Shown here piece after piece: positions 1-58,897 of a DNA stretch of 58,897 bases. Origin of the DNA: a virus. Below the pieces are notes generated by a model. The model was not told the DNA's origin. It did not search any database and worked only from the letters and a program-made list of their open reading frames with translations. Positions within the stretch are counted from its first letter, which is position 1. Each line of letters begins with the position of its first letter. The stretch covers positions 1-58,897 of the IMG/VR virus record IMGVR_UViG_3300021376_000063; one strand, given 5' to 3'. A program made the translations under genes and the position numbers.

Positions 1-34
1 CCACACAAATGGGGATTTCTTAATATTGTCTTTT

Positions 35-57
35 TATTTATGTAACAAAAAGTTACA
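35..57 (-). promoter_or_regulatory. Possible late promoter and hairpin at window edge
   Basis: The minus strand reads CATAAATA at 42..35, close to the T4-type late promoter TATAAATA. It overlaps a perfect 6-bp inverted repeat (41-46 with 52-57, 5-base loop). It lies just after the stop of the gene ending at 59 and would drive a gene beyond the left edge. Bases 1-58 hold no other recognisable feature. Confidence 0.4.
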
Positions 58-58
58 A

Positions 59-226
59 TTATATGATATTCATCATTTTTAGATATCTACGATATGCAGC
101 ATATCTACCAAGTTTGGGTTGGTCTTTGACCCCAAGTTGATGACAGATTTCACAATAACACAAAAACTCGTACCATGGGGTAGTTGGGTCTAACACATGA
201 TATGGGTATTGTTTAGAGTTTTCCAC
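59..226 (-). CDS. Small protein, GTG start, Cys-rich centre (55 aa)
   Basis: An open frame of 55 residues starts at GTG (226..224), directly after an in-frame TAG, so GTG is the only reasonable start. It overlaps the end of the upstream gene by 14 bases. Residues 23-29 read CYCEICH, a cluster that could bind a metal; this is inference only. I do not recognise the family. It closes the leftward run of small genes in this window. Confidence 0.6.
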   Translation of the reverse strand: MENSKQYPYHVLDPTTPWYEFLCYCEICHQLGVKDQPKLGRYAAYRRYLKMMNII

Positions 227-449
227 CTACTGTTCCCTCGTATGTTGTGGTAGCAATCCAGCCTTCTTGGCATCCTTTAAGGTAAAATCTGGTTGCATCA
301 ATACAAGTGTTTCTGTGTAATGAGGTGACGAGTTCTTTACCTTTTTTGGAATAAGACCTATAACTTTTCCAACGAGTTTCTTCAACACGGAAAGCATCAT
401 CAATCCAGTCTACTTCAGCTATTTCGGGGTGGTCGTTTGGGTGGTTCAT
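213..449 (-). CDS. Hypothetical small protein (78 aa)
   Basis: A 78-residue soluble protein with an acidic N-terminus and a basic centre. I do not recognise the family. Its ATG overlaps the stop of the upstream gene by four bases (ATGA), which suggests translational coupling in the same transcript. No signal peptide or membrane segment is visible. Confidence 0.65.
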   Translation of the reverse strand: MNHPNDHPEIAEVDWIDDAFRVEETRWKSYRSYSKKGKELVTSLHRNTCIDATRFYLKGCQEGWIATTTYEGTVGGKL

Positions 450-775
450 TCAAACTCTCCAGTGCGGTTTTTGATTGTGCCTGAGCGATATACGCCCTCA
501 ATTCGGGTGTCTCCACCCATTCCCAGATTGTGCCGTCTTTCTGAGTATAACTTTTCGGAATAGTTTGAATTTTCATAGATTTCTACCTCAACTTTGATTT
601 CTCGATCATTCCAGTGTCTCATCACACCAGCAACAATGAATGCGTTGGTGATAAGATATGTAGCAAAGATAAGAGTGCGAATGATTGCAACCTTATCTGC
701 TTCGTGGTCTTTATTGCTTGCTTTTTGCCCCAGTGACTTCGCCCACCAACGCCATATCATTCGTAGTTGCGACAT
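446..775 (-). CDS. Small membrane protein (up to 109 aa)
   Basis: One clear hydrophobic segment (about residues 32-52: IIRTLIFATYLITNAFIVAG) is followed by a polar tail, which suggests a single-pass inner-membrane protein. No start codon is available after the upstream stop at 711. The gene must therefore begin inside its neighbour, at the ATG at 775 or the one at 760, giving an overlap of 50-65 bases. Function unknown. The length is uncertain because of the start. Confidence 0.6.
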   Translation of the reverse strand: MSQLRMIWRWWAKSLGQKASNKDHEADKVAIIRTLIFATYLITNAFIVAGVMRHWNDREIKVEVEIYENSNYSEKLYSERRHNLGMGGDTRIEGVYRSGTIKNRTGEFE

Positions 776-1109
776 AATCAGTTACTTTGTATCGTGTGAT
801 GTGTTTGTGATAGTGGTCGTAGCATTGAAACCAACAAGTTTTCTTGTCGTTGCCATCCTTGTATTCTAAGCGAATAGGGAATCCAGTGTGAGGAAACTTG
901 TCAACATCATTACTAAATTGGATCGAGGAGGTCTTTGATTGGATTTGTGTCTTTGACTGGGATTTGGTCTTTTGAGTTACTGTACGTGGTGTGGCGGATT
1001 TGGTCAGTTTCTCCCATTTCGTGTCGGTCTCTACCTTTGTTGCGATAGGGATTGTTTTCGTCTGCTGCTGTTTCGCAGGCGTCGTAGAAGCTTTTTTCGG
1101 CATAACCAC
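711..1109 (-). CDS. Conserved cyanophage protein with FQCYDHYHKHITRYKV motif (132 aa)
   Basis: The C-terminal half has an ordered-looking core with a Cys/His-rich stretch, CWFQCYDHYHKHITRYKV (about residues 91-108). I recall similar stretches from other cyanomyovirus hypotheticals. The first 60 residues are Lys/Thr/Ser/Gln-rich and low in complexity. They are encoded entirely within the end of the upstream gene in another frame (913-1109). No other ATG is available for the C-terminal part. Function unknown. Confidence 0.6.
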   Translation of the reverse strand: MVMPKKASTTPAKQQQTKTIPIATKVETDTKWEKLTKSATPRTVTQKTKSQSKTQIQSKTSSIQFSNDVDKFPHTGFPIRLEYKDGNDKKTCWFQCYDHYHKHITRYKVTDYVATTNDMALVGEVTGAKSKQ

Positions 1110-1257
1110 AGGCTACCATGTAGGATTTAAAGAGTTGCAGAATTTCATGTGCATCAAGGTCTTCGCATTTAGATTGAACGATAATCTCTTGTTGAGGGTA
1201 TCGTTCACCTAAGAATGTGTTGCCCTCGTATTGATAGACAAACTTGTGTAGGGTCAT
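913..1257 (-). CDS. Conserved cyanophage hypothetical protein (114 aa)
   Basis: Residues 1-68 look like a compact conserved domain, with QYEGNTFLGERYPQQE and a DLDAHEILQLFKSYMVACGY helix. The last 45 residues are polar and share their DNA with the start of the next gene. The ATG overlaps the upstream stop by four bases (ATGA). I regard the N-terminal part as certainly coding. The tail may have lengthened through loss of an earlier stop. Function unknown. Confidence 0.7.
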   Translation of the reverse strand: MTLHKFVYQYEGNTFLGERYPQQEIIVQSKCEDLDAHEILQLFKSYMVACGYAEKSFYDACETAADENNPYRNKGRDRHEMGETDQIRHTTYSNSKDQIPVKDTNPIKDLLDPI

Positions 1258-1427
1258 TCTAGTGTAATTGCAGTGCGTGGTGTTTTCGGTGTGCGGCGGA
1301 TAGATGATGCTTTGAATATTTTAGCAAAGGAAGAGTCCCATACAAGTTCTTCATCTGCCTCTGTCAACGGACCCCAACGGGAGGTAGCAAGTGCTGATTT
1401 GAGTAGTGTTTTAATAAGGTCAATCAT
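1254..1427 (-). CDS. Hypothetical small basic protein (57 aa)
   Basis: The start at 1427 is chosen because it forms an ATGA overlap with the stop of the upstream gene. A longer reading frame begins further upstream but would run through that gene. The product is a 57-residue protein with a basic, Thr/Pro-rich C-terminus. Function unknown. Confidence 0.6.
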   Translation of the reverse strand: MIDLIKTLLKSALATSRWGPLTEADEELVWDSSFAKIFKASSIRRTPKTPRTAITLE

Positions 1428-1819
1428 CTTCCTGTCACATCGGTGTGCTCCTGTAGTATACCATATCTGAAGTGCAAACGCAAGCGGGGCCAATCTTCCC
1501 ATTTACCTTTCCACTCAGCAGGATATACTTCAATATACTTTGTGATGTAGTGTGGTTGATACTTACCATGCTTTCCAGTTGGAATATATTCATGGTTTCC
1601 CCATTTGATATTAGGATTATACTTTGGATCTCCTTCTTCATATACTTCAAAGGTGTGACAACCAATATAACTTGGATACCACAACTGACCTGCTGGATCT
1701 AACCAATAGTCAGTCATTGTGCCACCAATACCATCTTCAATGTCTTTGGTTTGACACACCGTATTTGTAAACTGCTCGCCCAAATCATATGATGAGCGGA
1801 AATAGTCGAACATGCCCAT
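1424..1819 (-). CDS. Conserved cyanophage hypothetical protein (131 aa)
   Basis: The start is placed at the ATG sharing one base with the upstream TAA (TAATG), giving MGMFDYFRSS at the N-terminus. The protein is rich in Trp and Tyr and has features of a small folded beta protein (DYWLDPAGQLWYPSY, then FEVYEEGDP). I recall related sequences from other cyanomyoviruses but no function. It probably belongs to the same coupled operon as its neighbours. Confidence 0.75.
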   Translation of the reverse strand: MGMFDYFRSSYDLGEQFTNTVCQTKDIEDGIGGTMTDYWLDPAGQLWYPSYIGCHTFEVYEEGDPKYNPNIKWGNHEYIPTGKHGKYQPHYITKYIEVYPAEWKGKWEDWPRLRLHFRYGILQEHTDVTGR

Positions 1820-2013
1820 TATACATCCCACTCCCTGGCTTCCCAATCCATCAAGCACATGTTAGTTTGCTCCTTGTCAGTGTAGTTATCGTAGGCATAT
1901 TGACGACACTCTTCTTCGGTGCCCTCAAATAGCATTTCATACATTTTGTGGTCTCCATCATAACTAATATTATATAGACCCCACTCATCGTAGCAGTCAG
2001 GAAAGAATGGCAT
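1819..2013 (-). CDS. Hypothetical acidic protein (64 aa)
   Basis: A start at 2013 gives a TAATG overlap with the upstream gene; an ATG three codons earlier is possible. The 64-residue product is acidic and rich in Tyr, Asp and Glu. It contains no membrane segment. No family recognised. Confidence 0.65.
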   Translation of the reverse strand: MPFFPDCYDEWGLYNISYDGDHKMYEMLFEGTEEECRQYAYDNYTDKEQTNMCLMDWEAREWDV

Positions 2014-2474
2014 TATACCCACCCCGCAAAACTAAAGATGTATGATAGTCCCCATTCTAACGTATGTGGTGGCAATTCGTCAATATGCTCAAATGCAAGA
2101 CGCCTTGCATGTAGAATACGATCTTTACCTACAGCAATCAAATTAGCTTTAGATCCTTTGAGAAACTCATTGAAATCTTCTTGATTATTTTGTTTCGCAC
2201 CAGAGATATACAATCGTCTCATTTCAGTGAAGAGTTCCGCAGTTTCAGGTGCAAATGTAACCACTTTATCTCCTACAGGTATTTCCATACGCTTCATACA
2301 TCCCATAGAGAACTTCATCGCATCTCTGACTTCATCAACAGTCAATGTATCATCATCTCCAGCACGATAGGTGTGTTGAATAATACCATTCGTACATTCA
2401 ATCACTCGCAACAGAGCAATCTTATCTTTTTCTACATCGGGCAGAGCTTCAAATCTCGTTGTCCAGTCAATCAT
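2013..2474 (-). CDS. Hypothetical helical protein (153 aa)
   Basis: The start at 2474 forms an ATGA overlap with the small gene upstream, so it is preferred over the ATG at 2483. The sequence suggests a mostly helical soluble protein (MIDWTTRFEALPDVEKDKIA, later ELFTEMRRLYISGAK). No catalytic motif is visible. Function unknown. Confidence 0.7.
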   Translation of the reverse strand: MIDWTTRFEALPDVEKDKIALLRVIECTNGIIQHTYRAGDDDTLTVDEVRDAMKFSMGCMKRMEIPVGDKVVTFAPETAELFTEMRRLYISGAKQNNQEDFNEFLKGSKANLIAVGKDRILHARRLAFEHIDELPPHTLEWGLSYIFSFAGWV

Positions 2475-2629
2475 TGTTCCCATACCATTTGATGTGATAG
2501 TTTGTCTCTTAACTTATTAATTCTTTTATCATCATACTGCTGAAAGTTTCCTTTCTTCTCTATTTTCTTATAATAATGTAAAGCATTAATAATTATACCA
2601 TACTCTTCCATCGTTATATCTAGTTTCAT
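2471..2629 (-). CDS. Small protein, coupled on both sides (52 aa)
   Basis: A 52-residue frame (MKLDITMEEYGIIINALHYY at the N-terminus, then a lysine-rich helix) fills exactly the space between its neighbours. It joins both by ATGA overlaps, at 2629-2626 and 2474-2471. This exact tiling is the main support for it being a gene. Function unknown. Confidence 0.65.
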   Translation of the reverse strand: MKLDITMEEYGIIINALHYYKKIEKKGNFQQYDDKRINKLRDKLSHQMVWEQ

Positions 2630-2850
2630 ACTGATAGTTGAATAATTTTAGATGTATCAATAACAGCAAAAAATGCCTGTAGCACAATAACATCCCAGGT
2701 TTTGATTTCAATGGAGAACGGAACCATTACTAAACCACCAATCAAACGAAACCAGCAGCCAGTTTTCATGTCACCATATAAAAGAATAAAGTATCCTATT
2801 ATGAGTAGAATGCTTCCAATAATACGAAGAGATGTTGGTGTTAATTTCAT
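2626..2850 (-). CDS. Small two-helix membrane protein (74 aa)
   Basis: Two or three hydrophobic segments are visible (residues about 8-27, GSILLIIGYFILLYGD; 34-46, FRLIGGLVMVPF; and 51-63). They predict an integral membrane protein. The ATG at 2850 overlaps the upstream TGA by one base (TGATG); a GTG one codon earlier is less likely. Similar small membrane proteins occur in other cyanomyoviruses, function unknown. Confidence 0.7.
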   Translation of the reverse strand: MKLTPTSLRIIGSILLIIGYFILLYGDMKTGCWFRLIGGLVMVPFSIEIKTWDVIVLQAFFAVIDTSKIIQLSV

Positions 2851-3035
2851 CACATTTTCATTTTTAATACTTGTGCCGTTACTTCTTGTTGTTTCATATA
2901 CAACTTTAACATACCTTTGAGTGAAAGTTGTAGTTCCTCTACATTCTCACAATTATCAATATTTCTTGCTAATTTTTCATACTCAAACATCTTTGATGGA
3001 CTTATGAGTATAATATCATCTGGATTTCCTATCAT
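2850..3035 (-). CDS. Hypothetical helical protein (61 aa)
   Basis: A 61-residue protein whose second half is a long amphipathic helix (ENVEELQLSLKGMLKLYMKQ). It is joined to the upstream gene by an ATGA overlap. No recognised domain. Confidence 0.65.
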   Translation of the reverse strand: MIGNPDDIILISPSKMFEYEKLARNIDNCENVEELQLSLKGMLKLYMKQQEVTAQVLKMKM

Positions 3036-3169
3036 TTTTTATAAAACTCTATTTTAAGTTGAGTAATGAGTAAATCAAGTTTATCTTCAATACGAGTAAG
3101 TCGTTCCTTAATAGTATCCATACGATACTCATCAATTACTTGTTTTTTTACTGAATAAGGATTAATCAT
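3032..3169 (-). CDS. Small coiled-coil protein (45 aa)
   Basis: The 45-residue frame fills the interval between two genes and has ATGA overlaps at both ends (3169-3166 and 3035-3032). Residues 16-42 form a heptad-like helix (RMDTIKERLTRIEDKLDLLI). This suggests a short coiled coil that could form oligomers or bind a partner; that role is inference. Confidence 0.65.
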   Translation of the reverse strand: MINPYSVKKQVIDEYRMDTIKERLTRIEDKLDLLITQLKIEFYKK

Positions 3170-3354
3170 AGGTAATAAGGTTGTTGAGGGTCTCGGGTCC
3201 ACAGTTTAGTATATACTAGCCATGCTTCTTGTTTGTTATCCATTTCAGCAGACCAGTGCATACCATTCTCATCAATAGCATCAAGGTAATGAATACCTTT
3301 GCGGTCATCAATCACACGAGTGACTGATACAAACTTTACTTTTTCAATAGTCAT
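3166..3354 (-). CDS. Hypothetical protein (62 aa)
   Basis: A 62-residue protein with a probable beta-rich N-terminus (MTIEKVKFVSVTRVIDD) and aromatic C-terminus. It is linked to the upstream gene by ATGA. I do not recognise the family. Confidence 0.65.
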   Translation of the reverse strand: MTIEKVKFVSVTRVIDDRKGIHYLDAIDENGMHWSAEMDNKQEAWLVYTKLWTRDPQQPYYL

Positions 3355-3566
3355 ACGCCGTCTCCTGTTTCATTCCATGGATAGATAGGGAAATCCTCAT
3401 CGTCAAAAGTAAAGTATTCGTAGATTTGAGACATCACTGCCTCTTCAATGTGCTCTATTATAGCACCTTCGGCAGGATTTTCAACATGCTTGTGTGCCCG
3501 TGCATACCCACGACGCACACCCTCTTCAATCGCTTGCTCTAAGATAACACGGATTTTAGGTTTCAT
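3351..3566 (-). CDS. Hypothetical helical protein (71 aa)
   Basis: The start at 3566 gives an ATGA overlap with the upstream gene; upstream in-frame codons are rejected. The protein begins with a basic helix (MKPKIRVILEQAIEEGVRRG) and ends in an acidic aromatic stretch. Function unknown. Confidence 0.65.
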   Translation of the reverse strand: MKPKIRVILEQAIEEGVRRGYARAHKHVENPAEGAIIEHIEEAVMSQIYEYFTFDDEDFPIYPWNETGDGV

Positions 3567-3763
3567 AATACCTCCCATTCAGTTTCCCAGTGACAATCAT
3601 CACTTACATTGACCCAGAAGAAGTATTTGCCATTCTCAGAAGCGAGAAACAGCATACCATCTCCTTTGTCCTGCTCAACAACACAGATAGGATTACCATC
3701 CATCATGTTAGCAAGGCGATTCTTTGCCTTGCTGGATTTAGGTTTTACAGTGACTCGTCTCAT
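3563..3763 (-). CDS. First gene of an early operon, small basic-N-terminus protein (66 aa)
   Basis: The frame can be extended to 3793, but that start would fall inside the promoter -10 region. I therefore choose the ATG at 3763. The N-terminus is basic (MRRVTVKPKSSKAKNRLANM) and the rest looks like a small beta fold. It lies 20 bases downstream of a strong sigma70-like promoter. It is likely the first of about 14 coupled genes running to the left edge. Confidence 0.65.
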   Translation of the reverse strand: MRRVTVKPKSSKAKNRLANMMDGNPICVVEQDKGDGMLFLASENGKYFFWVNVSDDCHWETEWEVL

Positions 3764-3783
3764 TGTTTTATGTATTTGAATAC

Positions 3784-3837
3784 AATATAGCACCGCTCAA
3801 CGGTGGTGTCAAGCGGTGTTTCATAAGCATTGCTTAT
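3784..3837 (-). promoter_or_regulatory. Sigma70-like early promoter with inverted repeats
   Basis: The -35 TTGACA (3812..3807) and -10 TATATT (3789..3784) are separated by 17 bases, and TGC precedes the -10 (extended -10). A 6-bp inverted repeat (CACCGC/GCGGTG, 3791-3796 with 3813-3818) brackets the -35. A second perfect 7-bp inverted repeat, ATAAGCA/TGCTTAT at 3823-3837, covers the stop of the upstream gene. The repeats could be operators or RNA hairpins. Confidence 0.8.
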
Positions 3838-4061
3838 CGTTTTTTCTTTTTCTTTTTCTTTGGTTCTTTATGGTCTAGAACCTCAATGTGGCTTAAAAAA
3901 TGACCACCACGCTCAAACCACCTACGCTGTACATCTTCATAATTATCAAAGATAACAAATTCGCCAGTGCTCGATACTAATTTATAATCGTGACGAAGAT
4001 AGGGTTCGTCAGATGTTTGTGTGAAGTAACGTGGGTCGGATTTATCAATGAGTTGTGTCAT
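3834..4061 (-). CDS. Conserved cyanophage protein with poly-lysine tail (75 aa)
   Basis: The N-terminal part (DPRYFTQTSDEPYLRHDYK, then EFVIFDNYEDVQRRWFE) is a compact conserved-looking domain. The last residues are PKKKKKKKR, seven lysines in a row that could bind nucleic acid. The tail is encoded by an almost pure A/G tract that may be prone to slippage. Function unknown. Confidence 0.65.
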   Translation of the reverse strand: MTQLIDKSDPRYFTQTSDEPYLRHDYKLVSSTGEFVIFDNYEDVQRRWFERGGHFLSHIEVLDHKEPKKKKKKKR

Positions 4062-4477
4062 AATGTAAAAAATACTGAAAAATCTGTTAACTCTTCCAAT
4101 TTATTTACTGATACAGATAATTTAACTTTGCCAGTTTTATTTACTATATCAGTCATTTTAGCATAACGCAAGCATTCGTATCCAGTAGCTCCTTCATGGT
4201 CATGTGCTACTAAAAAATCAAAACTATTTTCTGTATAGTTGCCAACTCCTTTATTTTTCTTTCTACGCAAATCTAATCGCCATGGATTTTGATTTTCTCC
4301 ACGATTGTAATTAAATCTTTTTACCTGCACTTTTTTACCATTTGGCAAAATAAAATCAGCACCACTATCTAAATGATGCTCGGCAAGAGTATAACTACAA
4401 TCTGGTGCCCAATCATAGTATTTGTATAAAAAATATGCTTCGCTTGATTTTCCTTTTGTGCGATGTTGAGTAGTCAT
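4058..4477 (-). CDS. Putative PD-(D/E)XK-type endonuclease (139 aa)
   Basis: The segment DSGADFILPNGKKVQVKRF (about residues 37-55) has the arrangement D, short beta turn, then Q-x-K. This is the core active-site layout of PD-(D/E)XK nucleases such as restriction enzymes and resolvases. An upstream Glu in KSSEAYFLYKYY (residue 13) could be the helix-1 acid. The rest is basic, consistent with DNA binding. It might act in host DNA degradation or phage DNA processing, but this is inference from motif spacing. It is coupled to both neighbours by four-base overlaps. Confidence 0.5.
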   Translation of the reverse strand: MTTQHRTKGKSSEAYFLYKYYDWAPDCSYTLAEHHLDSGADFILPNGKKVQVKRFNYNRGENQNPWRLDLRRKKNKGVGNYTENSFDFLVAHDHEGATGYECLRYAKMTDIVNKTGKVKLSVSVNKLEELTDFSVFFTL

Positions 4478-4884
4478 GGGTATCTGCCAACAATCTCAAC
4501 AGTATAACGAATCTGCCCACCAAATCCAGTGAATGATGAATCTATTTCAGCAGAGATACTAGCAACAGTTGCTCTACTATTTCCTACATCTTCTAATACT
4601 TTATTAAACTGCTGCTCTGCTGATGTTTGATTAGGGAGACAAAAGCTTTTAGTATTTGATGTAAATGTATTTGGATTGACACAGGTGATACCATTAGAAA
4701 TATATGCTGGATTGAGATTCAGCACACTGCTATTAACATAACTACCAGATGGAATGTTAGTATCACCCATATTACCAAAACTGATTACATCTTGCCCTTC
4801 ACCACCAGCAAGCTGCTCAATCAATCCACCTTCTTTTGGTTTCTTACCATATACTTCTTCAAACTTTTCAATCAATGGATTCAT
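4474..4884 (-). CDS. Hypothetical protein (136 aa)
   Basis: A helical N-terminus (MNPLIEKFEEVYGKKPKEGG) is followed by a Ser/Asn/Gly-rich, probably beta-rich region with two or three Cys. A good ribosome site (AGAGGAG, nine bases before the ATG) supports the start at 4884 despite the 17-base overlap with the upstream gene. Its composition is unlike its small acidic neighbours and closer to virion proteins, but nothing specific identifies it. Confidence 0.55.
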   Translation of the reverse strand: MNPLIEKFEEVYGKKPKEGGLIEQLAGGEGQDVISFGNMGDTNIPSGSYVNSSVLNLNPAYISNGITCVNPNTFTSNTKSFCLPNQTSAEQQFNKVLEDVGNSRATVASISAEIDSSFTGFGGQIRYTVEIVGRYP

Positions 4885-5155
4885 ATTTTGATTCTCCTCT
4901 GCGATACCATTCTAAGTTGCGTGGTTTGAAATGTAATAGGTTGAAGCGAATCTCAAACTTTCTGTATCTGATTGAGATACCAAATAAGTCATGTGGACCG
5001 ATGCCAAGCAGAATAGTTGGAAACCATTCAGTAGCAGGAAACTCATCCCATTGCACTACACAATCAATGAATGCAAACTTAGGATATGCTGAGAGCACTT
5101 GGAAATACCATTCGTGCCCATAATCTTCGTAGTAGACGTAATCAAAGAGTTTCAT
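4868..5155 (-). CDS. Hypothetical aromatic-rich protein (95 aa)
   Basis: The protein is rich in Tyr, Phe and Trp. It reads MKLFDYVYYEDYGHEWYFQV at the N-terminus and has a likely beta-sheet core. It is coupled to the upstream gene by ATGA. No recognised family or catalytic motif. Confidence 0.6.
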   Translation of the reverse strand: MKLFDYVYYEDYGHEWYFQVLSAYPKFAFIDCVVQWDEFPATEWFPTILLGIGPHDLFGISIRYRKFEIRFNLLHFKPRNLEWYRRGESKYESID

Positions 5156-5469
5156 TTGTCTTTACCATTGAGAATCTTGTCAGCATCAGGGCGATAGAAA
5201 TCCATTGGTTTATTCTTACCAAGCAACATCAGCACATATCCTTCAAAATCAGTAGAATCTGATTCGTAGATGACATGACCGAAGTTATTATCACTCTCGG
5301 TATAGTTACCAAGAAAGTCAGCAAAGGTTAGAAAGATTGCCATAGCACGAGCTTTGTCATGCTGAGTGATTGCAGTGTGTGGATGTGCCACAATACGAGT
5401 GATACAATCAAACAACTCTTCTTTGGTATAGGAGAATGCTTTGGCGTTTTCGTCAAGTTTGTAGGTCAT
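5152..5469 (-). CDS. Hypothetical protein (105 aa)
   Basis: The start at 5469 is preferred because the longer frame would run over 90 bases into the upstream gene. This leaves a 17-base overlap. The product begins MTYKLDENAKAFSYTKEELF and has a helical middle (HDKARAMAIFLTFADFLGNY). Similar overlap sizes occur at neighbouring junctions. Function unknown. Confidence 0.6.
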   Translation of the reverse strand: MTYKLDENAKAFSYTKEELFDCITRIVAHPHTAITQHDKARAMAIFLTFADFLGNYTESDNNFGHVIYESDSTDFEGYVLMLLGKNKPMDFYRPDADKILNGKDK

Positions 5470-5653
5470 CGTCAATCTTCTCAAATTCTTCAAATTGGTC
5501 AACAGATACTTCATGCTCACCGCCGACAAGATACCAGTGTTTGCCATCTTCTCGGATACCAAGATATTTCATCTGGTCTTCATCAAATACATTTTCTCTC
5601 ATTGCTGCCTGAATCTTATAGTGAATAAGATCCGACTTACTTGGCGTCATCAT
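5453..5653 (-). CDS. Hypothetical acidic protein (66 aa)
   Basis: The start is at the first of two consecutive ATGs at 5653, preceded by GAGGAA. The protein is acidic at its C-terminus (VDQFEEFEKIDDDLQT). No membrane segment or known motif is visible. It overlaps the upstream gene by 17 bases. Confidence 0.55.
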   Translation of the reverse strand: MMTPSKSDLIHYKIQAAMRENVFDEDQMKYLGIREDGKHWYLVGGEHEVSVDQFEEFEKIDDDLQT

Positions 5654-5840
5654 TAACCCATTCCTCATAGCGTGTTTGGATTCTACCATCATTCAGAAAA
5701 ATATTCAAGTGTCCTATGCTACCGTTTTCCAAATAGAATGCCATCCATACATGACGACCTTCTTCCATCACCTCATAGTGATACATTTTGATGTCATCAA
5801 GGACAAATTCATCTGGATTGTAAAGCTCTTTGTCAGTCAT
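5637..5840 (-). CDS. Hypothetical acidic protein (67 aa)
   Basis: The start at 5840 lies two bases after the TAA of the upstream gene; the longer frame would overlap that gene by 46 bases. The protein is acidic and beta-rich in appearance (HVWMAFYLENGSIGHLNIFL). Family not recognised. Confidence 0.6.
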   Translation of the reverse strand: MTDKELYNPDEFVLDDIKMYHYEVMEEGRHVWMAFYLENGSIGHLNIFLNDGRIQTRYEEWVNDDAK

Positions 5841-5842
5841 AA

Positions 5843-6481
5843 TTAAGCAAAGTTGTAATGCACTCGGGTGTGGAATTCTTTGAAGCAACTCTTATTAGAA
5901 AGTTTCATCATCACGGGAGGAATATAATAGGCACATTCGGTAAAGAAATCTTCTCTGGAGAGAAACTTTAAACCATACAACATCCAAGTGCCAAACTCTT
6001 CATGAAACTTTCTCACAGCACGATATTGCTTGGAGTTGATAGGCACATAGCGATTGTCTTCAGTAAAGTCATCCCCATATGGTGATGCCTGTGTCATCAT
6101 AATACAGGTAGTTTGACCTTCGCCAGTGCCGTAGTATTCACCAATCATATACACCCAGTATTCATTAACTGGGAATACATCACGACAATACTTCTGCTCA
6201 TACTCTTCCATACAGGCATCAGCAACCAGTTGGAAGTTTTCTTTCTTCTTTGCCTCTAGTTCTGCTTTGAGTTGTTCCTTTTCTGTTTTAGCAAGCTCTT
6301 TGAGAGCATCGGAATACTGACCGATACCAGCAACAGCAGTTTGAATCACTTTAATCCTTTCGTCTTCAGAAAGTTTCTTCATACCTTCATCATTCTCCTT
6401 ATAGAGTTTATCGAGTGCTTCCAATGCTTTGTTTTCTGCTTCTCGTTGTGCGGCAACTTCAAGCATTTCTTCGTGTGTCAT
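5843..6481 (-). CDS. Hypothetical protein with N-terminal coiled coil (212 aa)
   Basis: Residues 1-85 are strongly charged and helical (EALDKLYKENDEGMKKL, then KELAKTEKEQLKAELEAKKK), probably a coiled coil. Residues 90-212 form a separate globular-looking domain with several aromatics and three Cys. GAGGTG lies seven bases before the ATG and supports the start. It is one of the largest proteins of this early block. Function unknown. Confidence 0.65.
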   Translation of the reverse strand: MTHEEMLEVAAQREAENKALEALDKLYKENDEGMKKLSEDERIKVIQTAVAGIGQYSDALKELAKTEKEQLKAELEAKKKENFQLVADACMEEYEQKYCRDVFPVNEYWVYMIGEYYGTGEGQTTCIMMTQASPYGDDFTEDNRYVPINSKQYRAVRKFHEEFGTWMLYGLKFLSREDFFTECAYYIPPVMMKLSNKSCFKEFHTRVHYNFA

Positions 6482-6761
6482 GTGTCACCTCAAAACATAC
6501 TGAGTTAAACTTTTGTTTTAGCACACCACGTAATTCAATCCTAGTGTGCTGTGAATGCACTTCTACATGCTCTACATAGTATTTGTCACCTACGATTAGG
6601 ATACCAGTTGGGTCATCGTTGTTGCCCCATCTAACCTGCTCTGGTGAGCATCCTAGAAACTTTACTGTATCACCTGCTCTGATATCCATACGTTTTGCCC
6701 ATCCTAGATTTGGCCACGTATCTCTATATATTTTATTGAGTTTTTCGTTGTCATAAAACAT
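6459..6761 (-). CDS. Conserved cyanophage protein (100 aa)
   Basis: The ATG at 6761 follows the halogenase-like stop by four bases, with AGG of that stop region as a possible ribosome site. Longer frames would overlap the enzyme gene. The core reads GDTVKFLGCSPEQVRWGNND and later FNSVCFEV. I recall this pattern from other cyanomyovirus hypotheticals. Probably a small beta-barrel. Function unknown. Confidence 0.7.
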   Translation of the reverse strand: MFYDNEKLNKIYRDTWPNLGWAKRMDIRAGDTVKFLGCSPEQVRWGNNDDPTGILIVGDKYYVEHVEVHSQHTRIELRGVLKQKFNSVCFEVTHDTRRNA

Positions 6762-6765
6762 CGCA

Positions 6766-7953
6766 TTACCTGAAACATTCCCATTCATCAATATATTTTT
6801 GTTTACACTCATTAAAGTTTTTCCCAGATAAACCATAATAAATGTCTCGCCCAGCAATATGTTCGAATATACCAATTTGCGAATAATTTCTATTATGAAA
6901 ATAATCTGTCATAATGGCATTTTCGTAAGTTTCTTCTCGTCCTAGAGAATGAGACTGCAATAAGATATTAGCATCTTTTTTCACTCTTGTCCAGTAGTCA
7001 GTATCATAGATAGACCCAAACCTATAATGCATTGCCAAAGAAAGTTGATATGTCCAAAATTCTTTCCGATATAGATGATTACATTCAATATATGAAGTTA
7101 CATTTCCCCTTTTTAAGTAGTCAGTAATTAATTCCGCTGCATAGTCATAATAATGTAAAGTCAGTGCTTGTAATGGCTCATGAAAAAATAATCGATTGCC
7201 ATTGTAAGCACAAAACTTGTTGATAATTAATTTTTTAGAATACTTAGGAGTCCAATCAATTTGACCATTGATTTCATACCCCTCTAACTTTTTAATTACT
7301 TCTTCTTTAGTAATTAAATTTCTATCATAAAGATATCCACATTTTGTTTTATTTTCTTTTGGAAATGGTAATCCAAACTGCCACCCGTCTTCAGTAGCTC
7401 TATGAATAGTATATGTGGCATCTACGTCTAGACTGTTTTGTGTATATAAAACTGCCGAATTAACTGTATTCAAATAGACAGGATAGTATTCATCTTCTTC
7501 CGACCATCCAGTGCAATAAATGATAAAATTAAATTGTCTATTGTTAACTACAATGTATTGGTTATTGATTACTTCATGTGAATCAACTCTTTCTGGAATA
7601 TACTCTACTAACTTTCTTTTTTCTAATTCATCATTTATAAATGAGTTGAATTTAATAGTATCGAATTGAAATGCAATATGATGCTCAAAGTTACTGTAAA
7701 ACTCTTTGCCAACCCCCCAATTAATAAATTTTACTCCTGTTTTCAATGAGCAAATTCCTCTTTCACACAATTCAGCTGTGTTGATTTTCAACACTTTATT
7801 AATTAGTTTACCTATTCCAACTGTGGTAGACTCACCAACTTTAAGATGTGGAATATTAGGATCATAAAATATAGTTGGAGAGTGTCCCTCCGATATCAAT
7901 CTAAGTGCTGTAATAATCGCAGATGTGCCTTTACCAACTATAGCTACTTTCAT
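6766..7953 (-). CDS. Flavin-dependent tryptophan-halogenase-like enzyme (395 aa)
   Basis: The family uses reduced FAD and oxygen to make hypochlorous acid, which a catalytic lysine directs to an aromatic substrate. The N-terminus has a nucleotide-binding turn (VAIVGKGTSAI, residues 3-13). It is followed by KVGESTT (38-44), matching the family GES/TxP region. SLKTGVKFINW (69-79) aligns with the PrnA segment holding catalytic Lys79, here Lys71. HEPLQALTLHYY matches the C-terminal EPLE segment. The diagnostic WxWxIP motif is degenerate: GWQFGLP. The protein is about 130 residues shorter than bacterial enzymes. The substrate is unknown and could be a peptide or another aromatic. It might instead be a related flavin monooxygenase. 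It is coupled to the upstream gene by ATGA and looks AT-richer than its neighbours. Confidence 0.75.
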   Translation of the reverse strand: MKVAIVGKGTSAIITALRLISEGHSPTIFYDPNIPHLKVGESTTVGIGKLINKVLKINTAELCERGICSLKTGVKFINWGVGKEFYSNFEHHIAFQFDTIKFNSFINDELEKRKLVEYIPERVDSHEVINNQYIVVNNRQFNFIIYCTGWSEEDEYYPVYLNTVNSAVLYTQNSLDVDATYTIHRATEDGWQFGLPFPKENKTKCGYLYDRNLITKEEVIKKLEGYEINGQIDWTPKYSKKLIINKFCAYNGNRLFFHEPLQALTLHYYDYAAELITDYLKRGNVTSYIECNHLYRKEFWTYQLSLAMHYRFGSIYDTDYWTRVKKDANILLQSHSLGREETYENAIMTDYFHNRNYSQIGIFEHIAGRDIYYGLSGKNFNECKQKYIDEWECFR

Positions 7954-8162
7954 GAATTTTGATTATATGTGAGAGGGTGATACTTCAGATACTCAAAGAA
8001 TGTCAGTTTCATTTCTTTCTGTGTCATGCCACAATGTTTAGCGGCAGCAGGAAGTGTCATAGTGCAGTTAAACAACCCTTCGTTTGCCTCTTTGACATTC
8101 TCTGGGGTTGTTTTGACTGGCACTTCATATAATGCTGCTTTATTGATTTTTAGTAGACTCAT
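7950..8162 (-). CDS. Small HTH-like conserved cyanophage protein (70 aa)
   Basis: Residues 34-62 (TMTLPAAAKHCGMTQKEMKL and following) resemble a helix-turn-helix, with the AAKHCGMT turn. The protein could bind DNA, but it may be a structural look-alike. It overlaps the upstream gene by 23 bases and couples to the halogenase-like gene by ATGA. I recall similar proteins in other cyanomyoviruses, function unknown. Confidence 0.65.
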   Translation of the reverse strand: MSLLKINKAALYEVPVKTTPENVKEANEGLFNCTMTLPAAAKHCGMTQKEMKLTFFEYLKYHPLTYNQNS

Positions 8163-8346
8163 CTTTCATATTGTCAAGTGTGTCAAAGAGTTTGTCGATT
8201 GTCTTGAGTTTGTCGATGTCACACATCAACTCAGAAATACATTTAGCTACTACAGGTCGCTCATTTCGTGCTGCAAATGCAAGTGCATTACGCATTGCTG
8301 CTTGTGCTTCATCGAGCGATTCTTCTACTTGTTTGGATAATGCCAT
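8140..8346 (-). CDS. Hypothetical helical protein (68 aa)
   Basis: An almost entirely helical protein (SLDEAQAAMRNALAFAARNE, then CDIDKLKTIDKLFDTLDNMK), with one base shared with the upstream gene. No known domain. Confidence 0.65.
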   Translation of the reverse strand: MALSKQVEESLDEAQAAMRNALAFAARNERPVVAKCISELMCDIDKLKTIDKLFDTLDNMKDESTKNQ

Positions 8347-8528
8347 TAGTCAGATGCTCTCCATCGTGTAATTTTAGTGCGATTAGTTTGAAATTCTTCT
8401 ACGTGTTGAAGAATACGATGTGCGGTTTCTCGCACAGTATCTTCATCACTGTTCCAATCAGATACTTCAGTCCAAACATAATAGATTTCATCAACGATAG
8501 AATCCATTAGTTTATCATAATGAGTCAT
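8346..8528 (-). CDS. Hypothetical acidic helical protein (60 aa)
   Basis: A 60-residue acidic helical protein starting MTHYDKLMDSIVDEIYYVW. It overlaps the upstream stop by four bases. Function unknown. Confidence 0.65.
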   Translation of the reverse strand: MTHYDKLMDSIVDEIYYVWTEVSDWNSDEDTVRETAHRILQHVEEFQTNRTKITRWRASD

Positions 8529-8650
8529 TGAATTACCTCCAGTTTACGCTTGAGTGCCTGCTTACGCGCCTTCGCTTGACGCATCGCCTGAGGTTTCAGG
8601 GTGCGTTTGGCTTCCTTCTTAGAATGGTGCTGCCAGTTGGGCGTGGTCAT
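8525..8650 (-). CDS. Small very basic protein, first in operon (41 aa)
   Basis: The ATG at 8650 lies 22 bases after the promoter -10 at 8677..8672; the longer frame would start inside the terminator stem. The 41-residue product is highly basic (KKEAKRTLKPQAMRQAKARK), which suggests nucleic-acid binding. It opens a transcript carrying the small genes, the halogenase-like gene and the genes beyond. Confidence 0.6.
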   Translation of the reverse strand: MTTPNWQHHSKKEAKRTLKPQAMRQAKARKQALKRKLEVIQ

Positions 8651-8671
8651 CGGTCTGTTGCGTTTCCTAGC

Positions 8672-8700
8672 ACTATATAGGAAAAAAGGGGGCGTGTCAA
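8672..8700 (-). promoter_or_regulatory. Sigma70-like early promoter nested in a terminator
   Basis: The -35 TTGACA (8700..8695), a 17-base spacer and the -10 TATAGT (8677..8672) form a good sigma70 promoter. The TGA stop of the upstream gene is bases 2-4 of the -35 hexamer. The hexamer is also the loop of the terminator listed next. Confidence 0.8.
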
Positions 8701-8706
8701 GCCCCC
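8682..8706 (-). terminator. Intrinsic terminator of the AT-rich gene
   Basis: The minus strand reads GGGGGC (8706..8701), loop TTGACAC, GCCCCC (8693..8688), then six T (8687..8682). This perfect 6-bp GC stem with a U tract starts immediately before the stop codon of the gene ending at 8697. Confidence 0.85.
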
Positions 8707-9605
8707 GCATTCCAATTTTTATTCAAATATATTTTGGATAGTATTACTTCCATAGTTTGATAATTAATCCAAGAAAATTTAATAGAAAAATTTTTGTAAT
8801 TATCAACTGATAATTCATCTAAAAAATTAGAGTCATATATGTTTAGATACTGTAGTTTATGAAATAACAATGAAAATGTTTCCTCTTTTGTAGGGAATAT
8901 TTCGAGAGAAAATTTCTTTGAATTAGGAAAAAATGTTATTGATACTTCACCGTCATCATCAATAATATTAAATATATCAATAAAATTTTTATAATGCAAA
9001 AAATAATCTGAGATTATATCACTTTTCAAATTTTTCAAAGATGTCAAAAAAGAAACATCTATTATTTGATTTTGATAATTAAAATGTATTGATAACAAAT
9101 CAAAGATTGAATTATTATTGTTGCGTATTTCTTCGACTACCGAAGGCATCTTCAGTGTGTCAATTAAATACTTGAAATTACTATCATCAACCCCTAACAA
9201 ATTTTTTGGTGAAATTCTATATTCAAATGAATGAATAACATTATTGCTATATTTAAATATATCAGAAAAACATTCCGATATATCAAATAAACTACTACCA
9301 GTAAAGGATAATAAATCTTGTATAGATTGTAAATGCTTTCTATTTTTATTGTGTGCTAGTATTTCCGTCCATCCATACGAATACATTTTTTTCAAATTAC
9401 ATGGATGAGATTTTGTCAAATTGTATTCTACAACTTCATATTTAAATAAATTCTTTTTATTTTCTTGTAGATGCACACTAGAAGAAAACTTTATAATTTG
9501 ATTTAATGTGTTTTTTAAATCTAATGATTTTTCAAATGTTAACTTAATATTATTTTTAGAAAAACAATTCAATATTTTTCTATGAGACCCACTAGAATAT
9601 TCCAT
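8697..9605 (-). CDS. Unknown AT-rich protein (302 aa)
   Basis: I do not recognise this protein. It is rich in Asn, Lys, Phe, Ile and Leu, with few Ala or Gly. The coding sequence is visibly far more AT-rich than its neighbours, which points to acquisition from another source. The predicted content is mixed helix and strand. There are no signal peptide, membrane segments or catalytic signatures. Residues 195-260 (KNLKSDIISDYFLHYKNFID, then DDDGEVSITFFPNSKKFSL) look globular. It lies directly downstream of the virion structural genes and ends in a terminator. It may be part of the late transcript or a cargo gene. Confidence 0.7.
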   Translation of the reverse strand: MEYSSGSHRKILNCFSKNNIKLTFEKSLDLKNTLNQIIKFSSSVHLQENKKNLFKYEVVEYNLTKSHPCNLKKMYSYGWTEILAHNKNRKHLQSIQDLLSFTGSSLFDISECFSDIFKYSNNVIHSFEYRISPKNLLGVDDSNFKYLIDTLKMPSVVEEIRNNNNSIFDLLSIHFNYQNQIIDVSFLTSLKNLKSDIISDYFLHYKNFIDIFNIIDDDGEVSITFFPNSKKFSLEIFPTKEETFSLLFHKLQYLNIYDSNFLDELSVDNYKNFSIKFSWINYQTMEVILSKIYLNKNWNAGA

Positions 9606-9614
9606 ACAAAAAAG

Positions 9615-9965
9615 TTATTCATTAGTTATATTAATACCAGTTGCGTAGTAAACTAAGTGTTGATAAAAGTAAAAATATTTTTCTTCATCTAATAGGTCGC
9701 CATAGTTGGGAAACCAATCCTCAAAAGCATTTTTAGCTTGCTCTTCAGTTTCAAAATAAACATAAGCATGACCAAACTGTTTTAGACAATTCAAGATATT
9801 AATGTCACATTTACCAAAGTAAAAATCCCATACTTCTTCTATCTTATCAGCATCATCGCAATCTGTCAAACCAACAGACTTGATAAACATAACTGGTTTT
9901 TCAGAATATTTTGATAACTGAAATAAGACATCAGATTCTATAAAGTATTCTTTAAAGTAATTCAT
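9615..9965 (-). CDS. Hypothetical acidic protein (116 aa)
   Basis: An acidic, aromatic-rich protein (FGHAYVYFETEEQAKNAFED near the centre). That segment resembles the beta-alpha edge of an RRM-like fold, but the resemblance is weak. It is coupled to the upstream structural-block gene by ATGA. Function unknown. Confidence 0.6.
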   Translation of the reverse strand: MNYFKEYFIESDVLFQLSKYSEKPVMFIKSVGLTDCDDADKIEEVWDFYFGKCDINILNCLKQFGHAYVYFETEEQAKNAFEDWFPNYGDLLDEEKYFYFYQHLVYYATGINITNE

Positions 9966-11101
9966 GAATTTTCTCCATCAGTAAAGTAATCTTCAAATTT
10001 AGTCTCTAATTCTAGATCAGTTAGTAATTCTTGAACATCTTGCTCCACTTGCACATCATCTAAAGTTTTTTTAGTATGCTCAGCGACAGAATTAATGATA
10101 TCTCCGATAGTAAAATTAATATTAAGAGCATTTAATGTGTTATTGATAGTCTCAATTTTATTATCTACATCCATAAGATACTGTTGCCAGCTAGATACAA
10201 TTCTCTGTGTAGATAAAGAAACATCAGAAGAATCAAATTCTGGAAGAATATCTTGAATTTTAGTCGGAATAATATTTTCAATAGATAGAGAATTACTGTC
10301 TATATCAACAAAAGGTAATTTTAAGTTAGAAATCCCTTTCAACACTTCTAATTTTAGAGTGATTTCACTAAACTTCTTAATTACATTTTCAATACCAATT
10401 CCAGTTAGATTTTCGCGGAAACTCTCAAGAATATTTGGAGGAATAGTATTAGAGCTAAGTCTGTTAATTTCAGATAACATCTCAACTAACTGATATTTTG
10501 GCTCTGGACTTGGTGGCATTATTACATTGATAAAATCATTATTTTTCCACGCTTCTTGGTCCGTAATGTCTCTTAAAGATTGTCTGTATTCAGTCCACTT
10601 TTGCTTTTCCTCTTCCGAGAGAGGATAATCTGGCATCATTAAATAATCACTGTCTTTCAATAATTTATTTCTTGTCTCAAGTAAAGTATATTTGATATAA
10701 GAAAAATCTGATAGATAACCCAAAACTTTATCATATAGATTTTCAATTTTACTTATTTTAGTGCGAGTATAAAAATCTGCAAATATACTCACTAAATTAT
10801 CTACCTCTTGAACAGAAGCAACATCAAAAAAGTATAATTTTTCTTCTGTTTCTCTCAAAGAAAAATTATATGTTTGTTTTTGGCGTTGACACATATATGT
10901 TTTGTCTTCAAACAAAACAAATTTAATCAATCTATCTTTATCAGTATTCCACATATCAGGAATAACAGATTCTAACTTAGTGATATCTTCATCACTAAGA
11001 TCTAAATTACCACCTAAGTAATTAATGTTGTTTCTAACTCTATCTGCAGGATACAGTTTTCTCTGCAAATTGACAATTAATATCCTTTTAGGTTCAGTCA
11101 T
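9962..11101 (-). CDS. Probable virion-associated protein (379 aa)
   Basis: It starts MTEPKRILIVNLQRKLYPAD, with AAAGAG before the ATG. Residues 100-380 are largely helical with coiled-coil character, including NLYDKVLGYLSDFSYIKYTL and VDNKIETINNTLNALNINF. Its place directly after three tail-collar genes in the same direction suggests a late structural or tail-fibre assembly role. This rests on position, not on a recognised domain. Confidence 0.6.
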   Translation of the reverse strand: MTEPKRILIVNLQRKLYPADRVRNNINYLGGNLDLSDEDITKLESVIPDMWNTDKDRLIKFVLFEDKTYMCQRQKQTYNFSLRETEEKLYFFDVASVQEVDNLVSIFADFYTRTKISKIENLYDKVLGYLSDFSYIKYTLLETRNKLLKDSDYLMMPDYPLSEEEKQKWTEYRQSLRDITDQEAWKNNDFINVIMPPSPEPKYQLVEMLSEINRLSSNTIPPNILESFRENLTGIGIENVIKKFSEITLKLEVLKGISNLKLPFVDIDSNSLSIENIIPTKIQDILPEFDSSDVSLSTQRIVSSWQQYLMDVDNKIETINNTLNALNINFTIGDIINSVAEHTKKTLDDVQVEQDVQELLTDLELETKFEDYFTDGENS

Positions 11102-11126
11102 TTTTGATTACTCTTTATAAAAATAT

Positions 11127-14100
11127 TTAGTATGCTTTTATCATATACCTTAGTCTAAAATAAGGCACTTGAATAGGTATATTCTCATTATTTCTAAAAT
11201 AAAATCTTAAAGCCCCATCAAAAATAGGTCTAGATTGATTAGTCATTGTTAATTCAGTTGAGCTTATACTCATACCAGCTTGTGCCATGGTAAAACTACC
11301 ACTAACGCCATCAGAACCACCACCAGATCCAATACCATCACCTTCGTTAGCTGTTTTTCCATTTCCAGCTTCAGCTGTGCTATTTAATGTCATACCATGT
11401 TTATGTGATCTTCCTCTTTCAGCTTCTGGCACACCTGCTGGACCTTCATCTAACGTCCCCTCCTCTGCCCCTGTTTCAGGGAACTCAGGATTTATTTTTG
11501 TGCTATAATCTCTACCCGAACTATTACATTTGTCCAAAACGGCTCGTCTTTCTTCATATCCCACAGAATATCCATAATGCTGGTGTGTTGGAGTTCTTGG
11601 TGTTGCTCCAGTAGTTCCACGAATGGTATATGTTACTGTACCACCAAACGTAGGTTGGACAAAAGATGAAATTTCTGTAAATCCAGAAGTTCTAAAAGTC
11701 CCCAAAGAAAAAGTAGCTGGATTTTCCTGAGATACACCAGCAAGACCATCATCAACACCAGTTATTCCAGGAGATCCAGGTGGTAATTGTGCAGATTGAC
11801 CATAAACATATCTACCGCCAATACTACCAGGGACATTTTTATCTCCACCTGATGCGCCATCGGGTGCAAACAAGGGGACTATAGAAACAGATCCAGAATT
11901 ATTGTCTACATTTCCAGTGCCAAATAATTTTTTACCATATGGATTGGGCAATCTAAACCTACCATTTTCCCCTGGAGTAGCTCCATATGAGTCACCAATA
12001 ACTCTATAAAGTTCTCTAAATTCTGATTTATTTAACCATTGACCTCTTAATTCAATATAACCTTTAAACCTATCGTCAGTAAGTCTCCATTTTGGAGATT
12101 TATAAGAAGAATCTGCCCACGATGGTTTATTACTATTGAAAATTGCACCAGAAGTAACAACAGATGATGAATTAAATGAAGGAGAAAAAGCATCAACATC
12201 TCCACTAACTGCTATTTTCCATTGAGAAATATCATCAGTGGTAGCAGAGCTGTTGTTATTAACATAACCTGGAGGTTTTGGCACACAAATAACAGTGCCT
12301 ATGGCAGACCCAGTTTTTTCTATCTGTTGACTATAATAAGCTGGTCTAGATGGAGAAGTAACTAGATTTACGGTTACTGGCACCGTATAATCGGTGGGAT
12401 TTACATTGGCAACTACAACTGCATTATTTCTAAAATATTGATGCTGATTACATAAATCTAGCGTTATTCTACACCTAAACATCTGTTGATTCACAACTGA
12501 TACAATTAATTGTGGTCCAGTTTGCGAAGGCACAGATGTCCAAGAAGAATCAGATTGCCCTACTTGTTTAGTTTCCCATTGATAAAATGGGACTCCACCT
12601 GTCCATGTTGGATTCAAATCTAAAAATATTTGCTGCCCACTGATTATAGTTTTTGTTGATGTATCAGCAAAGTAATAAAATCTTCTATTTACAGTTATTG
12701 TGCAAGAATTTGTGGCAGCACTAAAAGGCACATTTTCTGCTGTAAGTAAACATCTTATCAAAGATCCATTTAGACTTCTATCGAAAGAATCTGGCGTATA
12801 AAATCTAGTAGTAGAAGAAGAATTACCAAATCCACTAGATAAATTAACAAAATCCACATCAGTTGGTCTTTTTATTTGCCATTGATAATTAACTGGCGTG
12901 TCTACAGTAGAAGAGGCTAAGCATTCGAACGTATAACCACCAAATTCTCCTTCCAAAAATGTTATAGCGGTTGGAATATTAGTTATGACATTTATAGTTA
13001 CTACTTGAACTTGTAATCTAGCAACATTAGTATAATCTATTTCTTCGCCAGCACTTGTAACTCTACATCTATAATATCCATCATCAGATAAAGCAACACT
13101 CAATATTTCCAAAATATTAGATGTTTTCCCTGTTAAATTAGTCCATGTTGCTACATTTTCTGCATTAGGCAAAGCAGGATTATAATTAGTGCTCTTTTGC
13201 CATTGATATGAAACTTGTGCTGCACTTAAAGAAGTTGCAGAAGTTTCAAATGATATATTTTGAAATTGAAAAGCGTAAATATCATTAATATTTGAAATAT
13301 TAGTAAATAAATCTCTTCGTTGACTTAGTAAAGCTACACCAGAGGTAACTGATGATAGTTGATTTGGGACCGTTACAACACATCTAAAAAATCTATACGT
13401 AGGATTTCTAGGAACATTAGAATAGACTAAAAGATTAGTATTTACTCCACTAAACGGTGCTGCATTTGGCACTGGCAACCACCCAGTACTGGAAGAAGTG
13501 GTGTTATATTGCCATTGATAGGAAATTGTAGTACCACTAGATGGTGTAGCATCAACCGCAAAAGAAGCATTTGAATTAACAAATGGTCTAGCGTCTTGTG
13601 GATTGGAAACAATATAAGCTGTTCTATAAACATTAACTAATATTTCTGAAGATGTATACGGAAGTAAAGTTTTAGTGTTTCCAGATAAATTGAATAAAGA
13701 ACTAGAAGAAATTTTCAATCTAAATTTGGTGCCATTGTCAGTATCATATCTTAATGCATTTGTTTCATAATCAATTATAAAATTAGATATATCATTTCCA
13801 GGAAATTGAGTGTATACCACTTGTATAGTTGACGTATCTTGTGTTACTGCAGTTCCAACTTCACTCCATGTAGAAGTGCCAGGTGCTTGTCTTTCAAAAA
13901 TTAGTGTTTTATTTCCGTTTAAACCAGTATTTCTACCATCATTTAAAGATCCAGTTACCTCTGCTCGCTGAATTGCTTCAGGGAAAGTTTCTCTATTTGC
14001 AATAGGACCATATTTGTCTTCAATGACATTGATAGTATTACTCACAACTGGTGTGACTTGCACATCTTTCATATAAACGCGATGCACATTGCTCAAAACT

Positions 14101-15161
14101 TCCGCTTCACCAATAGATCCAGTAATTCTACATCTAAATTTTAAAATTTCATAATAAATCATTCTCTGCAATTCTAATTTGAAAGAAGTGCCATTAGTTC
14201 CTGGTTTATAAATTGCATTATAATCTGTAATCAGAGCTTCCACTCTAGACCATTGCTCTTCAGTTGGGTTATCTGATAATGTATATTCCCATGCATATGA
14301 TAAACTGGTTCCTCCAGATGATAAAGCACCTACTTCTAATTTAATACTACCATCGCTAGAAGGGTTGCCAGTTTTATAACAAAAACTGGTAATACTATCA
14401 TCGCCTGTTCCTGGTTGTCTGTAAATACTGATTTCAGGGCTTACATATAGCACTGTTGGTGACAACACAGTAGGGCTGTTGCTAGCACCTGGATAGCTAA
14501 TAGATACTCGGTAATATTTCAAATTATATGTAAAATTTACATTTTGTATAGTAAATATAGACTTTTTATAATAAGTTTCTGGAGTTGTCCCAAAAGGTTC
14601 CACAGTGGTAGTAATAGAAACATTGCCACCAGGACTTATAGGATTCCAAGATGCCAATGGATCACTAAGATCATAACCACCTACTAATTCTTGCCACTGA
14701 AATAGCAAAGAAGTATCGCTAGAACTCAATAAAGTATTTTGTAAAGCAGCCGTTACAGTATAACTTAATGTTTGTCCTACCAAAAGAGTAGTAGAGTTTG
14801 GATAATTATCTACATTAGAATTTACTTGTGCTAAAATTAATGGAGCTGATGTAACCGTAATAATCCTATTGCCAATACCAACATATTCATTACTATTGAC
14901 AGTTTCAGATATTACACCATTTCTTACAACTACTCTAACATAAAGATTGTTTTGAGCTGCCGTCAAAACACTAGTAGTAAAAATAGGAGAAGTATTATTT
15001 ACTAAATTTTGACCACTGTAATTGGTGCCATCAGTAGAAATTTGCCATTCGTAGGTCAAATTAACAGAATTTGTTTCAGTAGCATTTACTTCAAACTCTA
15101 CTATTGACCCAGATGATACTACTGGATTGATTGGCGTGAGTGAATTAATTACAATTGCCAT
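11127..15161 (-). CDS. Tail protein with an Ig-like domain array and tail-collar domain (1344 aa)
   Basis: Residues 1 to about 930 contain roughly eight Ig-like repeats. They are recognised by recurring W motifs (YEWQIS, FQWQEL, YAWEYT, YQWQYN, YQWQKS, YQWQIK, YQWETK) and C-strand partners such as YYRCRV, FRCRI and FFRCVV. About residues 1020-1090 form a phage tail-collar domain (RGQWLNKSEFRELYRVIGDS, then NGRFRLPNP). The C-terminal 250 residues are Gly/Ser/Thr-rich and end in YFRLRYMIKAY. In phages, Ig-like domains decorate virions and bind glycans weakly, and collar domains sit in fibre and receptor-binding proteins. This is therefore likely an adhesin of the distal tail. It follows two shorter collar proteins with small gaps. 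Confidence 0.85.
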   Translation of the reverse strand: MAIVINSLTPINPVVSSGSIVEFEVNATETNSVNLTYEWQISTDGTNYSGQNLVNNTSPIFTTSVLTAAQNNLYVRVVVRNGVISETVNSNEYVGIGNRIITVTSAPLILAQVNSNVDNYPNSTTLLVGQTLSYTVTAALQNTLLSSSDTSLLFQWQELVGGYDLSDPLASWNPISPGGNVSITTTVEPFGTTPETYYKKSIFTIQNVNFTYNLKYYRVSISYPGASNSPTVLSPTVLYVSPEISIYRQPGTGDDSITSFCYKTGNPSSDGSIKLEVGALSSGGTSLSYAWEYTLSDNPTEEQWSRVEALITDYNAIYKPGTNGTSFKLELQRMIYYEILKFRCRITGSIGEAEVLSNVHRVYMKDVQVTPVVSNTINVIEDKYGPIANRETFPEAIQRAEVTGSLNDGRNTGLNGNKTLIFERQAPGTSTWSEVGTAVTQDTSTIQVVYTQFPGNDISNFIIDYETNALRYDTDNGTKFRLKISSSSLFNLSGNTKTLLPYTSSEILVNVYRTAYIVSNPQDARPFVNSNASFAVDATPSSGTTISYQWQYNTTSSSTGWLPVPNAAPFSGVNTNLLVYSNVPRNPTYRFFRCVVTVPNQLSSVTSGVALLSQRRDLFTNISNINDIYAFQFQNISFETSATSLSAAQVSYQWQKSTNYNPALPNAENVATWTNLTGKTSNILEILSVALSDDGYYRCRVTSAGEEIDYTNVARLQVQVVTINVITNIPTAITFLEGEFGGYTFECLASSTVDTPVNYQWQIKRPTDVDFVNLSSGFGNSSSTTRFYTPDSFDRSLNGSLIRCLLTAENVPFSAATNSCTITVNRRFYYFADTSTKTIISGQQIFLDLNPTWTGGVPFYQWETKQVGQSDSSWTSVPSQTGPQLIVSVVNQQMFRCRITLDLCNQHQYFRNNAVVVANVNPTDYTVPVTVNLVTSPSRPAYYSQQIEKTGSAIGTVICVPKPPGYVNNNSSATTDDISQWKIAVSGDVDAFSPSFNSSSVVTSGAIFNSNKPSWADSSYKSPKWRLTDDRFKGYIELRGQWLNKSEFRELYRVIGDSYGATPGENGRFRLPNPYGKKLFGTGNVDNNSGSVSIVPLFAPDGASGGDKNVPGSIGGRYVYGQSAQLPPGSPGITGVDDGLAGVSQENPATFSLGTFRTSGFTEISSFVQPTFGGTVTYTIRGTTGATPRTPTHQHYGYSVGYEERRAVLDKCNSSGRDYSTKINPEFPETGAEEGTLDEGPAGVPEAERGRSHKHGMTLNSTAEAGNGKTANEGDGIGSGGGSDGVSGSFTMAQAGMSISSTELTMTNQSRPIFDGALRFYFRNNENIPIQVPYFRLRYMIKAY

Positions 15162-15185
15162 TTTAGTTTACAACCTTAATTACTT

Positions 15186-16106
15186 TTAAAATTTTATTAA
15201 AAATTCACAAATAATGAATTTAGGAGCAACATCATCCATTTTAAAAAGATTTCTTTTATTTACTGTTACTGTAGTAGTTAAACTGGAAGCTGATAAATTT
15301 GTTGCTGGTATGCTACCAAAAACACTTTGAGAAACCACTGGAGGTGGAACTGGGTGGTGATGTTGAGATTCTTCACCTTCTTCCACTGCATCATTATAAA
15401 CAAACATAACTCCAGCATTTCCGTTAGGACTACATGCGATACCATTACTTCCACAACAAATACCACGCTCATATCCTCTTCCAGAATATTTAACTGTGCC
15501 TAAACCATCTTTCCTAATATTAATACCACGAGCAATCGTGCAATCGGAAGTATGTCCATGAGCCAAAAAATCGGATACAGAAACTGTAGCACCAGGAGTT
15601 CTGCCAGGAGGAGAAACGTTTCTCCAAATCCCACTAAACTGAAGACTTGCTATCCCAGGATGTCTGAAAGACCCAGTATATGTAAATTCTGCTGTGCTAC
15701 CAGAAGTTTCCAATGAAACCTCAACACCAGCTCTAGGAACTTGTACATTTATAGTAGGATTCAATGCAGTGTCGTCATTATATGACCCAGAATTTGCAGA
15801 GGCACTAATATATTTCGACCCCAAATCTGGTAATTGAAATGTCCCTCCAGTTCCATCATCATCTGCTTCCTGTAAAAGAGTGCCAGATTTTCTATAGATG
15901 CAATTTCCACCAACACCCAGAATTCTTGCTAAATTTGGAAATTGATCAGCTTGCAATATTTGTCCTCTGCATTTTAAAAAACCAGCAGGAATATAATCAA
16001 GATAGTCTTGATCTATAGGTAAAGCGCCGCTAATCTCCCTAAAGAAAGGGAAAATTGCTCCACATGGTCCTCCGTATTTTCCTTTTTCAAAAGAATAATT
16101 TGCCAT
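15186..16106 (-). CDS. Tail-collar-domain fibre protein (306 aa)
   Basis: Residues 35-100 hold a collar-type module (IPAGFLKCRGQILQADQFPN, then GTFQLPDLGSKYI). It matches the family pattern of Gly-Trp/Phe, Cys-x-Gly, and F-x-LPD-x-G. The remainder is beta-rich with a His-rich stretch (SQHHHPVPPP near residue 250) and ends in FIICEFLIKF. It is one of three tandem collar genes, probably from duplication. The role is probably virion tail fibre or receptor recognition. Confidence 0.8.
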   Translation of the reverse strand: MANYSFEKGKYGGPCGAIFPFFREISGALPIDQDYLDYIPAGFLKCRGQILQADQFPNLARILGVGGNCIYRKSGTLLQEADDDGTGGTFQLPDLGSKYISASANSGSYNDDTALNPTINVQVPRAGVEVSLETSGSTAEFTYTGSFRHPGIASLQFSGIWRNVSPPGRTPGATVSVSDFLAHGHTSDCTIARGINIRKDGLGTVKYSGRGYERGICCGSNGIACSPNGNAGVMFVYNDAVEEGEESQHHHPVPPPVVSQSVFGSIPATNLSASSLTTTVTVNKRNLFKMDDVAPKFIICEFLIKF

Positions 16107-16111
16107 GTTTT

Positions 16112-17287
16112 TTAAAATGCCTTTATTATGTACAGCATACTTAAATTTGGTGTTGCACTATTTACAGTTATTGTGCCAAAATTAACACCAGATGAGTTAT
16201 TAATTGTAACATTATTTAGCGAAACATTAGTAACTATACCAGGATTCACAACTGATAAATTTCCTTTGAAGTTGTAAGTATTAGATCCGTGAGTATGACC
16301 AGCAATTTGAGCATAACTAACTTCCGCATTACTTAAACTAGACCAAAAAATAGTGCCGTCAACGGCACTGCTGTGAGAAAACATATCTGGTCTAGAATAA
16401 CCATCACCAGGATAAAATAAAATAACAATTTCTTGTTGATCTATTGGAATGCCTGTATCAATGTCTCCACCACCTCCAGCTGGAGATCCATATGCGCCAA
16501 ATTCAGCTTTCATCGCACCCTGATCATTTCCATATCTCACATATCGTCTCGCTCTACTAACACTATTTCTGCTAGTTCTACACATACATGGAGGTCTATC
16601 AAAACACAAAAATTTAAAAAAGTTATTACTTAATTTTCCACATCTATAATCACCATTATTTTTCAAAGCACTCCTAGAAAGTTGTCGCCACTTATTAGAA
16701 TCTCCTTCGAAGTCTAAAGCATGTGCGTGAGCTGGCATATGCACATCACTAAGTTTTCTTGGATTGAAAGAAACTGACGCACTTTCTTCACCTGTTGTTA
16801 GAGTTATATCCCCAAATTCAGCAACAAAATTAGGAGATTCTGCAATTTCTCCAACTACATCTATAGTAGATATATGACTAGTCTGATTACTTCCACCTTC
16901 ATCACCATTGCTGGCATTACCAACTTGAAGCCAAAAAGGACTATCATTAATAGTTCTTCCCTGTGGACCATGTGCTGCTCTGGGAAAACTATTATCATTT
17001 GTGCCACCTTTAAGGTAAAAATAATATCCTTTATACATGTCAACTATAGCCTTATTGTTAGTAGTCAAAGGAGGCAATCTAAATGTAGATCCTTCAGTGC
17101 CACCATAAGTGTTACCTATGACTTCATACAATAATGGATATCTAGTTGTAGAAATAGTAGCTCCATTGCAAATTATCCACCCAGTAGGCACAAAATCCTG
17201 AGATCCAGACCAAGGGATTATACTGCCAACAGGAAATCCCTTCATCGATTTTATTTGATTGTAATTTGCAGCATCTGCGTATGCCAT
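16112..17287 (-). CDS. Tail-collar-domain fibre protein (391 aa)
   Basis: The collar domain is at residues 18-80: FPVGSIIPWSG, VPTGWIICNGATISTTRYPL, NTYGGTEGSTFRLPPL. This is the clearest copy of the three. The C-terminal part contains HTHGSNTYNF and ends in LSMLYIIKAF, matching the C-termini of its neighbours. It is separated from the giant upstream gene by only three bases. Confidence 0.85.
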   Translation of the reverse strand: MAYADAANYNQIKSMKGFPVGSIIPWSGSQDFVPTGWIICNGATISTTRYPLLYEVIGNTYGGTEGSTFRLPPLTTNNKAIVDMYKGYYFYLKGGTNDNSFPRAAHGPQGRTINDSPFWLQVGNASNGDEGGSNQTSHISTIDVVGEIAESPNFVAEFGDITLTTGEESASVSFNPRKLSDVHMPAHAHALDFEGDSNKWRQLSRSALKNNGDYRCGKLSNNFFKFLCFDRPPCMCRTSRNSVSRARRYVRYGNDQGAMKAEFGAYGSPAGGGGDIDTGIPIDQQEIVILFYPGDGYSRPDMFSHSSAVDGTIFWSSLSNAEVSYAQIAGHTHGSNTYNFKGNLSVVNPGIVTNVSLNNVTINNSSGVNFGTITVNSATPNLSMLYIIKAF

Positions 17288-17290
17288 CTA

Positions 17291-20200
17291 TTAAATCTCC
17301 ATCAAATACCAACCTTGTTGCTCTGCAGCAATTCCATTACCGTTAGAATCGGTATCACCAACATAAATTAAACCAAATGCTGCGTTTGGTGTATTGACAA
17401 CCAATTCACCGCCATTGAAATTGCTAGCACCACCAAGGCTGCTACCTTGACTACTACCTTGTATTCTGGTGTTAGATCCAGATTGTACTCTAATTACTAA
17501 GTTAACCGCAAAATTCAATGCTCCCCCAACATCAACAATTCTAACAGTATCACCAGTCACGGCATTTGCAGGCAACTTCAATACTAAAGTTGATGATGGT
17601 CTTACTAAGTATTGTAGATTAGCTTCCAAATTAATAGCAGTAGAATCTGTATTTCCTTGAGTAGAAATGAAGATAGTCTTTCTTCCACCATTCTTATTGT
17701 AGAAATTCTCATGACCGAAAGCTTCTATAGAAGCATCTTGTCTAATTCTAAATGGTTTTTCTGCGTTGTCACCCAAATTATTAATCGACAACACATTAGA
17801 AGATGCAGAAGCACTATTGGTATAAGTGCCATGTAAAGTAAGGGTAGCACCTGTATTTACACTTATCAGAGGTCTTCCGATTACTGTGGATCCAGTTTGA
17901 GCATCAACCGAGAAGCGAGAGGTAAAGATATTAGATCCATCTTCTGTTATAGAAGAATTCGCTAGTGTGCCAACTGTAAAATCATCACCAACTCTAAGAG
18001 TGCCTGCAATCTTAGTATTTCCGCTTGCGCCCAATACCTCAAAAGCTAAATTATTTGCACTGTCTGCTCTAGATTTATCAAAAGATCCTGACGTAAAGAA
18101 TCCGTCTTTAAATATTTTAATATTTCCGCCATTGTAAATAGATGTGTTTCCTGTAGCAGATTCGACATAGAATTTAGGAATACTTCCATTAGTAATAACA
18201 AAATACTGTTTACCAGGAGTTGTGGTAGTAGAATTTCCACTCAATTCAATGGAGTTATGTACTTTTAAGTTACCACCACCAGAAGTTTCAAAAGTATTTC
18301 CAGTTGAAGTGCTAGAAGGATATCCTTTATCATCAGCAACTCTTTGGGTATTTTCAACATCAAGACTTGGTTGATTTACATCATAACCAATAACAACATC
18401 ACCAATAATCTGTGTGTCTCCAGTAGTAGAAATAGTTCTGAATACTCTCTGAGCTTCTCTCGGTATTGCAGTAGTGCCAATGTTACCATCATTGATAGTG
18501 AAACTTTGAGCGGCAGCTGGATTTACTTGATTTACTCTTACATATTCACCACCAACATTTAAACTTTGCTTATTGAGTCTTAGTAAATCATTAACTGTTA
18601 CATTTGCAGAGAATTCTGCGAGATTAAGAGCGGTGTCAGTACCACTGAGAGGACTTGGTGTGATATATGAAGCATTTTGTTGCTCCACTAATCTATAAAT
18701 TCTTTCTCCATCTGGATGAGAAACTTGTGCTGTTCCTCTTTGTCCTCTCTCAACTTCAACTGTGTATGGAACTGGACTATTCGGAACATAAGGTGTTGGG
18801 AATCCAACTGTCCTTACAATTTCCACTCCAATCAGATACAATTGATTAATACCAATTCCAGTTGGATTGCTTAGTGGTAGAGACCAATATTGATTACCAT
18901 CAACAACTCTTGTTTTGAAAGTATCATCTCCCCATGGAGTATCACCTTGAGTATCAATAACAATAGATTGCAATTGAACTCTAGCAGTTCCAGCATCAGT
19001 AAATCCTGTTTGTAAAGATACAACTACTGGATTATCGGATGAATCTTTTAACGTAAAACCAACTGCATCTCTACTTAAAATATAATATGTTGTTGATGTA
19101 GAAAGTCCCGTTAAATTACCAACATCAATAAATTTAACGGCATCATTTTCACTAAACCAATGCGAGGAAGTTACAATAATTTTATTTGCCACTACTGTTT
19201 GTAGATTGACAATACCATCAAAATTAGGAATTACTGCAAAGTAATCAATATTCAAATTATCCAAATCACCAGTTGATTGGGTTTGACCACTTGTAGTGAT
19301 TATAGATCCAGTAGCAGGAGTTGTAATAATAGATGGAGATACATTTGCATATGTAAATGTAGTTGCATCAACCACAGTAATTGAAACTGTAGAAATAGTG
19401 CTGAAACTTGGTATGGAGCAAACAACTTTTACTAGAGCACCAGTGGCTAAATTATGTGGAGTTGATGTTACGATAGTAGCGGTATTAGAAGATCTAGAAA
19501 CTGTAGAAATTCTAAGTAAACCAAAGATATTTCTATCAATACCCAAATTATTATTTTTCAATCCACCATTTTGGGTAATGTCAGATTCAAAGAATGAAGA
19601 TCCCAATACATTCAAACCATTTCTAATTCTAGTCGTGCCAGCGACACCACCTAATGTAAGTGTTCCAACACTCAAACCAATGTTTAGTGTAGTAACACCA
19701 GTTGGGAATAATGTAAATTCTTGACTTAATGATGTAGTATTGATTTCACCGCCATTGATAGTTAATGTACCATCTAGAATTGTTCTATAATTTTTAACTT
19801 GTAGAGTGCTTTGACCTCTATTTGCATATGCACCACCAATTGTAATTTGTGATACATTTGATGTTGCTGTATTATTTACAGTTCCAACATTAATAATCGA
19901 ATTATTGCTGTTGGTGTGAATATCAAGGGTAGTAGATCCTGTTACGGAAGTTCCAATATCAATATTTTGTGTGGTAGTTGTTGAATTACCAATAGCAATG
20001 TTTTGTGCAAATCCACTTAATACAAGAGAAGTCGTCGTGTTTTGATTAGCAATATTGAATGTAGGAGCAGTAGAGCGAATATCACCACCATTTACATCAA
20101 TATCAGACTGGAATGTAAAGTCTCCAGTTATTCTTGCATCACCAGAAACAACAAAGTTTCTATCAAGTGCAGCATCTGAAACATTAATACCTACTCTACC

Positions 20201-23200
20201 ATTGTCACTATCGGCGGTTGGTCCTACTACACGACCAGCTTCAGATAAAGTGCTAGTTGCAATTCTAAATTCAGCAGTAGAATCTGGATTTGCACTGTCA
20301 CCACCGACAATGAAGGCATGTCTAGTTGTAAGAGGAACTCCTCCTTGTAAATCAGAGAAATTAGTTTGCTTTCTGCCACTTATAAATGCATTACCAACTA
20401 CATCCAAGTTTGCTCTTGGTGTAGTTTGTGAGGTAATGTAAGAAACAACATAATCAGTAGATAATGCTCTAGCTAGGGTATTAATACCTACTTTATAATC
20501 ACCGTAAGTTTCGGTTTCTGTGCGAATAGACTCAGATCCAATAACTCCAACTTCTTTCCACTGAGACTGAGAAATTGCGATTTCCAGAGTTGGTTGTGTT
20601 ATAATCGAAGTAGCATAAACATATGGTGGATTACCTGTTAATGTAGTTTCAGATGCTCTAGTTGTTAAGAGATAAACATATCCATTAGATTCAGAATACT
20701 CATATCCTTCCGAAGAATTATCATATACTGTGTGGACACCATTGATAGTTGTGAATCTATCAATGCCACCAGTAATCTTAATTTGAGATGACCTAGTAAT
20801 TCCTAAAGATGCACCAGGATTTGAAGAGCTAAAGTTAACTTTTCCTACTTGGAAAATTAACTTAATGACGTTGAGATTTGGATAGAATTGAATACCGATG
20901 ATATCAATCGAAGATTCCTGACCTGCAGGAGCATTCAATCTGTAAGGCAGATAAGAGTTTGCATAAACCCAACCTAAAGATCCAGAATAACCAACTTCAC
21001 CACCCTTGAATAGGACATCACCAGAAAGAGGAACAGTAGACCCAAAGGATAAAGTTTGTGAAGAATTAAATCGCGTCTTAGGACCAGTTGTGAACTGATT
21101 TGGTGTTATATTAGTTACTGAGGTTCTGAAAGTATATCTTTGAGTGCCTCTAGGATTCATGTCAAAGATAGCTGCTCTTGCTCTATTCTTGTCGAGAATA
21201 ATATCGCCAGCTCTTGTAGTATCAAGTAGAGGATCATCATCACCTGGAAGTAATGCCTGTCTATCACCAGGACGGGAAACAATCCTGATAGAAGGAGGCG
21301 TCATTATTGCTTCAAATTCTGGGTCAACATTGACCACAATTGGGGAATTGAAGAAGTTTGTTAGATTTGGAGGAGCATTTAATGTAATGATATTTTCAAA
21401 TGTTACGGGATCTTCAAATACCGTAACGAGACTTCCAAACTGCCCATCTTCTGCTTTTTCCTCATCGAGAATTAGAGCATCTAAGAATTCTTCCTCGCCA
21501 GTAATAGCATTAATCTTACGATTACCGATATACAATTCGCCATTAGAGTTAATACCAGTATAGAATACGATACCAGCATCTTGTCTCTTAGATTGTGCAT
21601 AGTAGTCTTCTACCGCACTGAGGATAACAGTCTGTCTAGCAGGGAAACCAGTTGAGTAGTTACCAGGACCGAAACCTAGATATTCAAACGTGTGGTTACC
21701 TGCACGAGCAATCGATGGTCTACGCAATTCAACATAAAGTTTTTGCTCTAGTGGGAATGAAGAATCACCTGCAATAGGAATTAATCTTTCTTCGGCACCA
21801 GAAGATGCAGCTCCAGAAAGTGCTTTTAGTTGATTTACGCCAGTAAACTCATATTGACCAGAACCAGGATTCTTAATAAAATCAATAACTGCTTCTTTGG
21901 TAATAGAATTTTTGGCATCGTTGATAGTAACTAAACCATGAATATAGTTGTCAGCAGCACAAACAGATGCTGGTGGGTCAACTATGTTAGTATTCTGACT
22001 TCCACCTTGTCCATCGCTACCATCATACTGGAATAGTAGTGGATCGTTTTTGTATGTTAATGGATATAGTCTAGAAACTGGCTGACTAAACTTAAAGTTT
22101 CTGAAGTTGATACCAACTCCAGATCCAGTAGGATATGGAGAAATATCACCTCTTACACAAGTTAAGTAGTAAACACCATCTTGCTGTCTAGGAATTCTTC
22201 TCTGAACTTCTTCAATATCGTAAATATAGTATGTTTCACTTAAATCATCAACATCTTCCACACTAACAACTCTATATTGTCTAGCAGCATCGTCAGTAAT
22301 TACATCACCAGGAGTTACTGTATAAACATTAGAAGCTTCTACAGCATAAAGATATTCTGATTTATCTTCTTTACCGAAGTTTGGTCTCGAAAGCAATTCA
22401 GCAGTAACATCTGGTTGTCCATCAATTCTCTGACGGAAGAATGTTTGTGTCTTCTCGTCAAAGTCAATCTGTCCTTCAACTGCACGAAGAATTAGATAAT
22501 TAAACTCTTCCAATCCACCTTCGACTGGCTCAGAACCAAACCAAGAATGCACAATTGCGCTTCCTTGATACTCACCATACCAAGTAATTCTAGTGCCAGG
22601 AATAAATTCGCCGTTACCACCCTGAGGTTGTCCTACTTTTACAGTAACAAATCTTTCTGCCTTGAGAGATTCTACGTCAATTCCATGGTCAAATACAACC
22701 ATTTCTAGGTAATTATTTACAATCTTAGCAGATTGAATCGTAAATGATACATTTGATTCAGTATTGGTGCCTGCAATTCTCTTGGCAAAAATGGGATTGT
22801 AAGGGTCATACTGTGTGCTAGCACCAGCAATACCTAGACGCTCTCTTGGAGATGGACCTTCTTCAAAGAAAGTTGCATCTTTCTGGTCATTTGCAGAAAC
22901 TGGCTTGAGAAGAATTCTTTGTGGGACTAGTTTTCTCTTTTCGTCAGTTCTAATCTTAATTACAAATCCACTGAGAGGATCTCTTACATCGTCTCTATAA
23001 TTAGGAATTACATAGCGTAGTTTGTAAACCTTATCCTCTTTCTTTCTGGTATCATCTGCTCTATAGAAGAAAGAATCTGGAGTGCGGGGTGGTTTATTTA
23101 CATATAGACTTCCTCTTGAAGCATCAGATAAAGTAAGTCTATCATAAATTTCATTACCCTGAAGTAAAGTCTTCAAGAACCAACCATTCTGCACTGGGTC

Positions 23201-26200
23201 ATATCCTAGAGGACTTCTCTTTTTAGTAGCTAATACATAGAATGACTGACCGCTTGGATAGTTGAACTGCACCGCATTTTGCTTGTTAATAGCATCCTGT
23301 ACGGTTAGATAGATAGAAAACTGATTGTTAGAGGTATAAGTAGCTGGGCGTCCAACAAAATAAGTTCTATTAATTTCCAATCTATTGCCATTTGTCTTAG
23401 ATGGTAATGTCTCAAGTGCAGTGCCAGTTGGAGCTCCATTAACAAGATTTTCTTCCAGAGGATAGAAGAATACTTGCTGCACTTGAACTCCACTAATAGC
23501 AGTATCAAAAATGTGGTTAGTTGTTGTTTGGAATACTCTCGAACTTACAAGAGAGCAGGTATAGCGATGTAGGTTATAATCTACGTCCGTCATATACTGA
23601 TGGACTTCAATCTGCACATCTGGGTCAATAGAATTAGTCTCAGATGAATAAATGTAGTTACCAGCAGCAGCATTTTCAACGCTTGTGGCAAGCATGAAAG
23701 TTTGCGAATCATTAAACTGTGATGTTGCTCCACCTGCAGAGTAATCAAATGGCGAAGTAATTTTACCAGGAGCAATCACATAATACTTAGTATTACTATC
23801 AAAACCTTTCGGTAATCTAATTAAACGCTTATCCATATTCACTGGTTGTCCAGTGAATGGATCTTTCTTAGCGACTGGGACTAGTTTCACTGGAGTGCCA
23901 GTTTCTAGATTGTGTGGATTGTTACCAGCAACACGGAAAATAGTTGCTCTTTGTGCAAAGGATGCAGTATTAACTAATTGCGATACAAGTGGCTCTGCAT
24001 CAATTCCATTGCGAATAACACTCTCGATTACACGCATTTTTTCAACAATAGCATCTTTTGTTGATGCACACTTGTTGCTAGAATTATCTACAGTAATGCT
24101 AATATCTTTTTCTGGTTTAGTTCTCTCAGTATACTCATCTGTGCCATATGTTTTTGGTGGCAGAGGAGCAGTATTCGTCAAAGCACCAATTAGAATATCA
24201 AATTCTGTGCTTATAGTATAAGCAACATCTGCACAGACTGGCACCCCAGCAGTGGTCGTGTCAATGCTTAAATCTGTTTGAGGAAGCAGGACGGTGTTTG
24301 GAAGCTTCTGATATGAAGGATCAGAAAAGGTGCCATCACCTGTCTTCCAATTACGCATTGCAAGAATAGCAAGATCTCTTGCTTTCTTGTAAGCATAAAC
24401 ACTCATATCTAACTCACCCTCTAGTGAGATAGCCCCACCATTATAGCTAAGAGGTGGTAAAATAAATGCACTATTGTTTAATTTTTGAATGATAATACCA
24501 AACAAACTATCAATAGTGTTTCTCACATCCAAGCAAGAGTTTGGATTATTATTTGGAATATCAGGACCGACTACTCCTAGTTGTGCTGGTCCTTCAGAGA
24601 TTTCAAAATCTCTTACATTCAGTTGATTAGTAACCGCTTTGAAACAGAGATCTCTAGCCGCAGTAAAAGCAGTAATAGATTGTGGAATTTCTCCTGCTAG
24701 TCCATTATTAATTAGAGTGTTGCCAGTGCTATCAAAATAGGATTTGGTTGCTCTAATAATGTTAGAGTTTCCACCTAAAGCTAGATCTTCTGCGATAGCA
24801 TCTACAATGTAACCAATATCGCGCTTACACTTAGCTTGGAATTCAGGTGCGCTACCATAGTTAATTTGAGGAAGTGCTGGATTTTGCTGAGTAGCAGTTA
24901 CTAAATCTCCCTGACGAATTCTAGCAAAGATTAACTGTGATAGAGTATCAATCGTCTGCTGCACATTAGTGCAAGACTGAGAATCAGTGTTGTTATCTGT
25001 AACACCAGGAGTGCCAAAGTCACTAACACCAGATTGTGTAGATCCTGGTAGTGGGTCTCCAGTGATTCCAAGATCTTTAACTGTTAACTGGTTGGTGATT
25101 GCCTTCTTCATTTCGGCAATCGCTGCATTATATGCAAAGATTGATTGTGTCTCTTCTCCCTGGAGACCGTTTTGAATCCAGGCTTGCTCTGCTGTAGAAA
25201 CAGTGATTACAATATCATCTGCTACGTTGACACCACCAATTGTAGATCCTAAAATTCTAAGTGTGTTTCCAGAGGCATACTTATATCCACCATTTACGAT
25301 TGTTACAGCACTAATTGCACCAGAAGAATTTCTAGTTACTGTAAATGTGGCACCCACACCATCACTAGTTGTGGTAGTTGCTACACCAGTATAAACTCTA
25401 TTTGGTTTGCTAGCAAGAGTAGTGCCATTATTTCTAGTAAACGTAAGAATCTTGCCATTTACCTTATCTTCTAAGAAATATTGACGAATGAAATCAATAG
25501 AGTATGAATTCCCGAGTGTAGTTAAATCTGTAGAAATAGCATCTACAAAATGACCAATATCACGCTTACACTTATTCTCTAAATCATCTGGTTGAGGATT
25601 TGGAAGACCATTAAGAATTAGAGCATTATATGCATTATTAATAATTTCAGCTCTATTTTGCTGAATTAGTCTGTAAGAATCTTTGTATCTAGAATATACA
25701 TTAGTTCTATCATCACCACCATTAGTAAATCCACTTCCACCATAATAAAAATCTGGATAATCGATAGCAAGTTTTGCAGATGCTTTATCAATAATTTCTC
25801 TTCTATTTGCAAGAATTAAATCTTTAGCATCGAAGTAGCGACTTGAAGCACCAACATACTTCTCCGCAGCAGTAACCATTCCAGAGTTACCAGTAGAAGC
25901 AAGGTCTTCTACTAGTGCATCCAAGACAAACTTAATATCACGCTTGCAAGTATCACTGCTTGGTACAGTTACAGCAGGATACTGTAGTTTTGCTAAATTG
26001 AGAGCTTCCTCAGCAATAAATTCTTTATTTAACTTAATTAAAGTACCTGCATCGAATGCTCTACCAGAAGATGATGCAAACTTACCTTGATTTAGACTGA
26101 AGTTTAAAGTGATACCACCTGATGTTGGACCAGATGCAACAATGGTCGCTAAAGCATTTACTAGCTCAGTATCATTTCTATTACCGAGTTTAAATTGAGT

Positions 26201-28660
26201 GGTGCTAACTATCTCTGCTACATATGTACCTGCGGGAATTGGATTAGTTTGACCAGTTGCTGGTGTAGCAGTAACTACCATTCCTTCAACAATACCAATT
26301 GTGGTAATGCCATTTGGTACACTTACCGTAGATTGTCCACTAAATGTGCTGCAATTTTGAATTCGGAATTCCCAATTACGCATTGCCGCAACAGCAAGAC
26401 TTCTAGCATAGTTAAATGCATCTAAGGTCTCTTCTTTTTCTGTCTCAATGTAATCTAGTTGATTGCCAGTGTAGTATGCTTGTGCTGCTTGAATGCTGTT
26501 GACATTGCCACCAACACGTAAATCGTTTGCAACTGCTTCAAGAATATAACCAACATCTCTCCTACACTTATTGATGCTGATTTCTCTTGTTAGCAGATAT
26601 GGGAACTTTCTAGTAATGTATCCATAAGTCTCTGCCGCAATGAAATCTCTATTTAAATCTAGAAGATTTGCCGCATCCTGGTCATTATTTGAAACTCCAG
26701 TCACAATATTAGGACTTAAGATAGAAAGAGCTACATCCCACTTTCTGTAACCAGATGGAGAGATTTCCGCTTGACGAATCGACCCAGTAAAACCAGTAGC
26801 AGGGTCTAGTTTAACATAGATTTTCTCATGTGCTCTTGCGCCCAATCTAAAGCCGTTAACTGTAGTAGCTGGTTTCTGTAATGGATCAGAAGATTCATCA
26901 TTTGCCAAATACAATCTAACGAGATTAGATGGACCACTATTATCTAAAGCATTAGAATTTCTAGTTTTGATTTGATTGAAAGTAAAATACTGATACTTCT
27001 TAGTTGTAGTAGTTACTTTTCTAGGTGGAACGATGTGCGAAATATATCCGCCTTGGTCTTGAGCAAAGGAATAACCTTTGTAACCGATAGCATGTAGCGA
27101 AGTATTACCAAAGTTTGAGTTTGAGTTGGTGATCGACATGTCACCACCAGACTCCATGAGGAAGTGGTCAGCAAAACCTACAGCGAAGATAGAAACGTTT
27201 TGGATGAATGCGTCATTCGATGCCTTAACGTGGAAGTTTCTCCAATCATCCTTCCAATATGCATCACCTTTAGTGTGATAGGGAGTTGTAGCAAACGCAT
27301 CAGTGAGAGGTGCCTGATTCCAGGTATTACTAAATTCATCATAACGAATAAACGCACGATCATCTCTCTGTAGCGATACACCCGTATACTGGGCGATAAC
27401 CATCGATTTGAAACCACTGGCCTTGCTACCATCAGCGTGAATGCCGCAGATACCCCACGTAGAGCGGATAGAGACGTTGAAAACGTATGGCGAGGCAGAT
27501 TCCACAGAATCAACTTCTGCCTGCGTAATGGCGTTTGTATCGAGCGTAGGTGGCGTAATTGGTTGACCGATTCTATCACCAAGACCTACGGCAGCAGCAT
27601 TCTTTCCTTCTACACGATATGTAAATTCTTTTGAATCAGAAATACTGATTTCTCTTACAGCAAAAACACCAGTTAGGGGGTCATTTGCTAGAGGAATTGT
27701 TTCGGTTGCTCCAGCTGGAAGTGTTGAGCGTAGATTTGCTACGGCAATTGCTTGTCCTACATAGTAACCATGATTTGTTTTTGTTTTGACAGTAACATCG
27801 AGAGCTGTAGTGCCAGGGACATTATTGACTTCGATAGAATCGATACGAATAGCATCCTGGAGAGGACCAACAATTCTGTTTTCCTGAGGTCTTTGCTCAA
27901 ATTCACCTGGATCATCAATAGTTGGTTGAAACAGAGAGAATGCCTTAGCAATCTTTCTGTAAAGTAGTCCCAAATCTTCTCTACTTGCAAATTCAAAGTT
28001 GCAAATTTTGTGGTGAGAATAATATGGAATAGTGGTGATAGTGGAGTTTGGTTGTGAATATACTTTACCAATTCCCTCTTGCACATCATAAAGAGGTGAA
28101 TTTTTCTCAACATCACCATCAAGAATAGTAAACTGCCAGAAATAGCATCCACCAGTTACGTTGAAAAGAGTTGTGCGACCGACATCTTTATCAGCAGGAT
28201 CTGGTACATAAAGAGGATGTAGACGAGTTCTACGAAGGTCCATACCAACGAGTGAGGTGCCTCTAGGAATAGTAGCACCACCTTTAGGACCGTTAAACTT
28301 ATAGAGAATGTTATTAGGATTGCCAAGATCAACGATGGATTCATCTTCCCACTCGTCAGTAGCTTGATTGAATGCAAAAGGAACAATCTCCTCTGGATTC
28401 ATGATACCTGGGCGGTTATCAATATAGTGATTACCAGGAGATAGCATGATCGTAAATTGATCAAAGCGATCATTCTCCTTACCAGGAACATACGAATATC
28501 GAGCAACTTCAAGGAATGCTCTCTGAATTGTGAGGAAAGGACGGGTTGGGGAGTTGCCTCTATTGTCTAAAGCGTCAGAAGCGTTAAAGTCGTCAGGTGA
28601 AACATATAGATATCTTCCAGTTTTGCTGGAAATTAAATTCTCTAGTTTGGTTAATGGCAT
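17291..28660 (-). CDS. Giant virion structural protein (3789 aa)
   Basis: The N-terminus (LISSKTGRYLYVSPDDFNAS, then PTRPFLTIQRAFLEVARYSY) resembles the opening of pectate-lyase-like beta-helix proteins. Four copies of a C-K/R-R-D-I/V module lie at about residues 696, 904, 1030 and 1277. They alternate with modules built on C-x-x-V-x-x-T-I-D. After about residue 2500 the sequence is Gly/Ser/Thr/Asn-rich and repetitive, as in fibres. Very long proteins of this type, sometimes annotated VrlC-like, are typical of cyanomyovirus tail regions. The likely role is a long tail or side fibre. A late promoter lies 44 bases before the ATG. Confidence 0.8.
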   Translation of the reverse strand: MPLTKLENLISSKTGRYLYVSPDDFNASDALDNRGNSPTRPFLTIQRAFLEVARYSYVPGKENDRFDQFTIMLSPGNHYIDNRPGIMNPEEIVPFAFNQATDEWEDESIVDLGNPNNILYKFNGPKGGATIPRGTSLVGMDLRRTRLHPLYVPDPADKDVGRTTLFNVTGGCYFWQFTILDGDVEKNSPLYDVQEGIGKVYSQPNSTITTIPYYSHHKICNFEFASREDLGLLYRKIAKAFSLFQPTIDDPGEFEQRPQENRIVGPLQDAIRIDSIEVNNVPGTTALDVTVKTKTNHGYYVGQAIAVANLRSTLPAGATETIPLANDPLTGVFAVREISISDSKEFTYRVEGKNAAAVGLGDRIGQPITPPTLDTNAITQAEVDSVESASPYVFNVSIRSTWGICGIHADGSKASGFKSMVIAQYTGVSLQRDDRAFIRYDEFSNTWNQAPLTDAFATTPYHTKGDAYWKDDWRNFHVKASNDAFIQNVSIFAVGFADHFLMESGGDMSITNSNSNFGNTSLHAIGYKGYSFAQDQGGYISHIVPPRKVTTTTKKYQYFTFNQIKTRNSNALDNSGPSNLVRLYLANDESSDPLQKPATTVNGFRLGARAHEKIYVKLDPATGFTGSIRQAEISPSGYRKWDVALSILSPNIVTGVSNNDQDAANLLDLNRDFIAAETYGYITRKFPYLLTREISINKCRRDVGYILEAVANDLRVGGNVNSIQAAQAYYTGNQLDYIETEKEETLDAFNYARSLAVAAMRNWEFRIQNCSTFSGQSTVSVPNGITTIGIVEGMVVTATPATGQTNPIPAGTYVAEIVSTTQFKLGNRNDTELVNALATIVASGPTSGGITLNFSLNQGKFASSSGRAFDAGTLIKLNKEFIAEEALNLAKLQYPAVTVPSSDTCKRDIKFVLDALVEDLASTGNSGMVTAAEKYVGASSRYFDAKDLILANRREIIDKASAKLAIDYPDFYYGGSGFTNGGDDRTNVYSRYKDSYRLIQQNRAEIINNAYNALILNGLPNPQPDDLENKCKRDIGHFVDAISTDLTTLGNSYSIDFIRQYFLEDKVNGKILTFTRNNGTTLASKPNRVYTGVATTTTSDGVGATFTVTRNSSGAISAVTIVNGGYKYASGNTLRILGSTIGGVNVADDIVITVSTAEQAWIQNGLQGEETQSIFAYNAAIAEMKKAITNQLTVKDLGITGDPLPGSTQSGVSDFGTPGVTDNNTDSQSCTNVQQTIDTLSQLIFARIRQGDLVTATQQNPALPQINYGSAPEFQAKCKRDIGYIVDAIAEDLALGGNSNIIRATKSYFDSTGNTLINNGLAGEIPQSITAFTAARDLCFKAVTNQLNVRDFEISEGPAQLGVVGPDIPNNNPNSCLDVRNTIDSLFGIIIQKLNNSAFILPPLSYNGGAISLEGELDMSVYAYKKARDLAILAMRNWKTGDGTFSDPSYQKLPNTVLLPQTDLSIDTTTAGVPVCADVAYTISTEFDILIGALTNTAPLPPKTYGTDEYTERTKPEKDISITVDNSSNKCASTKDAIVEKMRVIESVIRNGIDAEPLVSQLVNTASFAQRATIFRVAGNNPHNLETGTPVKLVPVAKKDPFTGQPVNMDKRLIRLPKGFDSNTKYYVIAPGKITSPFDYSAGGATSQFNDSQTFMLATSVENAAAGNYIYSSETNSIDPDVQIEVHQYMTDVDYNLHRYTCSLVSSRVFQTTTNHIFDTAISGVQVQQVFFYPLEENLVNGAPTGTALETLPSKTNGNRLEINRTYFVGRPATYTSNNQFSIYLTVQDAINKQNAVQFNYPSGQSFYVLATKKRSPLGYDPVQNGWFLKTLLQGNEIYDRLTLSDASRGSLYVNKPPRTPDSFFYRADDTRKKEDKVYKLRYVIPNYRDDVRDPLSGFVIKIRTDEKRKLVPQRILLKPVSANDQKDATFFEEGPSPRERLGIAGASTQYDPYNPIFAKRIAGTNTESNVSFTIQSAKIVNNYLEMVVFDHGIDVESLKAERFVTVKVGQPQGGNGEFIPGTRITWYGEYQGSAIVHSWFGSEPVEGGLEEFNYLILRAVEGQIDFDEKTQTFFRQRIDGQPDVTAELLSRPNFGKEDKSEYLYAVEASNVYTVTPGDVITDDAARQYRVVSVEDVDDLSETYYIYDIEEVQRRIPRQQDGVYYLTCVRGDISPYPTGSGVGINFRNFKFSQPVSRLYPLTYKNDPLLFQYDGSDGQGGSQNTNIVDPPASVCAADNYIHGLVTINDAKNSITKEAVIDFIKNPGSGQYEFTGVNQLKALSGAASSGAEERLIPIAGDSSFPLEQKLYVELRRPSIARAGNHTFEYLGFGPGNYSTGFPARQTVILSAVEDYYAQSKRQDAGIVFYTGINSNGELYIGNRKINAITGEEEFLDALILDEEKAEDGQFGSLVTVFEDPVTFENIITLNAPPNLTNFFNSPIVVNVDPEFEAIMTPPSIRIVSRPGDRQALLPGDDDPLLDTTRAGDIILDKNRARAAIFDMNPRGTQRYTFRTSVTNITPNQFTTGPKTRFNSSQTLSFGSTVPLSGDVLFKGGEVGYSGSLGWVYANSYLPYRLNAPAGQESSIDIIGIQFYPNLNVIKLIFQVGKVNFSSSNPGASLGITRSSQIKITGGIDRFTTINGVHTVYDNSSEGYEYSESNGYVYLLTTRASETTLTGNPPYVYATSIITQPTLEIAISQSQWKEVGVIGSESIRTETETYGDYKVGINTLARALSTDYVVSYITSQTTPRANLDVVGNAFISGRKQTNFSDLQGGVPLTTRHAFIVGGDSANPDSTAEFRIATSTLSEAGRVVGPTADSDNGRVGINVSDAALDRNFVVSGDARITGDFTFQSDIDVNGGDIRSTAPTFNIANQNTTTSLVLSGFAQNIAIGNSTTTTQNIDIGTSVTGSTTLDIHTNSNNSIINVGTVNNTATSNVSQITIGGAYANRGQSTLQVKNYRTILDGTLTINGGEINTTSLSQEFTLFPTGVTTLNIGLSVGTLTLGGVAGTTRIRNGLNVLGSSFFESDITQNGGLKNNNLGIDRNIFGLLRISTVSRSSNTATIVTSTPHNLATGALVKVVCSIPSFSTISTVSITVVDATTFTYANVSPSIITTPATGSIITTSGQTQSTGDLDNLNIDYFAVIPNFDGIVNLQTVVANKIIVTSSHWFSENDAVKFIDVGNLTGLSTSTTYYILSRDAVGFTLKDSSDNPVVVSLQTGFTDAGTARVQLQSIVIDTQGDTPWGDDTFKTRVVDGNQYWSLPLSNPTGIGINQLYLIGVEIVRTVGFPTPYVPNSPVPYTVEVERGQRGTAQVSHPDGERIYRLVEQQNASYITPSPLSGTDTALNLAEFSANVTVNDLLRLNKQSLNVGGEYVRVNQVNPAAAQSFTINDGNIGTTAIPREAQRVFRTISTTGDTQIIGDVVIGYDVNQPSLDVENTQRVADDKGYPSSTSTGNTFETSGGGNLKVHNSIELSGNSTTTTPGKQYFVITNGSIPKFYVESATGNTSIYNGGNIKIFKDGFFTSGSFDKSRADSANNLAFEVLGASGNTKIAGTLRVGDDFTVGTLANSSITEDGSNIFTSRFSVDAQTGSTVIGRPLISVNTGATLTLHGTYTNSASASSNVLSINNLGDNAEKPFRIRQDASIEAFGHENFYNKNGGRKTIFISTQGNTDSTAINLEANLQYLVRPSSTLVLKLPANAVTGDTVRIVDVGGALNFAVNLVIRVQSGSNTRIQGSSQGSSLGGASNFNGGELVVNTPNAAFGLIYVGDTDSNGNGIAAEQQGWYLMEI

Positions 28661-28703
28661 GTTCCTCAGGTACCCTTTATTTAAATAGGATTTCTTCTTA
28701 GGT

Positions 28704-28711
28704 TATTTATA
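28704..28711 (-). promoter_or_regulatory. Late promoter TATAAATA for the giant structural gene
   Basis: A perfect T4-type late promoter box TATAAATA at 28711..28704 lies 44 bases upstream of the ATG at 28660. It sits directly after the terminator that ends the tRNA island. Confidence 0.75.
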
Positions 28712-28712
28712 C

Positions 28713-28745
28713 AAAAAAACCCTGGGGGAGACCCAGGGTTTTTGC
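28713..28745. terminator. Bidirectional intrinsic terminator
   Basis: A 12-bp stem AAAAACCCTGGG (28715-28726) pairs with CCCAGGGTTTTT (28732-28743) around a 5-base loop, with A/T tracts on both sides. It insulates the tRNA island from the late gene downstream. Confidence 0.9.
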
Positions 28746-28762
28746 ATCTTCCTTCACACGGA

Positions 28763-28834
28763 AGCCTAATGTCAGACTTGAACTGACGACCGCTCGCTTA
28801 CAAGGCGAGTGCTCTACCACTGAGCTAATCAGGC
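28763..28834 (-). tRNA. tRNA-Thr(UGU)
   Basis: The minus strand folds into a full cloverleaf. The acceptor is GCCTGAT/ATTAGGC with one G-U pair, and the D arm contains AGCTCAGTGGTAGAGC. The anticodon stem is CTCGC/GCGAG around loop CTTGTAA (anticodon UGU), and the T loop is TTCAAGT. The discriminator base is included and no CCA is encoded. It probably supports ACA codons, which are frequent in the AT-rich late genes. Confidence 0.93.
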
Positions 28835-28835
28835 A

Positions 28836-29102
28836 CTAGTCATCTTTAGGAAGTAGCTCTGGATTGTCTATTTCTACTTCAAACATCAGCGGATGCATTT
28901 CTTCCATTACAAGATAATTGGAAATTTTAAACAAATCTTCGTCATCATAATCACGATGATTTAATGCTTCTGTTTGTACAGCAGGGTGGTCTTGTATAAT
29001 CTGAGGTAATTCATCAAATGTATATGGAAGACCTTGGATGAAATACATCCTCACAACTTGTCCCATATAGAAACAATATGCTTGTGATAATGTGTATTTC
29101 AT
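28836..29102 (-). CDS. Hypothetical acidic protein between two tRNAs (88 aa)
   Basis: An 88-residue acidic protein begins MKYTLSQAYCFYMGQVVRMY and ends PELLPKDD. It ends one base from the tRNA-Thr gene and starts 32 bases after the tRNA-Leu gene, so all are probably processed from one transcript. Function unknown. Confidence 0.65.
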   Translation of the reverse strand: MKYTLSQAYCFYMGQVVRMYFIQGLPYTFDELPQIIQDHPAVQTEALNHRDYDDEDLFKISNYLVMEEMHPLMFEVEIDNPELLPKDD

Positions 29103-29134
29103 AACATTCCCACTACAATGTATTTAGCGGGAAA

Positions 29135-29218
29135 TAGGGCGAGGGAGACTTGAACTCCCACGGGCATAAGCCCAACAGATTTTAAGTCTGGTGTGTCTAC
29201 CGATTCCACCACCGCCCC
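29135..29218 (-). tRNA. tRNA-Leu(UAA)
   Basis: This is a class II tRNA of 84 bases. The acceptor GGGGCGG pairs with TCGCCCT (two G-U pairs) and the D arm contains GGAATCGGTAGAC. The anticodon loop CTTAAAA has anticodon UAA, a long variable arm is built around GGGC/GCCC, and the T loop is TTCAAGT. No CCA is encoded. It decodes UUA, an AT-rich codon favoured by the phage. Confidence 0.93.
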
Positions 29219-29224
29219 ATAAAA

Positions 29225-29404
29225 CTATCGACAAATAACAGTATCTGTCTTTAGCAGTTTTTTACACTTGTCAAGTAACTCACAAAACTCATTGATGGTA
29301 GAGCATTTAAAAACAACAGTGGTGTTGTCCACTCCATGAATGATTATCTTCTTATTATACAAGTCTGTGGTGATTTTGTCAATCACTTGCTCATTAGAAA
29401 TCAT
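29225..29404 (-). CDS. Hypothetical small protein in tRNA island (59 aa)
   Basis: A 59-residue frame (MISNEQVIDKITTDLYNKKI at the N-terminus) is coupled to the upstream gene by ATGA and ends six bases before tRNA-Leu. It contains three Cys in its second half. No family is recognised, but position and overlap support it. Confidence 0.65.
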   Translation of the reverse strand: MISNEQVIDKITTDLYNKKIIIHGVDNTTVVFKCSTINEFCELLDKCKKLLKTDTVICR

Positions 29405-29631
29405 TTTTCTGCTAGACGAGGGAGAAAGAGATATCCAATTTCTTCACCATCATCAGCAGTGCCCCATTCATAAAACTCCTGACAAAGTGCATAAATGTCA
29501 GCATCACGATTACCCTCTTTATCAAGAGATTCAAAACGATTTTCTACATATTCAAGAATGGTTTCAATTGTATCTTGCACATCATCACATTCAATTTCTT
29601 GCACTTGACCGTCATCACCATAATTGAGCAT
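29401..29631 (-). CDS. Hypothetical acidic protein, first of tRNA island (76 aa)
   Basis: The ATG at 29631 has AGAGGAG about ten bases upstream and follows the promoter by 29 bases; the longer frame would start in the -35. The protein is acidic (GDDGQVQEIECDDVQDTIET) and ends FLPRLAEK. Function unknown. Confidence 0.65.
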   Translation of the reverse strand: MLNYGDDGQVQEIECDDVQDTIETILEYVENRFESLDKEGNRDADIYALCQEFYEWGTADDGEEIGYLFLPRLAEK

Positions 29632-29659
29632 TTGGAGTGTCTCCTCTGTGTATGTATGT

Positions 29660-29688
29660 AGTATAGCAAGGATGGAAGGGGTTGTCAA
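29660..29688 (-). promoter_or_regulatory. Sigma70-like promoter of tRNA island (proximal)
   Basis: TTGACA (29688..29683), 17 bases ending TTGC, then TATACT (29665..29660). It has an extended -10. It drives the small genes and both tRNAs. Confidence 0.85.
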
Positions 29689-29740
29689 GAGCCTTTAAGA
29701 ATCTCTTAGGGACTCAGCCCCTTCAACCGAGCACATCGTT

Positions 29741-29769
29741 ATTGTAGCAAGATGCTCTGGGTCTGTCAA
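29741..29769 (-). promoter_or_regulatory. Sigma70-like promoter of tRNA island (distal)
   Basis: TTGACA (29769..29764), 17 bases ending TTGC, then TACAAT (29746..29741). It is a second copy of the same design, 81 bases upstream of the first. The leader between them can form small hairpins (for example AAGAG/CTCTT), and its GAAGGGG is complementary to CCCCTTC just downstream of the proximal -35. Confidence 0.75.
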
Positions 29770-29852
29770 GGGGTGGCTCGACTTTTTTTAGCAATTTTTT
29801 GCCGAGATTTTTTTTGCGACCTTTTGGTAATCAAAGGTCAATTTTGGATTTT
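29770..29852. other. Hairpin-containing spacer after the needle gene
   Basis: A 7-bp inverted repeat (29818-29824 with 29833-29839) and long A/T tracts follow the stop of the needle gene. It lacks a clean U tract on the minus strand, so termination here is only possible. No gene is seen. Confidence 0.35.
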
Positions 29853-31685
29853 TTAATTTAGTTTGATTGTACCACCACTGATGGTAATGTCACCTGGTGC
29901 AGTCATATCAATCTTACCCTGTGACTTGATTGTAATGTCACCTGGGCTTTCAATTTGGACTCCAGTTTGTGATTTACTTGCTACTAAACCAGTCACGTTA
30001 GCAATGTTTGCGCCAGTCACGTTAGCAGTGTTTGCTCCCGTAACATTAAACGTATTTGCTCCAATTACATTAAAAGTGTTTGCTCCAGTGATACTAGTAG
30101 TATTTGCGCCTGTAATTTTGGTCGTAACAGCTCCAGTTATATTTGTTGTTAGTGGACCAGTTACTTTCATTATTGCTCCAGCTGGATTGAAAGATAGGAA
30201 GTTTGTTGACGCTTGGGGAGTCATACCAATACCCATACCAACCTGAGTTTTACCTAGCATCGCAGATTGACCAGCAATGCTCCTCATAATTGCTCCTGGA
30301 CTTCCCCCACCATTTCCACCAGCACTGTATACAGCGACGATATCTGTTGCTTTTCCTGGGATACCGATTCCAACACCTGCTTGCAACCTAGCAAATAATC
30401 CCGCAGACCCCGTAGCGGATTCGCCAATAAAATCACCTTTGAAAGATTTTAAAATAATATCATTTGGTTTTCCAGTAAAAGTTGCTGCTGGATTTCCTGA
30501 TAAAATTCCAATCGAACCATTTTGTGTGTTGACGCCATAGTTGCCAATCTTCATTACGTTAGTTATGTAGTCTCCACTATCAACTTCTACTCTAAAGGCA
30601 GTTTTAGTGGGCACATTCTTTTTATTGACTGCAATTGCCAATGCTTCTAGTTGTGTAGCAGCCCAAAGTGGTGGTGTGCCTAGTCCTGTTAATCTAACTG
30701 GAGAATTTTGTGCTTCTATTCTCATTTTTTGACCAGAAGCAAGCAACACATTCCCACTTGCCGACAAATCTAAATCACCAGAAGTTTGAAAAGATGTAAT
30801 GCCATTAGAAGAACCAGTTTCTGCAAGATTCATGCCACCCGATTTTGCTTCGGTACTACTTGCAGTTTCTACCTTAGTTGTGGTATCATTAATAAACTTA
30901 GCTGCCTTAATAACAACCTCACCACCACCAGACACAGGTAATTCAAAACCAAATAATTTTCCAATAGAATTCGCTGCTTTAATTGCAGCAGTGTTTGCGC
31001 TAAATCCTGCTAGCAATGAAATAGCTCTGGTGCCATTCAATGTAATATTTTCTGATGCATTTAGTATAATATTTTTGCCAGAGAATGCTATGTCTCCACT
31101 CTCGCATGTAATATCAAGTCCACCGTTGTTAACGTTAATGGAAAATGCTGGATACTTTTTCTTCTCTACAGATTGACTCTGGGAAGAACTCATATCTCCA
31201 TCTTCATTATGCTTACCAGATTGATTGACATCTATCGATAGTGACGTGCCAACATTCAATCTCATGTTGCTTTGAGAAGTTATCTCAACCCTTCCATGGG
31301 TTAAGTCTTCTGCAACTGGACCAGCACCTCTAATCTTTACTGTGCCTTTTTCATCAACTAGAATTCCTGCTCCAGTGCTGCTCATTTTTCCAAATGAGCT
31401 GTCTCCATAGTTGTTTATTGCTGTCCATTCAGTGACATCATTATTAATTTTGACATCAGCAAATGGCGGCACTACACTAGTATTACAATCATCAAGTGGA
31501 GTAGCAGGTTTCGATACTTGTCCTGGATTATTGCCAGAATCTGACGCAACTCCTGAAGTTGTGCCAAGATTCTTTTCCATCTTGCTGGTGTCAAATGGTT
31601 TAGCATTTGGATCACCTGCTATTGGGGGAGATGATTGAGATAAGTAACTAGCAGCACTATTGCCTGCGGATGCACTGTTTGCCAT
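29853..31685 (-). CDS. gp5C-like baseplate needle protein (610 aa)
   Basis: Residues about 506-563 are successive 8-residue units (VTGPLTTN, ITGAVTTK, ITGANTTS, ITGANTFN, VIGANTFN, VTGANTAN, VTGANIAN). They match the VxGxxxxx octads of the T4 gp5 C-terminal triple-stranded beta-helix that forms the membrane-puncturing needle. After them come DITIKSQGKIDMTAPGDITI-type strands. The N-terminal 60 residues are low in complexity. The middle is beta-rich and repetitive (DIAFSGKNIILNASENITLN). There is no lysozyme or OB domain. It follows the OB-fold gene by 11 bases, so the two probably form one spike. Confidence 0.8.
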   Translation of the reverse strand: MANSASAGNSAASYLSQSSPPIAGDPNAKPFDTSKMEKNLGTTSGVASDSGNNPGQVSKPATPLDDCNTSVVPPFADVKINNDVTEWTAINNYGDSSFGKMSSTGAGILVDEKGTVKIRGAGPVAEDLTHGRVEITSQSNMRLNVGTSLSIDVNQSGKHNEDGDMSSSQSQSVEKKKYPAFSINVNNGGLDITCESGDIAFSGKNIILNASENITLNGTRAISLLAGFSANTAAIKAANSIGKLFGFELPVSGGGEVVIKAAKFINDTTTKVETASSTEAKSGGMNLAETGSSNGITSFQTSGDLDLSASGNVLLASGQKMRIEAQNSPVRLTGLGTPPLWAATQLEALAIAVNKKNVPTKTAFRVEVDSGDYITNVMKIGNYGVNTQNGSIGILSGNPAATFTGKPNDIILKSFKGDFIGESATGSAGLFARLQAGVGIGIPGKATDIVAVYSAGGNGGGSPGAIMRSIAGQSAMLGKTQVGMGIGMTPQASTNFLSFNPAGAIMKVTGPLTTNITGAVTTKITGANTTSITGANTFNVIGANTFNVTGANTANVTGANIANVTGLVASKSQTGVQIESPGDITIKSQGKIDMTAPGDITISGGTIKLN

Positions 31686-31696
31686 TTATATTTCTC

Positions 31697-34663
31697 CTAC
31701 GGACAATCGATATACTCACCAACAGGTGTTGGACCAACAACCTCTGCGATTTCTCTGACTTCTTTCTTATCTAGACAAGCAATATTTGGTATTGCAATTG
31801 CTCCTAGACCAGTTGTTGTGGCAACAATTTTTACGCTGGGAATATCCTCATATGTTTTTGTTTTATCCTTCACGATAATATTTACCACAATACCATTTCG
31901 TATAACTGCTTCAGCGATATCCAACTCATCATTAATATAAACTAATGGCTCAGTATCATAACCAAAACCACCCTTAATCATAGTGAATCCACTAATAATA
32001 CAATCTAAATTTTCAGGTGGGTTTGGTGGGTATCCTCTACCTGGACGCAACACCTTAATTCTACTAACAAAACCATCATCATCCAACTCCGCAACAGCAG
32101 AAGCTCCAAATCCAAAACCATCGGACTGAATAAAAATAGAAGGCGGGTCTAAAAATGGAGTGCCATTATCGCAAATTGGTATATCTATTATCTGTCCTGT
32201 ATTAGATACAATAGGATCACAAGCAATTGGTGGTCTTGGTTCTTCTGGTGGTAGTGGGGGCGATAATTCCTTTTCAGTGCCTTCGATAACAAATTGAGTT
32301 GCTGCATATCCATTTCTCAATGCAGCAAAAACTAATTCTTTTTGGGAGAAACTGACTTCATCCGCTATTCTCACAATAGACCTTGCTCTGTTGTTTGACA
32401 CTGTAAAGGTACCAACCAAAGATTCTCCCACAATATCTGTTAACAATAAGTTTGGACTAAAAATATAATATTCTAGTTTGGTGCCGTTAGGAACGTTAGT
32501 AGTATTTAAAATAAAAGTAACGCTTTGACCAGGAGAAACTAAATTAGGATTAGCTACTAGTCTATATGTTTGATTTAATTGCTCAATAGCACTAGAAGAA
32601 GACTCATATGAAGCTTCAGCTGTTCCAGTTATATTAAAAGATGATGTGTTTGGTGTTAGTGATGTATTAGAATAAAAGAATCTAGAATTTCCATTTGATG
32701 CATCAAATGTAGAGTTATTAATGGAAGAATTGAAATCTAGATTGATAATAATATCGTAGAAATAATTATTGGGAGGTGATGTTGGTGTGACTGAATCTGG
32801 ATTAACTAAAATGTCAGCAGAATCTGACTCTACTGATAGAGGAATTGTATCGGTAGATCTTACTATACAACGATATGAATCAGTATCATCTTCTAAGGTT
32901 ATGGAAGAAACAGTATAACTACTACTAGTTGCAGCAGGTATGTTTTCCCATAGAGTAGAGTTTCCTGATGGCACATTAGCATCATACTTTTGCCACTGAT
33001 AACTGATTGGACTTCCATTAGAAGTAGAAGCAATTACAGTGAAGGTATGACTTTCGCCAATATTTTTTGTGACAGTTTCTGGGTCCAACAATATACTTAA
33101 AGTAGCAGTGGTTGTGATACCATCAATCGGTCCATCTGTCCCTCCCGTTGGAGTTGTGCCTCCTGAAGGTGTAGTTGGTTTTGGTATGCCACCAGTTATA
33201 ACAACATCTAATGGAGGTGTAGCAATTTCTGTTGCTTCTTTACAAACTCCAACGTTGGGTGAAGGTTTAGTAGTCCTCGCAATGTCTGCTAGAAGTCTAT
33301 CGAGAGCATCATCTTTTCTTCCTTTAGATGGCTTTGGACCTTCACCACAATCCTTGATGATTTTCTTACACTCTTTCGGTAAACCACTACAGGAGATGCC
33401 AAGAAATTCCATCACCGCACCGATAGATTTTCCAATAGCATCTAATGGTGCGGCAATGGCACCTAATATACTTTGCAATGGTCCCATGATAGCACTGACT
33501 GCATCACTCAAAAACTTCTGCAGTTGATTCATGATGTTTGATACTAGTGCATCAATAGCACAGAAAGCATCAGACCAAATTTTATCTACATATCCAAAGA
33601 TTAAATTTGTTAAGAAGTTAAGAATACGGTCATACAAATCTTCGATACTGCAACCAATCTTTGCTAGTTGATCTGTAAGAAACTTCTGTATTTTATCTAA
33701 GAGTTTTCTTGGTTTCTTTGGGTCATATGGTGGTTTAGAATCCTTTGGCTTTGCTTTATCTGATATGAGACTAAGCAAAGATTGAATTAAAAACTGCACT
33801 CCCTGCTTCAATAGGTTATATAATTCTCCCTTCAACCACCCATATCCTTGCATAATAACAGCGATTGCTTTGTTGATGTATCCAAAAACAAAACTCTTCG
33901 CATCGGATGCGTAACCAGTTATTTTACTGGTCAGCATACTACCAACACCGCCACCAGACTGAGAAATTATTTTAAATAACTCGGATAAAATAATTTCTAA
34001 TTTAGATGCCGTCTTTCCACTAGGACATTGTGCTTGCGAAATGATGGTGCATGTTTGTCCCGCAGGGTTTAGTGGACTTCCTAAACAACCAGGACCATAC
34101 TGTATAGAAGCTGGGTCGCCCAATCCACCATCTTGCTTACCCGAACCTGGAGGTTTCTGTGCTGTAGGGACGTATCCTTTCTTTACATTTTCAACTGCTT
34201 TCTTATTGTATGATGTGCCAATATAAGGGGAAGGCGCTACTCTGTCAGGAGCAAAATTAGTGAATGCTCTACAACCCTCTGGATTAGGTGAAGTGAATGT
34301 TTTATATGGTAGTTTGCTTGGCGACTCAGCATTAGCGATGGTGCCAATAGATCCTAAAATATATGGTTGCTGTGCCATAGCAGCATCCATATAAAATCCA
34401 ATTACCCAGTCACCTGGATATAATTTGGTGGTGGTGCTAGCAGCATTACTAAAAGGATCTGTTGTGGGAGCAACTGTATTTGCCCATGGCAAATCATCAG
34501 TCTTCTGTGCTTCACAAGACTGTAAATGGTGTCCAACAATTCTAACCTTATAACGGTTAGAAAGTTTATCATTATTGTCTCCCTTCTCTACTTGTCCTAC
34601 CCACCAGTGAAATCCATCTTTACCGACGAAATTAGTGGAAGTAGAGTAACTATCAAATGCCAT
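31697..34663 (-). CDS. gp5-like baseplate OB-fold protein with Ig-like domain (988 aa)
   Basis: Residues 1-140 match the T4 gp5 N-terminal OB domain layout (FHWWVGQVEKGDNNDKLSNR, PWANTVAPTTDP, PGDWVIGFYMDAAMAQQPYI). That domain sits on the hub trimer. Residues 230-440 are helical and amphipathic (ELYNLLKQGVQFLIQSLLSL). A single Ig-like domain lies at about residues 525-615 (ISYQWQK, DSYRCIV). The C-terminal 200 residues are Pro/Gly-rich. No lysozyme catalytic domain is visible, unlike T4 gp5. Cell-wall cleavage may be supplied by the two hydrolase-bearing tail proteins upstream. Confidence 0.8.
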   Translation of the reverse strand: MAFDSYSTSTNFVGKDGFHWWVGQVEKGDNNDKLSNRYKVRIVGHHLQSCEAQKTDDLPWANTVAPTTDPFSNAASTTTKLYPGDWVIGFYMDAAMAQQPYILGSIGTIANAESPSKLPYKTFTSPNPEGCRAFTNFAPDRVAPSPYIGTSYNKKAVENVKKGYVPTAQKPPGSGKQDGGLGDPASIQYGPGCLGSPLNPAGQTCTIISQAQCPSGKTASKLEIILSELFKIISQSGGGVGSMLTSKITGYASDAKSFVFGYINKAIAVIMQGYGWLKGELYNLLKQGVQFLIQSLLSLISDKAKPKDSKPPYDPKKPRKLLDKIQKFLTDQLAKIGCSIEDLYDRILNFLTNLIFGYVDKIWSDAFCAIDALVSNIMNQLQKFLSDAVSAIMGPLQSILGAIAAPLDAIGKSIGAVMEFLGISCSGLPKECKKIIKDCGEGPKPSKGRKDDALDRLLADIARTTKPSPNVGVCKEATEIATPPLDVVITGGIPKPTTPSGGTTPTGGTDGPIDGITTTATLSILLDPETVTKNIGESHTFTVIASTSNGSPISYQWQKYDANVPSGNSTLWENIPAATSSSYTVSSITLEDDTDSYRCIVRSTDTIPLSVESDSADILVNPDSVTPTSPPNNYFYDIIINLDFNSSINNSTFDASNGNSRFFYSNTSLTPNTSSFNITGTAEASYESSSSAIEQLNQTYRLVANPNLVSPGQSVTFILNTTNVPNGTKLEYYIFSPNLLLTDIVGESLVGTFTVSNNRARSIVRIADEVSFSQKELVFAALRNGYAATQFVIEGTEKELSPPLPPEEPRPPIACDPIVSNTGQIIDIPICDNGTPFLDPPSIFIQSDGFGFGASAVAELDDDGFVSRIKVLRPGRGYPPNPPENLDCIISGFTMIKGGFGYDTEPLVYINDELDIAEAVIRNGIVVNIIVKDKTKTYEDIPSVKIVATTTGLGAIAIPNIACLDKKEVREIAEVVGPTPVGEYIDCP

Positions 34664-34665
34664 GA

Positions 34666-34878
34666 TTAAACTTCATAAATTCTGCACTCACTAGCATCTG
34701 GATTATCATTACAGTATAACTCTAGTGGTGATGGATCGCGGTCATCATTTGGATGTGACTGATGATATCTTTCTAAAGATTCTAACTCTTCTTCTGCGTG
34801 TCTTCTAGACTGAGATGATACCATTGGATCATCTAAAATTTTTCTATCGTGCTCAATATGTTTTTGAATGTTTTCCAT
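34666..34878 (-). CDS. cp12: CP12-like Calvin-cycle regulator (70 aa)
   Basis: The C-terminus PLELYCNDNPDASECRIYEV (51-70) has the CP12 signature of two Cys eight residues apart (Cys56, Cys65) around NPDA and an acidic end. In the family this hairpin binds glyceraldehyde-3-phosphate dehydrogenase. The helix RRHAEEELESLERYH resembles the AWDxVEEL core. The N-terminal Cys pair of host CP12 is absent. CP12 holds GAPDH and phosphoribulokinase in an inactive complex, and cyanophage copies are thought to shift carbon toward the pentose phosphate pathway. Unusually, it lies inside the late baseplate operon, two and one bases from its neighbours. Confidence 0.85.
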   Translation of the reverse strand: MENIQKHIEHDRKILDDPMVSSQSRRHAEEELESLERYHQSHPNDDRDPSPLELYCNDNPDASECRIYEV

Positions 34879-34879
34879 A

Positions 34880-36292
34880 TTACTTTACCTTACTTGCGGT
34901 GTTTTTTCTTCCGAATGAATCTCTAATCAAACTGACATTAGTAGTTCCAGTTAAAGATTGCGCTCCTTTTACCACAAAGTTATACCCAATATTTTTAATT
35001 AAATAATATCCGCTATGTTCTTCATCATATGGTTGTGTCTTTCTTATTTCTTCAGATGTCATATTAGGGAATAATAATTCCAACTTATCTCCAGCTCTTA
35101 TTGTGATGTTTGGAGGTATCGTAATATTTATCTGTTGATTTGAAGCTAATCGATATCTAGCATTTGATTGTGCTATAGAATATTTGTAGGTATCTTTAAA
35201 AGCAGAATTATCTTTTCCTGGTGTGTTTTTATCCTTATGAAATAACTCATTGTTAATCATCTGTGTCATGATACGTGTCGGATACTCAGATAATTCTTTC
35301 TGTCCTTGTGGTATTTTCTCAGCTGATCCCAGGTGAGACATTTGCTTATAAGTATCTTCTACTTTAAAAATTGTTTCCTCATATGAAGCAGTATTCACGT
35401 CAAAGAAAATACACATAGTAGAATAAATTCCTTCTCTTAATTGCTTCAGCACATCAATTTCATTCACAAAAGTATAATCAATAATTTTTAAATGGTTTTG
35501 ACTATCAGTTTTTCCATCGTTAGCATAAGCATAGGTATAAGTATACTTTGGTTTCTCTCCCCCATAATTATCTCCTTCACCAGTTGAAGCAATCTTATCT
35601 AATGATTTAAATACGAAAGCATCATAAGTTTCATAAAATAAATACCCAGCACTGCCACTTAGTTTAGATTTATTGTCTGATTTAATATCAGATTGAGTGA
35701 CTCCACTAGCACCGCTTCCTTTACCACTGGCACCACCACTAGCACCAGTTGGCGTGGATGCAGAAACTGTTACTGGTGCTAACTGATATATAAAATCAAA
35801 AGGTCTCTTCAAACTAGGCAAATATTTTTGTGGAAATTTAGCAGATTCAGTATCAATTTTCTTATCCACTTTCAAAAACTCTTTGAGAATTTTTTCAACA
35901 ATTTTGTCATTAGTTCCTTCCAAAACCTTTCCAATTCGTATGCCTTCATTTTGCATACCAGTATAACTGATGAGATTTAATTTATAAATTTGATTTCTAT
36001 TTGATACTGTACGTGTGTCAATGCCAGACACTACTAAATCATAGTTATATGTTTTGTCAGAAAATGTTTCTGTCTTCACTCTGATTGATACTCTTTCTCT
36101 TCCTTGAATTGGCATACTAGCCAAAATATTTTGTCCACTATCATTTAAGATGATAGACCCTAGTATATAAGGATTGTTAATGCTTTCAAATATAGAAAAT
36201 TCCATCACCAAATCAGTGATGTTGTAAGACTTATTGGAGACACTAGTAATACTGACTCCTTCTAAAGTATACTGTCTTGCTGTGTCTGCCAT
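34880..36292 (-). CDS. Baseplate hub protein, gp27-like (470 aa)
   Basis: The C-terminal domain reads ITIRAGDKLELLFP, then SGYYLIKNIGYNFV and ends near RDSFG. This is the pattern of hub proteins of the gp27/gpD type, where a beta-barrel ends with transition to a tail axis. The N-terminus (YTLEGVSITSVSNKSYNITD) fits the first hub barrel. A Gly/Ser-rich insertion at about 175-200 is low in complexity. Its position directly upstream of the gp5-like genes agrees with a gp27-gp5 hub. The gp27 name is by position and pattern, not close sequence identity. Confidence 0.6.
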   Translation of the reverse strand: MADTARQYTLEGVSITSVSNKSYNITDLVMEFSIFESINNPYILGSIILNDSGQNILASMPIQGRERVSIRVKTETFSDKTYNYDLVVSGIDTRTVSNRNQIYKLNLISYTGMQNEGIRIGKVLEGTNDKIVEKILKEFLKVDKKIDTESAKFPQKYLPSLKRPFDFIYQLAPVTVSASTPTGASGGASGKGSGASGVTQSDIKSDNKSKLSGSAGYLFYETYDAFVFKSLDKIASTGEGDNYGGEKPKYTYTYAYANDGKTDSQNHLKIIDYTFVNEIDVLKQLREGIYSTMCIFFDVNTASYEETIFKVEDTYKQMSHLGSAEKIPQGQKELSEYPTRIMTQMINNELFHKDKNTPGKDNSAFKDTYKYSIAQSNARYRLASNQQINITIPPNITIRAGDKLELLFPNMTSEEIRKTQPYDEEHSGYYLIKNIGYNFVVKGAQSLTGTTNVSLIRDSFGRKNTASKVK

Positions 36293-36294
36293 GG

Positions 36295-39198
36295 TTATAC
36301 TAAGTCTGGGTATAAGAAATCAGCAAATGTATATGCTGTTGTTGGTCCTGCTGGGACTGAAGCTCCGAAAGGAGTAACTGCCGTAGCATTTGGTGTTCTT
36401 TCTGGTGCAGAAACAACAAAAGTATTTGCTCCTCCACCAGACGCACCACTATTTACCACAGTTGTTGTTTGAGGTTGCTGTGATCTTGCTCTAGTAGCAG
36501 TAGAAGATGATGGTCTTGATGTTGCTGCTGGCCTTTGTGGTGCTTGAGATGTTGATTGGCCACTAGAAGGTGATGAGGCAGCTGGAGAAGATGCTGGACT
36601 TGAAGGTTTAACAAGTGGTTTCAATCCAGAATTTCTGACATCAGCCCAAATACTATCAGTATCTTTACCAACTCCACCAATCAATCTACTTTTGGGAGTA
36701 TAATATTTAATACCCTGAGCATTGCTATCACCTATCAGCAATGCTCCTTTAAACATTCTACCAAGTCTTTGTCTATCTTTCTTGCTATTATGTCCATATT
36801 GATCTACTGGTTTTCCACTCATGTTTACAATAGGTGCTCCAGCCAATCTCGCTCCCTTCTCAACCCCCTGTCTTGGTTTTTTGAATTTACCTTCATTGAA
36901 TGGTGGTATAACAACTGGATTATAACCTCTATCTTTTACAAACTTAACAATTCTTTGTGTGTTTCTTTGCGGAATACTGGAGTCAACACCCCAATCATTA
37001 GTGCCTAGAGAAAGCACAGCAACGTTACCTCCCTTAGCATTAGACATTGGTTGTGCTGCGGGGGCACCAACTACAGTCCCACCTAAAGTAAAGTATTGTT
37101 TTGCTACCCCAGATCCATCGCTAGGTCCAGCACTAGGACCAGCATAATATTCAAAATGCACATGAGGTCCAGTCGAAGGGCCTGCTCCTGGAGTATTTGG
37201 ATCTCCACCAGAAAGACCAATCAATTGATTTGCCCCAACCTGTTGTCCTTCTTGGACATCTATTCTACTGAGGTGTGCATATCTAGTTTCAGTATTATCA
37301 TCGTGTATAATTCTAACGGATGACATTGTTTTAGCATCAATAACTGGTTCTACTTTAGCAACTTTGCCTGGTTTTAACACAGCAATTGGTGTGCCTTGTG
37401 GTGCATTATAATCTATTCCCAGGTGATTTGTTGACCCAACGCCACCAGGAGAAGGTCTACTACCAAACCCAGAAGTCATCGTGAATTGTCCTTCCCCTGG
37501 TGCAGACCCACCACTTACCGTAGCACCCGTTGGAGATGGACTTCCGCCATTACCTTTATCTTCTTCGTCTTCGCCAAATAAATTAAGACCAGAAAATAAA
37601 TCTTTTAAGAAGTTTCTGCTTTCTTTTTCAGTATCTGATTTTGTATACGATGCCTTTCCTAATGATGTGCTTGTCAATACATTTGTAAAACCAAATTGTC
37701 TAGAAAGTCTAGAAATATCCTGTGCTACTATTTGACCAGCAATTCCAGAATCAGTCTTGCCAAGCATTCTGCTAGTAATACCTAAGAAGGCAGCTGCAGC
37801 TCCTTTGAAAGGAATTGCCATGGCTTCTTCACTATCAGCTGATTTTTGTTTACCAAAAATATTTTTAGCAGGGTTACTATCGAGAGGTAACACCGCATCA
37901 CCAGGATTTAAAATTGTTTTAGTGGGATTATCTACTATACCACCTGATGCCATTGAAGAAACAGGAGATGGTGGCACTGCTGATGGGACTATGCCACCTT
38001 CAGAAAATCCAGTGAATGATGGAGTAGAAATGTCTAGCATCCCCCTCTCAAGTCCAGACATACCTGATGTTTGCTCTGGTGTTAAACCTGGAGTACTGAA
38101 TGCTTGTCCTAATTCTTTGTTGCCTAGTCCTGGAGCAAAAATATCTCTTCCTAGACTAGCTGCCAAGAATGCCCACCCGAATGGACCAGGCAATGCACTA
38201 CCAAGATTCAACGCACCACCAACAGCATCACCCTCACTAAAAGATTTTGCTGCTAATCCAATACCTAACGCAGTTTGTGCTCCTGGAAGTAATCTACCAA
38301 GTAATCCACCAGCACCCTTTGCTCCTGCTTTAGTGCCACCTTTTGCAGCATCATCTGCGAAAGGTAACATCTTTTTCCACCATGGTTGCTTTGCTGCTGG
38401 AGCAGGAGCTCCACCACTCGTAGTAACCCTAGGACCAGTGCCAGGCATCGTGCCAGGCATCCTAAATCTACTGAAAGGATTTCTACCTTTTCTCAAATCA
38501 TTAATGTCATCTAATACATCAATAATTTCCAAACTTTTCCACAACCAATCAAACATTCCACCGCCACCTTCTTCACCTCCACCATCACCAGAAGAATCTG
38601 ATTTACTAGAAGAAGATTTTTTCTTTTTAATTACATCTGCAACATCTTGCGTCTTATCAATATTTTTTTCAGTCCTAGCATACTTCGCATCTTCAATAGA
38701 TTTTCTTTTTAATTCTGTCTGTGTCGATAATGTCTCCTTAATTACTGTTAATGTATCTGATGCTCTAGAAGCAGAGGCTACATTTTCACTAGTTAAAGAA
38801 TTCAATGACGATAATTTCTGCACCATCATAGTGGTGTCTTGCATGATAGCAGAAAACCCACCTGCAATAAAATTCTTTAATTTTTCTGGCGTTGATTTTG
38901 CTTGAGATTCTGCTGCTGCGGCGGATGCGATTGGAGAATCAGTTTTCTTTTGATTCCACGAGAATTGTTTGGACCAATTACTTTTTGCTTTTTTAGATTT
39001 GACTGGGTTAAATTGATTTTTTAGAGATGATTTGAATAGAGATCCTTTCTCTACCTGCACACCTTCTTTATCAGCCTTTTCTCTCTCTTCTTTTGCTTGC
39101 TCTGCGGCATCACGAATCTTAGTTCCTATCGACTTAGCAATGCTAAGCATCGATGGTCCTTCTCCTGCTTGTGTTGGAGTGTAAGTTCCTGCTGCCAT
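36295..39198 (-). CDS. Tail/hub protein with M23 peptidase and SGNH-hydrolase motifs (967 aa)
   Basis: The N-terminus GTYTPTQAGEGPSMLSIAKS recurs inside the next upstream gene. Residues about 575-690 form an M23 (LytM-type) zinc endopeptidase domain. It has HLGID with His592 and Asp596, and HVH at 679-681. Such domains cut peptide cross-links of the cell wall. Further on are SGNH-hydrolase blocks in unusual order: LGTNDW (731-736), DQYGH (799-803), then IGDSNAQG with Ser825. The C-terminal tail is Pro/Ser/Ala/Gln-rich and ends FADFLYPDLV. Position suggests a baseplate hub or tape-measure-associated lysin that opens the wall during injection. Confidence 0.8.
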   Translation of the reverse strand: MAAGTYTPTQAGEGPSMLSIAKSIGTKIRDAAEQAKEEREKADKEGVQVEKGSLFKSSLKNQFNPVKSKKAKSNWSKQFSWNQKKTDSPIASAAAAESQAKSTPEKLKNFIAGGFSAIMQDTTMMVQKLSSLNSLTSENVASASRASDTLTVIKETLSTQTELKRKSIEDAKYARTEKNIDKTQDVADVIKKKKSSSSKSDSSGDGGGEEGGGGMFDWLWKSLEIIDVLDDINDLRKGRNPFSRFRMPGTMPGTGPRVTTSGGAPAPAAKQPWWKKMLPFADDAAKGGTKAGAKGAGGLLGRLLPGAQTALGIGLAAKSFSEGDAVGGALNLGSALPGPFGWAFLAASLGRDIFAPGLGNKELGQAFSTPGLTPEQTSGMSGLERGMLDISTPSFTGFSEGGIVPSAVPPSPVSSMASGGIVDNPTKTILNPGDAVLPLDSNPAKNIFGKQKSADSEEAMAIPFKGAAAAFLGITSRMLGKTDSGIAGQIVAQDISRLSRQFGFTNVLTSTSLGKASYTKSDTEKESRNFLKDLFSGLNLFGEDEEDKGNGGSPSPTGATVSGGSAPGEGQFTMTSGFGSRPSPGGVGSTNHLGIDYNAPQGTPIAVLKPGKVAKVEPVIDAKTMSSVRIIHDDNTETRYAHLSRIDVQEGQQVGANQLIGLSGGDPNTPGAGPSTGPHVHFEYYAGPSAGPSDGSGVAKQYFTLGGTVVGAPAAQPMSNAKGGNVAVLSLGTNDWGVDSSIPQRNTQRIVKFVKDRGYNPVVIPPFNEGKFKKPRQGVEKGARLAGAPIVNMSGKPVDQYGHNSKKDRQRLGRMFKGALLIGDSNAQGIKYYTPKSRLIGGVGKDTDSIWADVRNSGLKPLVKPSSPASSPAASSPSSGQSTSQAPQRPAATSRPSSSTATRARSQQPQTTTVVNSGASGGGANTFVVSAPERTPNATAVTPFGASVPAGPTTAYTFADFLYPDLV

Positions 39199-39219
39199 TT
39201 GTTATTCCTGCACGAAAAA

Positions 39220-39227
39220 TATTTATG
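39220..39227 (-). promoter_or_regulatory. Late promoter CATAAATA
   Basis: CATAAATA at 39227..39220 includes the TAA stop of the upstream gene and lies 21 bases before the ATG at 39198. This matches the T4-type late consensus in seven of eight bases. Confidence 0.5.
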
Positions 39228-42200
39228 AGTGACGACGTAACTTTTCTAACTGTATTGCTTTCGATGCATCTCCCTGAGAATTTCTTGGCATAACAGTCGC
39301 TGGAGCTGCTGGTGCTGCCAAAGGAATTACTCTAGGTTTAGACTGCATTACAGTTACTACATTCACTGTAGATTGAGAAGGTGCTGGAGCTCTCATTGTT
39401 TGAAATTGCTGCATCATCTTTTGTTTCACATCTGGTGATATATCAGGGTTATTATACCATGCATTTGGACCACTTATTTGGTCATAAGTTGCAGTAGATT
39501 CTGGGAACAACATATCACCTATCAATGGCAAGTCTGCAATTCTTACTACCTTACCAAAAACTTTTAACATTTTTAAATTGGACCCAGAAATAGAGAGGTC
39601 TGGAGAAACATACCCTCTCGTCATTTGTTGCTTCAGTTTATTTGCCAAAGGACTATTGGAATACTGTCCCGACATTATCTTATTTGCTAATACTCTACCC
39701 TTATCAAACACTTCTCCTCTTACTTTAGATTGTGGCTCAAGAAAATTTAAGCGCCATGCGTTAGCAGGCACAATAGTTTTAATAATACCACCAGCTGCTT
39801 GTTTACCACCGAATGAACCTGAAGTTCCAGCGTATCTCTTAGCAGTATTGATATGTGGTGCAGAATAAGCACCACGCCCAAGTATCATTGCTTTTTTAGA
39901 TTCTATAAATTTTGCTCCAGCATTTATGGCATCAAAACCCGCTTTGCCCATTCCAGTAAATCCAGCAGTTGCTCTCGTACCTCTACCCAATCCTTTTGCT
40001 TTGAATGGATTATATTTTTTGACTAAACTAGTAGCAAATTTTTTCAAACCACTCAAGACATTCAATCCACCAGCAGCTTGCAATCCTATTTCTTTATCTA
40101 ACTGTTGGTTTCTTCTAGAAGTTTGCTGAGGATTTTTAGACTGACTATACTCAGGTGTTTCTATTGGTCTAATAGCAATTCCCTTCTCATATATTTTCAC
40201 TCTTTCTGTGCCATGCACTTCAATATTTTTATTGCTAGGTAATGGAAGTGGATATCCTTTCATTGGCCCCTCAACAATAAAAGAACCTAAAAGTTTTCCA
40301 AATTTTCCTTGTCCTATATTACCACCAGCAGCAAATGATGGCACTGGTGCTGCTGTCTGTAAGTTTCTTGGCAACTCATTGAAGAAATAGTTTCCGCCTG
40401 TAGGTCTTTCAACTCCATCAGTAACACCAGCTGGTTGATCTGCTCTGAAGTCTGTGCGAGGTCCAACAAACTGAGCAGCATTTTGTTGTAAAGATGGGTC
40501 AGATATTGCTCGGGCAGCATCCTCTGCCTTTTTCTTTGCTTGCTCTAAAGTAACTGTCTGCCCTCTCCCTTCATAGTAATATTGTATGGCAGCTGCAGCA
40601 CTATCAGCATCAGTGATACTTTTCCAGACATCAGCGACTTTAGATCCTCCGCCACCTGTTGCAGTTGGATTAGTAAATGCTACTTGATACTGTCCATCTC
40701 CAGTTAAAATTTCGTGGATAGTAGACCCCCACCCACCATTCGCTAATCTATTATAGACAGATTGTGCAACATCAGCTTGTCCTTGAGCAGTACTATCTTC
40801 AAGTGCAGCAACTGCTGCCAATGTCCAGAAATCATTGCCGCTTCCTGGAGGACCAGGAGGTTTCTGCTTCGCTTTCTTACCTTTTTTACCCTTCCCAAAT
40901 ATACCAAGACCATCAAATATACCACCCAGCATTGATATTGCACTTCTTCTATCTGGCAAAGCACCAAAGAGAGCAGAGTTAATAACATTCTTATCAATGC
41001 CAAATGATTTAGAGAAAGGAGAAACCATTGGTTTAAATATGGGAGCAAATACACCGCCAAGTGGTCCCATTCCTCTCAGAAAAGTCCCCATGTTTGCTAA
41101 CATGATTGCGCCAGAAGTTCTAATTGGTAGCTCCATTACCTCAGTAAATGGTTGAGCAAGACCCATAACTTCTCCACCCTTTATACCACCATACCCAACA
41201 GCAGAAGAAATATTACTCACATCACCACCACCAACAACACCACCAGCAGCCATTTTCTTGGGAGTTTTATTTCTCAAAATAATTTCTGGTCCTGCTTCAC
41301 CAACTAAAGCTGGAACACTAGTGTTTGGTATTATTCCACCAGAAGCAAATGATTTTCTCCTACCAAATATTTTTGGTATGTTAAATCTACTTTTTCTTTT
41401 TGGCGCATCACCAGTAATATTAGTTCTTCTTCCACCTCTTTGATTCTTTTGTGTGGCATTTATATTTCTTCCTTTTCTTCTGTCTGCTAAATCAGCAATG
41501 TCATCTATTCCATCTATAACATCAAAAATGGTATCAAGAAGTCCACCACCAGATTTTTCATTACCGATAGAAATATCTGCGTCTACATTTATATCAGGAG
41601 ACTTAGATTTTACTGCTTCATCTGCTATGTTATTAACTTCTATGTCAGTAAGACCTAATAACTGCTGACTTATTTGCTCAGATATATCTGCATACCTAGT
41701 TGTTTCTGAAACTAATTTTTGCGTTAAAGTAATTTGAGTATTTAAAGATTGATTAATTTTCTCTAAAGACCTTCCTACTTGTCTAAATCCAGACCCAATA
41801 TCTTTTATACTATCCTTACTCTTTTGCTTTGCCTTCGGATCATCTTCACCGTAATCAAATTGCGATGAAAATGTAGATAACTGACTAGTTTTTTTAAATG
41901 GTTTACTTTCTAAAAATGCACCGAAAGTTTTATCGTATGCTTCACCACCAAAATGATAACCAATTGCTTTCTTTAAAAAGTAACCTTTTTCTCTTTGCTC
42001 TGCTGGTATGTCAGCACCATTTGCGGCTGCTTCATCCGACCTTTTCTTCTCTTCTTTAGCGTCTTCAAAAGATTTTTTTATCTTCCCAGAAATCCATCTA
42101 GCAAATGAGAGCATTGATGGTCCTTCTCCAGCTGCTGTCGGAGTGTATGTGCCCCCTGTAGAACCACCAGAACCACCAGAAGCTGTGCCACCAGCACCAC

Positions 42201-42900
42201 CTATAGAAGATGCAATAGATTTGAGTCCACCACCAACCGTTTTACCGAATGATGGTTTTGTTTTTCTATTTGTCTTTGGTGCTTGTTTATTTTGTGTTGA
42301 TTTTTTCTTGGTTTTTTTAATTACTCCAGTAGGTCTTTTTAATTTTCTTCTCTTTGGTTTCTTTTTTGATTTTGGAGTATTATAACTTCCTTCCCAGGGA
42401 TCAGGAATCTTATTTTCTGTAGGACGAGGATTCATATCCTCCTTAATTGCTTCTAATACTTCTACCTTATCTTCAATGACAGCAGCAACTTCTTCTTTTG
42501 TTTCTGCTTCCTTAACTTCTTTTCTTGTTTCGTCTAATTCTTTTAGTCTAGACTGTATAGCAGCTTCTTCAATTTTCTTATCTACTTCTTCGCGGAAAGG
42601 TTTCTCAAGAAACTCTTCTACCAACCACTTTTGGTATGGTTCAGCATTATATGCACCACCAGACTTATCCTTCTGATTTAGTTGAGGATACTTACCCCAT
42701 TTTTTAAGGTTTTCAATTAACCTATCAGCATCAGCATCACCAAGTTTTACATAGGATGTGAAGTTTTCGCTCAACCCCTCTACTCGTCTACCAGTTAGAT
42801 TACCTTTGAGACGCAACCAAGTTGCCTCGCCAACCCTATCAGCAGACCAATAAGGTTTTTTGGGATCTAGTATTCCTTCTGGCGGTTGTGCGGGATTCAT
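39223..42900 (-). CDS. Tape-measure-like tail protein with SleB-type hydrolase (1225 aa)
   Basis: The charged, helical N-terminus and lysine-rich linker (about 175-225) precede GGTYTPTAAGEGPSMLSFAR (from 248), which it shares with the downstream protein. PALVGEAGPEIIL near residue 537 is a signature often seen in tail tape-measure proteins. Residues about 690-815 (AALEDSTAQGQADVAQSVYN, then AIQYYYEG) resemble SleB-type cell-wall hydrolases, which cleave peptidoglycan. It is the best candidate for the tape measure or its hub-bound lysin. T4 gp29 is half this length and lacks such a domain. Confidence 0.7.
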   Translation of the reverse strand: MNPAQPPEGILDPKKPYWSADRVGEATWLRLKGNLTGRRVEGLSENFTSYVKLGDADADRLIENLKKWGKYPQLNQKDKSGGAYNAEPYQKWLVEEFLEKPFREEVDKKIEEAAIQSRLKELDETRKEVKEAETKEEVAAVIEDKVEVLEAIKEDMNPRPTENKIPDPWEGSYNTPKSKKKPKRRKLKRPTGVIKKTKKKSTQNKQAPKTNRKTKPSFGKTVGGGLKSIASSIGGAGGTASGGSGGSTGGTYTPTAAGEGPSMLSFARWISGKIKKSFEDAKEEKKRSDEAAANGADIPAEQREKGYFLKKAIGYHFGGEAYDKTFGAFLESKPFKKTSQLSTFSSQFDYGEDDPKAKQKSKDSIKDIGSGFRQVGRSLEKINQSLNTQITLTQKLVSETTRYADISEQISQQLLGLTDIEVNNIADEAVKSKSPDINVDADISIGNEKSGGGLLDTIFDVIDGIDDIADLADRRKGRNINATQKNQRGGRRTNITGDAPKRKSRFNIPKIFGRRKSFASGGIIPNTSVPALVGEAGPEIILRNKTPKKMAAGGVVGGGDVSNISSAVGYGGIKGGEVMGLAQPFTEVMELPIRTSGAIMLANMGTFLRGMGPLGGVFAPIFKPMVSPFSKSFGIDKNVINSALFGALPDRRSAISMLGGIFDGLGIFGKGKKGKKAKQKPPGPPGSGNDFWTLAAVAALEDSTAQGQADVAQSVYNRLANGGWGSTIHEILTGDGQYQVAFTNPTATGGGGSKVADVWKSITDADSAAAAIQYYYEGRGQTVTLEQAKKKAEDAARAISDPSLQQNAAQFVGPRTDFRADQPAGVTDGVERPTGGNYFFNELPRNLQTAAPVPSFAAGGNIGQGKFGKLLGSFIVEGPMKGYPLPLPSNKNIEVHGTERVKIYEKGIAIRPIETPEYSQSKNPQQTSRRNQQLDKEIGLQAAGGLNVLSGLKKFATSLVKKYNPFKAKGLGRGTRATAGFTGMGKAGFDAINAGAKFIESKKAMILGRGAYSAPHINTAKRYAGTSGSFGGKQAAGGIIKTIVPANAWRLNFLEPQSKVRGEVFDKGRVLANKIMSGQYSNSPLANKLKQQMTRGYVSPDLSISGSNLKMLKVFGKVVRIADLPLIGDMLFPESTATYDQISGPNAWYNNPDISPDVKQKMMQQFQTMRAPAPSQSTVNVVTVMQSKPRVIPLAAPAAPATVMPRNSQGDASKAIQLEKLRRHS

Positions 42901-43058
42901 TTAAACTGTTTCTGTTTTTGTCTATCTTCTTCTTCTTTAAGATGATTTATCAACATAGTAACATATACCTCTCTTTCCCACGGTAACATCTCTTCCAATT
43001 CAGTAAGAGAAAACTTATGAAAATACATCAGATTAAAATTAGTCTGATAAAAATTCAC
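42897..43058 (-). CDS. gp51-like baseplate hub assembly protein (53 aa)
   Basis: A 53-residue frame fills the gap between the gp26-like gene and the tape-measure-like gene, and couples to the latter by ATGA. GTG at 43058 is chosen because the sequence from there (NFYQTNFNLMYFHKFSLTEL, then MLPWEREVYVTML) looks continuous and conserved. An ATG at 43028 would give 43 residues. Cyanomyoviruses have a short gp51 homologue next to gp26. The assignment rests on position and recalled pattern. Confidence 0.6.
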   Translation of the reverse strand: MNFYQTNFNLMYFHKFSLTELEEMLPWEREVYVTMLINHLKEEEDRQKQKQFK

Positions 43059-43078
43059 AAGTGTTTCATGGAAGAGAC

Positions 43079-43795
43079 TTATCCGAAAAAATTAGTAAGT
43101 CCTTCAATAGTATATTCAGAATCCACTCCAGTTTCTTTATTATTTAAAGTAAAAGAGTGTGATACTTTAGGCATAGTAGCAAAAAACTTTTGAATTTCTT
43201 CAAATTGTTTACTTGTCAAACCTTCTAAGTATTCTTTAATCTCTTTCTTTGGTGTAGTTTTTGCTTCCCATACTTCATCCCCATCATAAATTTGCTCAAC
43301 GCAATTAATAACTTCATCAAATACTTCTTCCGTTGATTGTTCTTTTTGTAGAATTTGTGATGTAATAAATTGCTCCATGCTTGGATACTTCATAATTAAA
43401 CCACTGCTATCAGAAAGAGATATCTTTTTATCATGTCCTTCTGGTTTAATACATTCAACTTCCTCAAGATTTAATGTATATGGAAGTTTAGTTTCTCCAT
43501 CATCTTTGGCAGTAAAAATCATTTCAACTAATTCACCGACAGATTTAGCACGAATGCGTAGAAAAACATATTCCAAATCAAACATTGGAAGATCTTCTAC
43601 TTTTACTCCGCGTGTAAGAATACATGATTTTAGAATTTCAATGATAGCATCTCTCATTTGCTTATCATCACCAGACTCAGTAGCAATCAGAAGAAGTTTT
43701 TCTTCTTTCACTAAGAATGGTCTATATTTAATTGTCTTACCTGTTGAAGGTAATTCCAATTCATAAGTTGGGACTGTGGGTTTTGGTAATGCCAT
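43079..43795 (-). CDS. Baseplate hub subunit gp26-like (238 aa)
   Basis: The N-terminus (YELELPSTGKTIKYRPFLVK) followed by EEKLLLIATESGDD and the helical C-terminus match the T4 gp26 baseplate family. That family acts as a hub assembly factor. The protein is slightly longer than T4 gp26 (208 aa). Neighbours are a tail-tube-fold protein upstream and gp51-like downstream, which fits the hub cluster. Confidence 0.75.
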   Translation of the reverse strand: MALPKPTVPTYELELPSTGKTIKYRPFLVKEEKLLLIATESGDDKQMRDAIIEILKSCILTRGVKVEDLPMFDLEYVFLRIRAKSVGELVEMIFTAKDDGETKLPYTLNLEEVECIKPEGHDKKISLSDSSGLIMKYPSMEQFITSQILQKEQSTEEVFDEVINCVEQIYDGDEVWEAKTTPKKEIKEYLEGLTSKQFEEIQKFFATMPKVSHSFTLNNKETGVDSEYTIEGLTNFFG

Positions 43796-43801
43796 AATGT
43801 T

Positions 43802-44470
43802 TTATGATAATGTAATATTTTCTGGGTCAAATGACCATTTCCTGTAATAAAATGATGCTGTTACTTTCAAAAGAGTAGATGCACCATAAGAAAGAGGAGT
43901 GCTTTGAATAGAATATGGCCATGCATCATGTAATGTATATATTCCGCTAACTCTACCTAATGTTTTTGTTGAACTTCTTTCCGCTTTAGTAATTGTAATG
44001 CTTGGACACATGTATTCGTCTGGATATCTTACCTGTGTATTAGAGAGTCTACTAGCAAATCCAGTTCCTTCATCAAAAACATGACGACTTAACCACATGT
44101 TTATGAATTTTAAAGGCAACAAATTAGCATCACATGTCCACCCAAGAGTTATATCTGTAAAAGATTTTGTGTGTGCATAATTAACTTGACCACCGCCGAC
44201 GTAAGTGCCAGTTGTTTGACCAGTATTTGCTTGCATACCTGGAAGAGATGCTTCTTCACATAACAAAGTGAGCATAGCATATGCAGTATTATTACCAATT
44301 AGTTTACTAAATCCTATCTGATCCAGGTCCTTCAATAACAATTTATTTCTCTCTCCATCTAAATTAAATTGCACCGCATACAGATTTGACATTGCCATGC
44401 CACCTGTTTTGGCAATGCCTCCTAGAAAACTGCTAATACCTGCATCACCAGTGAATACCGTCTTTGCCAT
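43802..44470 (-). CDS. Tail-tube-fold protein, possibly gp54-like (222 aa)
   Basis: The pattern SNLYAVQF, LCEEASLPG, then YTLHDAWPYSIQSTPLSYGA and a final FYYRKWSF is that of the T4 tail-tube fold shared by gp19, gp48 and gp54. The location beside gp26 and opposite gp48 suggests the baseplate tube initiator gp54, though it is shorter than T4 gp54 (320 aa). It starts 33 bases from the divergent gp4 gene. Confidence 0.65.
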   Translation of the reverse strand: MAKTVFTGDAGISSFLGGIAKTGGMAMSNLYAVQFNLDGERNKLLLKDLDQIGFSKLIGNNTAYAMLTLLCEEASLPGMQANTGQTTGTYVGGGQVNYAHTKSFTDITLGWTCDANLLPLKFINMWLSRHVFDEGTGFASRLSNTQVRYPDEYMCPSITITKAERSSTKTLGRVSGIYTLHDAWPYSIQSTPLSYGASTLLKVTASFYYRKWSFDPENITLS

Positions 44471-44506
44471 CTAAATAGATATGCGGAAACTATATTATTA
44501 TTTATG
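44470..44506. promoter_or_regulatory. Divergent late promoters between gp54-like and gp4
   Basis: The minus strand has CATAAATA at 44506..44499, 28 bases before the ATG at 44470. The plus strand has TCTAAATA at 44470-44477, 26 bases before the ATG at 44504. Each box uses bases of the opposite gene's start codon. The plus box deviates from the consensus at one position. Confidence 0.5.
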
Positions 44507-44938
44507 GCATACTCTGGAAAGTATAGACCTGAAAATCCACAGAAGTACAAAGGGAATCCGACAAACATAATCTATCGGTCTCTTTGGGAAAGAAAGTTTA
44601 TGATATTCTGTGATAAAAATCCCAGCGTATTGCAATGGGGCAGTGAAGAATGTGTGATACCGTATCGCTCACCTATTGATGGTAGAGTACATCGTTACTA
44701 CGTTGATTTCTATATCAAAATACAAACAAAGACTGGTGAAATAAAGAAATATCTTATTGAAATTAAACCAAAAAAACAAACAATACCCCCTGACCCACAG
44801 AAAAAACAAACAAAAATTTATAAAGATAAGGTATTATCTTACTATAAAAATATGGCGAAGTGGGAAGCAGCTAAAGAATGGTGTGAAGATAGACGCATGG
44901 AGTTTCTAATACTGACAGAAGATCACCTAGGAGTCTAA
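44504..44938 (+). CDS. 4: Head completion protein gp4
   Basis: The sequence KYRPENPQKYKGNPTNIIYR, SLWERKFMIFCDKNP, then HRYYVDFYIKI, KKYLIEIKPKKQT and FLILTEDHL matches T4 gp4 throughout (about 150 aa). The D-x-n-EIK core is a PD-(D/E)XK nuclease-like site. In T4, gp4 is required to finish DNA-filled heads before tails attach. It is the first of four rightward genes, with one base separating it from the next. Confidence 0.9.
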   Translation: MAYSGKYRPENPQKYKGNPTNIIYRSLWERKFMIFCDKNPSVLQWGSEECVIPYRSPIDGRVHRYYVDFYIKIQTKTGEIKKYLIEIKPKKQTIPPDPQKKQTKIYKDKVLSYYKNMAKWEAAKEWCEDRRMEFLILTEDHLGV

Positions 44939-44939
44939 C

Positions 44940-45617
44940 ATGGCAAAAGGATTCGGCAAAGATAGTAAGTCTGGTGGCAAAAACTACGAGACTATCTTTG
45001 AGCGTGTCCAGAAACTTACCGATGGTGAAGATAAAACATGGTCATGGTATCGTCAAACTGTTAAAAAAATGGCTTTAGAATATAAATCTAAACCAGAAAA
45101 AACGGTAAAAGAAGAAAGAAGAGATAGGATACAAGATGAAGACAAGCAAGACAAAAATGAAATAAGAAGATATGCTAAACAAGGAAGACTATTCTTGTTT
45201 GAATACAAAGCAAAGATGAAGTATCTACCATACTACGATCAGTTTCCTTTAGCATATGTGATACGTGCCAATAGAGATCATTTCATTGCTGCCAATTTAC
45301 ATTATGTACATCCAAATAAAAGATTAAAAATTATACAAGATTTAATGGATGATAAAGTTAACGTGCCTACGTGTATTATCCATAAATATATAACAGACCA
45401 CATTGATGGATTTCTTTTGGACTTAGCATCTGCTGAGTGGGAAACATCTATTGCCCTGCCTGTAGAAAGTTTTGTTAGAGATAAAAATGGTCAAAAATTT
45501 CCATATAAATCTGCTGATGTGTGGAAAGAAACTAATGAAAAATTCTATACTAGATTCAAAGCAAAGAGAATCATAAAAGGTTATGGCAAACCAGAAGACA
45601 TCGAGGATGTAGAATAA
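44940..45617 (+). CDS. Conserved cyanomyovirus protein between gp4 and gp48 (225 aa)
   Basis: A basic N-terminal region (about 1-80, rich in KEER and DKQD repeats) is followed by a folded domain (GRLFLFEYKAKMKYLPYYDQ, FPLAYVIRANRDHF, YVHPNKRLKI). I do not recognise a T4 counterpart. In T4 the neighbours of gp4 are gp2 and gp53, so a head-completion role such as gp2 is possible but unsupported. TAATG overlap with gp48 indicates coupling. Confidence 0.7.
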   Translation: MAKGFGKDSKSGGKNYETIFERVQKLTDGEDKTWSWYRQTVKKMALEYKSKPEKTVKEERRDRIQDEDKQDKNEIRRYAKQGRLFLFEYKAKMKYLPYYDQFPLAYVIRANRDHFIAANLHYVHPNKRLKIIQDLMDDKVNVPTCIIHKYITDHIDGFLLDLASAEWETSIALPVESFVRDKNGQKFPYKSADVWKETNEKFYTRFKAKRIIKGYGKPEDIEDVE

Positions 45618-46525
45618 TGTTACCATCAACAGGCGTCAGCACAGGGCCAAAAACACCGAAGAAGGAGCAGCTGCGATATCCGTATGAAGCTATCGGGCAA
45701 GACATGGAATATGTGTTGTTTACTTTCTATGATTATACTGCTCCTTTTAGTAAAGACGGATTTATTACGGAAGCATCGCTGGATGCTTATAACAAATCTT
45801 CTTCAGGATTAAAATCAACTGGAAAAACTGTTATAATGTATATGCCAGAAGATATTGAAGGACAATATGGTGCTAGTTGGACAGATACTAATATAAGCAC
45901 AATAGCTAGAGGAGCATTGGGAGCATTTGGAGCATTTAGTGGAAAAGATCTTGGTGGTACCCTGAACGCAACGATTGCAGCGGGTACAACAACATTTAAT
46001 AATGCCATTAATAAAGGTACTTTAGCAGCAAAAGGTATCAGTGAGTTACTTGCAAAAGCAAATTTTGGTAGTTTGTCTGTCAATGATGTCTTTGCCGCAT
46101 CAACTGGGCAAATTTTAAACCCAAACACTGAAGTGTTATATAAAGGACCAAAGATGAGAAACTTTAGTTTATCATTTAAAATGACGCCATTTAATGAGGC
46201 TGATTGTGGAAGAATCAGACAAATTATTCATGCTTTCAAATTCGCAACTCTACCATCGTACGGAGGTGCTGGTGATGAAAAAGCATCCTTCGTCACAGTG
46301 CCGCAAATTGTTGACGTTACTTTTAGAAAAGGTAATGAAGTAAGTCCATGGGTAACACAATACAAACCGTCAGTCATCACTGATTTTAATGTATCATATA
46401 CACCAGATGGTGCATGGGCTAGACTACCAAATGGAGCTCCAGTTTCAACAACAATGAGAATTTCTTTTCAAGAAACAAAAATGGTATACGCCAACGAATT
46501 ACAAGAGGGAGGACCATCATACTAA
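45617..46525 (+). CDS. 48: Baseplate tail-tube cap gp48
   Basis: Features include ILNPNTEVLYKGPKMRNFSL, the FKM-PFNEADCGRIRQII helix and a late FQETKMVYANEL. These match the gp48 family of tube-fold proteins that cap the baseplate and start the tail tube. At 302 residues it is a little shorter than T4 gp48 (364). The Ala/Gly-rich region at 90-150 is an insertion into the core. Confidence 0.85.
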   Translation: MLPSTGVSTGPKTPKKEQLRYPYEAIGQDMEYVLFTFYDYTAPFSKDGFITEASLDAYNKSSSGLKSTGKTVIMYMPEDIEGQYGASWTDTNISTIARGALGAFGAFSGKDLGGTLNATIAAGTTTFNNAINKGTLAAKGISELLAKANFGSLSVNDVFAASTGQILNPNTEVLYKGPKMRNFSLSFKMTPFNEADCGRIRQIIHAFKFATLPSYGGAGDEKASFVTVPQIVDVTFRKGNEVSPWVTQYKPSVITDFNVSYTPDGAWARLPNGAPVSTTMRISFQETKMVYANELQEGGPSY

Positions 46526-47172
46526 TGTATTTCTCACTCACCCCCGACATACAATACGACGAGAAACCAATACAGTTTCCTTTCTCACAGTCAGATTATA
46601 TTGTTGCCAAAAATTTCTTTCGTCGTTTTAAAATAGACGAAGATAAATTTAGTTACTCTGTATTTTTCAATCGTTATGCCATTGTAGAAGGAGATCGTCT
46701 AGATTCTATTGCAGAAAAGGCATATGGCACTGCTCTATACGATTGGGTAATTGCTATTACTAATAATATAATCAATCCATACTTCGATATGCCGTTAGCG
46801 GAATGGCAGGTCAGAGATCTAACAGAGAATCCAGATGCCGTGCATCACTATGAGACAGTAGAGGTAAAAAATAGTGAAGGAATAGTAGTTTTAAAAGAGG
46901 GGTTAATTGTTGATCAAAAATTTACTGCTACTCCATATGTTTATCTAGATAAATCAACTCCTTCTCTCATCTATACAACCAGAGCAGGTAATTTAGTTAC
47001 AAAAACAGTGACAAATCTAGATCAAGCTATCAGAGAAAATGAATCAAGGAGAGAAATTTATCTTTTAAAACCAAGATACATTGAAGAATTTGTAAGAAAT
47101 TTTAAGGAGCAAAATTTTTACTCACGATCAACTAATTATGTTGATAGTCAATTGAAGAGAGCAGGGGTCTAA
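46525..47172 (+). CDS. 53: Baseplate wedge protein gp53
   Basis: A LysM-like segment EGDRLDSIAEKAYGTALYDW followed by NNIINPYFDMPL is typical of gp53, which joins baseplate wedges around the hub. The 215-residue length is near T4 gp53 (196). It is coupled to gp48 by TAATG. It ends at a terminator shared with the convergent gp32 gene. Confidence 0.85.
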   Translation: MYFSLTPDIQYDEKPIQFPFSQSDYIVAKNFFRRFKIDEDKFSYSVFFNRYAIVEGDRLDSIAEKAYGTALYDWVIAITNNIINPYFDMPLAEWQVRDLTENPDAVHHYETVEVKNSEGIVVLKEGLIVDQKFTATPYVYLDKSTPSLIYTTRAGNLVTKTVTNLDQAIRENESRREIYLLKPRYIEEFVRNFKEQNFYSRSTNYVDSQLKRAGV

Positions 47173-47184
47173 ACTTTTTTGTGC

Positions 47185-47213
47185 AAAAAAATGGGCGGAT
47201 TTTTTTTCCGCCC
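47185..47213 (-). terminator. Intrinsic terminator between gp53 and gp32
   Basis: The minus strand has GGGCGGA (47213..47207), an A7 loop and TCCGCCC (47199..47193), then A and seven T. It is strong for the leftward gp32 transcript. For the rightward transcript the T tract is displaced, so it is weaker there. Confidence 0.85.
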
Positions 47214-47241
47214 AACTGGTTTTTAACTATAGATTTTGGTT

Positions 47242-48156
47242 TCAGTCTTCCTCAGCAAGGCGAGCGAAGTAACTGAGAGCATCATCTTCATCCTCGTCAA
47301 CACCAGCAGCAACAGCAACCTTAGGTAAGGAAGGTTCGCGGCGCGGAGCAACAAACTCTTCTTCGTCTGCAATCTCTTCATCGAGTGTAGGACGAGCAAC
47401 TTGTGCGCGAGCAACGGAAGGAGTTTGAGTGATGCCAAGCACCAGATTCAGGCGCTCTTCCAACTCTTCATAGGTCTTAAAGTTAGGGGAAGAAACAAAC
47501 TCTTGGAGAGAATGTGATTGCCGCCAGATTTTTTCAAGCGTATCATCATCAGCAGCAAGGGCAGCAGGTGCAGCAAACTCAGACTTATCGTAATTCCAGT
47601 AACCAGCAACGTTAGTGATCTTTAGTTTGAAGTTAGCACCTTCCCACAGGTCGAAAGGATTGATAGGAGTCTCATCCTCAAACTCAGGTTGCATGGCAGC
47701 CATGATTTTATCATAGATTTTCTTACCATACTTGTAGAGAAATACTTTACCCTCATTCTCTGGGTTTGCTTTGTCGCTTACCACATAGATGTTGCTGTAG
47801 TAAGAGAGCTTGCGCTTCTGCTTGCGAGCAGTTTCTTTATCGGAATCACGCCCACTATTCCACAGGCGACGATTGACTTCGCCAACAGGATCTTTACCAC
47901 CATTCGTGGTCAGAGAATTTTCAATATACCAACCGCCTGGTCCTTGGAAGGCGTGACTATACAGTTTCACAAACGGCAGGTCTTCGCCGTCAGGGGCAGG
48001 CAAGAAACGAATAACAGCAAACCCATTGCCAGCAGCATCGACAGATGGTTTCCAGAAACGCTCATCAGCACTGGAAGAAGAGTTTGCTTTCTCTAACTCT
48101 TTAGTTAGAGATGCGAAATTATTTTGCGACTTACGCTTAAGGTCAGCAAAAGACAT
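47242..48156 (-). CDS. 32: Single-stranded DNA-binding protein gp32
   Basis: The layout is that of gp32. A basic N-terminal segment for cooperative binding comes first (MSFADLKRKSQNNF). An OB-fold core follows (RFWKPSVDAAGNGFAVIRFL, KLYSHAFQGPGGWYIENS, RKLSYYSNIYVV). The acidic C-terminal tail recruits replication partners (DEDEDDALSYFARLAEED). There is no Cys in the protein, so the zinc-binding site of T4 gp32 is missing. It has its own sigma70-like promoter and terminator, as expected for an abundant early protein. Confidence 0.92.
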   Translation of the reverse strand: MSFADLKRKSQNNFASLTKELEKANSSSSADERFWKPSVDAAGNGFAVIRFLPAPDGEDLPFVKLYSHAFQGPGGWYIENSLTTNGGKDPVGEVNRRLWNSGRDSDKETARKQKRKLSYYSNIYVVSDKANPENEGKVFLYKYGKKIYDKIMAAMQPEFEDETPINPFDLWEGANFKLKITNVAGYWNYDKSEFAAPAALAADDDTLEKIWRQSHSLQEFVSSPNFKTYEELEERLNLVLGITQTPSVARAQVARPTLDEEIADEEEFVAPRREPSLPKVAVAAGVDEDEDDALSYFARLAEED

Positions 48157-48211
48157 AGGATTACCTCGGATTAAATTAGATTTGGTCTGTGTGACGCCCT
48201 ATCACTTAGTC

Positions 48212-48241
48212 ATTATAACACGGCAGAGAGGGGGGCGTCAA
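48212..48241 (-). promoter_or_regulatory. Sigma70-like promoter of gp32
   Basis: TTGACG (48241..48236) and TATAAT (48217..48212) are 18 bases apart; reading the -10 as TTATAA gives 17. The TGA stop of the upstream gene is bases 2-4 of the -35. The leader to the gp32 ATG is about 50 bases. Confidence 0.8.
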
Positions 48242-48585
48242 CCCTCGTCTGCCTCTATCTCTGCTTGAAACTGGTCAAGCTTGTTAAGCATACCGCGCAT
48301 CAGCGAGAGCACGTCTTGTGTCTCCCACCAACCGTAGAGCATCTTAGCACCCTGCTCAATCTGCTCACACATCTCAACCGCTCTGGGATCGTCTGATAGT
48401 TTCAGACGAGTATAGAAGATCTGTTGTTTCTCTACCAGTGACCTTACGGTGTGGATGTATTCAAGTTGATCTTCCTTACTACCCTGCATAGGACCAGCAA
48501 GTGTGAGCTCCATCGCTTTCATTTGAAGACGCTCCATTTCTTTCGCTTCTTCTCTTACAATATCGGAATCAAAAAAGTCGGTCAT
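48238..48585 (-). CDS. DUF1825-like protein (115 aa)
   Basis: The start MTDFFDSDIVREEAKEMERL and the helical remainder (IFYTRLKLSDDPRAVEMCEQ, then MLNKLDQFQAEI) resemble the DUF1825 family found in cyanobacteria. The phage may therefore carry a host-derived or shared gene. Function is unknown. It lies between gp33 and gp32, where T4 has the late-transcription and recombination accessory genes. It is coupled to gp33 by ATGA. Confidence 0.7.
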   Translation of the reverse strand: MTDFFDSDIVREEAKEMERLQMKAMELTLAGPMQGSKEDQLEYIHTVRSLVEKQQIFYTRLKLSDDPRAVEMCEQIEQGAKMLYGWWETQDVLSLMRGMLNKLDQFQAEIEADEG

Positions 48586-48833
48586 ATTAACATTAGTTTA
48601 GCGCGGGATGTTTTCTTGATGAAATTTAATTGTTGAGCATCAAACTTTAGTTTTTCTTTTAGAGGTTTGGTAATGAGTTTTGATACCGTTTCCACCTCAA
48701 TATTATTTACATCACAATAGTGTAGAATAGCATCAATATAATTCATATCATTATGTGATGCAATCTTCTCCACATCCTGTGAGAATTTTGCACTAGTCAT
48801 AAACTTATCCTCTAATATTTCTCCTTTATTCAT
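48582..48833 (-). CDS. 33: Late-transcription coactivator gp33
   Basis: An 83-residue helical protein begins MNKGEILEDKFMTSAKFSQD and ends FIKKTSRAKLMLI. The hydrophobic C-terminus is the kind that binds the sliding clamp. This is typical of cyanophage gp33, which bridges host RNA polymerase, the sigma-like gp55 and the clamp at late promoters. It is shorter than T4 gp33 (112 aa). Position next to gp32 agrees. Confidence 0.8.
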   Translation of the reverse strand: MNKGEILEDKFMTSAKFSQDVEKIASHNDMNYIDAILHYCDVNNIEVETVSKLITKPLKEKLKFDAQQLNFIKKTSRAKLMLI

Positions 48834-49497
48834 AGGTTTTTTTATACAGATCTATGTACTGAATTAATTTTAGAAGGTATTCCTTCTTTGGTGTTTCTAC
48901 AAACACTTGAGTGTCTCCGCTTTCACAAGCGATGATGGTAACAATTTTATTAACTTTTAATTTGTATCTTTCATACAGCATACATGCATATGCTGTTTCC
49001 TGAATAAGATAATCTTCAATCCACTCTAGCTTTTTTTCTTCAGCAGATGTCTTGAAGTCGATGATAGATAACTCTCCATCAAACTCTGCAATACAATCTA
49101 CGCGCCCTGCAATTTCCAACTCGTCTGAGTATAGTGCCGCTTCTTGTGCGTAGATATTATTGATTCTGTTTAAGGTTGGTATAGCATTCTTAAACATCAT
49201 CAAGGGCAGATACTTGTCCTTGAATTTATTTTCATCGTATGTATTATTTAGGTAGTCTTCACACATAAGGTGAAACGATGTGCCACGATTAGCAGCACGA
49301 TTAGAGATACGATTTGCTTTTTCTTCTCCTACTTTATTTCTCCACCTCATTATACCAGCTTTCTTCTCTGGATTGCAAGAGAGCACAGTAGTAATCGATG
49401 GGTACTTACCGCCCGATGGCACAGGATAAACTCTGCGACCATCTACAGTTTCAGCAATCAATTCGATTGGGTCTAAAGGAGCATGACAAAAAAGCAT
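48826..49497 (-). CDS. PD-(D/E)XK exonuclease, RecB/Cas4-like (223 aa)
   Basis: The active-site segment EIAGRVDCIAEFDGELSIID followed by FKTS gives D...(D)xK. Helix-1 His and Glu in GTSFHLMCEDYL and a later QxxAYACMLY complete the RecB-type set. Such nucleases trim DNA ends in recombination or repair. It overlaps gp33 by eight bases, and phoH is two bases upstream. Substrate not known. Confidence 0.75.
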   Translation of the reverse strand: MLFCHAPLDPIELIAETVDGRRVYPVPSGGKYPSITTVLSCNPEKKAGIMRWRNKVGEEKANRISNRAANRGTSFHLMCEDYLNNTYDENKFKDKYLPLMMFKNAIPTLNRINNIYAQEAALYSDELEIAGRVDCIAEFDGELSIIDFKTSAEEKKLEWIEDYLIQETAYACMLYERYKLKVNKIVTIIACESGDTQVFVETPKKEYLLKLIQYIDLYKKTYE

Positions 49498-49498
49498 T

Positions 49499-50257
49499 TT
49501 ATAGTCCTAGATTTGTTTTACTAATGAGATAACTACGGACTAATCCGCTACGTACGATGTCTTCGATTTGAAATTCAATTGTTGAAAACTCTTCCATGGT
49601 CTCAATGATACGCATGAAGTCAATGATACCATTGCGCTCATGAGTTTTAATAAGGTCTGACTGTCTAACATCACCCGAGAAGATAATCTTAGAGTCTTGT
49701 CCTACACGAGTGATGATTGAATCAAGCTCATGGAAGTTTAGATTCTGCATCTCATCAATCAGAATAATGCAGTTGTCTAGTGTGGTGCCACGAATAAAAG
49801 ATGTACTCCAGAAAGAAATAGTTTCCTGTGCTTTGAGATTATAATATAGTTTATCAAACTCATCATCACTTGGCATCTCAAACATATATTTTACCATATT
49901 TTTATATGGAATTTGATATAGAGATGACTTATCTTCGTGGTCTCCTGGAAGAAAACCAATCTCGCGTGTCGCTACTAGTGAGCGAACGATATAGATTTTC
50001 TCATAAGGAGTATTCTCATTGAGAACGTCTTTAAGTGCGAGATATAATGCGATGAATGTTTTACCAGTGCCAGCGCAACCATATCCAAACATATTTTTGC
50101 CCTTTGCATACTCTTCAAAAAATCTTTTTTGATTCTCTGTAAGAGGCTCAATCTCTGTAAGCAATTCAGAATTGACAGGCTTCTTTCGTTTCATTTGCTT
50201 CAAACTCATACCAGACGGAACAACAGCACCATTTTTCTTTCTAGTTTTTATAGGCAT
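49499..50257 (-). CDS. phoH: PhoH-like P-loop ATPase (252 aa)
   Basis: Walker A GYGCAGTGKTF (58-68) and Walker B CIILIDEMQN, plus IVRSLVATREIGFLPGDHED and FSGDVRQSDL, identify PhoH. This ATPase is widespread in marine phages. Its role is uncertain: RNA metabolism or phosphate stress has been proposed. The ATG at 50257 is used; an internal Met17 start is possible. Confidence 0.92.
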   Translation of the reverse strand: MPIKTRKKNGAVVPSGMSLKQMKRKKPVNSELLTEIEPLTENQKRFFEEYAKGKNMFGYGCAGTGKTFIALYLALKDVLNENTPYEKIYIVRSLVATREIGFLPGDHEDKSSLYQIPYKNMVKYMFEMPSDDEFDKLYYNLKAQETISFWSTSFIRGTTLDNCIILIDEMQNLNFHELDSIITRVGQDSKIIFSGDVRQSDLIKTHERNGIIDFMRIIETMEEFSTIEFQIEDIVRSGLVRSYLISKTNLGL

Positions 50258-50260
50258 AAT

Positions 50261-50491
50261 TTATAGTCTCTCTACATTCGATCCAGGTACGTTGGCAGCG
50301 CGGTTGATAATCGATTTCCAATCACTTGATGATTTGTTTTGCCAGTTTCCTATTTCAGAAACTGAATGCAGAAGGGTTGGCATCTGAGTGATGTGAGGAT
50401 TAGCAGCAAGATAAGGCTCTCTATCTGCCATATACATCCACTTTTCAAACTCTTCACCTGTATTATTATCTTTGAATTTGTAAGTTGGCAT
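50261..50491 (-). CDS. FmdB-like-start small conserved protein (76 aa)
   Basis: The start at 50491 gives MPTYKFKDNNTGEEFEKWMY. This resembles the beginning of FmdB-type zinc-ribbon proteins but lacks all the Cys that would bind zinc. It overlaps the upstream gene by 26 bases. Related short proteins are common in T4-like cyanophages. Function unknown. Confidence 0.65.
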   Translation of the reverse strand: MPTYKFKDNNTGEEFEKWMYMADREPYLAANPHITQMPTLLHSVSEIGNWQNKSSSDWKSIINRAANVPGSNVERL

Positions 50492-51029
50492 CTTTAATAA
50501 ACCATGTAGGAATCGTGGCAGGAGACTTCCATTTTGCAAACGCAACTTTGTCTCCAATATAATAGTTGCGGTATGACTGGATGCTATCTCCAGGTATTTT
50601 ATATTTATCTGGCATTGCAGGAGGGGGGTCAACCCAACCAGCATCTTTAATATTGAATGGTGGCACCCAAAGATAACTAACCAAACTCTCAGTGCTGTGG
50701 TAGTTTCCATAGCGTCGTGTATATTCTACACAACAATGCTGAAACAAATCAAACAGCCACCTGTAATGTGATACTGATTCTCTTACCCACTTTGCCGATG
50801 GATGATTAACATGACATGCTTTGTATAGAATATCTTCGCGTGGTTTGTCAAGTCGCCAGCGTTTAATATTACGATTCTTATTTGTTTTACCAGTATAAGG
50901 AATGCCGTCAAGCACACGATGAGCAGTAGACATGAGTTGAGCATACTCAACAATCATTTTTACTACATGCTTATCACAATGCTCGGCGGCACAAGTGCGT
51001 GGGTCGTAACTTAAATAGAAAATATTCAT
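50466..51029 (-). CDS. Conserved protein with CDKHVVKM motif (187 aa)
   Basis: The N-terminal motif LSYDPRTCAAEHCDKHVVKM, followed by EYAQLMSTAHRVLDG, is shared by a widespread family of uncharacterised phage and bacterial proteins as I recall it. The C-terminus reads YRNYYIGDKVAFAKWKSPAT. The Cys/His-rich start suggests metal or nucleic-acid binding. No firm function. A link to small DNA glycosylases is speculative. Confidence 0.7.
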   Translation of the reverse strand: MNIFYLSYDPRTCAAEHCDKHVVKMIVEYAQLMSTAHRVLDGIPYTGKTNKNRNIKRWRLDKPREDILYKACHVNHPSAKWVRESVSHYRWLFDLFQHCCVEYTRRYGNYHSTESLVSYLWVPPFNIKDAGWVDPPPAMPDKYKIPGDSIQSYRNYYIGDKVAFAKWKSPATIPTWFIKDANLQIQR

Positions 51030-51047
51030 AGGAAAACAAAATTCATA

Positions 51048-51338
51048 TTACTCTCTCACTCTAACTCTCCACATTTCAACTACCTCATCAAAAACTCCAC
51101 CCTGACAAGTTTCCATCCACCCAGCATGATCTGGATGATAAAATGCCACTTTAGCTAATTCTTTTTCAGTATCAACTTCAAGTATAGCACAAGGAATCCA
51201 CCCTTTATCTACAGAAATTAAAACCTCATATGGAAATTTAATTTTATTTCTTTGCTCTTCGGAAATTTTTGCTACGGAGGTAGTTAATTCATTAAATTGA
51301 TTATGCAATTTAGAAAGATCTGGTTTGTTATTATTCAT
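51048..51338 (-). CDS. Hypothetical protein (96 aa)
   Basis: A helical N-terminus (LHNQFNELTTSVAKISEEQR) leads to a probable small beta domain (YEVLISVDKGWIPCAILEVD) that looks SH3- or Tudor-like in outline. It overlaps thyX by eight bases. Family not recognised. Confidence 0.6.
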   Translation of the reverse strand: MNNNKPDLSKLHNQFNELTTSVAKISEEQRNKIKFPYEVLISVDKGWIPCAILEVDTEKELAKVAFYHPDHAGWMETCQGGVFDEVVEMWRVRVRE

Positions 51339-51972
51339 TGGTCCAACCTAATGCTTCTGATACTACTGGAAATTGTTGTTTAAATACCTCACGACATGCT
51401 TCAGCAATTTGCATATGCTCTTTTTGAGTGCCATGAGCAGAGCGAAGGTTGATGTAGTGTGTCCATGATCTTACCGAACCTGTCATATAGATACGTGTTG
51501 GTGTTGCCAAAGGTAATACAAACCTTGCACACTCCTTTGCTACTCCTTGTGATAAAAGAAAATTGTAGACATCTTGGGCATCTCTAAAAAGGTCTTGAAT
51601 CATTTTATTCATAACAAATACTTTTTCTTCTTCAAGATCATCTGTAGAATTCTGACGATTCTTTTCATCTTGACGACGTAATTCTGGAATAGGAATGTCT
51701 GATGCTAACAAATTGGTATCAGCATAGCGTTGTGAAAACTCTTGAAATGTAAATGATCTGTGACGCAAGATTTGTGCTGCAATACCACGAGAGGTTTCAA
51801 TCTCAAGGGTCATATGAGCTTGCTCAAAAACAGACCAATGATTATGCTTAATACAATAAGCAAGCAACTTGGCATAGTTTTCGTTGTCTTGATTCGCAGG
51901 GTTGCTAACTCTAGCAACATATGCCATTGTTTTTTCTGCATCGGGAGTCACTGATACTAAAGATACATTCAT
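51331..51972 (-). CDS. thyX: Flavin-dependent thymidylate synthase ThyX
   Basis: The ThyX signature RHRSFTFQEFS (70-80, RHRx7S) is intact. The enzyme methylates dUMP to dTMP using methylenetetrahydrofolate and FAD with NADPH, forming a homotetramer. The length of 213 aa is normal. It supplies thymidine for replication of the AT-rich phage genome. It lies two bases downstream of the gene with its own promoter. Confidence 0.95.
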   Translation of the reverse strand: MNVSLVSVTPDAEKTMAYVARVSNPANQDNENYAKLLAYCIKHNHWSVFEQAHMTLEIETSRGIAAQILRHRSFTFQEFSQRYADTNLLASDIPIPELRRQDEKNRQNSTDDLEEEKVFVMNKMIQDLFRDAQDVYNFLLSQGVAKECARFVLPLATPTRIYMTGSVRSWTHYINLRSAHGTQKEHMQIAEACREVFKQQFPVVSEALGWTNE

Positions 51973-51974
51973 AA

Positions 51975-52334
51975 TTAAGATTCTAGACGACGGATTTCTG
52001 ACAGGTTACTACGAAGATACTTTTTATATTTTTTTATAAGTTTATTAATTTCATCTTTTTTAAAGTTTGCCATCACAGAAGGTGTTGATGATTCAGAAAA
52101 TGATTCATCTGAATCCTCTGAGTCTAGATTTTCTGAAGCATCTTGCCATTCAGAAGGATATGGAGGAATCATTTGTTTTATTTCTTCCCGCCTTGCTTCA
52201 ATTTCTTTGAGTCCTTCTTCAGAAACATTTTCAACAAGTTGCGGATCAGGAATAATTACTCCACTATCATCAACAGTTTCTACAGGAGTGAGCGGTACTT
52301 CTTGTGAAGATACATCTACAATTTCTTCGGACAT
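51975..52334 (-). CDS. Acidic protein with basic C-terminus, first in operon (119 aa)
   Basis: Residues 1-85 are acidic and disordered in appearance (MSEEIVDVSSQEVPLTPVET, then SEDSDESFSESS). Residues 88-119 are basic and helical (KKDEINKLIKKYKKYLRSNL). Such bipolar proteins may bridge nucleic acid and protein partners; this is inference. It follows a promoter directly and precedes thyX. Confidence 0.6.
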   Translation of the reverse strand: MSEEIVDVSSQEVPLTPVETVDDSGVIIPDPQLVENVSEEGLKEIEARREEIKQMIPPYPSEWQDASENLDSEDSDESFSESSTPSVMANFKKDEINKLIKKYKKYLRSNLSEIRRLES

Positions 52335-52357
52335 TTTTACCTCAATATTATGAATTT

Positions 52358-52386
52358 AGTTTAGCAGAATTATTTAATCATGTCAA
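52358..52386 (-). promoter_or_regulatory. Sigma70-like promoter upstream of the acidic gene and thyX
   Basis: TTGACA (52386..52381), 17 bases ending CTGC, then TAAACT (52363..52358). The upstream TGA stop lies in the -35 at bases 2-4. It probably drives the acidic gene, thyX, phoH and following genes. Confidence 0.8.
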
Positions 52387-52775
52387 CTAACACTAATAGT
52401 AGCAGTAACCGTAATACTATCTCCATTGTTAGCAATATTAAATGGACCAGAAGTAAATTTCTCAGAAGCAATTAACTTATTGCTGGTAGCACCAACTAAA
52501 TAATACCCATAAATTTGACCAATACTAGATGTGAAGGTAAACAATTGCGGATTGCTTGATGCAACTTTACCAGTAACTGTCCAATTGGAAGCATCTAAAG
52601 GTTTCTCAGCATAACCGCCACCAGTTACTTCAGTAAAATCTCCAACTACTGTGAGGGGAGTGGGACTAACGTTATTACTATATAATTTTAATTTTAAAGT
52701 TTCAGTTGTTGTTGAAATACCCAGAGAATATTTTAAAATATTTTCACCTCCTTCGTTACTAATTATAATAGGCAT
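52383..52775 (-). CDS. Virion-like beta protein (130 aa)
   Basis: A Ser/Thr/Gly-rich beta protein (LKLKLYSNNVSPTPLTVVGD, FTEVTGGGYAEKPL, later FTFTSSIGQIYGYYLV). It resembles small decoration or fibre-tip domains of phages. It sits among replication genes rather than virion genes. The AGGAGG before its ATG is unusually strong and suggests high expression. A virion role is inferred from composition. Confidence 0.6.
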   Translation of the reverse strand: MPIIISNEGGENILKYSLGISTTTETLKLKLYSNNVSPTPLTVVGDFTEVTGGGYAEKPLDASNWTVTGKVASSNPQLFTFTSSIGQIYGYYLVGATSNKLIASEKFTSGPFNIANNGDSITVTATISVS

Positions 52776-52777
52776 CT

Positions 52778-53038
52778 TTACCTCCTTTTCTTTTCTTCTT
52801 TTGGTTTATTGTCCCAAAGTTTTGGATTGACCCGCCCTTCAGTTTGCTTAAACTTGATAAGTCTTTCTCTATATCTATCCCAATAGTAATCAAAAATATC
52901 CGCTTGTTTATTTGAAATTACTATATCATAACAGTATACTTCGTCATCAATATACTTCACAATATATGCGTTATAAGGAAGAGTTCTATCTTCTGCTAAT
53001 GCTGGATCACAATTTTGATGTAGGATTTTGATATTCAA
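52778..53038 (-). CDS. Conserved cyanophage protein (86 aa)
   Basis: The sequence AYIVKYIDDEVYCYDIVISN and a basic tail (PKEEKKRR) suggest a small folded domain with nucleic-acid contact. It is coupled to the upstream gene by ATGA. Function unknown. Confidence 0.65.
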   Translation of the reverse strand: MNIKILHQNCDPALAEDRTLPYNAYIVKYIDDEVYCYDIVISNKQADIFDYYWDRYRERLIKFKQTEGRVNPKLWDNKPKEEKKRR

Positions 53039-53469
53039 GAACGATTACCCCATTGAATATTAGGGAATGTTTCTTGAACTAGTGTCTTTGAAATACGAGT
53101 GTATTTTTTTTGCAGTGCTTTATCTTTTACTGCACACAATACTTCTGCTTCTTCAGCATGAAGAGTTTCAAGTAATCCAATAAAAATTTCTTCACGTTTC
53201 ATGTTGCTAACATTCATGCCACCCTTTACAAAGTAAGCAAACTTACGTTGCTCATTCTCAAGGTAGGTATGATCAAGACCTTTTGCTGCAGGATTTTTTC
53301 GATACGGCACATCACCTTCAGGAAGAAGTGTAACCACACTATCATCATAATTCCAAATAAAAAGACTGCGAAGAGCTTGTGAATTATTCTCTTGCAGGAT
53401 CTTACTTTTCTCTGCTTTAGTCTTAGCGTTATTTACTTTCTGTAGAATTTCCGAAATTAAAAGTTTCAT
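53035..53469 (-). CDS. Conserved T4-like phage protein (144 aa)
   Basis: The helical N-terminus (LISEILQKVNNAKTKAEKSK) and a central SLFIWNYDDSVVTLLPEGDV with VPYRKNPA are a pattern I recall in many T4-like phages next to replication genes. No catalytic motif. It lies one base after RNase H. Confidence 0.7.
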   Translation of the reverse strand: MKLLISEILQKVNNAKTKAEKSKILQENNSQALRSLFIWNYDDSVVTLLPEGDVPYRKNPAAKGLDHTYLENEQRKFAYFVKGGMNVSNMKREEIFIGLLETLHAEEAEVLCAVKDKALQKKYTRISKTLVQETFPNIQWGNRS

Positions 53470-53470
53470 A

Positions 53471-54373
53471 TCAGTTACTATTAAAGGTCAATGTATTCTT
53501 GCGGAAATAATATTCCTGCATCAAATCATTAAGTTGGTGCTCTTTAAAATATTCAAGAGGCACTTGCTTGTCTTGATTATTTAGTGATAGATATTGATCG
53601 AGAATTTTGTTTTCAATATCATTAGGAATACATGTAAGGTCAATTAAATTTCTATTTCTTTCATAGTTATTCATCAACTCTTTTGTATTACAGAAAACAG
53701 ATGGGTCTATCTTCACCCACTTTTCTAAGTTTTTCTTACTTATAGGTTTCTGTCTTTTGTTTACCACAAACGTATCGTCGTCAGATAAGAAATTAGGTAT
53801 GCCATCTGACTTATCTCCTCTAAGGATATGTTCGAGAATGTATTCTTTGGGGTTGTCATGTTTAATTTCTTTTTTCAAAATAGGATTAAATTGTTTTACA
53901 AACGGATACCGTTGTAATTGAATGAAGTCTTTATCCCCAGATAAAATCAAAACTTTCTCAAGAGATTGCCCTGTTTTGTGTAGTTTAATATTGTTTTTTG
54001 CCTGGTGTTTTACCAGTGAAGAGATAACATCATCTGCTTCTGCACCATATACTTCCACTACTTTGTATGGAAAGTATTGTTTGATCTCATCCCGAATTTT
54101 ATTCAGGACTTCAAAGATGGCATTCCAATCTAATTCAGATGCTTCTCGATCTCTCTTTCTATTCTGTTTATAATGAGGAAATGCTTCTTTACGCCAGTAA
54201 TGTTTACTGTCATATGCTAAGACCATTTCCCCGTATTGATCTTTGTATTGTTTTTCATAAGAGCGTAACCCAGTAAGCACCATATGCCTAACTAGATTCT
54301 CATTCAATACACTCATCTTTAATTGCATCATCAAATTACTAATCATAATCTGATTCATATCGATTAGAATCAT
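53471..54373 (-). CDS. rnh: RNase H (T4 Rnh-type 5'-3' nuclease)
   Basis: The FEN/T4 RNase H fold is recognised by MILIDMNQIM, VLAYDSKHYWRKEAFPHYK, YGAEADDVISSL and LILSGDKDFIQLQRY. These supply the metal-binding acids. In T4 this enzyme removes RNA primers and adjacent DNA from lagging-strand fragments. The length of 300 aa matches T4 (305). Confidence 0.9.
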   Translation of the reverse strand: MILIDMNQIMISNLMMQLKMSVLNENLVRHMVLTGLRSYEKQYKDQYGEMVLAYDSKHYWRKEAFPHYKQNRKRDREASELDWNAIFEVLNKIRDEIKQYFPYKVVEVYGAEADDVISSLVKHQAKNNIKLHKTGQSLEKVLILSGDKDFIQLQRYPFVKQFNPILKKEIKHDNPKEYILEHILRGDKSDGIPNFLSDDDTFVVNKRQKPISKKNLEKWVKIDPSVFCNTKELMNNYERNRNLIDLTCIPNDIENKILDQYLSLNNQDKQVPLEYFKEHQLNDLMQEYYFRKNTLTFNSN

Positions 54374-54610
54374 TTAGTCCTCGTCGTCATACTCTTCATC
54401 GTCTACAAATGTGACTCTCAATAGGTCATCTCTATACATTTCACCATTTTCATCAAACATTTCTGGATGTAAAACGTGCTTGGCATAACCAGCATTCTCG
54501 TACCACATATCAAAAATGTCTTTGAGATTCCATACTAATACACCCCCTAGGATAAAGGCACCAACAGTAAGGAAAAAAGCAATGAACAAAAACGGTGCTG
54601 TTGCTTCCAT
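54374..54610 (-). CDS. Single-pass membrane protein (78 aa)
   Basis: Residues 6-28 form one hydrophobic helix (FLFIAFFLTVGAFILGGVLV), followed by a polar tail ending in an acidic run (VDDEEYDDED). It is probably in the inner or thylakoid membrane. It abuts the RNase H start. CTTTAAAGGAG-type ribosome site upstream. Function unknown. Confidence 0.7.
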   Translation of the reverse strand: MEATAPFLFIAFFLTVGAFILGGVLVWNLKDIFDMWYENAGYAKHVLHPEMFDENGEMYRDDLLRVTFVDDEEYDDED

Positions 54611-54764
54611 GATTCTACTCCTTTAAATTGATTCTGTCAATCCTCAGAGACTCTCTAGAGTTATCCTGAATGTCTTACGGAGGATTGTAAAAGTTTTACT
54701 AAAGATAATACCAGTCTTGTCTGGCAAATTTGTCTCCTTCCTCCGAAGCATTAACTCCACACCC
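54611..54764. other. 154-base intergenic region with inverted repeat and late-promoter-like box
   Basis: CAATCCTC (54638-54645) and GAGGATTG (54680-54687) form an 8-bp inverted repeat around a loop that contains the palindrome CTCTAGAG. AATAAATA at 54773..54766, overlapping the upstream stop, resembles a late promoter. A frame over 54644-54859 runs against the neighbour and is not called. Confidence 0.4.
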
Positions 54765-55151
54765 TTATTTATTTGCAGCGGCAACTGATTTTTTTTTATT
54801 TTTGCTTCCTGGTTTTCTCCCAGGTCTTCTTTCGTAGTCATACTTCTCCGCATCTTCAATTATTTTCACCAAGTATTCTTTATATTTTCTTGCTCGTGGT
54901 TTTCCCATCCATCCATAAACCTCTCTTAAGTCAGCAACATCTGGACCACCATCAAGATACAAATCAAGATGAGAAATTTCATCTTTTATTTGAGAAACTA
55001 ATGAGCTATTTAAAAATGATAAAATTTCTGGTCTCTTAATATCTTCAGACTTAAGAAAACTGTAAAAATTTAATTGATATTTTTGAGAAGTAACTGCTAG
55101 ATCTATTGCTGTGTTAACAATATTATAAATTTCATCATTTACTTTTGCCAT
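54765..55151 (-). CDS. Conserved cyanophage protein with basic tail (128 aa)
   Basis: The start at 55151 follows the glutaredoxin stop by one base. Residues 1-100 are helical (EIYNIVNTAIDLAVTSQKYQ, then SQIKDEISHLDLYLDGG). The tail RRPGRKPGSKNKKK resembles an AT-hook or DNA-binding tail. Function unknown. Confidence 0.65.
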   Translation of the reverse strand: MAKVNDEIYNIVNTAIDLAVTSQKYQLNFYSFLKSEDIKRPEILSFLNSSLVSQIKDEISHLDLYLDGGPDVADLREVYGWMGKPRARKYKEYLVKIIEDAEKYDYERRPGRKPGSKNKKKSVAAANK

Positions 55152-55152
55152 A

Positions 55153-55404
55153 TTATTTTTTGGGTGGGTCAACTAATCCTTTTTCTAAAAATAGTTTAGC
55201 AGTCTCTACGAGACCACCGATCTCTTCTCCATTTATAATTACATAAGGATATCCATTAGCTTTTGGAAACTTTTGCTGAAACAATTGAAAATTAATGTCT
55301 CTTCCAACTGTTACTTCTGTATAATTAACCAATGCTCTCTTAAAAAGTTTTTTAAGTGTGGTGCAATGACTGCATCCTGGGTTTGTATAAGCAACAATTT
55401 CCAT
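55153..55404 (-). CDS. grx: Glutaredoxin
   Basis: The redox motif CSHC lies at residues 11-14 after VAYTNPG. NGYPYVIINGEEIGGLVETA carries the cis-Pro and GG of the thioredoxin fold. The length of 83 aa is normal. It probably supplies electrons to ribonucleotide reductase. It shares one base with speD. Confidence 0.9.
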   Translation of the reverse strand: MEIVAYTNPGCSHCTTLKKLFKRALVNYTEVTVGRDINFQLFQQKFPKANGYPYVIINGEEIGGLVETAKLFLEKGLVDPPKK

Positions 55405-55754
55405 TAGATTCCTCTATAAATGACGGTGAATATTGGATGTTTAGATTCTAGCATGTCTGCCATAAATCTGCAAGCAACATCTGGATTGGTATGATTGCCA
55501 CAGGTAAAGATATCTACAGCAGCATAACTTTTCTCAGGCCATGTATGAATACTGATATGACTTTCCGATAGCAGACAAACAGCAGTGATTCCCTGTGGCG
55601 TGAATTCATATTTAACTTCTTCAATCAACGTTGCGTTAGCATGTTCTACTGCTTGCCTAAGGGAAGTGCTAATAAATTCTGAGTTGTTTAAAAGGTCTGC
55701 ATTACATTCACACAACTCAGCGATGTGATGCACACCAAGCACTTCATTAACCAT
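55404..55754 (-). CDS. speD: S-adenosylmethionine decarboxylase SpeD
   Basis: The proenzyme self-cleavage site is in LSESHISIHTWPE, where the Ser after Glu becomes the pyruvoyl cofactor. Residues YAAVDIFTCGNH carry the catalytic Cys. It makes decarboxylated AdoMet for spermidine synthesis. The ATG at 55754 is used, with GGAG about ten bases upstream; a TTG precedes it. This is a common cyanophage auxiliary gene. Confidence 0.93.
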   Translation of the reverse strand: MVNEVLGVHHIAELCECNADLLNNSEFISTSLRQAVEHANATLIEEVKYEFTPQGITAVCLLSESHISIHTWPEKSYAAVDIFTCGNHTNPDVACRFMADMLESKHPIFTVIYRGI

Positions 55755-55778
55755 CAATGTATCTCCAATGTCGTTGAG

Positions 55779-55786
55779 TATTTATT
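55779..55786 (-). promoter_or_regulatory. Possible late promoter of speD
   Basis: AATAAATA at 55786..55779 lies 24 bases before the speD ATG and just after the psbA terminator. It matches the late consensus in seven of eight bases. Confidence 0.4.
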
Positions 55787-55791
55787 GCAAT

Positions 55792-55813
55792 AAAAAAGGG
55801 GGATTGCTCCCCC
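55792..55813 (-). terminator. psbA terminator
   Basis: GGGGG (55813..55809), loop AGCAAT, CCCCC (55802..55798), then six T. It is an intrinsic terminator about 25 bases after the psbA stop. Confidence 0.9.
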
Positions 55814-55837
55814 AGTTTATCAGTTGTAACTGAAGTG

Positions 55838-56920
55838 TCAACCGATTGCAGGTGCAGTGAGTGCCACAGGGGTCATCTCAGCAGCAGCAAGATCGAGTGG
55901 GAAGTTGTGAGCGTTGCGCTCGTGCATCACTTCCATACCAAGACCACCACGATTCAGAATATCTGCCCAAGTGTTGATAACATGACCCTGACTATCTTGG
56001 ATAGACTGGTTAAAGTTAAAACCATTCAGATTGAATGCCATGGTGCTAACGCCAAGAGCAGTAAACCAGATACCGACTACAGGCCAAGCAGCAAGGAAGA
56101 AGTGCAGCGAGCGTGAGTTATTGAAGGAAGCGTATTGGAAAATAAGACGACCGAAATAACCGTGTGCAGCTACAATGTTGTAGGTTTCTTCTTCTTGTCC
56201 GAACTTGTAACCATAGTTTTGTGACTCATTCTCTGTGGTTTCACGCACGAGGGAACTTGTGACCAAAGATCCATGCATAGCAGAGAAAAGAGAACCGCCA
56301 AATACACCAGCCACCCCAAGCATATGGAAGGGGTGCATGAGGATATTATGCTCCGCCTGGAAAACAAGCATGTAGTTAAATGTTCCACTAATGCCGAGCG
56401 GCATAGCATCAGAGAAGGAACCTTGTCCAAAGGGATACACGAGGAAAACTGCAGAAGCAGCAGCAACGGGTGCGCTGTAGGCAACACAAATCCAAGGACG
56501 CATACCCAGTCGGTAAGAGAGTTCCCATTCACGACCCATGTAAGCATAGATACCGATCAGAAAGTGGAAGACGACCAGTTGAAATGGTCCACCATTATAT
56601 AGCCACTCGTCGAGAGAGGCTGCTTCCCAGATGGGATAGAAGTGCAGTCCAATAGCATTGGACGATGGGACAACAGCACCAGAGATGATGTTGTTTCCCC
56701 ACATGAGCGAGCCAGCGACGGGCTCACGGATGCCGTCAATATCCACGGGGGGTGCGGCGATGAAGGCGACGATGAAGCAGATGGTTGCTGCAAGCAGGGT
56801 GGGAATCATAAGAGTTCCAAACCAACCGACATACAAACGATTGTCGGTAGAGGTAACCCACTCGCAGAAGTTTTGCCAAATGTTTTCACCACCGCGACGT
56901 GTTGCGATAGTTGCAGTCAT
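55838..56920 (-). CDS. psbA: Photosystem II D1 protein PsbA
   Basis: Full-length D1 of 360 residues with the expected five transmembrane helices. His in [13 protein letters not shown] and the [16 protein letters not shown] region are conserved. The C-terminal [13 protein letters not shown] contains the site trimmed to mature D1. Residue 131 (130 in standard numbering) is Glu, the high-light form. There is no intron. Expression replaces photodamaged D1 so that photosynthesis powers phage replication. Upstream are both an early-type and a late-type promoter and a 5' hairpin. Confidence 0.98.
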
Positions 56921-56951
56921 TGAAAATACTCCGAGTAGTTGAGAAAGTATT

Positions 56952-56977
56952 GTTAAGGAATGTTTCGTTTCCTTAAC
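56952..56977 (-). promoter_or_regulatory. Hairpin in psbA 5' leader
   Basis: The perfect 9-bp inverted repeat GTTAAGGAA/TTCCTTAAC (56952-56960 with 56969-56977) has an 8-base loop. It lies between promoter and ATG, on the psbA leader. It could control RNA stability or ribosome access. Confidence 0.65.
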
Positions 56978-56980
56978 ATT

Positions 56981-57014
56981 TATTTATAGTAGCACGGGTT
57001 ACCGAACCTGTCAA
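56981..57014 (-). promoter_or_regulatory. psbA dual promoter (sigma70-like plus late box)
   Basis: TTGACA (57014..57009), 17 bases ending GTGC, then TACTAT (56991..56986). The perfect late box TATAAATA (56988..56981) overlaps the -10. psbA could therefore be transcribed both early and late. Confidence 0.8.
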
Positions 57015-57033
57015 GCCCCCTAGGCAGACCATT

Positions 57034-57050
57034 TATAAATAACATAAATA
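57034..57050 (+). promoter_or_regulatory. Tandem late promoters for the fibre gene
   Basis: TATAAATA (57034-57041) and CATAAATA (57043-57050) lie 22-31 bases before the ATG at 57073. They give rightward late expression, divergent from psbA. Confidence 0.7.
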
Positions 57051-57072
57051 GAAACCTTTTTGCGTTCGTGTA

Positions 57073-58897
57073 ATGGCAAACCGCTTCCCTTTGATTGTCA
57101 ATCCTGACACTAAAGAAATTCAAGAATTAAAAGCTAATGACAACTTAGACTTAACTGGCAATGGTATATACGCTGGTGGATCTCTAGGATTGAATGGTCA
57201 AGTTTTGGCGAGTAATGGCAATACTGTGGAATGGAGGACTGTTTCTGGTGGTGGGGGAGGAGGTGGAGGTCTAGATTTAGACACCACCTATATTATAGAA
57301 GCAGAAAATGCTGACGACGGTGCTACTTTAAATCTAGTAGCAGGAGGAACTGGAGTTGGAACTATCAAGGTTAAATTTTTAGATAATGCACAGTTAGAAT
57401 ATAACGTTGCCAATAATTTAACTTTCACCAGCTCAATCAAAACTGGTAGCATAACAAATAATTTATTAACAAACTCATCTATTAGCGTTAATATTAACGG
57501 AGTATCTCAATCAGTTCCTCTTGGTGGCAGCGTAACTATTCCACAATACGGAAATGTATTCACAACTGCCACCCAAACTATAACAAACAAAACATTTAAT
57601 AACTGTCTATTATCAGGAGCAACTAATTCATTTTCTCTAATTCCAAATAGTGCTTTAGTTAATAGCTCCATCACAATTAACGGTACTCAGGTTTCTCTAG
57701 GTGGCAGCATCAATATTGTAGGTGGTGGCAGTGGAGTAGATACCAACACTACATACACACTATCATCAGTTGATGGAGATACTGCTAGCAAAAAAGTAAT
57801 ACGCCTAACAGGTAGCGATACCAGCACTACAAATGTCACACTAGTATCTGGAAATGGAATTTCATTAACTAGATCTTCCAATGAAATAACCATTTCAAAT
57901 ACACTAACCGACACAAATACAACTTATAGTGTATCTTCAGACACACTATTATCTAATGGCAATGCTGTTGGAGCAAGAGTAAATCTTGTAGGCGGTGGCA
58001 GCGGCAGTGGAAATGGAATCACTGATAGAATTAACTTGAGAAATGGCACAGGAGTTGTAGTTTCTTCCACAAGTGACAGTGATATTTCGTTTTCTATTGG
58101 TCAAAGCGTTAACACAACTTCAAATGTAACTTTCAATGACCTAACATTGACTGGAAGTTTATCTGTTGCTGGCGCACTAACTTATGTCAACACCACAAAT
58201 TTAGTCGTAACAGATAAGACTATTACTATCGCTGATGGTGTTACTAACTCTACCTTAGCAAATGGGGCTGGCATTCTCCTAGGCACTTCAAATATTAATT
58301 TAACTTATAGTCATGACTCTGCAGCTTGGGAGTCAACTGCACACTTTAATCTAGTGCCAACCAAAACATTTAAAATTGGTGGCACTAGTGTATTAACTGC
58401 CACCCAAGTATTAGGCAAATCAATGCCAACTGGCAATGTGGTAGGCACTATAGATACCCAATCGTTGAGTAATAAAACTCTCGTCAATCCTGTAGTATCA
58501 TCAATCATTAATACTGGCACAGTGTATTTCCCTGCGCCAAACATTGCAGATACTCTAGTTGCTAGAAATACTTCTGACATTCTAACCAACAAAACTATTA
58601 GTGGAAGCACCAATACTATTTCAAATATTGGAAACTCATCACTAACTAATAGCAGTATCACAATTAATGGCACAACTGTTGCGTTAGGAGAAACAATATC
58701 TGTCACCGCTACAGATCCATATAGTGACGAAAAAGCACAAGATGCTGTCGCAGGAAGTTTTACAACTGGAGTGCATACTGGAATTAGTTTTTCTTATGAT
58801 GATACTACAGGAAAAATTAATGCCACTGTAACTGGCGGCGGTAGTGGGGTTGCCCAAATTCAATCGGATTGGACGCAAACTAACACAGCATCTCTTG
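57073..58897 (+). CDS. Tail-fibre-like structural protein, partial (608+ aa)
   Basis: Open through the right edge without a stop. It begins MANRFPLIVNPDTKEIQELK, then DNLDLTGNGIYAGGSLGLNG. I recall this start from cyanomyovirus fibre-like proteins. A short poly-Gly run (about residues 59-66) acts as a hinge. Repeated units such as SSITINGTQVSLGGSI, SSISVNINGV with VPLGGSV, and SSITINGTTVALGETI suggest a beta-structured fibre shaft. Tandem late promoters precede it. It has no clear ribosome site. Confidence 0.8.
   Translation, partial: MANRFPLIVNPDTKEIQELKANDNLDLTGNGIYAGGSLGLNGQVLASNGNTVEWRTVSGGGGGGGGLDLDTTYIIEAENADDGATLNLVAGGTGVGTIKVKFLDNAQLEYNVANNLTFTSSIKTGSITNNLLTNSSISVNINGVSQSVPLGGSVTIPQYGNVFTTATQTITNKTFNNCLLSGATNSFSLIPNSALVNSSITINGTQVSLGGSINIVGGGSGVDTNTTYTLSSVDGDTASKKVIRLTGSDTSTTNVTLVSGNGISLTRSSNEITISNTLTDTNTTYSVSSDTLLSNGNAVGARVNLVGGGSGSGNGITDRINLRNGTGVVVSSTSDSDISFSIGQSVNTTSNVTFNDLTLTGSLSVAGALTYVNTTNLVVTDKTITIADGVTNSTLANGAGILLGTSNINLTYSHDSAAWESTAHFNLVPTKTFKIGGTSVLTATQVLGKSMPTGNVVGTIDTQSLSNKTLVNPVVSSIINTGTVYFPAPNIADTLVARNTSDILTNKTISGSTNTISNIGNSSLTNSSITINGTTVALGETISVTATDPYSDEKAQDAVAGSFTTGVHTGISFSYDDTTGKINATVTGGGSGVAQIQSDWTQTNTASL

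Follow-up and report, generated by a model that had tools for sequence, protein, structure and literature searches.

The current view is that phage-encoded psbA maintains photosystem II repair in the infected cell, so the means by which its mRNA stays available from the early to the late phase matter for phage yield in the ocean. The locus analysed here raises the question of how a phage might keep psbA transcribed, and its mRNA intact, across the switch from early to late gene expression. It lies in IMG/VR record IMGVR_UViG_3300021376_000063, a virus record of 58,897 bases that is a fragment and was analysed at its full length (hereafter the window); its gene content is that of a T4-like cyanophage. 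A speD-like S-adenosylmethionine decarboxylase gene (55404-55757, minus strand) comes directly after psbA and its terminator-like hairpin. The largest open reading frame (ORF) of the window codes for 3789 amino acids (17291-28660, minus strand), with genes for tRNA-Thr and tRNA-Leu just upstream (28763-29219). Among 23 distinct ORFs scanned beyond the first 43 kb of this fragment, several of them without any named match, no match named as a late sigma factor was found.

An earlier note on this DNA had claimed that the early -10 hexamer of psbA overlaps a perfect late promoter box, and all the elements were found in place on the minus strand (Table 1). The sigma-70-type promoter scored 10 of 12 consensus matches in the promoter scan. 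Its layout, TTGACA-17-TACTAT, is that of the dual promoters of cyanomyoviral psbA genes (a TTGACA-like -35 and a -10 with a 16-18 nt spacer), and the gp55-type late box that such promoters carry within the -10 motif is present as well. The early start was predicted from sigma-70 promoter geometry. The late box fits the T4-type form (T/N)ATAAATA, which is read by gp55 with a start ∼6 nt past its end, and the late start was predicted from the position reported for the T4 box relative to the start (PMC1524935).

Table 1. Features of the psbA control region and its surroundings (coordinates of the window).
Feature	Position	Strand	Details	Basis
-35 hexamer TTGACA	57009..57014	-	sigma-70-type (early) promoter	sequence, promoter scan
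-10 hexamer TACTAT	56986..56991	-	preceded by TGC (extended -10); 17-nt spacer	sequence, promoter scan
T4-type late promoter box TATAAATA	56981..56988	-	perfect; 3 bases in common with the -10	sequence
Predicted early start (+1)	56979	-	7 nt past the last -10 base	inferred from geometry
Predicted late start	56975	-	box at -13 to -6	inferred from geometry
Leader hairpin, at predicted 5′ end	56951..56978	-	10 perfect pairs, 56978-56969 with 56960-56951; loop 56968-56961	sequence, fold
Shine-Dalgarno-like GGAG	56929..56932	-	8 nt ahead of ATG	sequence
psbA, photosystem II D1 protein	55838..56920	-	360 amino acids, uninterrupted	phrog_182, 8.8e-200; PF00124
Terminator-like hairpin and T run	55798..55813	-	directly past psbA	consensus scan only
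Divergent virion structural gene	start 57073	+		phrog_6002
Late box TATAAATA	57034..57041	+	upstream of the divergent structural gene, outside the psbA leader	sequence

Taken one at a time, the promoter elements are unremarkable in window DNA: the psbA region has 9 promoter-like sites where shuffles predict 9.7, and the window contains TATAAATA 3 times against an expectation of 6.5, which is no enrichment. What is rare is the combination. The strict composite, TTGAC-N18/19-TANNATAAATA, has a single site in the window. In 12 phage records, namely the window and 11 isolate genomes already seen to carry the composite at psbA, it has 14 sites, 10 of which are at psbA (in the window and 9 isolates), and the reversed control pattern has no site in any of the 12. 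Since the isolates were preselected for a psbA composite, this search is informative mainly for rarity elsewhere, that is, for the 4 sites that are not at psbA; one of these is near psbD in S-PM2, and each of the remaining three precedes a small gene in a phage of its own. Syn19 and S-SCSM1, which lack a strict psbA site, carry there the variant box ACTAAATA, which resembles the CTAAATA late element reported in phage Aeh1 (PMC1524935).

The S-PM2 (AJ630128) site, at 137766-137799, lies 20 nt before psbD (start 137820) and is accompanied by no strong hairpin (z -0.1). The second early/late composite of the three cyanophages (L561, 447-480; L562, 447-480; L563, 426-459) precedes a gene annotated as a DUF680-domain protein, as an outer membrane autotransporter barrel or as hypothetical, and the 60 nt after it fold into a predicted hairpin, a prediction with no shuffle comparison behind it. 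Among the matches listed for the composite pattern, psbA stood behind the composite at 28 of 119 loci; the other 91 sites, from phages of any kind, gave a median fold of -6.2 kcal/mol, which serves as a rough comparison.

It is conceivable that a single promoter is in use and that the other match reflects how far TATAAT and TATAAATA resemble each other where DNA is rich in A and T; the two consensus sequences do have letters in common. The psbA leaders of P-TIM40 and P-SSM7 apparently have the sigma-70 half only (by eye), and in P-HM2, a Prochlorococcus phage outside our leader comparison, the auxiliary metabolic genes, psbA included, are described as belonging to the middle transcript cluster alone (PMC5082946). 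However, S-PM2 and Syn9 together have 39 late boxes between genes, and a correctly spaced -35 with at least five matches was found only at psbA and near psbD; we regard the single-promoter explanation as unlikely.

The same composite recurs at psbA in other phages, which supports the earlier note in its claim of overlapping early and late promoters. Loci were gathered by psbA similarity, from the matches listed for the hairpin pattern and for the composite promoter pattern, and by the GGAG region, and frequencies are given for the contigs found by psbA similarity (L001-L080) and for isolates. From the best 80 of 599 psbA relatives on viral contigs, the psbA start was available in 71 and 200 nt upstream of it in 69, which gave 66 distinct leaders; 48 of these carry the composite. 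It is also present in 11 of 19 isolates, or in 7 of 15 without the four (L429-L432: S-CREM1, S-PM2, SynMITS9220M01 and DSL-LC02) that were chosen after matching the window leader. A larger contig set, which includes loci chosen by the features themselves, has it in 110 of 128 leaders. The register is partly fixed by the search patterns, which required TTGAC or TTGAT and allowed a spacer of 16-18; with that reservation, and with some leaders chosen for the feature, TTGACA was found in 99 of 121 composite leaders, and the spacer was 17 in 116 and 18 in 5. None of 80 leaders from cellular genome contigs has the composite (these were the best 80 of 587; they span many cyanobacterial groups, marine Synechococcus being sparsely represented, and two are labelled as non-cyanobacterial MAGs), and a host origin of the control region was rejected on this count.

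All 11 composite-positive isolates are Kyanoviridae records named Synechococcus phages. The composite is absent from S-CRM01, S-TIM61, ACG-2014f, P-TIM40, P-RSM1, P-SSM7 and the podoviruses P-SSP7 and KBS-P-1A, and these 8 of the 19 isolates include all three Prochlorococcus myoviruses tested. P-RSM1 has a late box and a -10 with no matching -35. The 18 contig leaders (of 66) without the composite comprise 4 that look PhotoRC-II-like by eye (L014, L054, L072, L073) and 14 that do not; L014 has a late box and TTGACG, but in another register. On L011, L032, L038, L043 and L060, psbA has no such promoter module, and the upstream sequences are alike and coding-looking by eye; these contigs perhaps belong to a different phage type.

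Downstream of the promoters, the earlier note had seen a perfect 9-bp hairpin in the leader. The hairpin is indeed perfect, but its length is 10 bp. The arms, TGTTAAGGAA and TTCCTTAACA, pair without mismatch around an 8-nt loop, ACGAAACA. The leader as a whole (56900-56980) folds with -14.9 kcal/mol (z = -3.1 relative to dinucleotide shuffles). If the predicted starts are right, the early transcript would begin one base ahead of the stem and the late one inside it, with the three outer pairs lost (from 10 to 7) and the 50-nt fold going from -11.2 to -7.8 kcal/mol, the latter value including a second helix further on. With these starts, the stem would lie within a few nt of the 5′ end and could be described as 5′-terminal. 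A tiny reading frame in the hairpin (ATG TTA AGG ... TAA, from 56979) was judged by eye not to be a conserved gene, since the frame is lost at other loop lengths (L156, L344, L034) and its stop follows from the palindrome.

The earlier note had made its case depend on conservation of the hairpin, and the stem-loop is kept. A stem-loop of at least 9 pairs that starts at most 5 nt from the predicted early +1 was found in 41 of 48 composite contig leaders, related leaders being treated as separate and not independent, versus 259 of 960 shuffles (27%). Among isolates, the figure was 5 of 7 for those chosen independently of the leader match (shuffles, 40 of 140) and 3 of 4 for the leader-matched ones; those without it were Syn9, S-RIM8 and DSL-LC02, in addition to 7 of the 48 contigs. 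The pooled hairpin counts (44/60; 50/60 versus 302/1200 shuffles) include the four leader-matched isolates and the window. In this pool of 60 the main stem-loop begins at an offset of 0 to 4 in 50 leaders and of 6 to 10 in 10. In a larger set, with loci chosen by the features themselves, the hairpin is present in 107 of 121. By fold energy, 35 of the 48 contig leaders rank at or below 3 of 60 shuffles. Intergenic late boxes upstream of ORFs, psbA included, served as a control: the mean z was -0.5 in S-PM2 (n = 24) and -0.1 in Syn9 (n = 15), and 2 of the 37 non-psbA boxes of the two phages also rank at or below 3 of 60. The psbA box of S-PM2 stands out (z -8.3), and in this phage a stem begins at the first base of either predicted transcript. 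The psbA hairpin of Syn9 is no better than shuffles (z -0.3 and -0.4).

An inverted repeat at the predicted start site of both promoters could also act as DNA, as an operator for a phage or host regulator. In one large group of leaders the half sites GTTAAGGAA/TTCCTTAAC show strong conservation, and most pairs hardly vary. Against an operator, other leaders have a stem at about the same place with an unrelated sequence (GTGAGGGTTTCCTCAC or GTAACGAA types), which a sequence-specific protein would not read, and the length of the stem is not constant (L013 has 7 pairs and S-PM2 has 20, for example). Because the stems differ so widely in sequence between leaders (GTTAAGGAA, GTGAGG, GTAACGAA and GTTTCGAATT types), RNA structure is favoured, and a DNA operator appears unlikely. 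Within the GTTAAG type, pairing reached 93.9% (shuffle maximum, 92.9%) and both-side changes numbered 16 (maximum, 13) in a comparison with 2000 shuffles that ignores kinship. Of 43 distinct hairpins, 42 entered this count (the one left out had under 6 pairs), and the count leans towards pairing because the search expression demands pyrimidines in the 3′ arm. Most pairs of this type are nearly invariant; one position goes from G-C to A-T via G-T.

What follows the hairpin differs between leaders. From late box to ATG the window leader is short (60 nt), as are 7 of the 48 composite contig leaders (60-82 nt); the other 41 have at least 145 nt. Of the 7 short leaders in the L001-L080 set, 4 have the Shine-Dalgarno-like element in the longer form CTCGGAG, as does S-CREM1, whereas S-PM2 does not. 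The structured RNA PhotoRC-II (RF01717; Weinberg et al. 2010, PMC2864571) is, like our hairpin, a leader element of cyanophage psbA, and was considered as the identity of the hairpin and rejected. In the window (56800-57150) it has no match at E ≤ 10, and thus none at the gathering cut-off of 39 bits; where it is present it sits further downstream, closer to the start codon. It lies between the hairpin and the gene in seven named long-leader phages (Syn9, S-RIM8, Syn19, S-SCSM1, Bellamy, SynMITS9220M01 and DSL-LC02). No match above the cut-off was found in the short-leader phages S-PM2, S-CREM1, S-SZBM1 and S-CAM3 or in the short-leader contigs L001, L004, L021, L034, L041, L046 and L062. Two composite-negative isolates, ACG-2014f and P-SSM7, also have PhotoRC-II. 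Short leaders without PhotoRC-II on the one hand, and these two isolates without the composite on the other, make the composite and hairpin separable from PhotoRC-II in both directions. In two cyanopodoviruses, glutamine-II riboswitch matches were observed ∼150-200 nt downstream of psbA (L446, 1942-1995; L447, 1874-1928).

The spacing of these elements bears on the suggestion, made in the earlier note, that translation may be tied to the RNA structure. One such reading would make the hairpin a light- or temperature-dependent switch governing ribosome access to psbA. When the full leader is folded, a further, weak helix (AAUACUU with GAGUAUU) covers part of GGAG, and psbA is reported as the one gene of S-PM2d that light changed proportionately (PMC5931967). 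Yet 18 nt separate the end of the hairpin from GGAG and 30 nt separate it from ATG, the second helix has no 5′ arm in L001 and L004 (by eye), and PhotoRC-II is placed between hairpin and start codon in the long-leader phages named above. With the stem clear of both GGAG and the start codon, and with PhotoRC-II intervening in many leaders, translation control is less likely; we consider such a switch quite unlikely, and the position of the hairpin points to mRNA stability instead.

The consensus scan listed the hairpin as terminator-like on both strands, so that a terminator or attenuator, or a plus-strand terminator that insulates the divergent structural gene, could be envisaged. The stem, however, has only 3 G-C pairs, and the tail on the psbA side is ATACTTTCTC. 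The hairpin is also kept where the upstream neighbour is co-directional (S-CREM1, SynMITS9220M01, S-SZBM1), and therefore the insulating of a divergent gene does not account for its presence in general. A role in termination is very improbable.

The overlap of the two promoters, their recurrence at psbA, their rarity elsewhere in the genomes searched and the conservation of the neighbouring hairpin can be read directly from the DNA. We consider it fairly probable that the dual promoter keeps psbA transcribed over the early-to-late switch while the hairpin protects the 5′ end of the mRNA. Host RNA polymerase with its main sigma factor would start psbA at the early promoter, at ∼56979. Once the phage late sigma factor (gp55 type) is made, transcription would start ∼4 nt downstream, at ∼56975, from the late box, which has bases in common with the early -10. 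Two overlapping promoters would thus keep psbA on across the switch with no middle activator, and it is plausible that D1 is made throughout infection, as the earlier note had supposed. A time course of S-PM2d infection showed more psbA transcript under high than under low light, with the largest difference late (PMC5931967). Two published results weigh against this reading: the middle-cluster placing of P-HM2 psbA, and the Q-PCR profiles of S-PM2 genes described below.

Both predicted transcripts would start at the hairpin, one base before it or just inside it, and would have at most about one unpaired 5′ base. A hairpin so placed would shield psbA mRNA from 5′-end-dependent decay of the RppH and RNase E type during infection. 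We prefer mRNA protection because of the position of the stem at the predicted 5′ end and because of a precedent in E. coli, where adding a hairpin at the 5′ end makes bla mRNA more stable and hinders RppH (PMC3997798). Such protection is not universal, since rpsO and T7-made lacZ mRNAs are described there as unaffected. It is known from E. coli and Bacillus, and is assumed by analogy for Synechococcus.

Whether the 5′ hairpin and the dual promoter together form a leader module that is general to psbA of T4-like cyanophages, and as yet without a name, appears evenly balanced. Such a module would be separable from PhotoRC-II, would have a stem that changes freely in sequence but holds its structure and its position at +1, and would occasionally occur at other genes. 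The promoter overlap gives a clean prediction of two starts ∼4 nt apart, and the hairpin a clean prediction of stability, both testable in laboratory phage/host pairs.

Both features have been described for S-PM2d by Puxty et al. (2018; PMC5931967), which makes the window a further example of a known arrangement and, by itself, one more case of a published design. These authors report that S-PM2d psbA retains motifs for early and late expression, a sigma-70 -35/-10 with a gp55 site in the same motif upstream of cyanomyoviral psbA, and that an inverted repeat forms a hairpin in the 5′-UTR with a possible role in mRNA stability. The window is like S-PM2d in both respects; the hairpin is described in that paper for S-PM2d. 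In contrast to the uninterrupted psbA and 10-pair stem of the window, S-PM2 has a 20-pair stem, a group I intron and the antisense RNA CfrI. In the open-licence literature we found neither the breadth of the 5′-terminal hairpin nor its occurrence ahead of PhotoRC-II in print, and its wide occurrence and presence in PhotoRC-II leaders are a modest extension of the published design.

The 5′ stabilising stem-loops of E. coli offer a second comparison. If the predicted starts are right, the window likewise has a stem-loop at the 5′ end with few unpaired bases; the hairpin appended to bla is the case treated in PMC3997798, and ompA and papA appear in its reference list. Unlike those mRNAs, that of the window belongs to a cyanobacterial host, and its stabilisation is putative. 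The third comparison is with the middle mode of RB49. Overlapping early and late promoters that replace middle promoters have been proposed for RB49, S-PM2 and Syn9, with NATAAATA as the form of the late box in S-PM2, and Q-PCR gave no middle profile for some S-PM2 genes of which one was expected (PMC2984593). As in that mode, which is described for phages without MotA and AsiA, psbA of the window has early sigma-70 and late gp55-type signals on one gene. Unlike in that mode, the two boxes of the window share bases, and most sites of the strict form in the 12 records (10 of 14) are at psbA.
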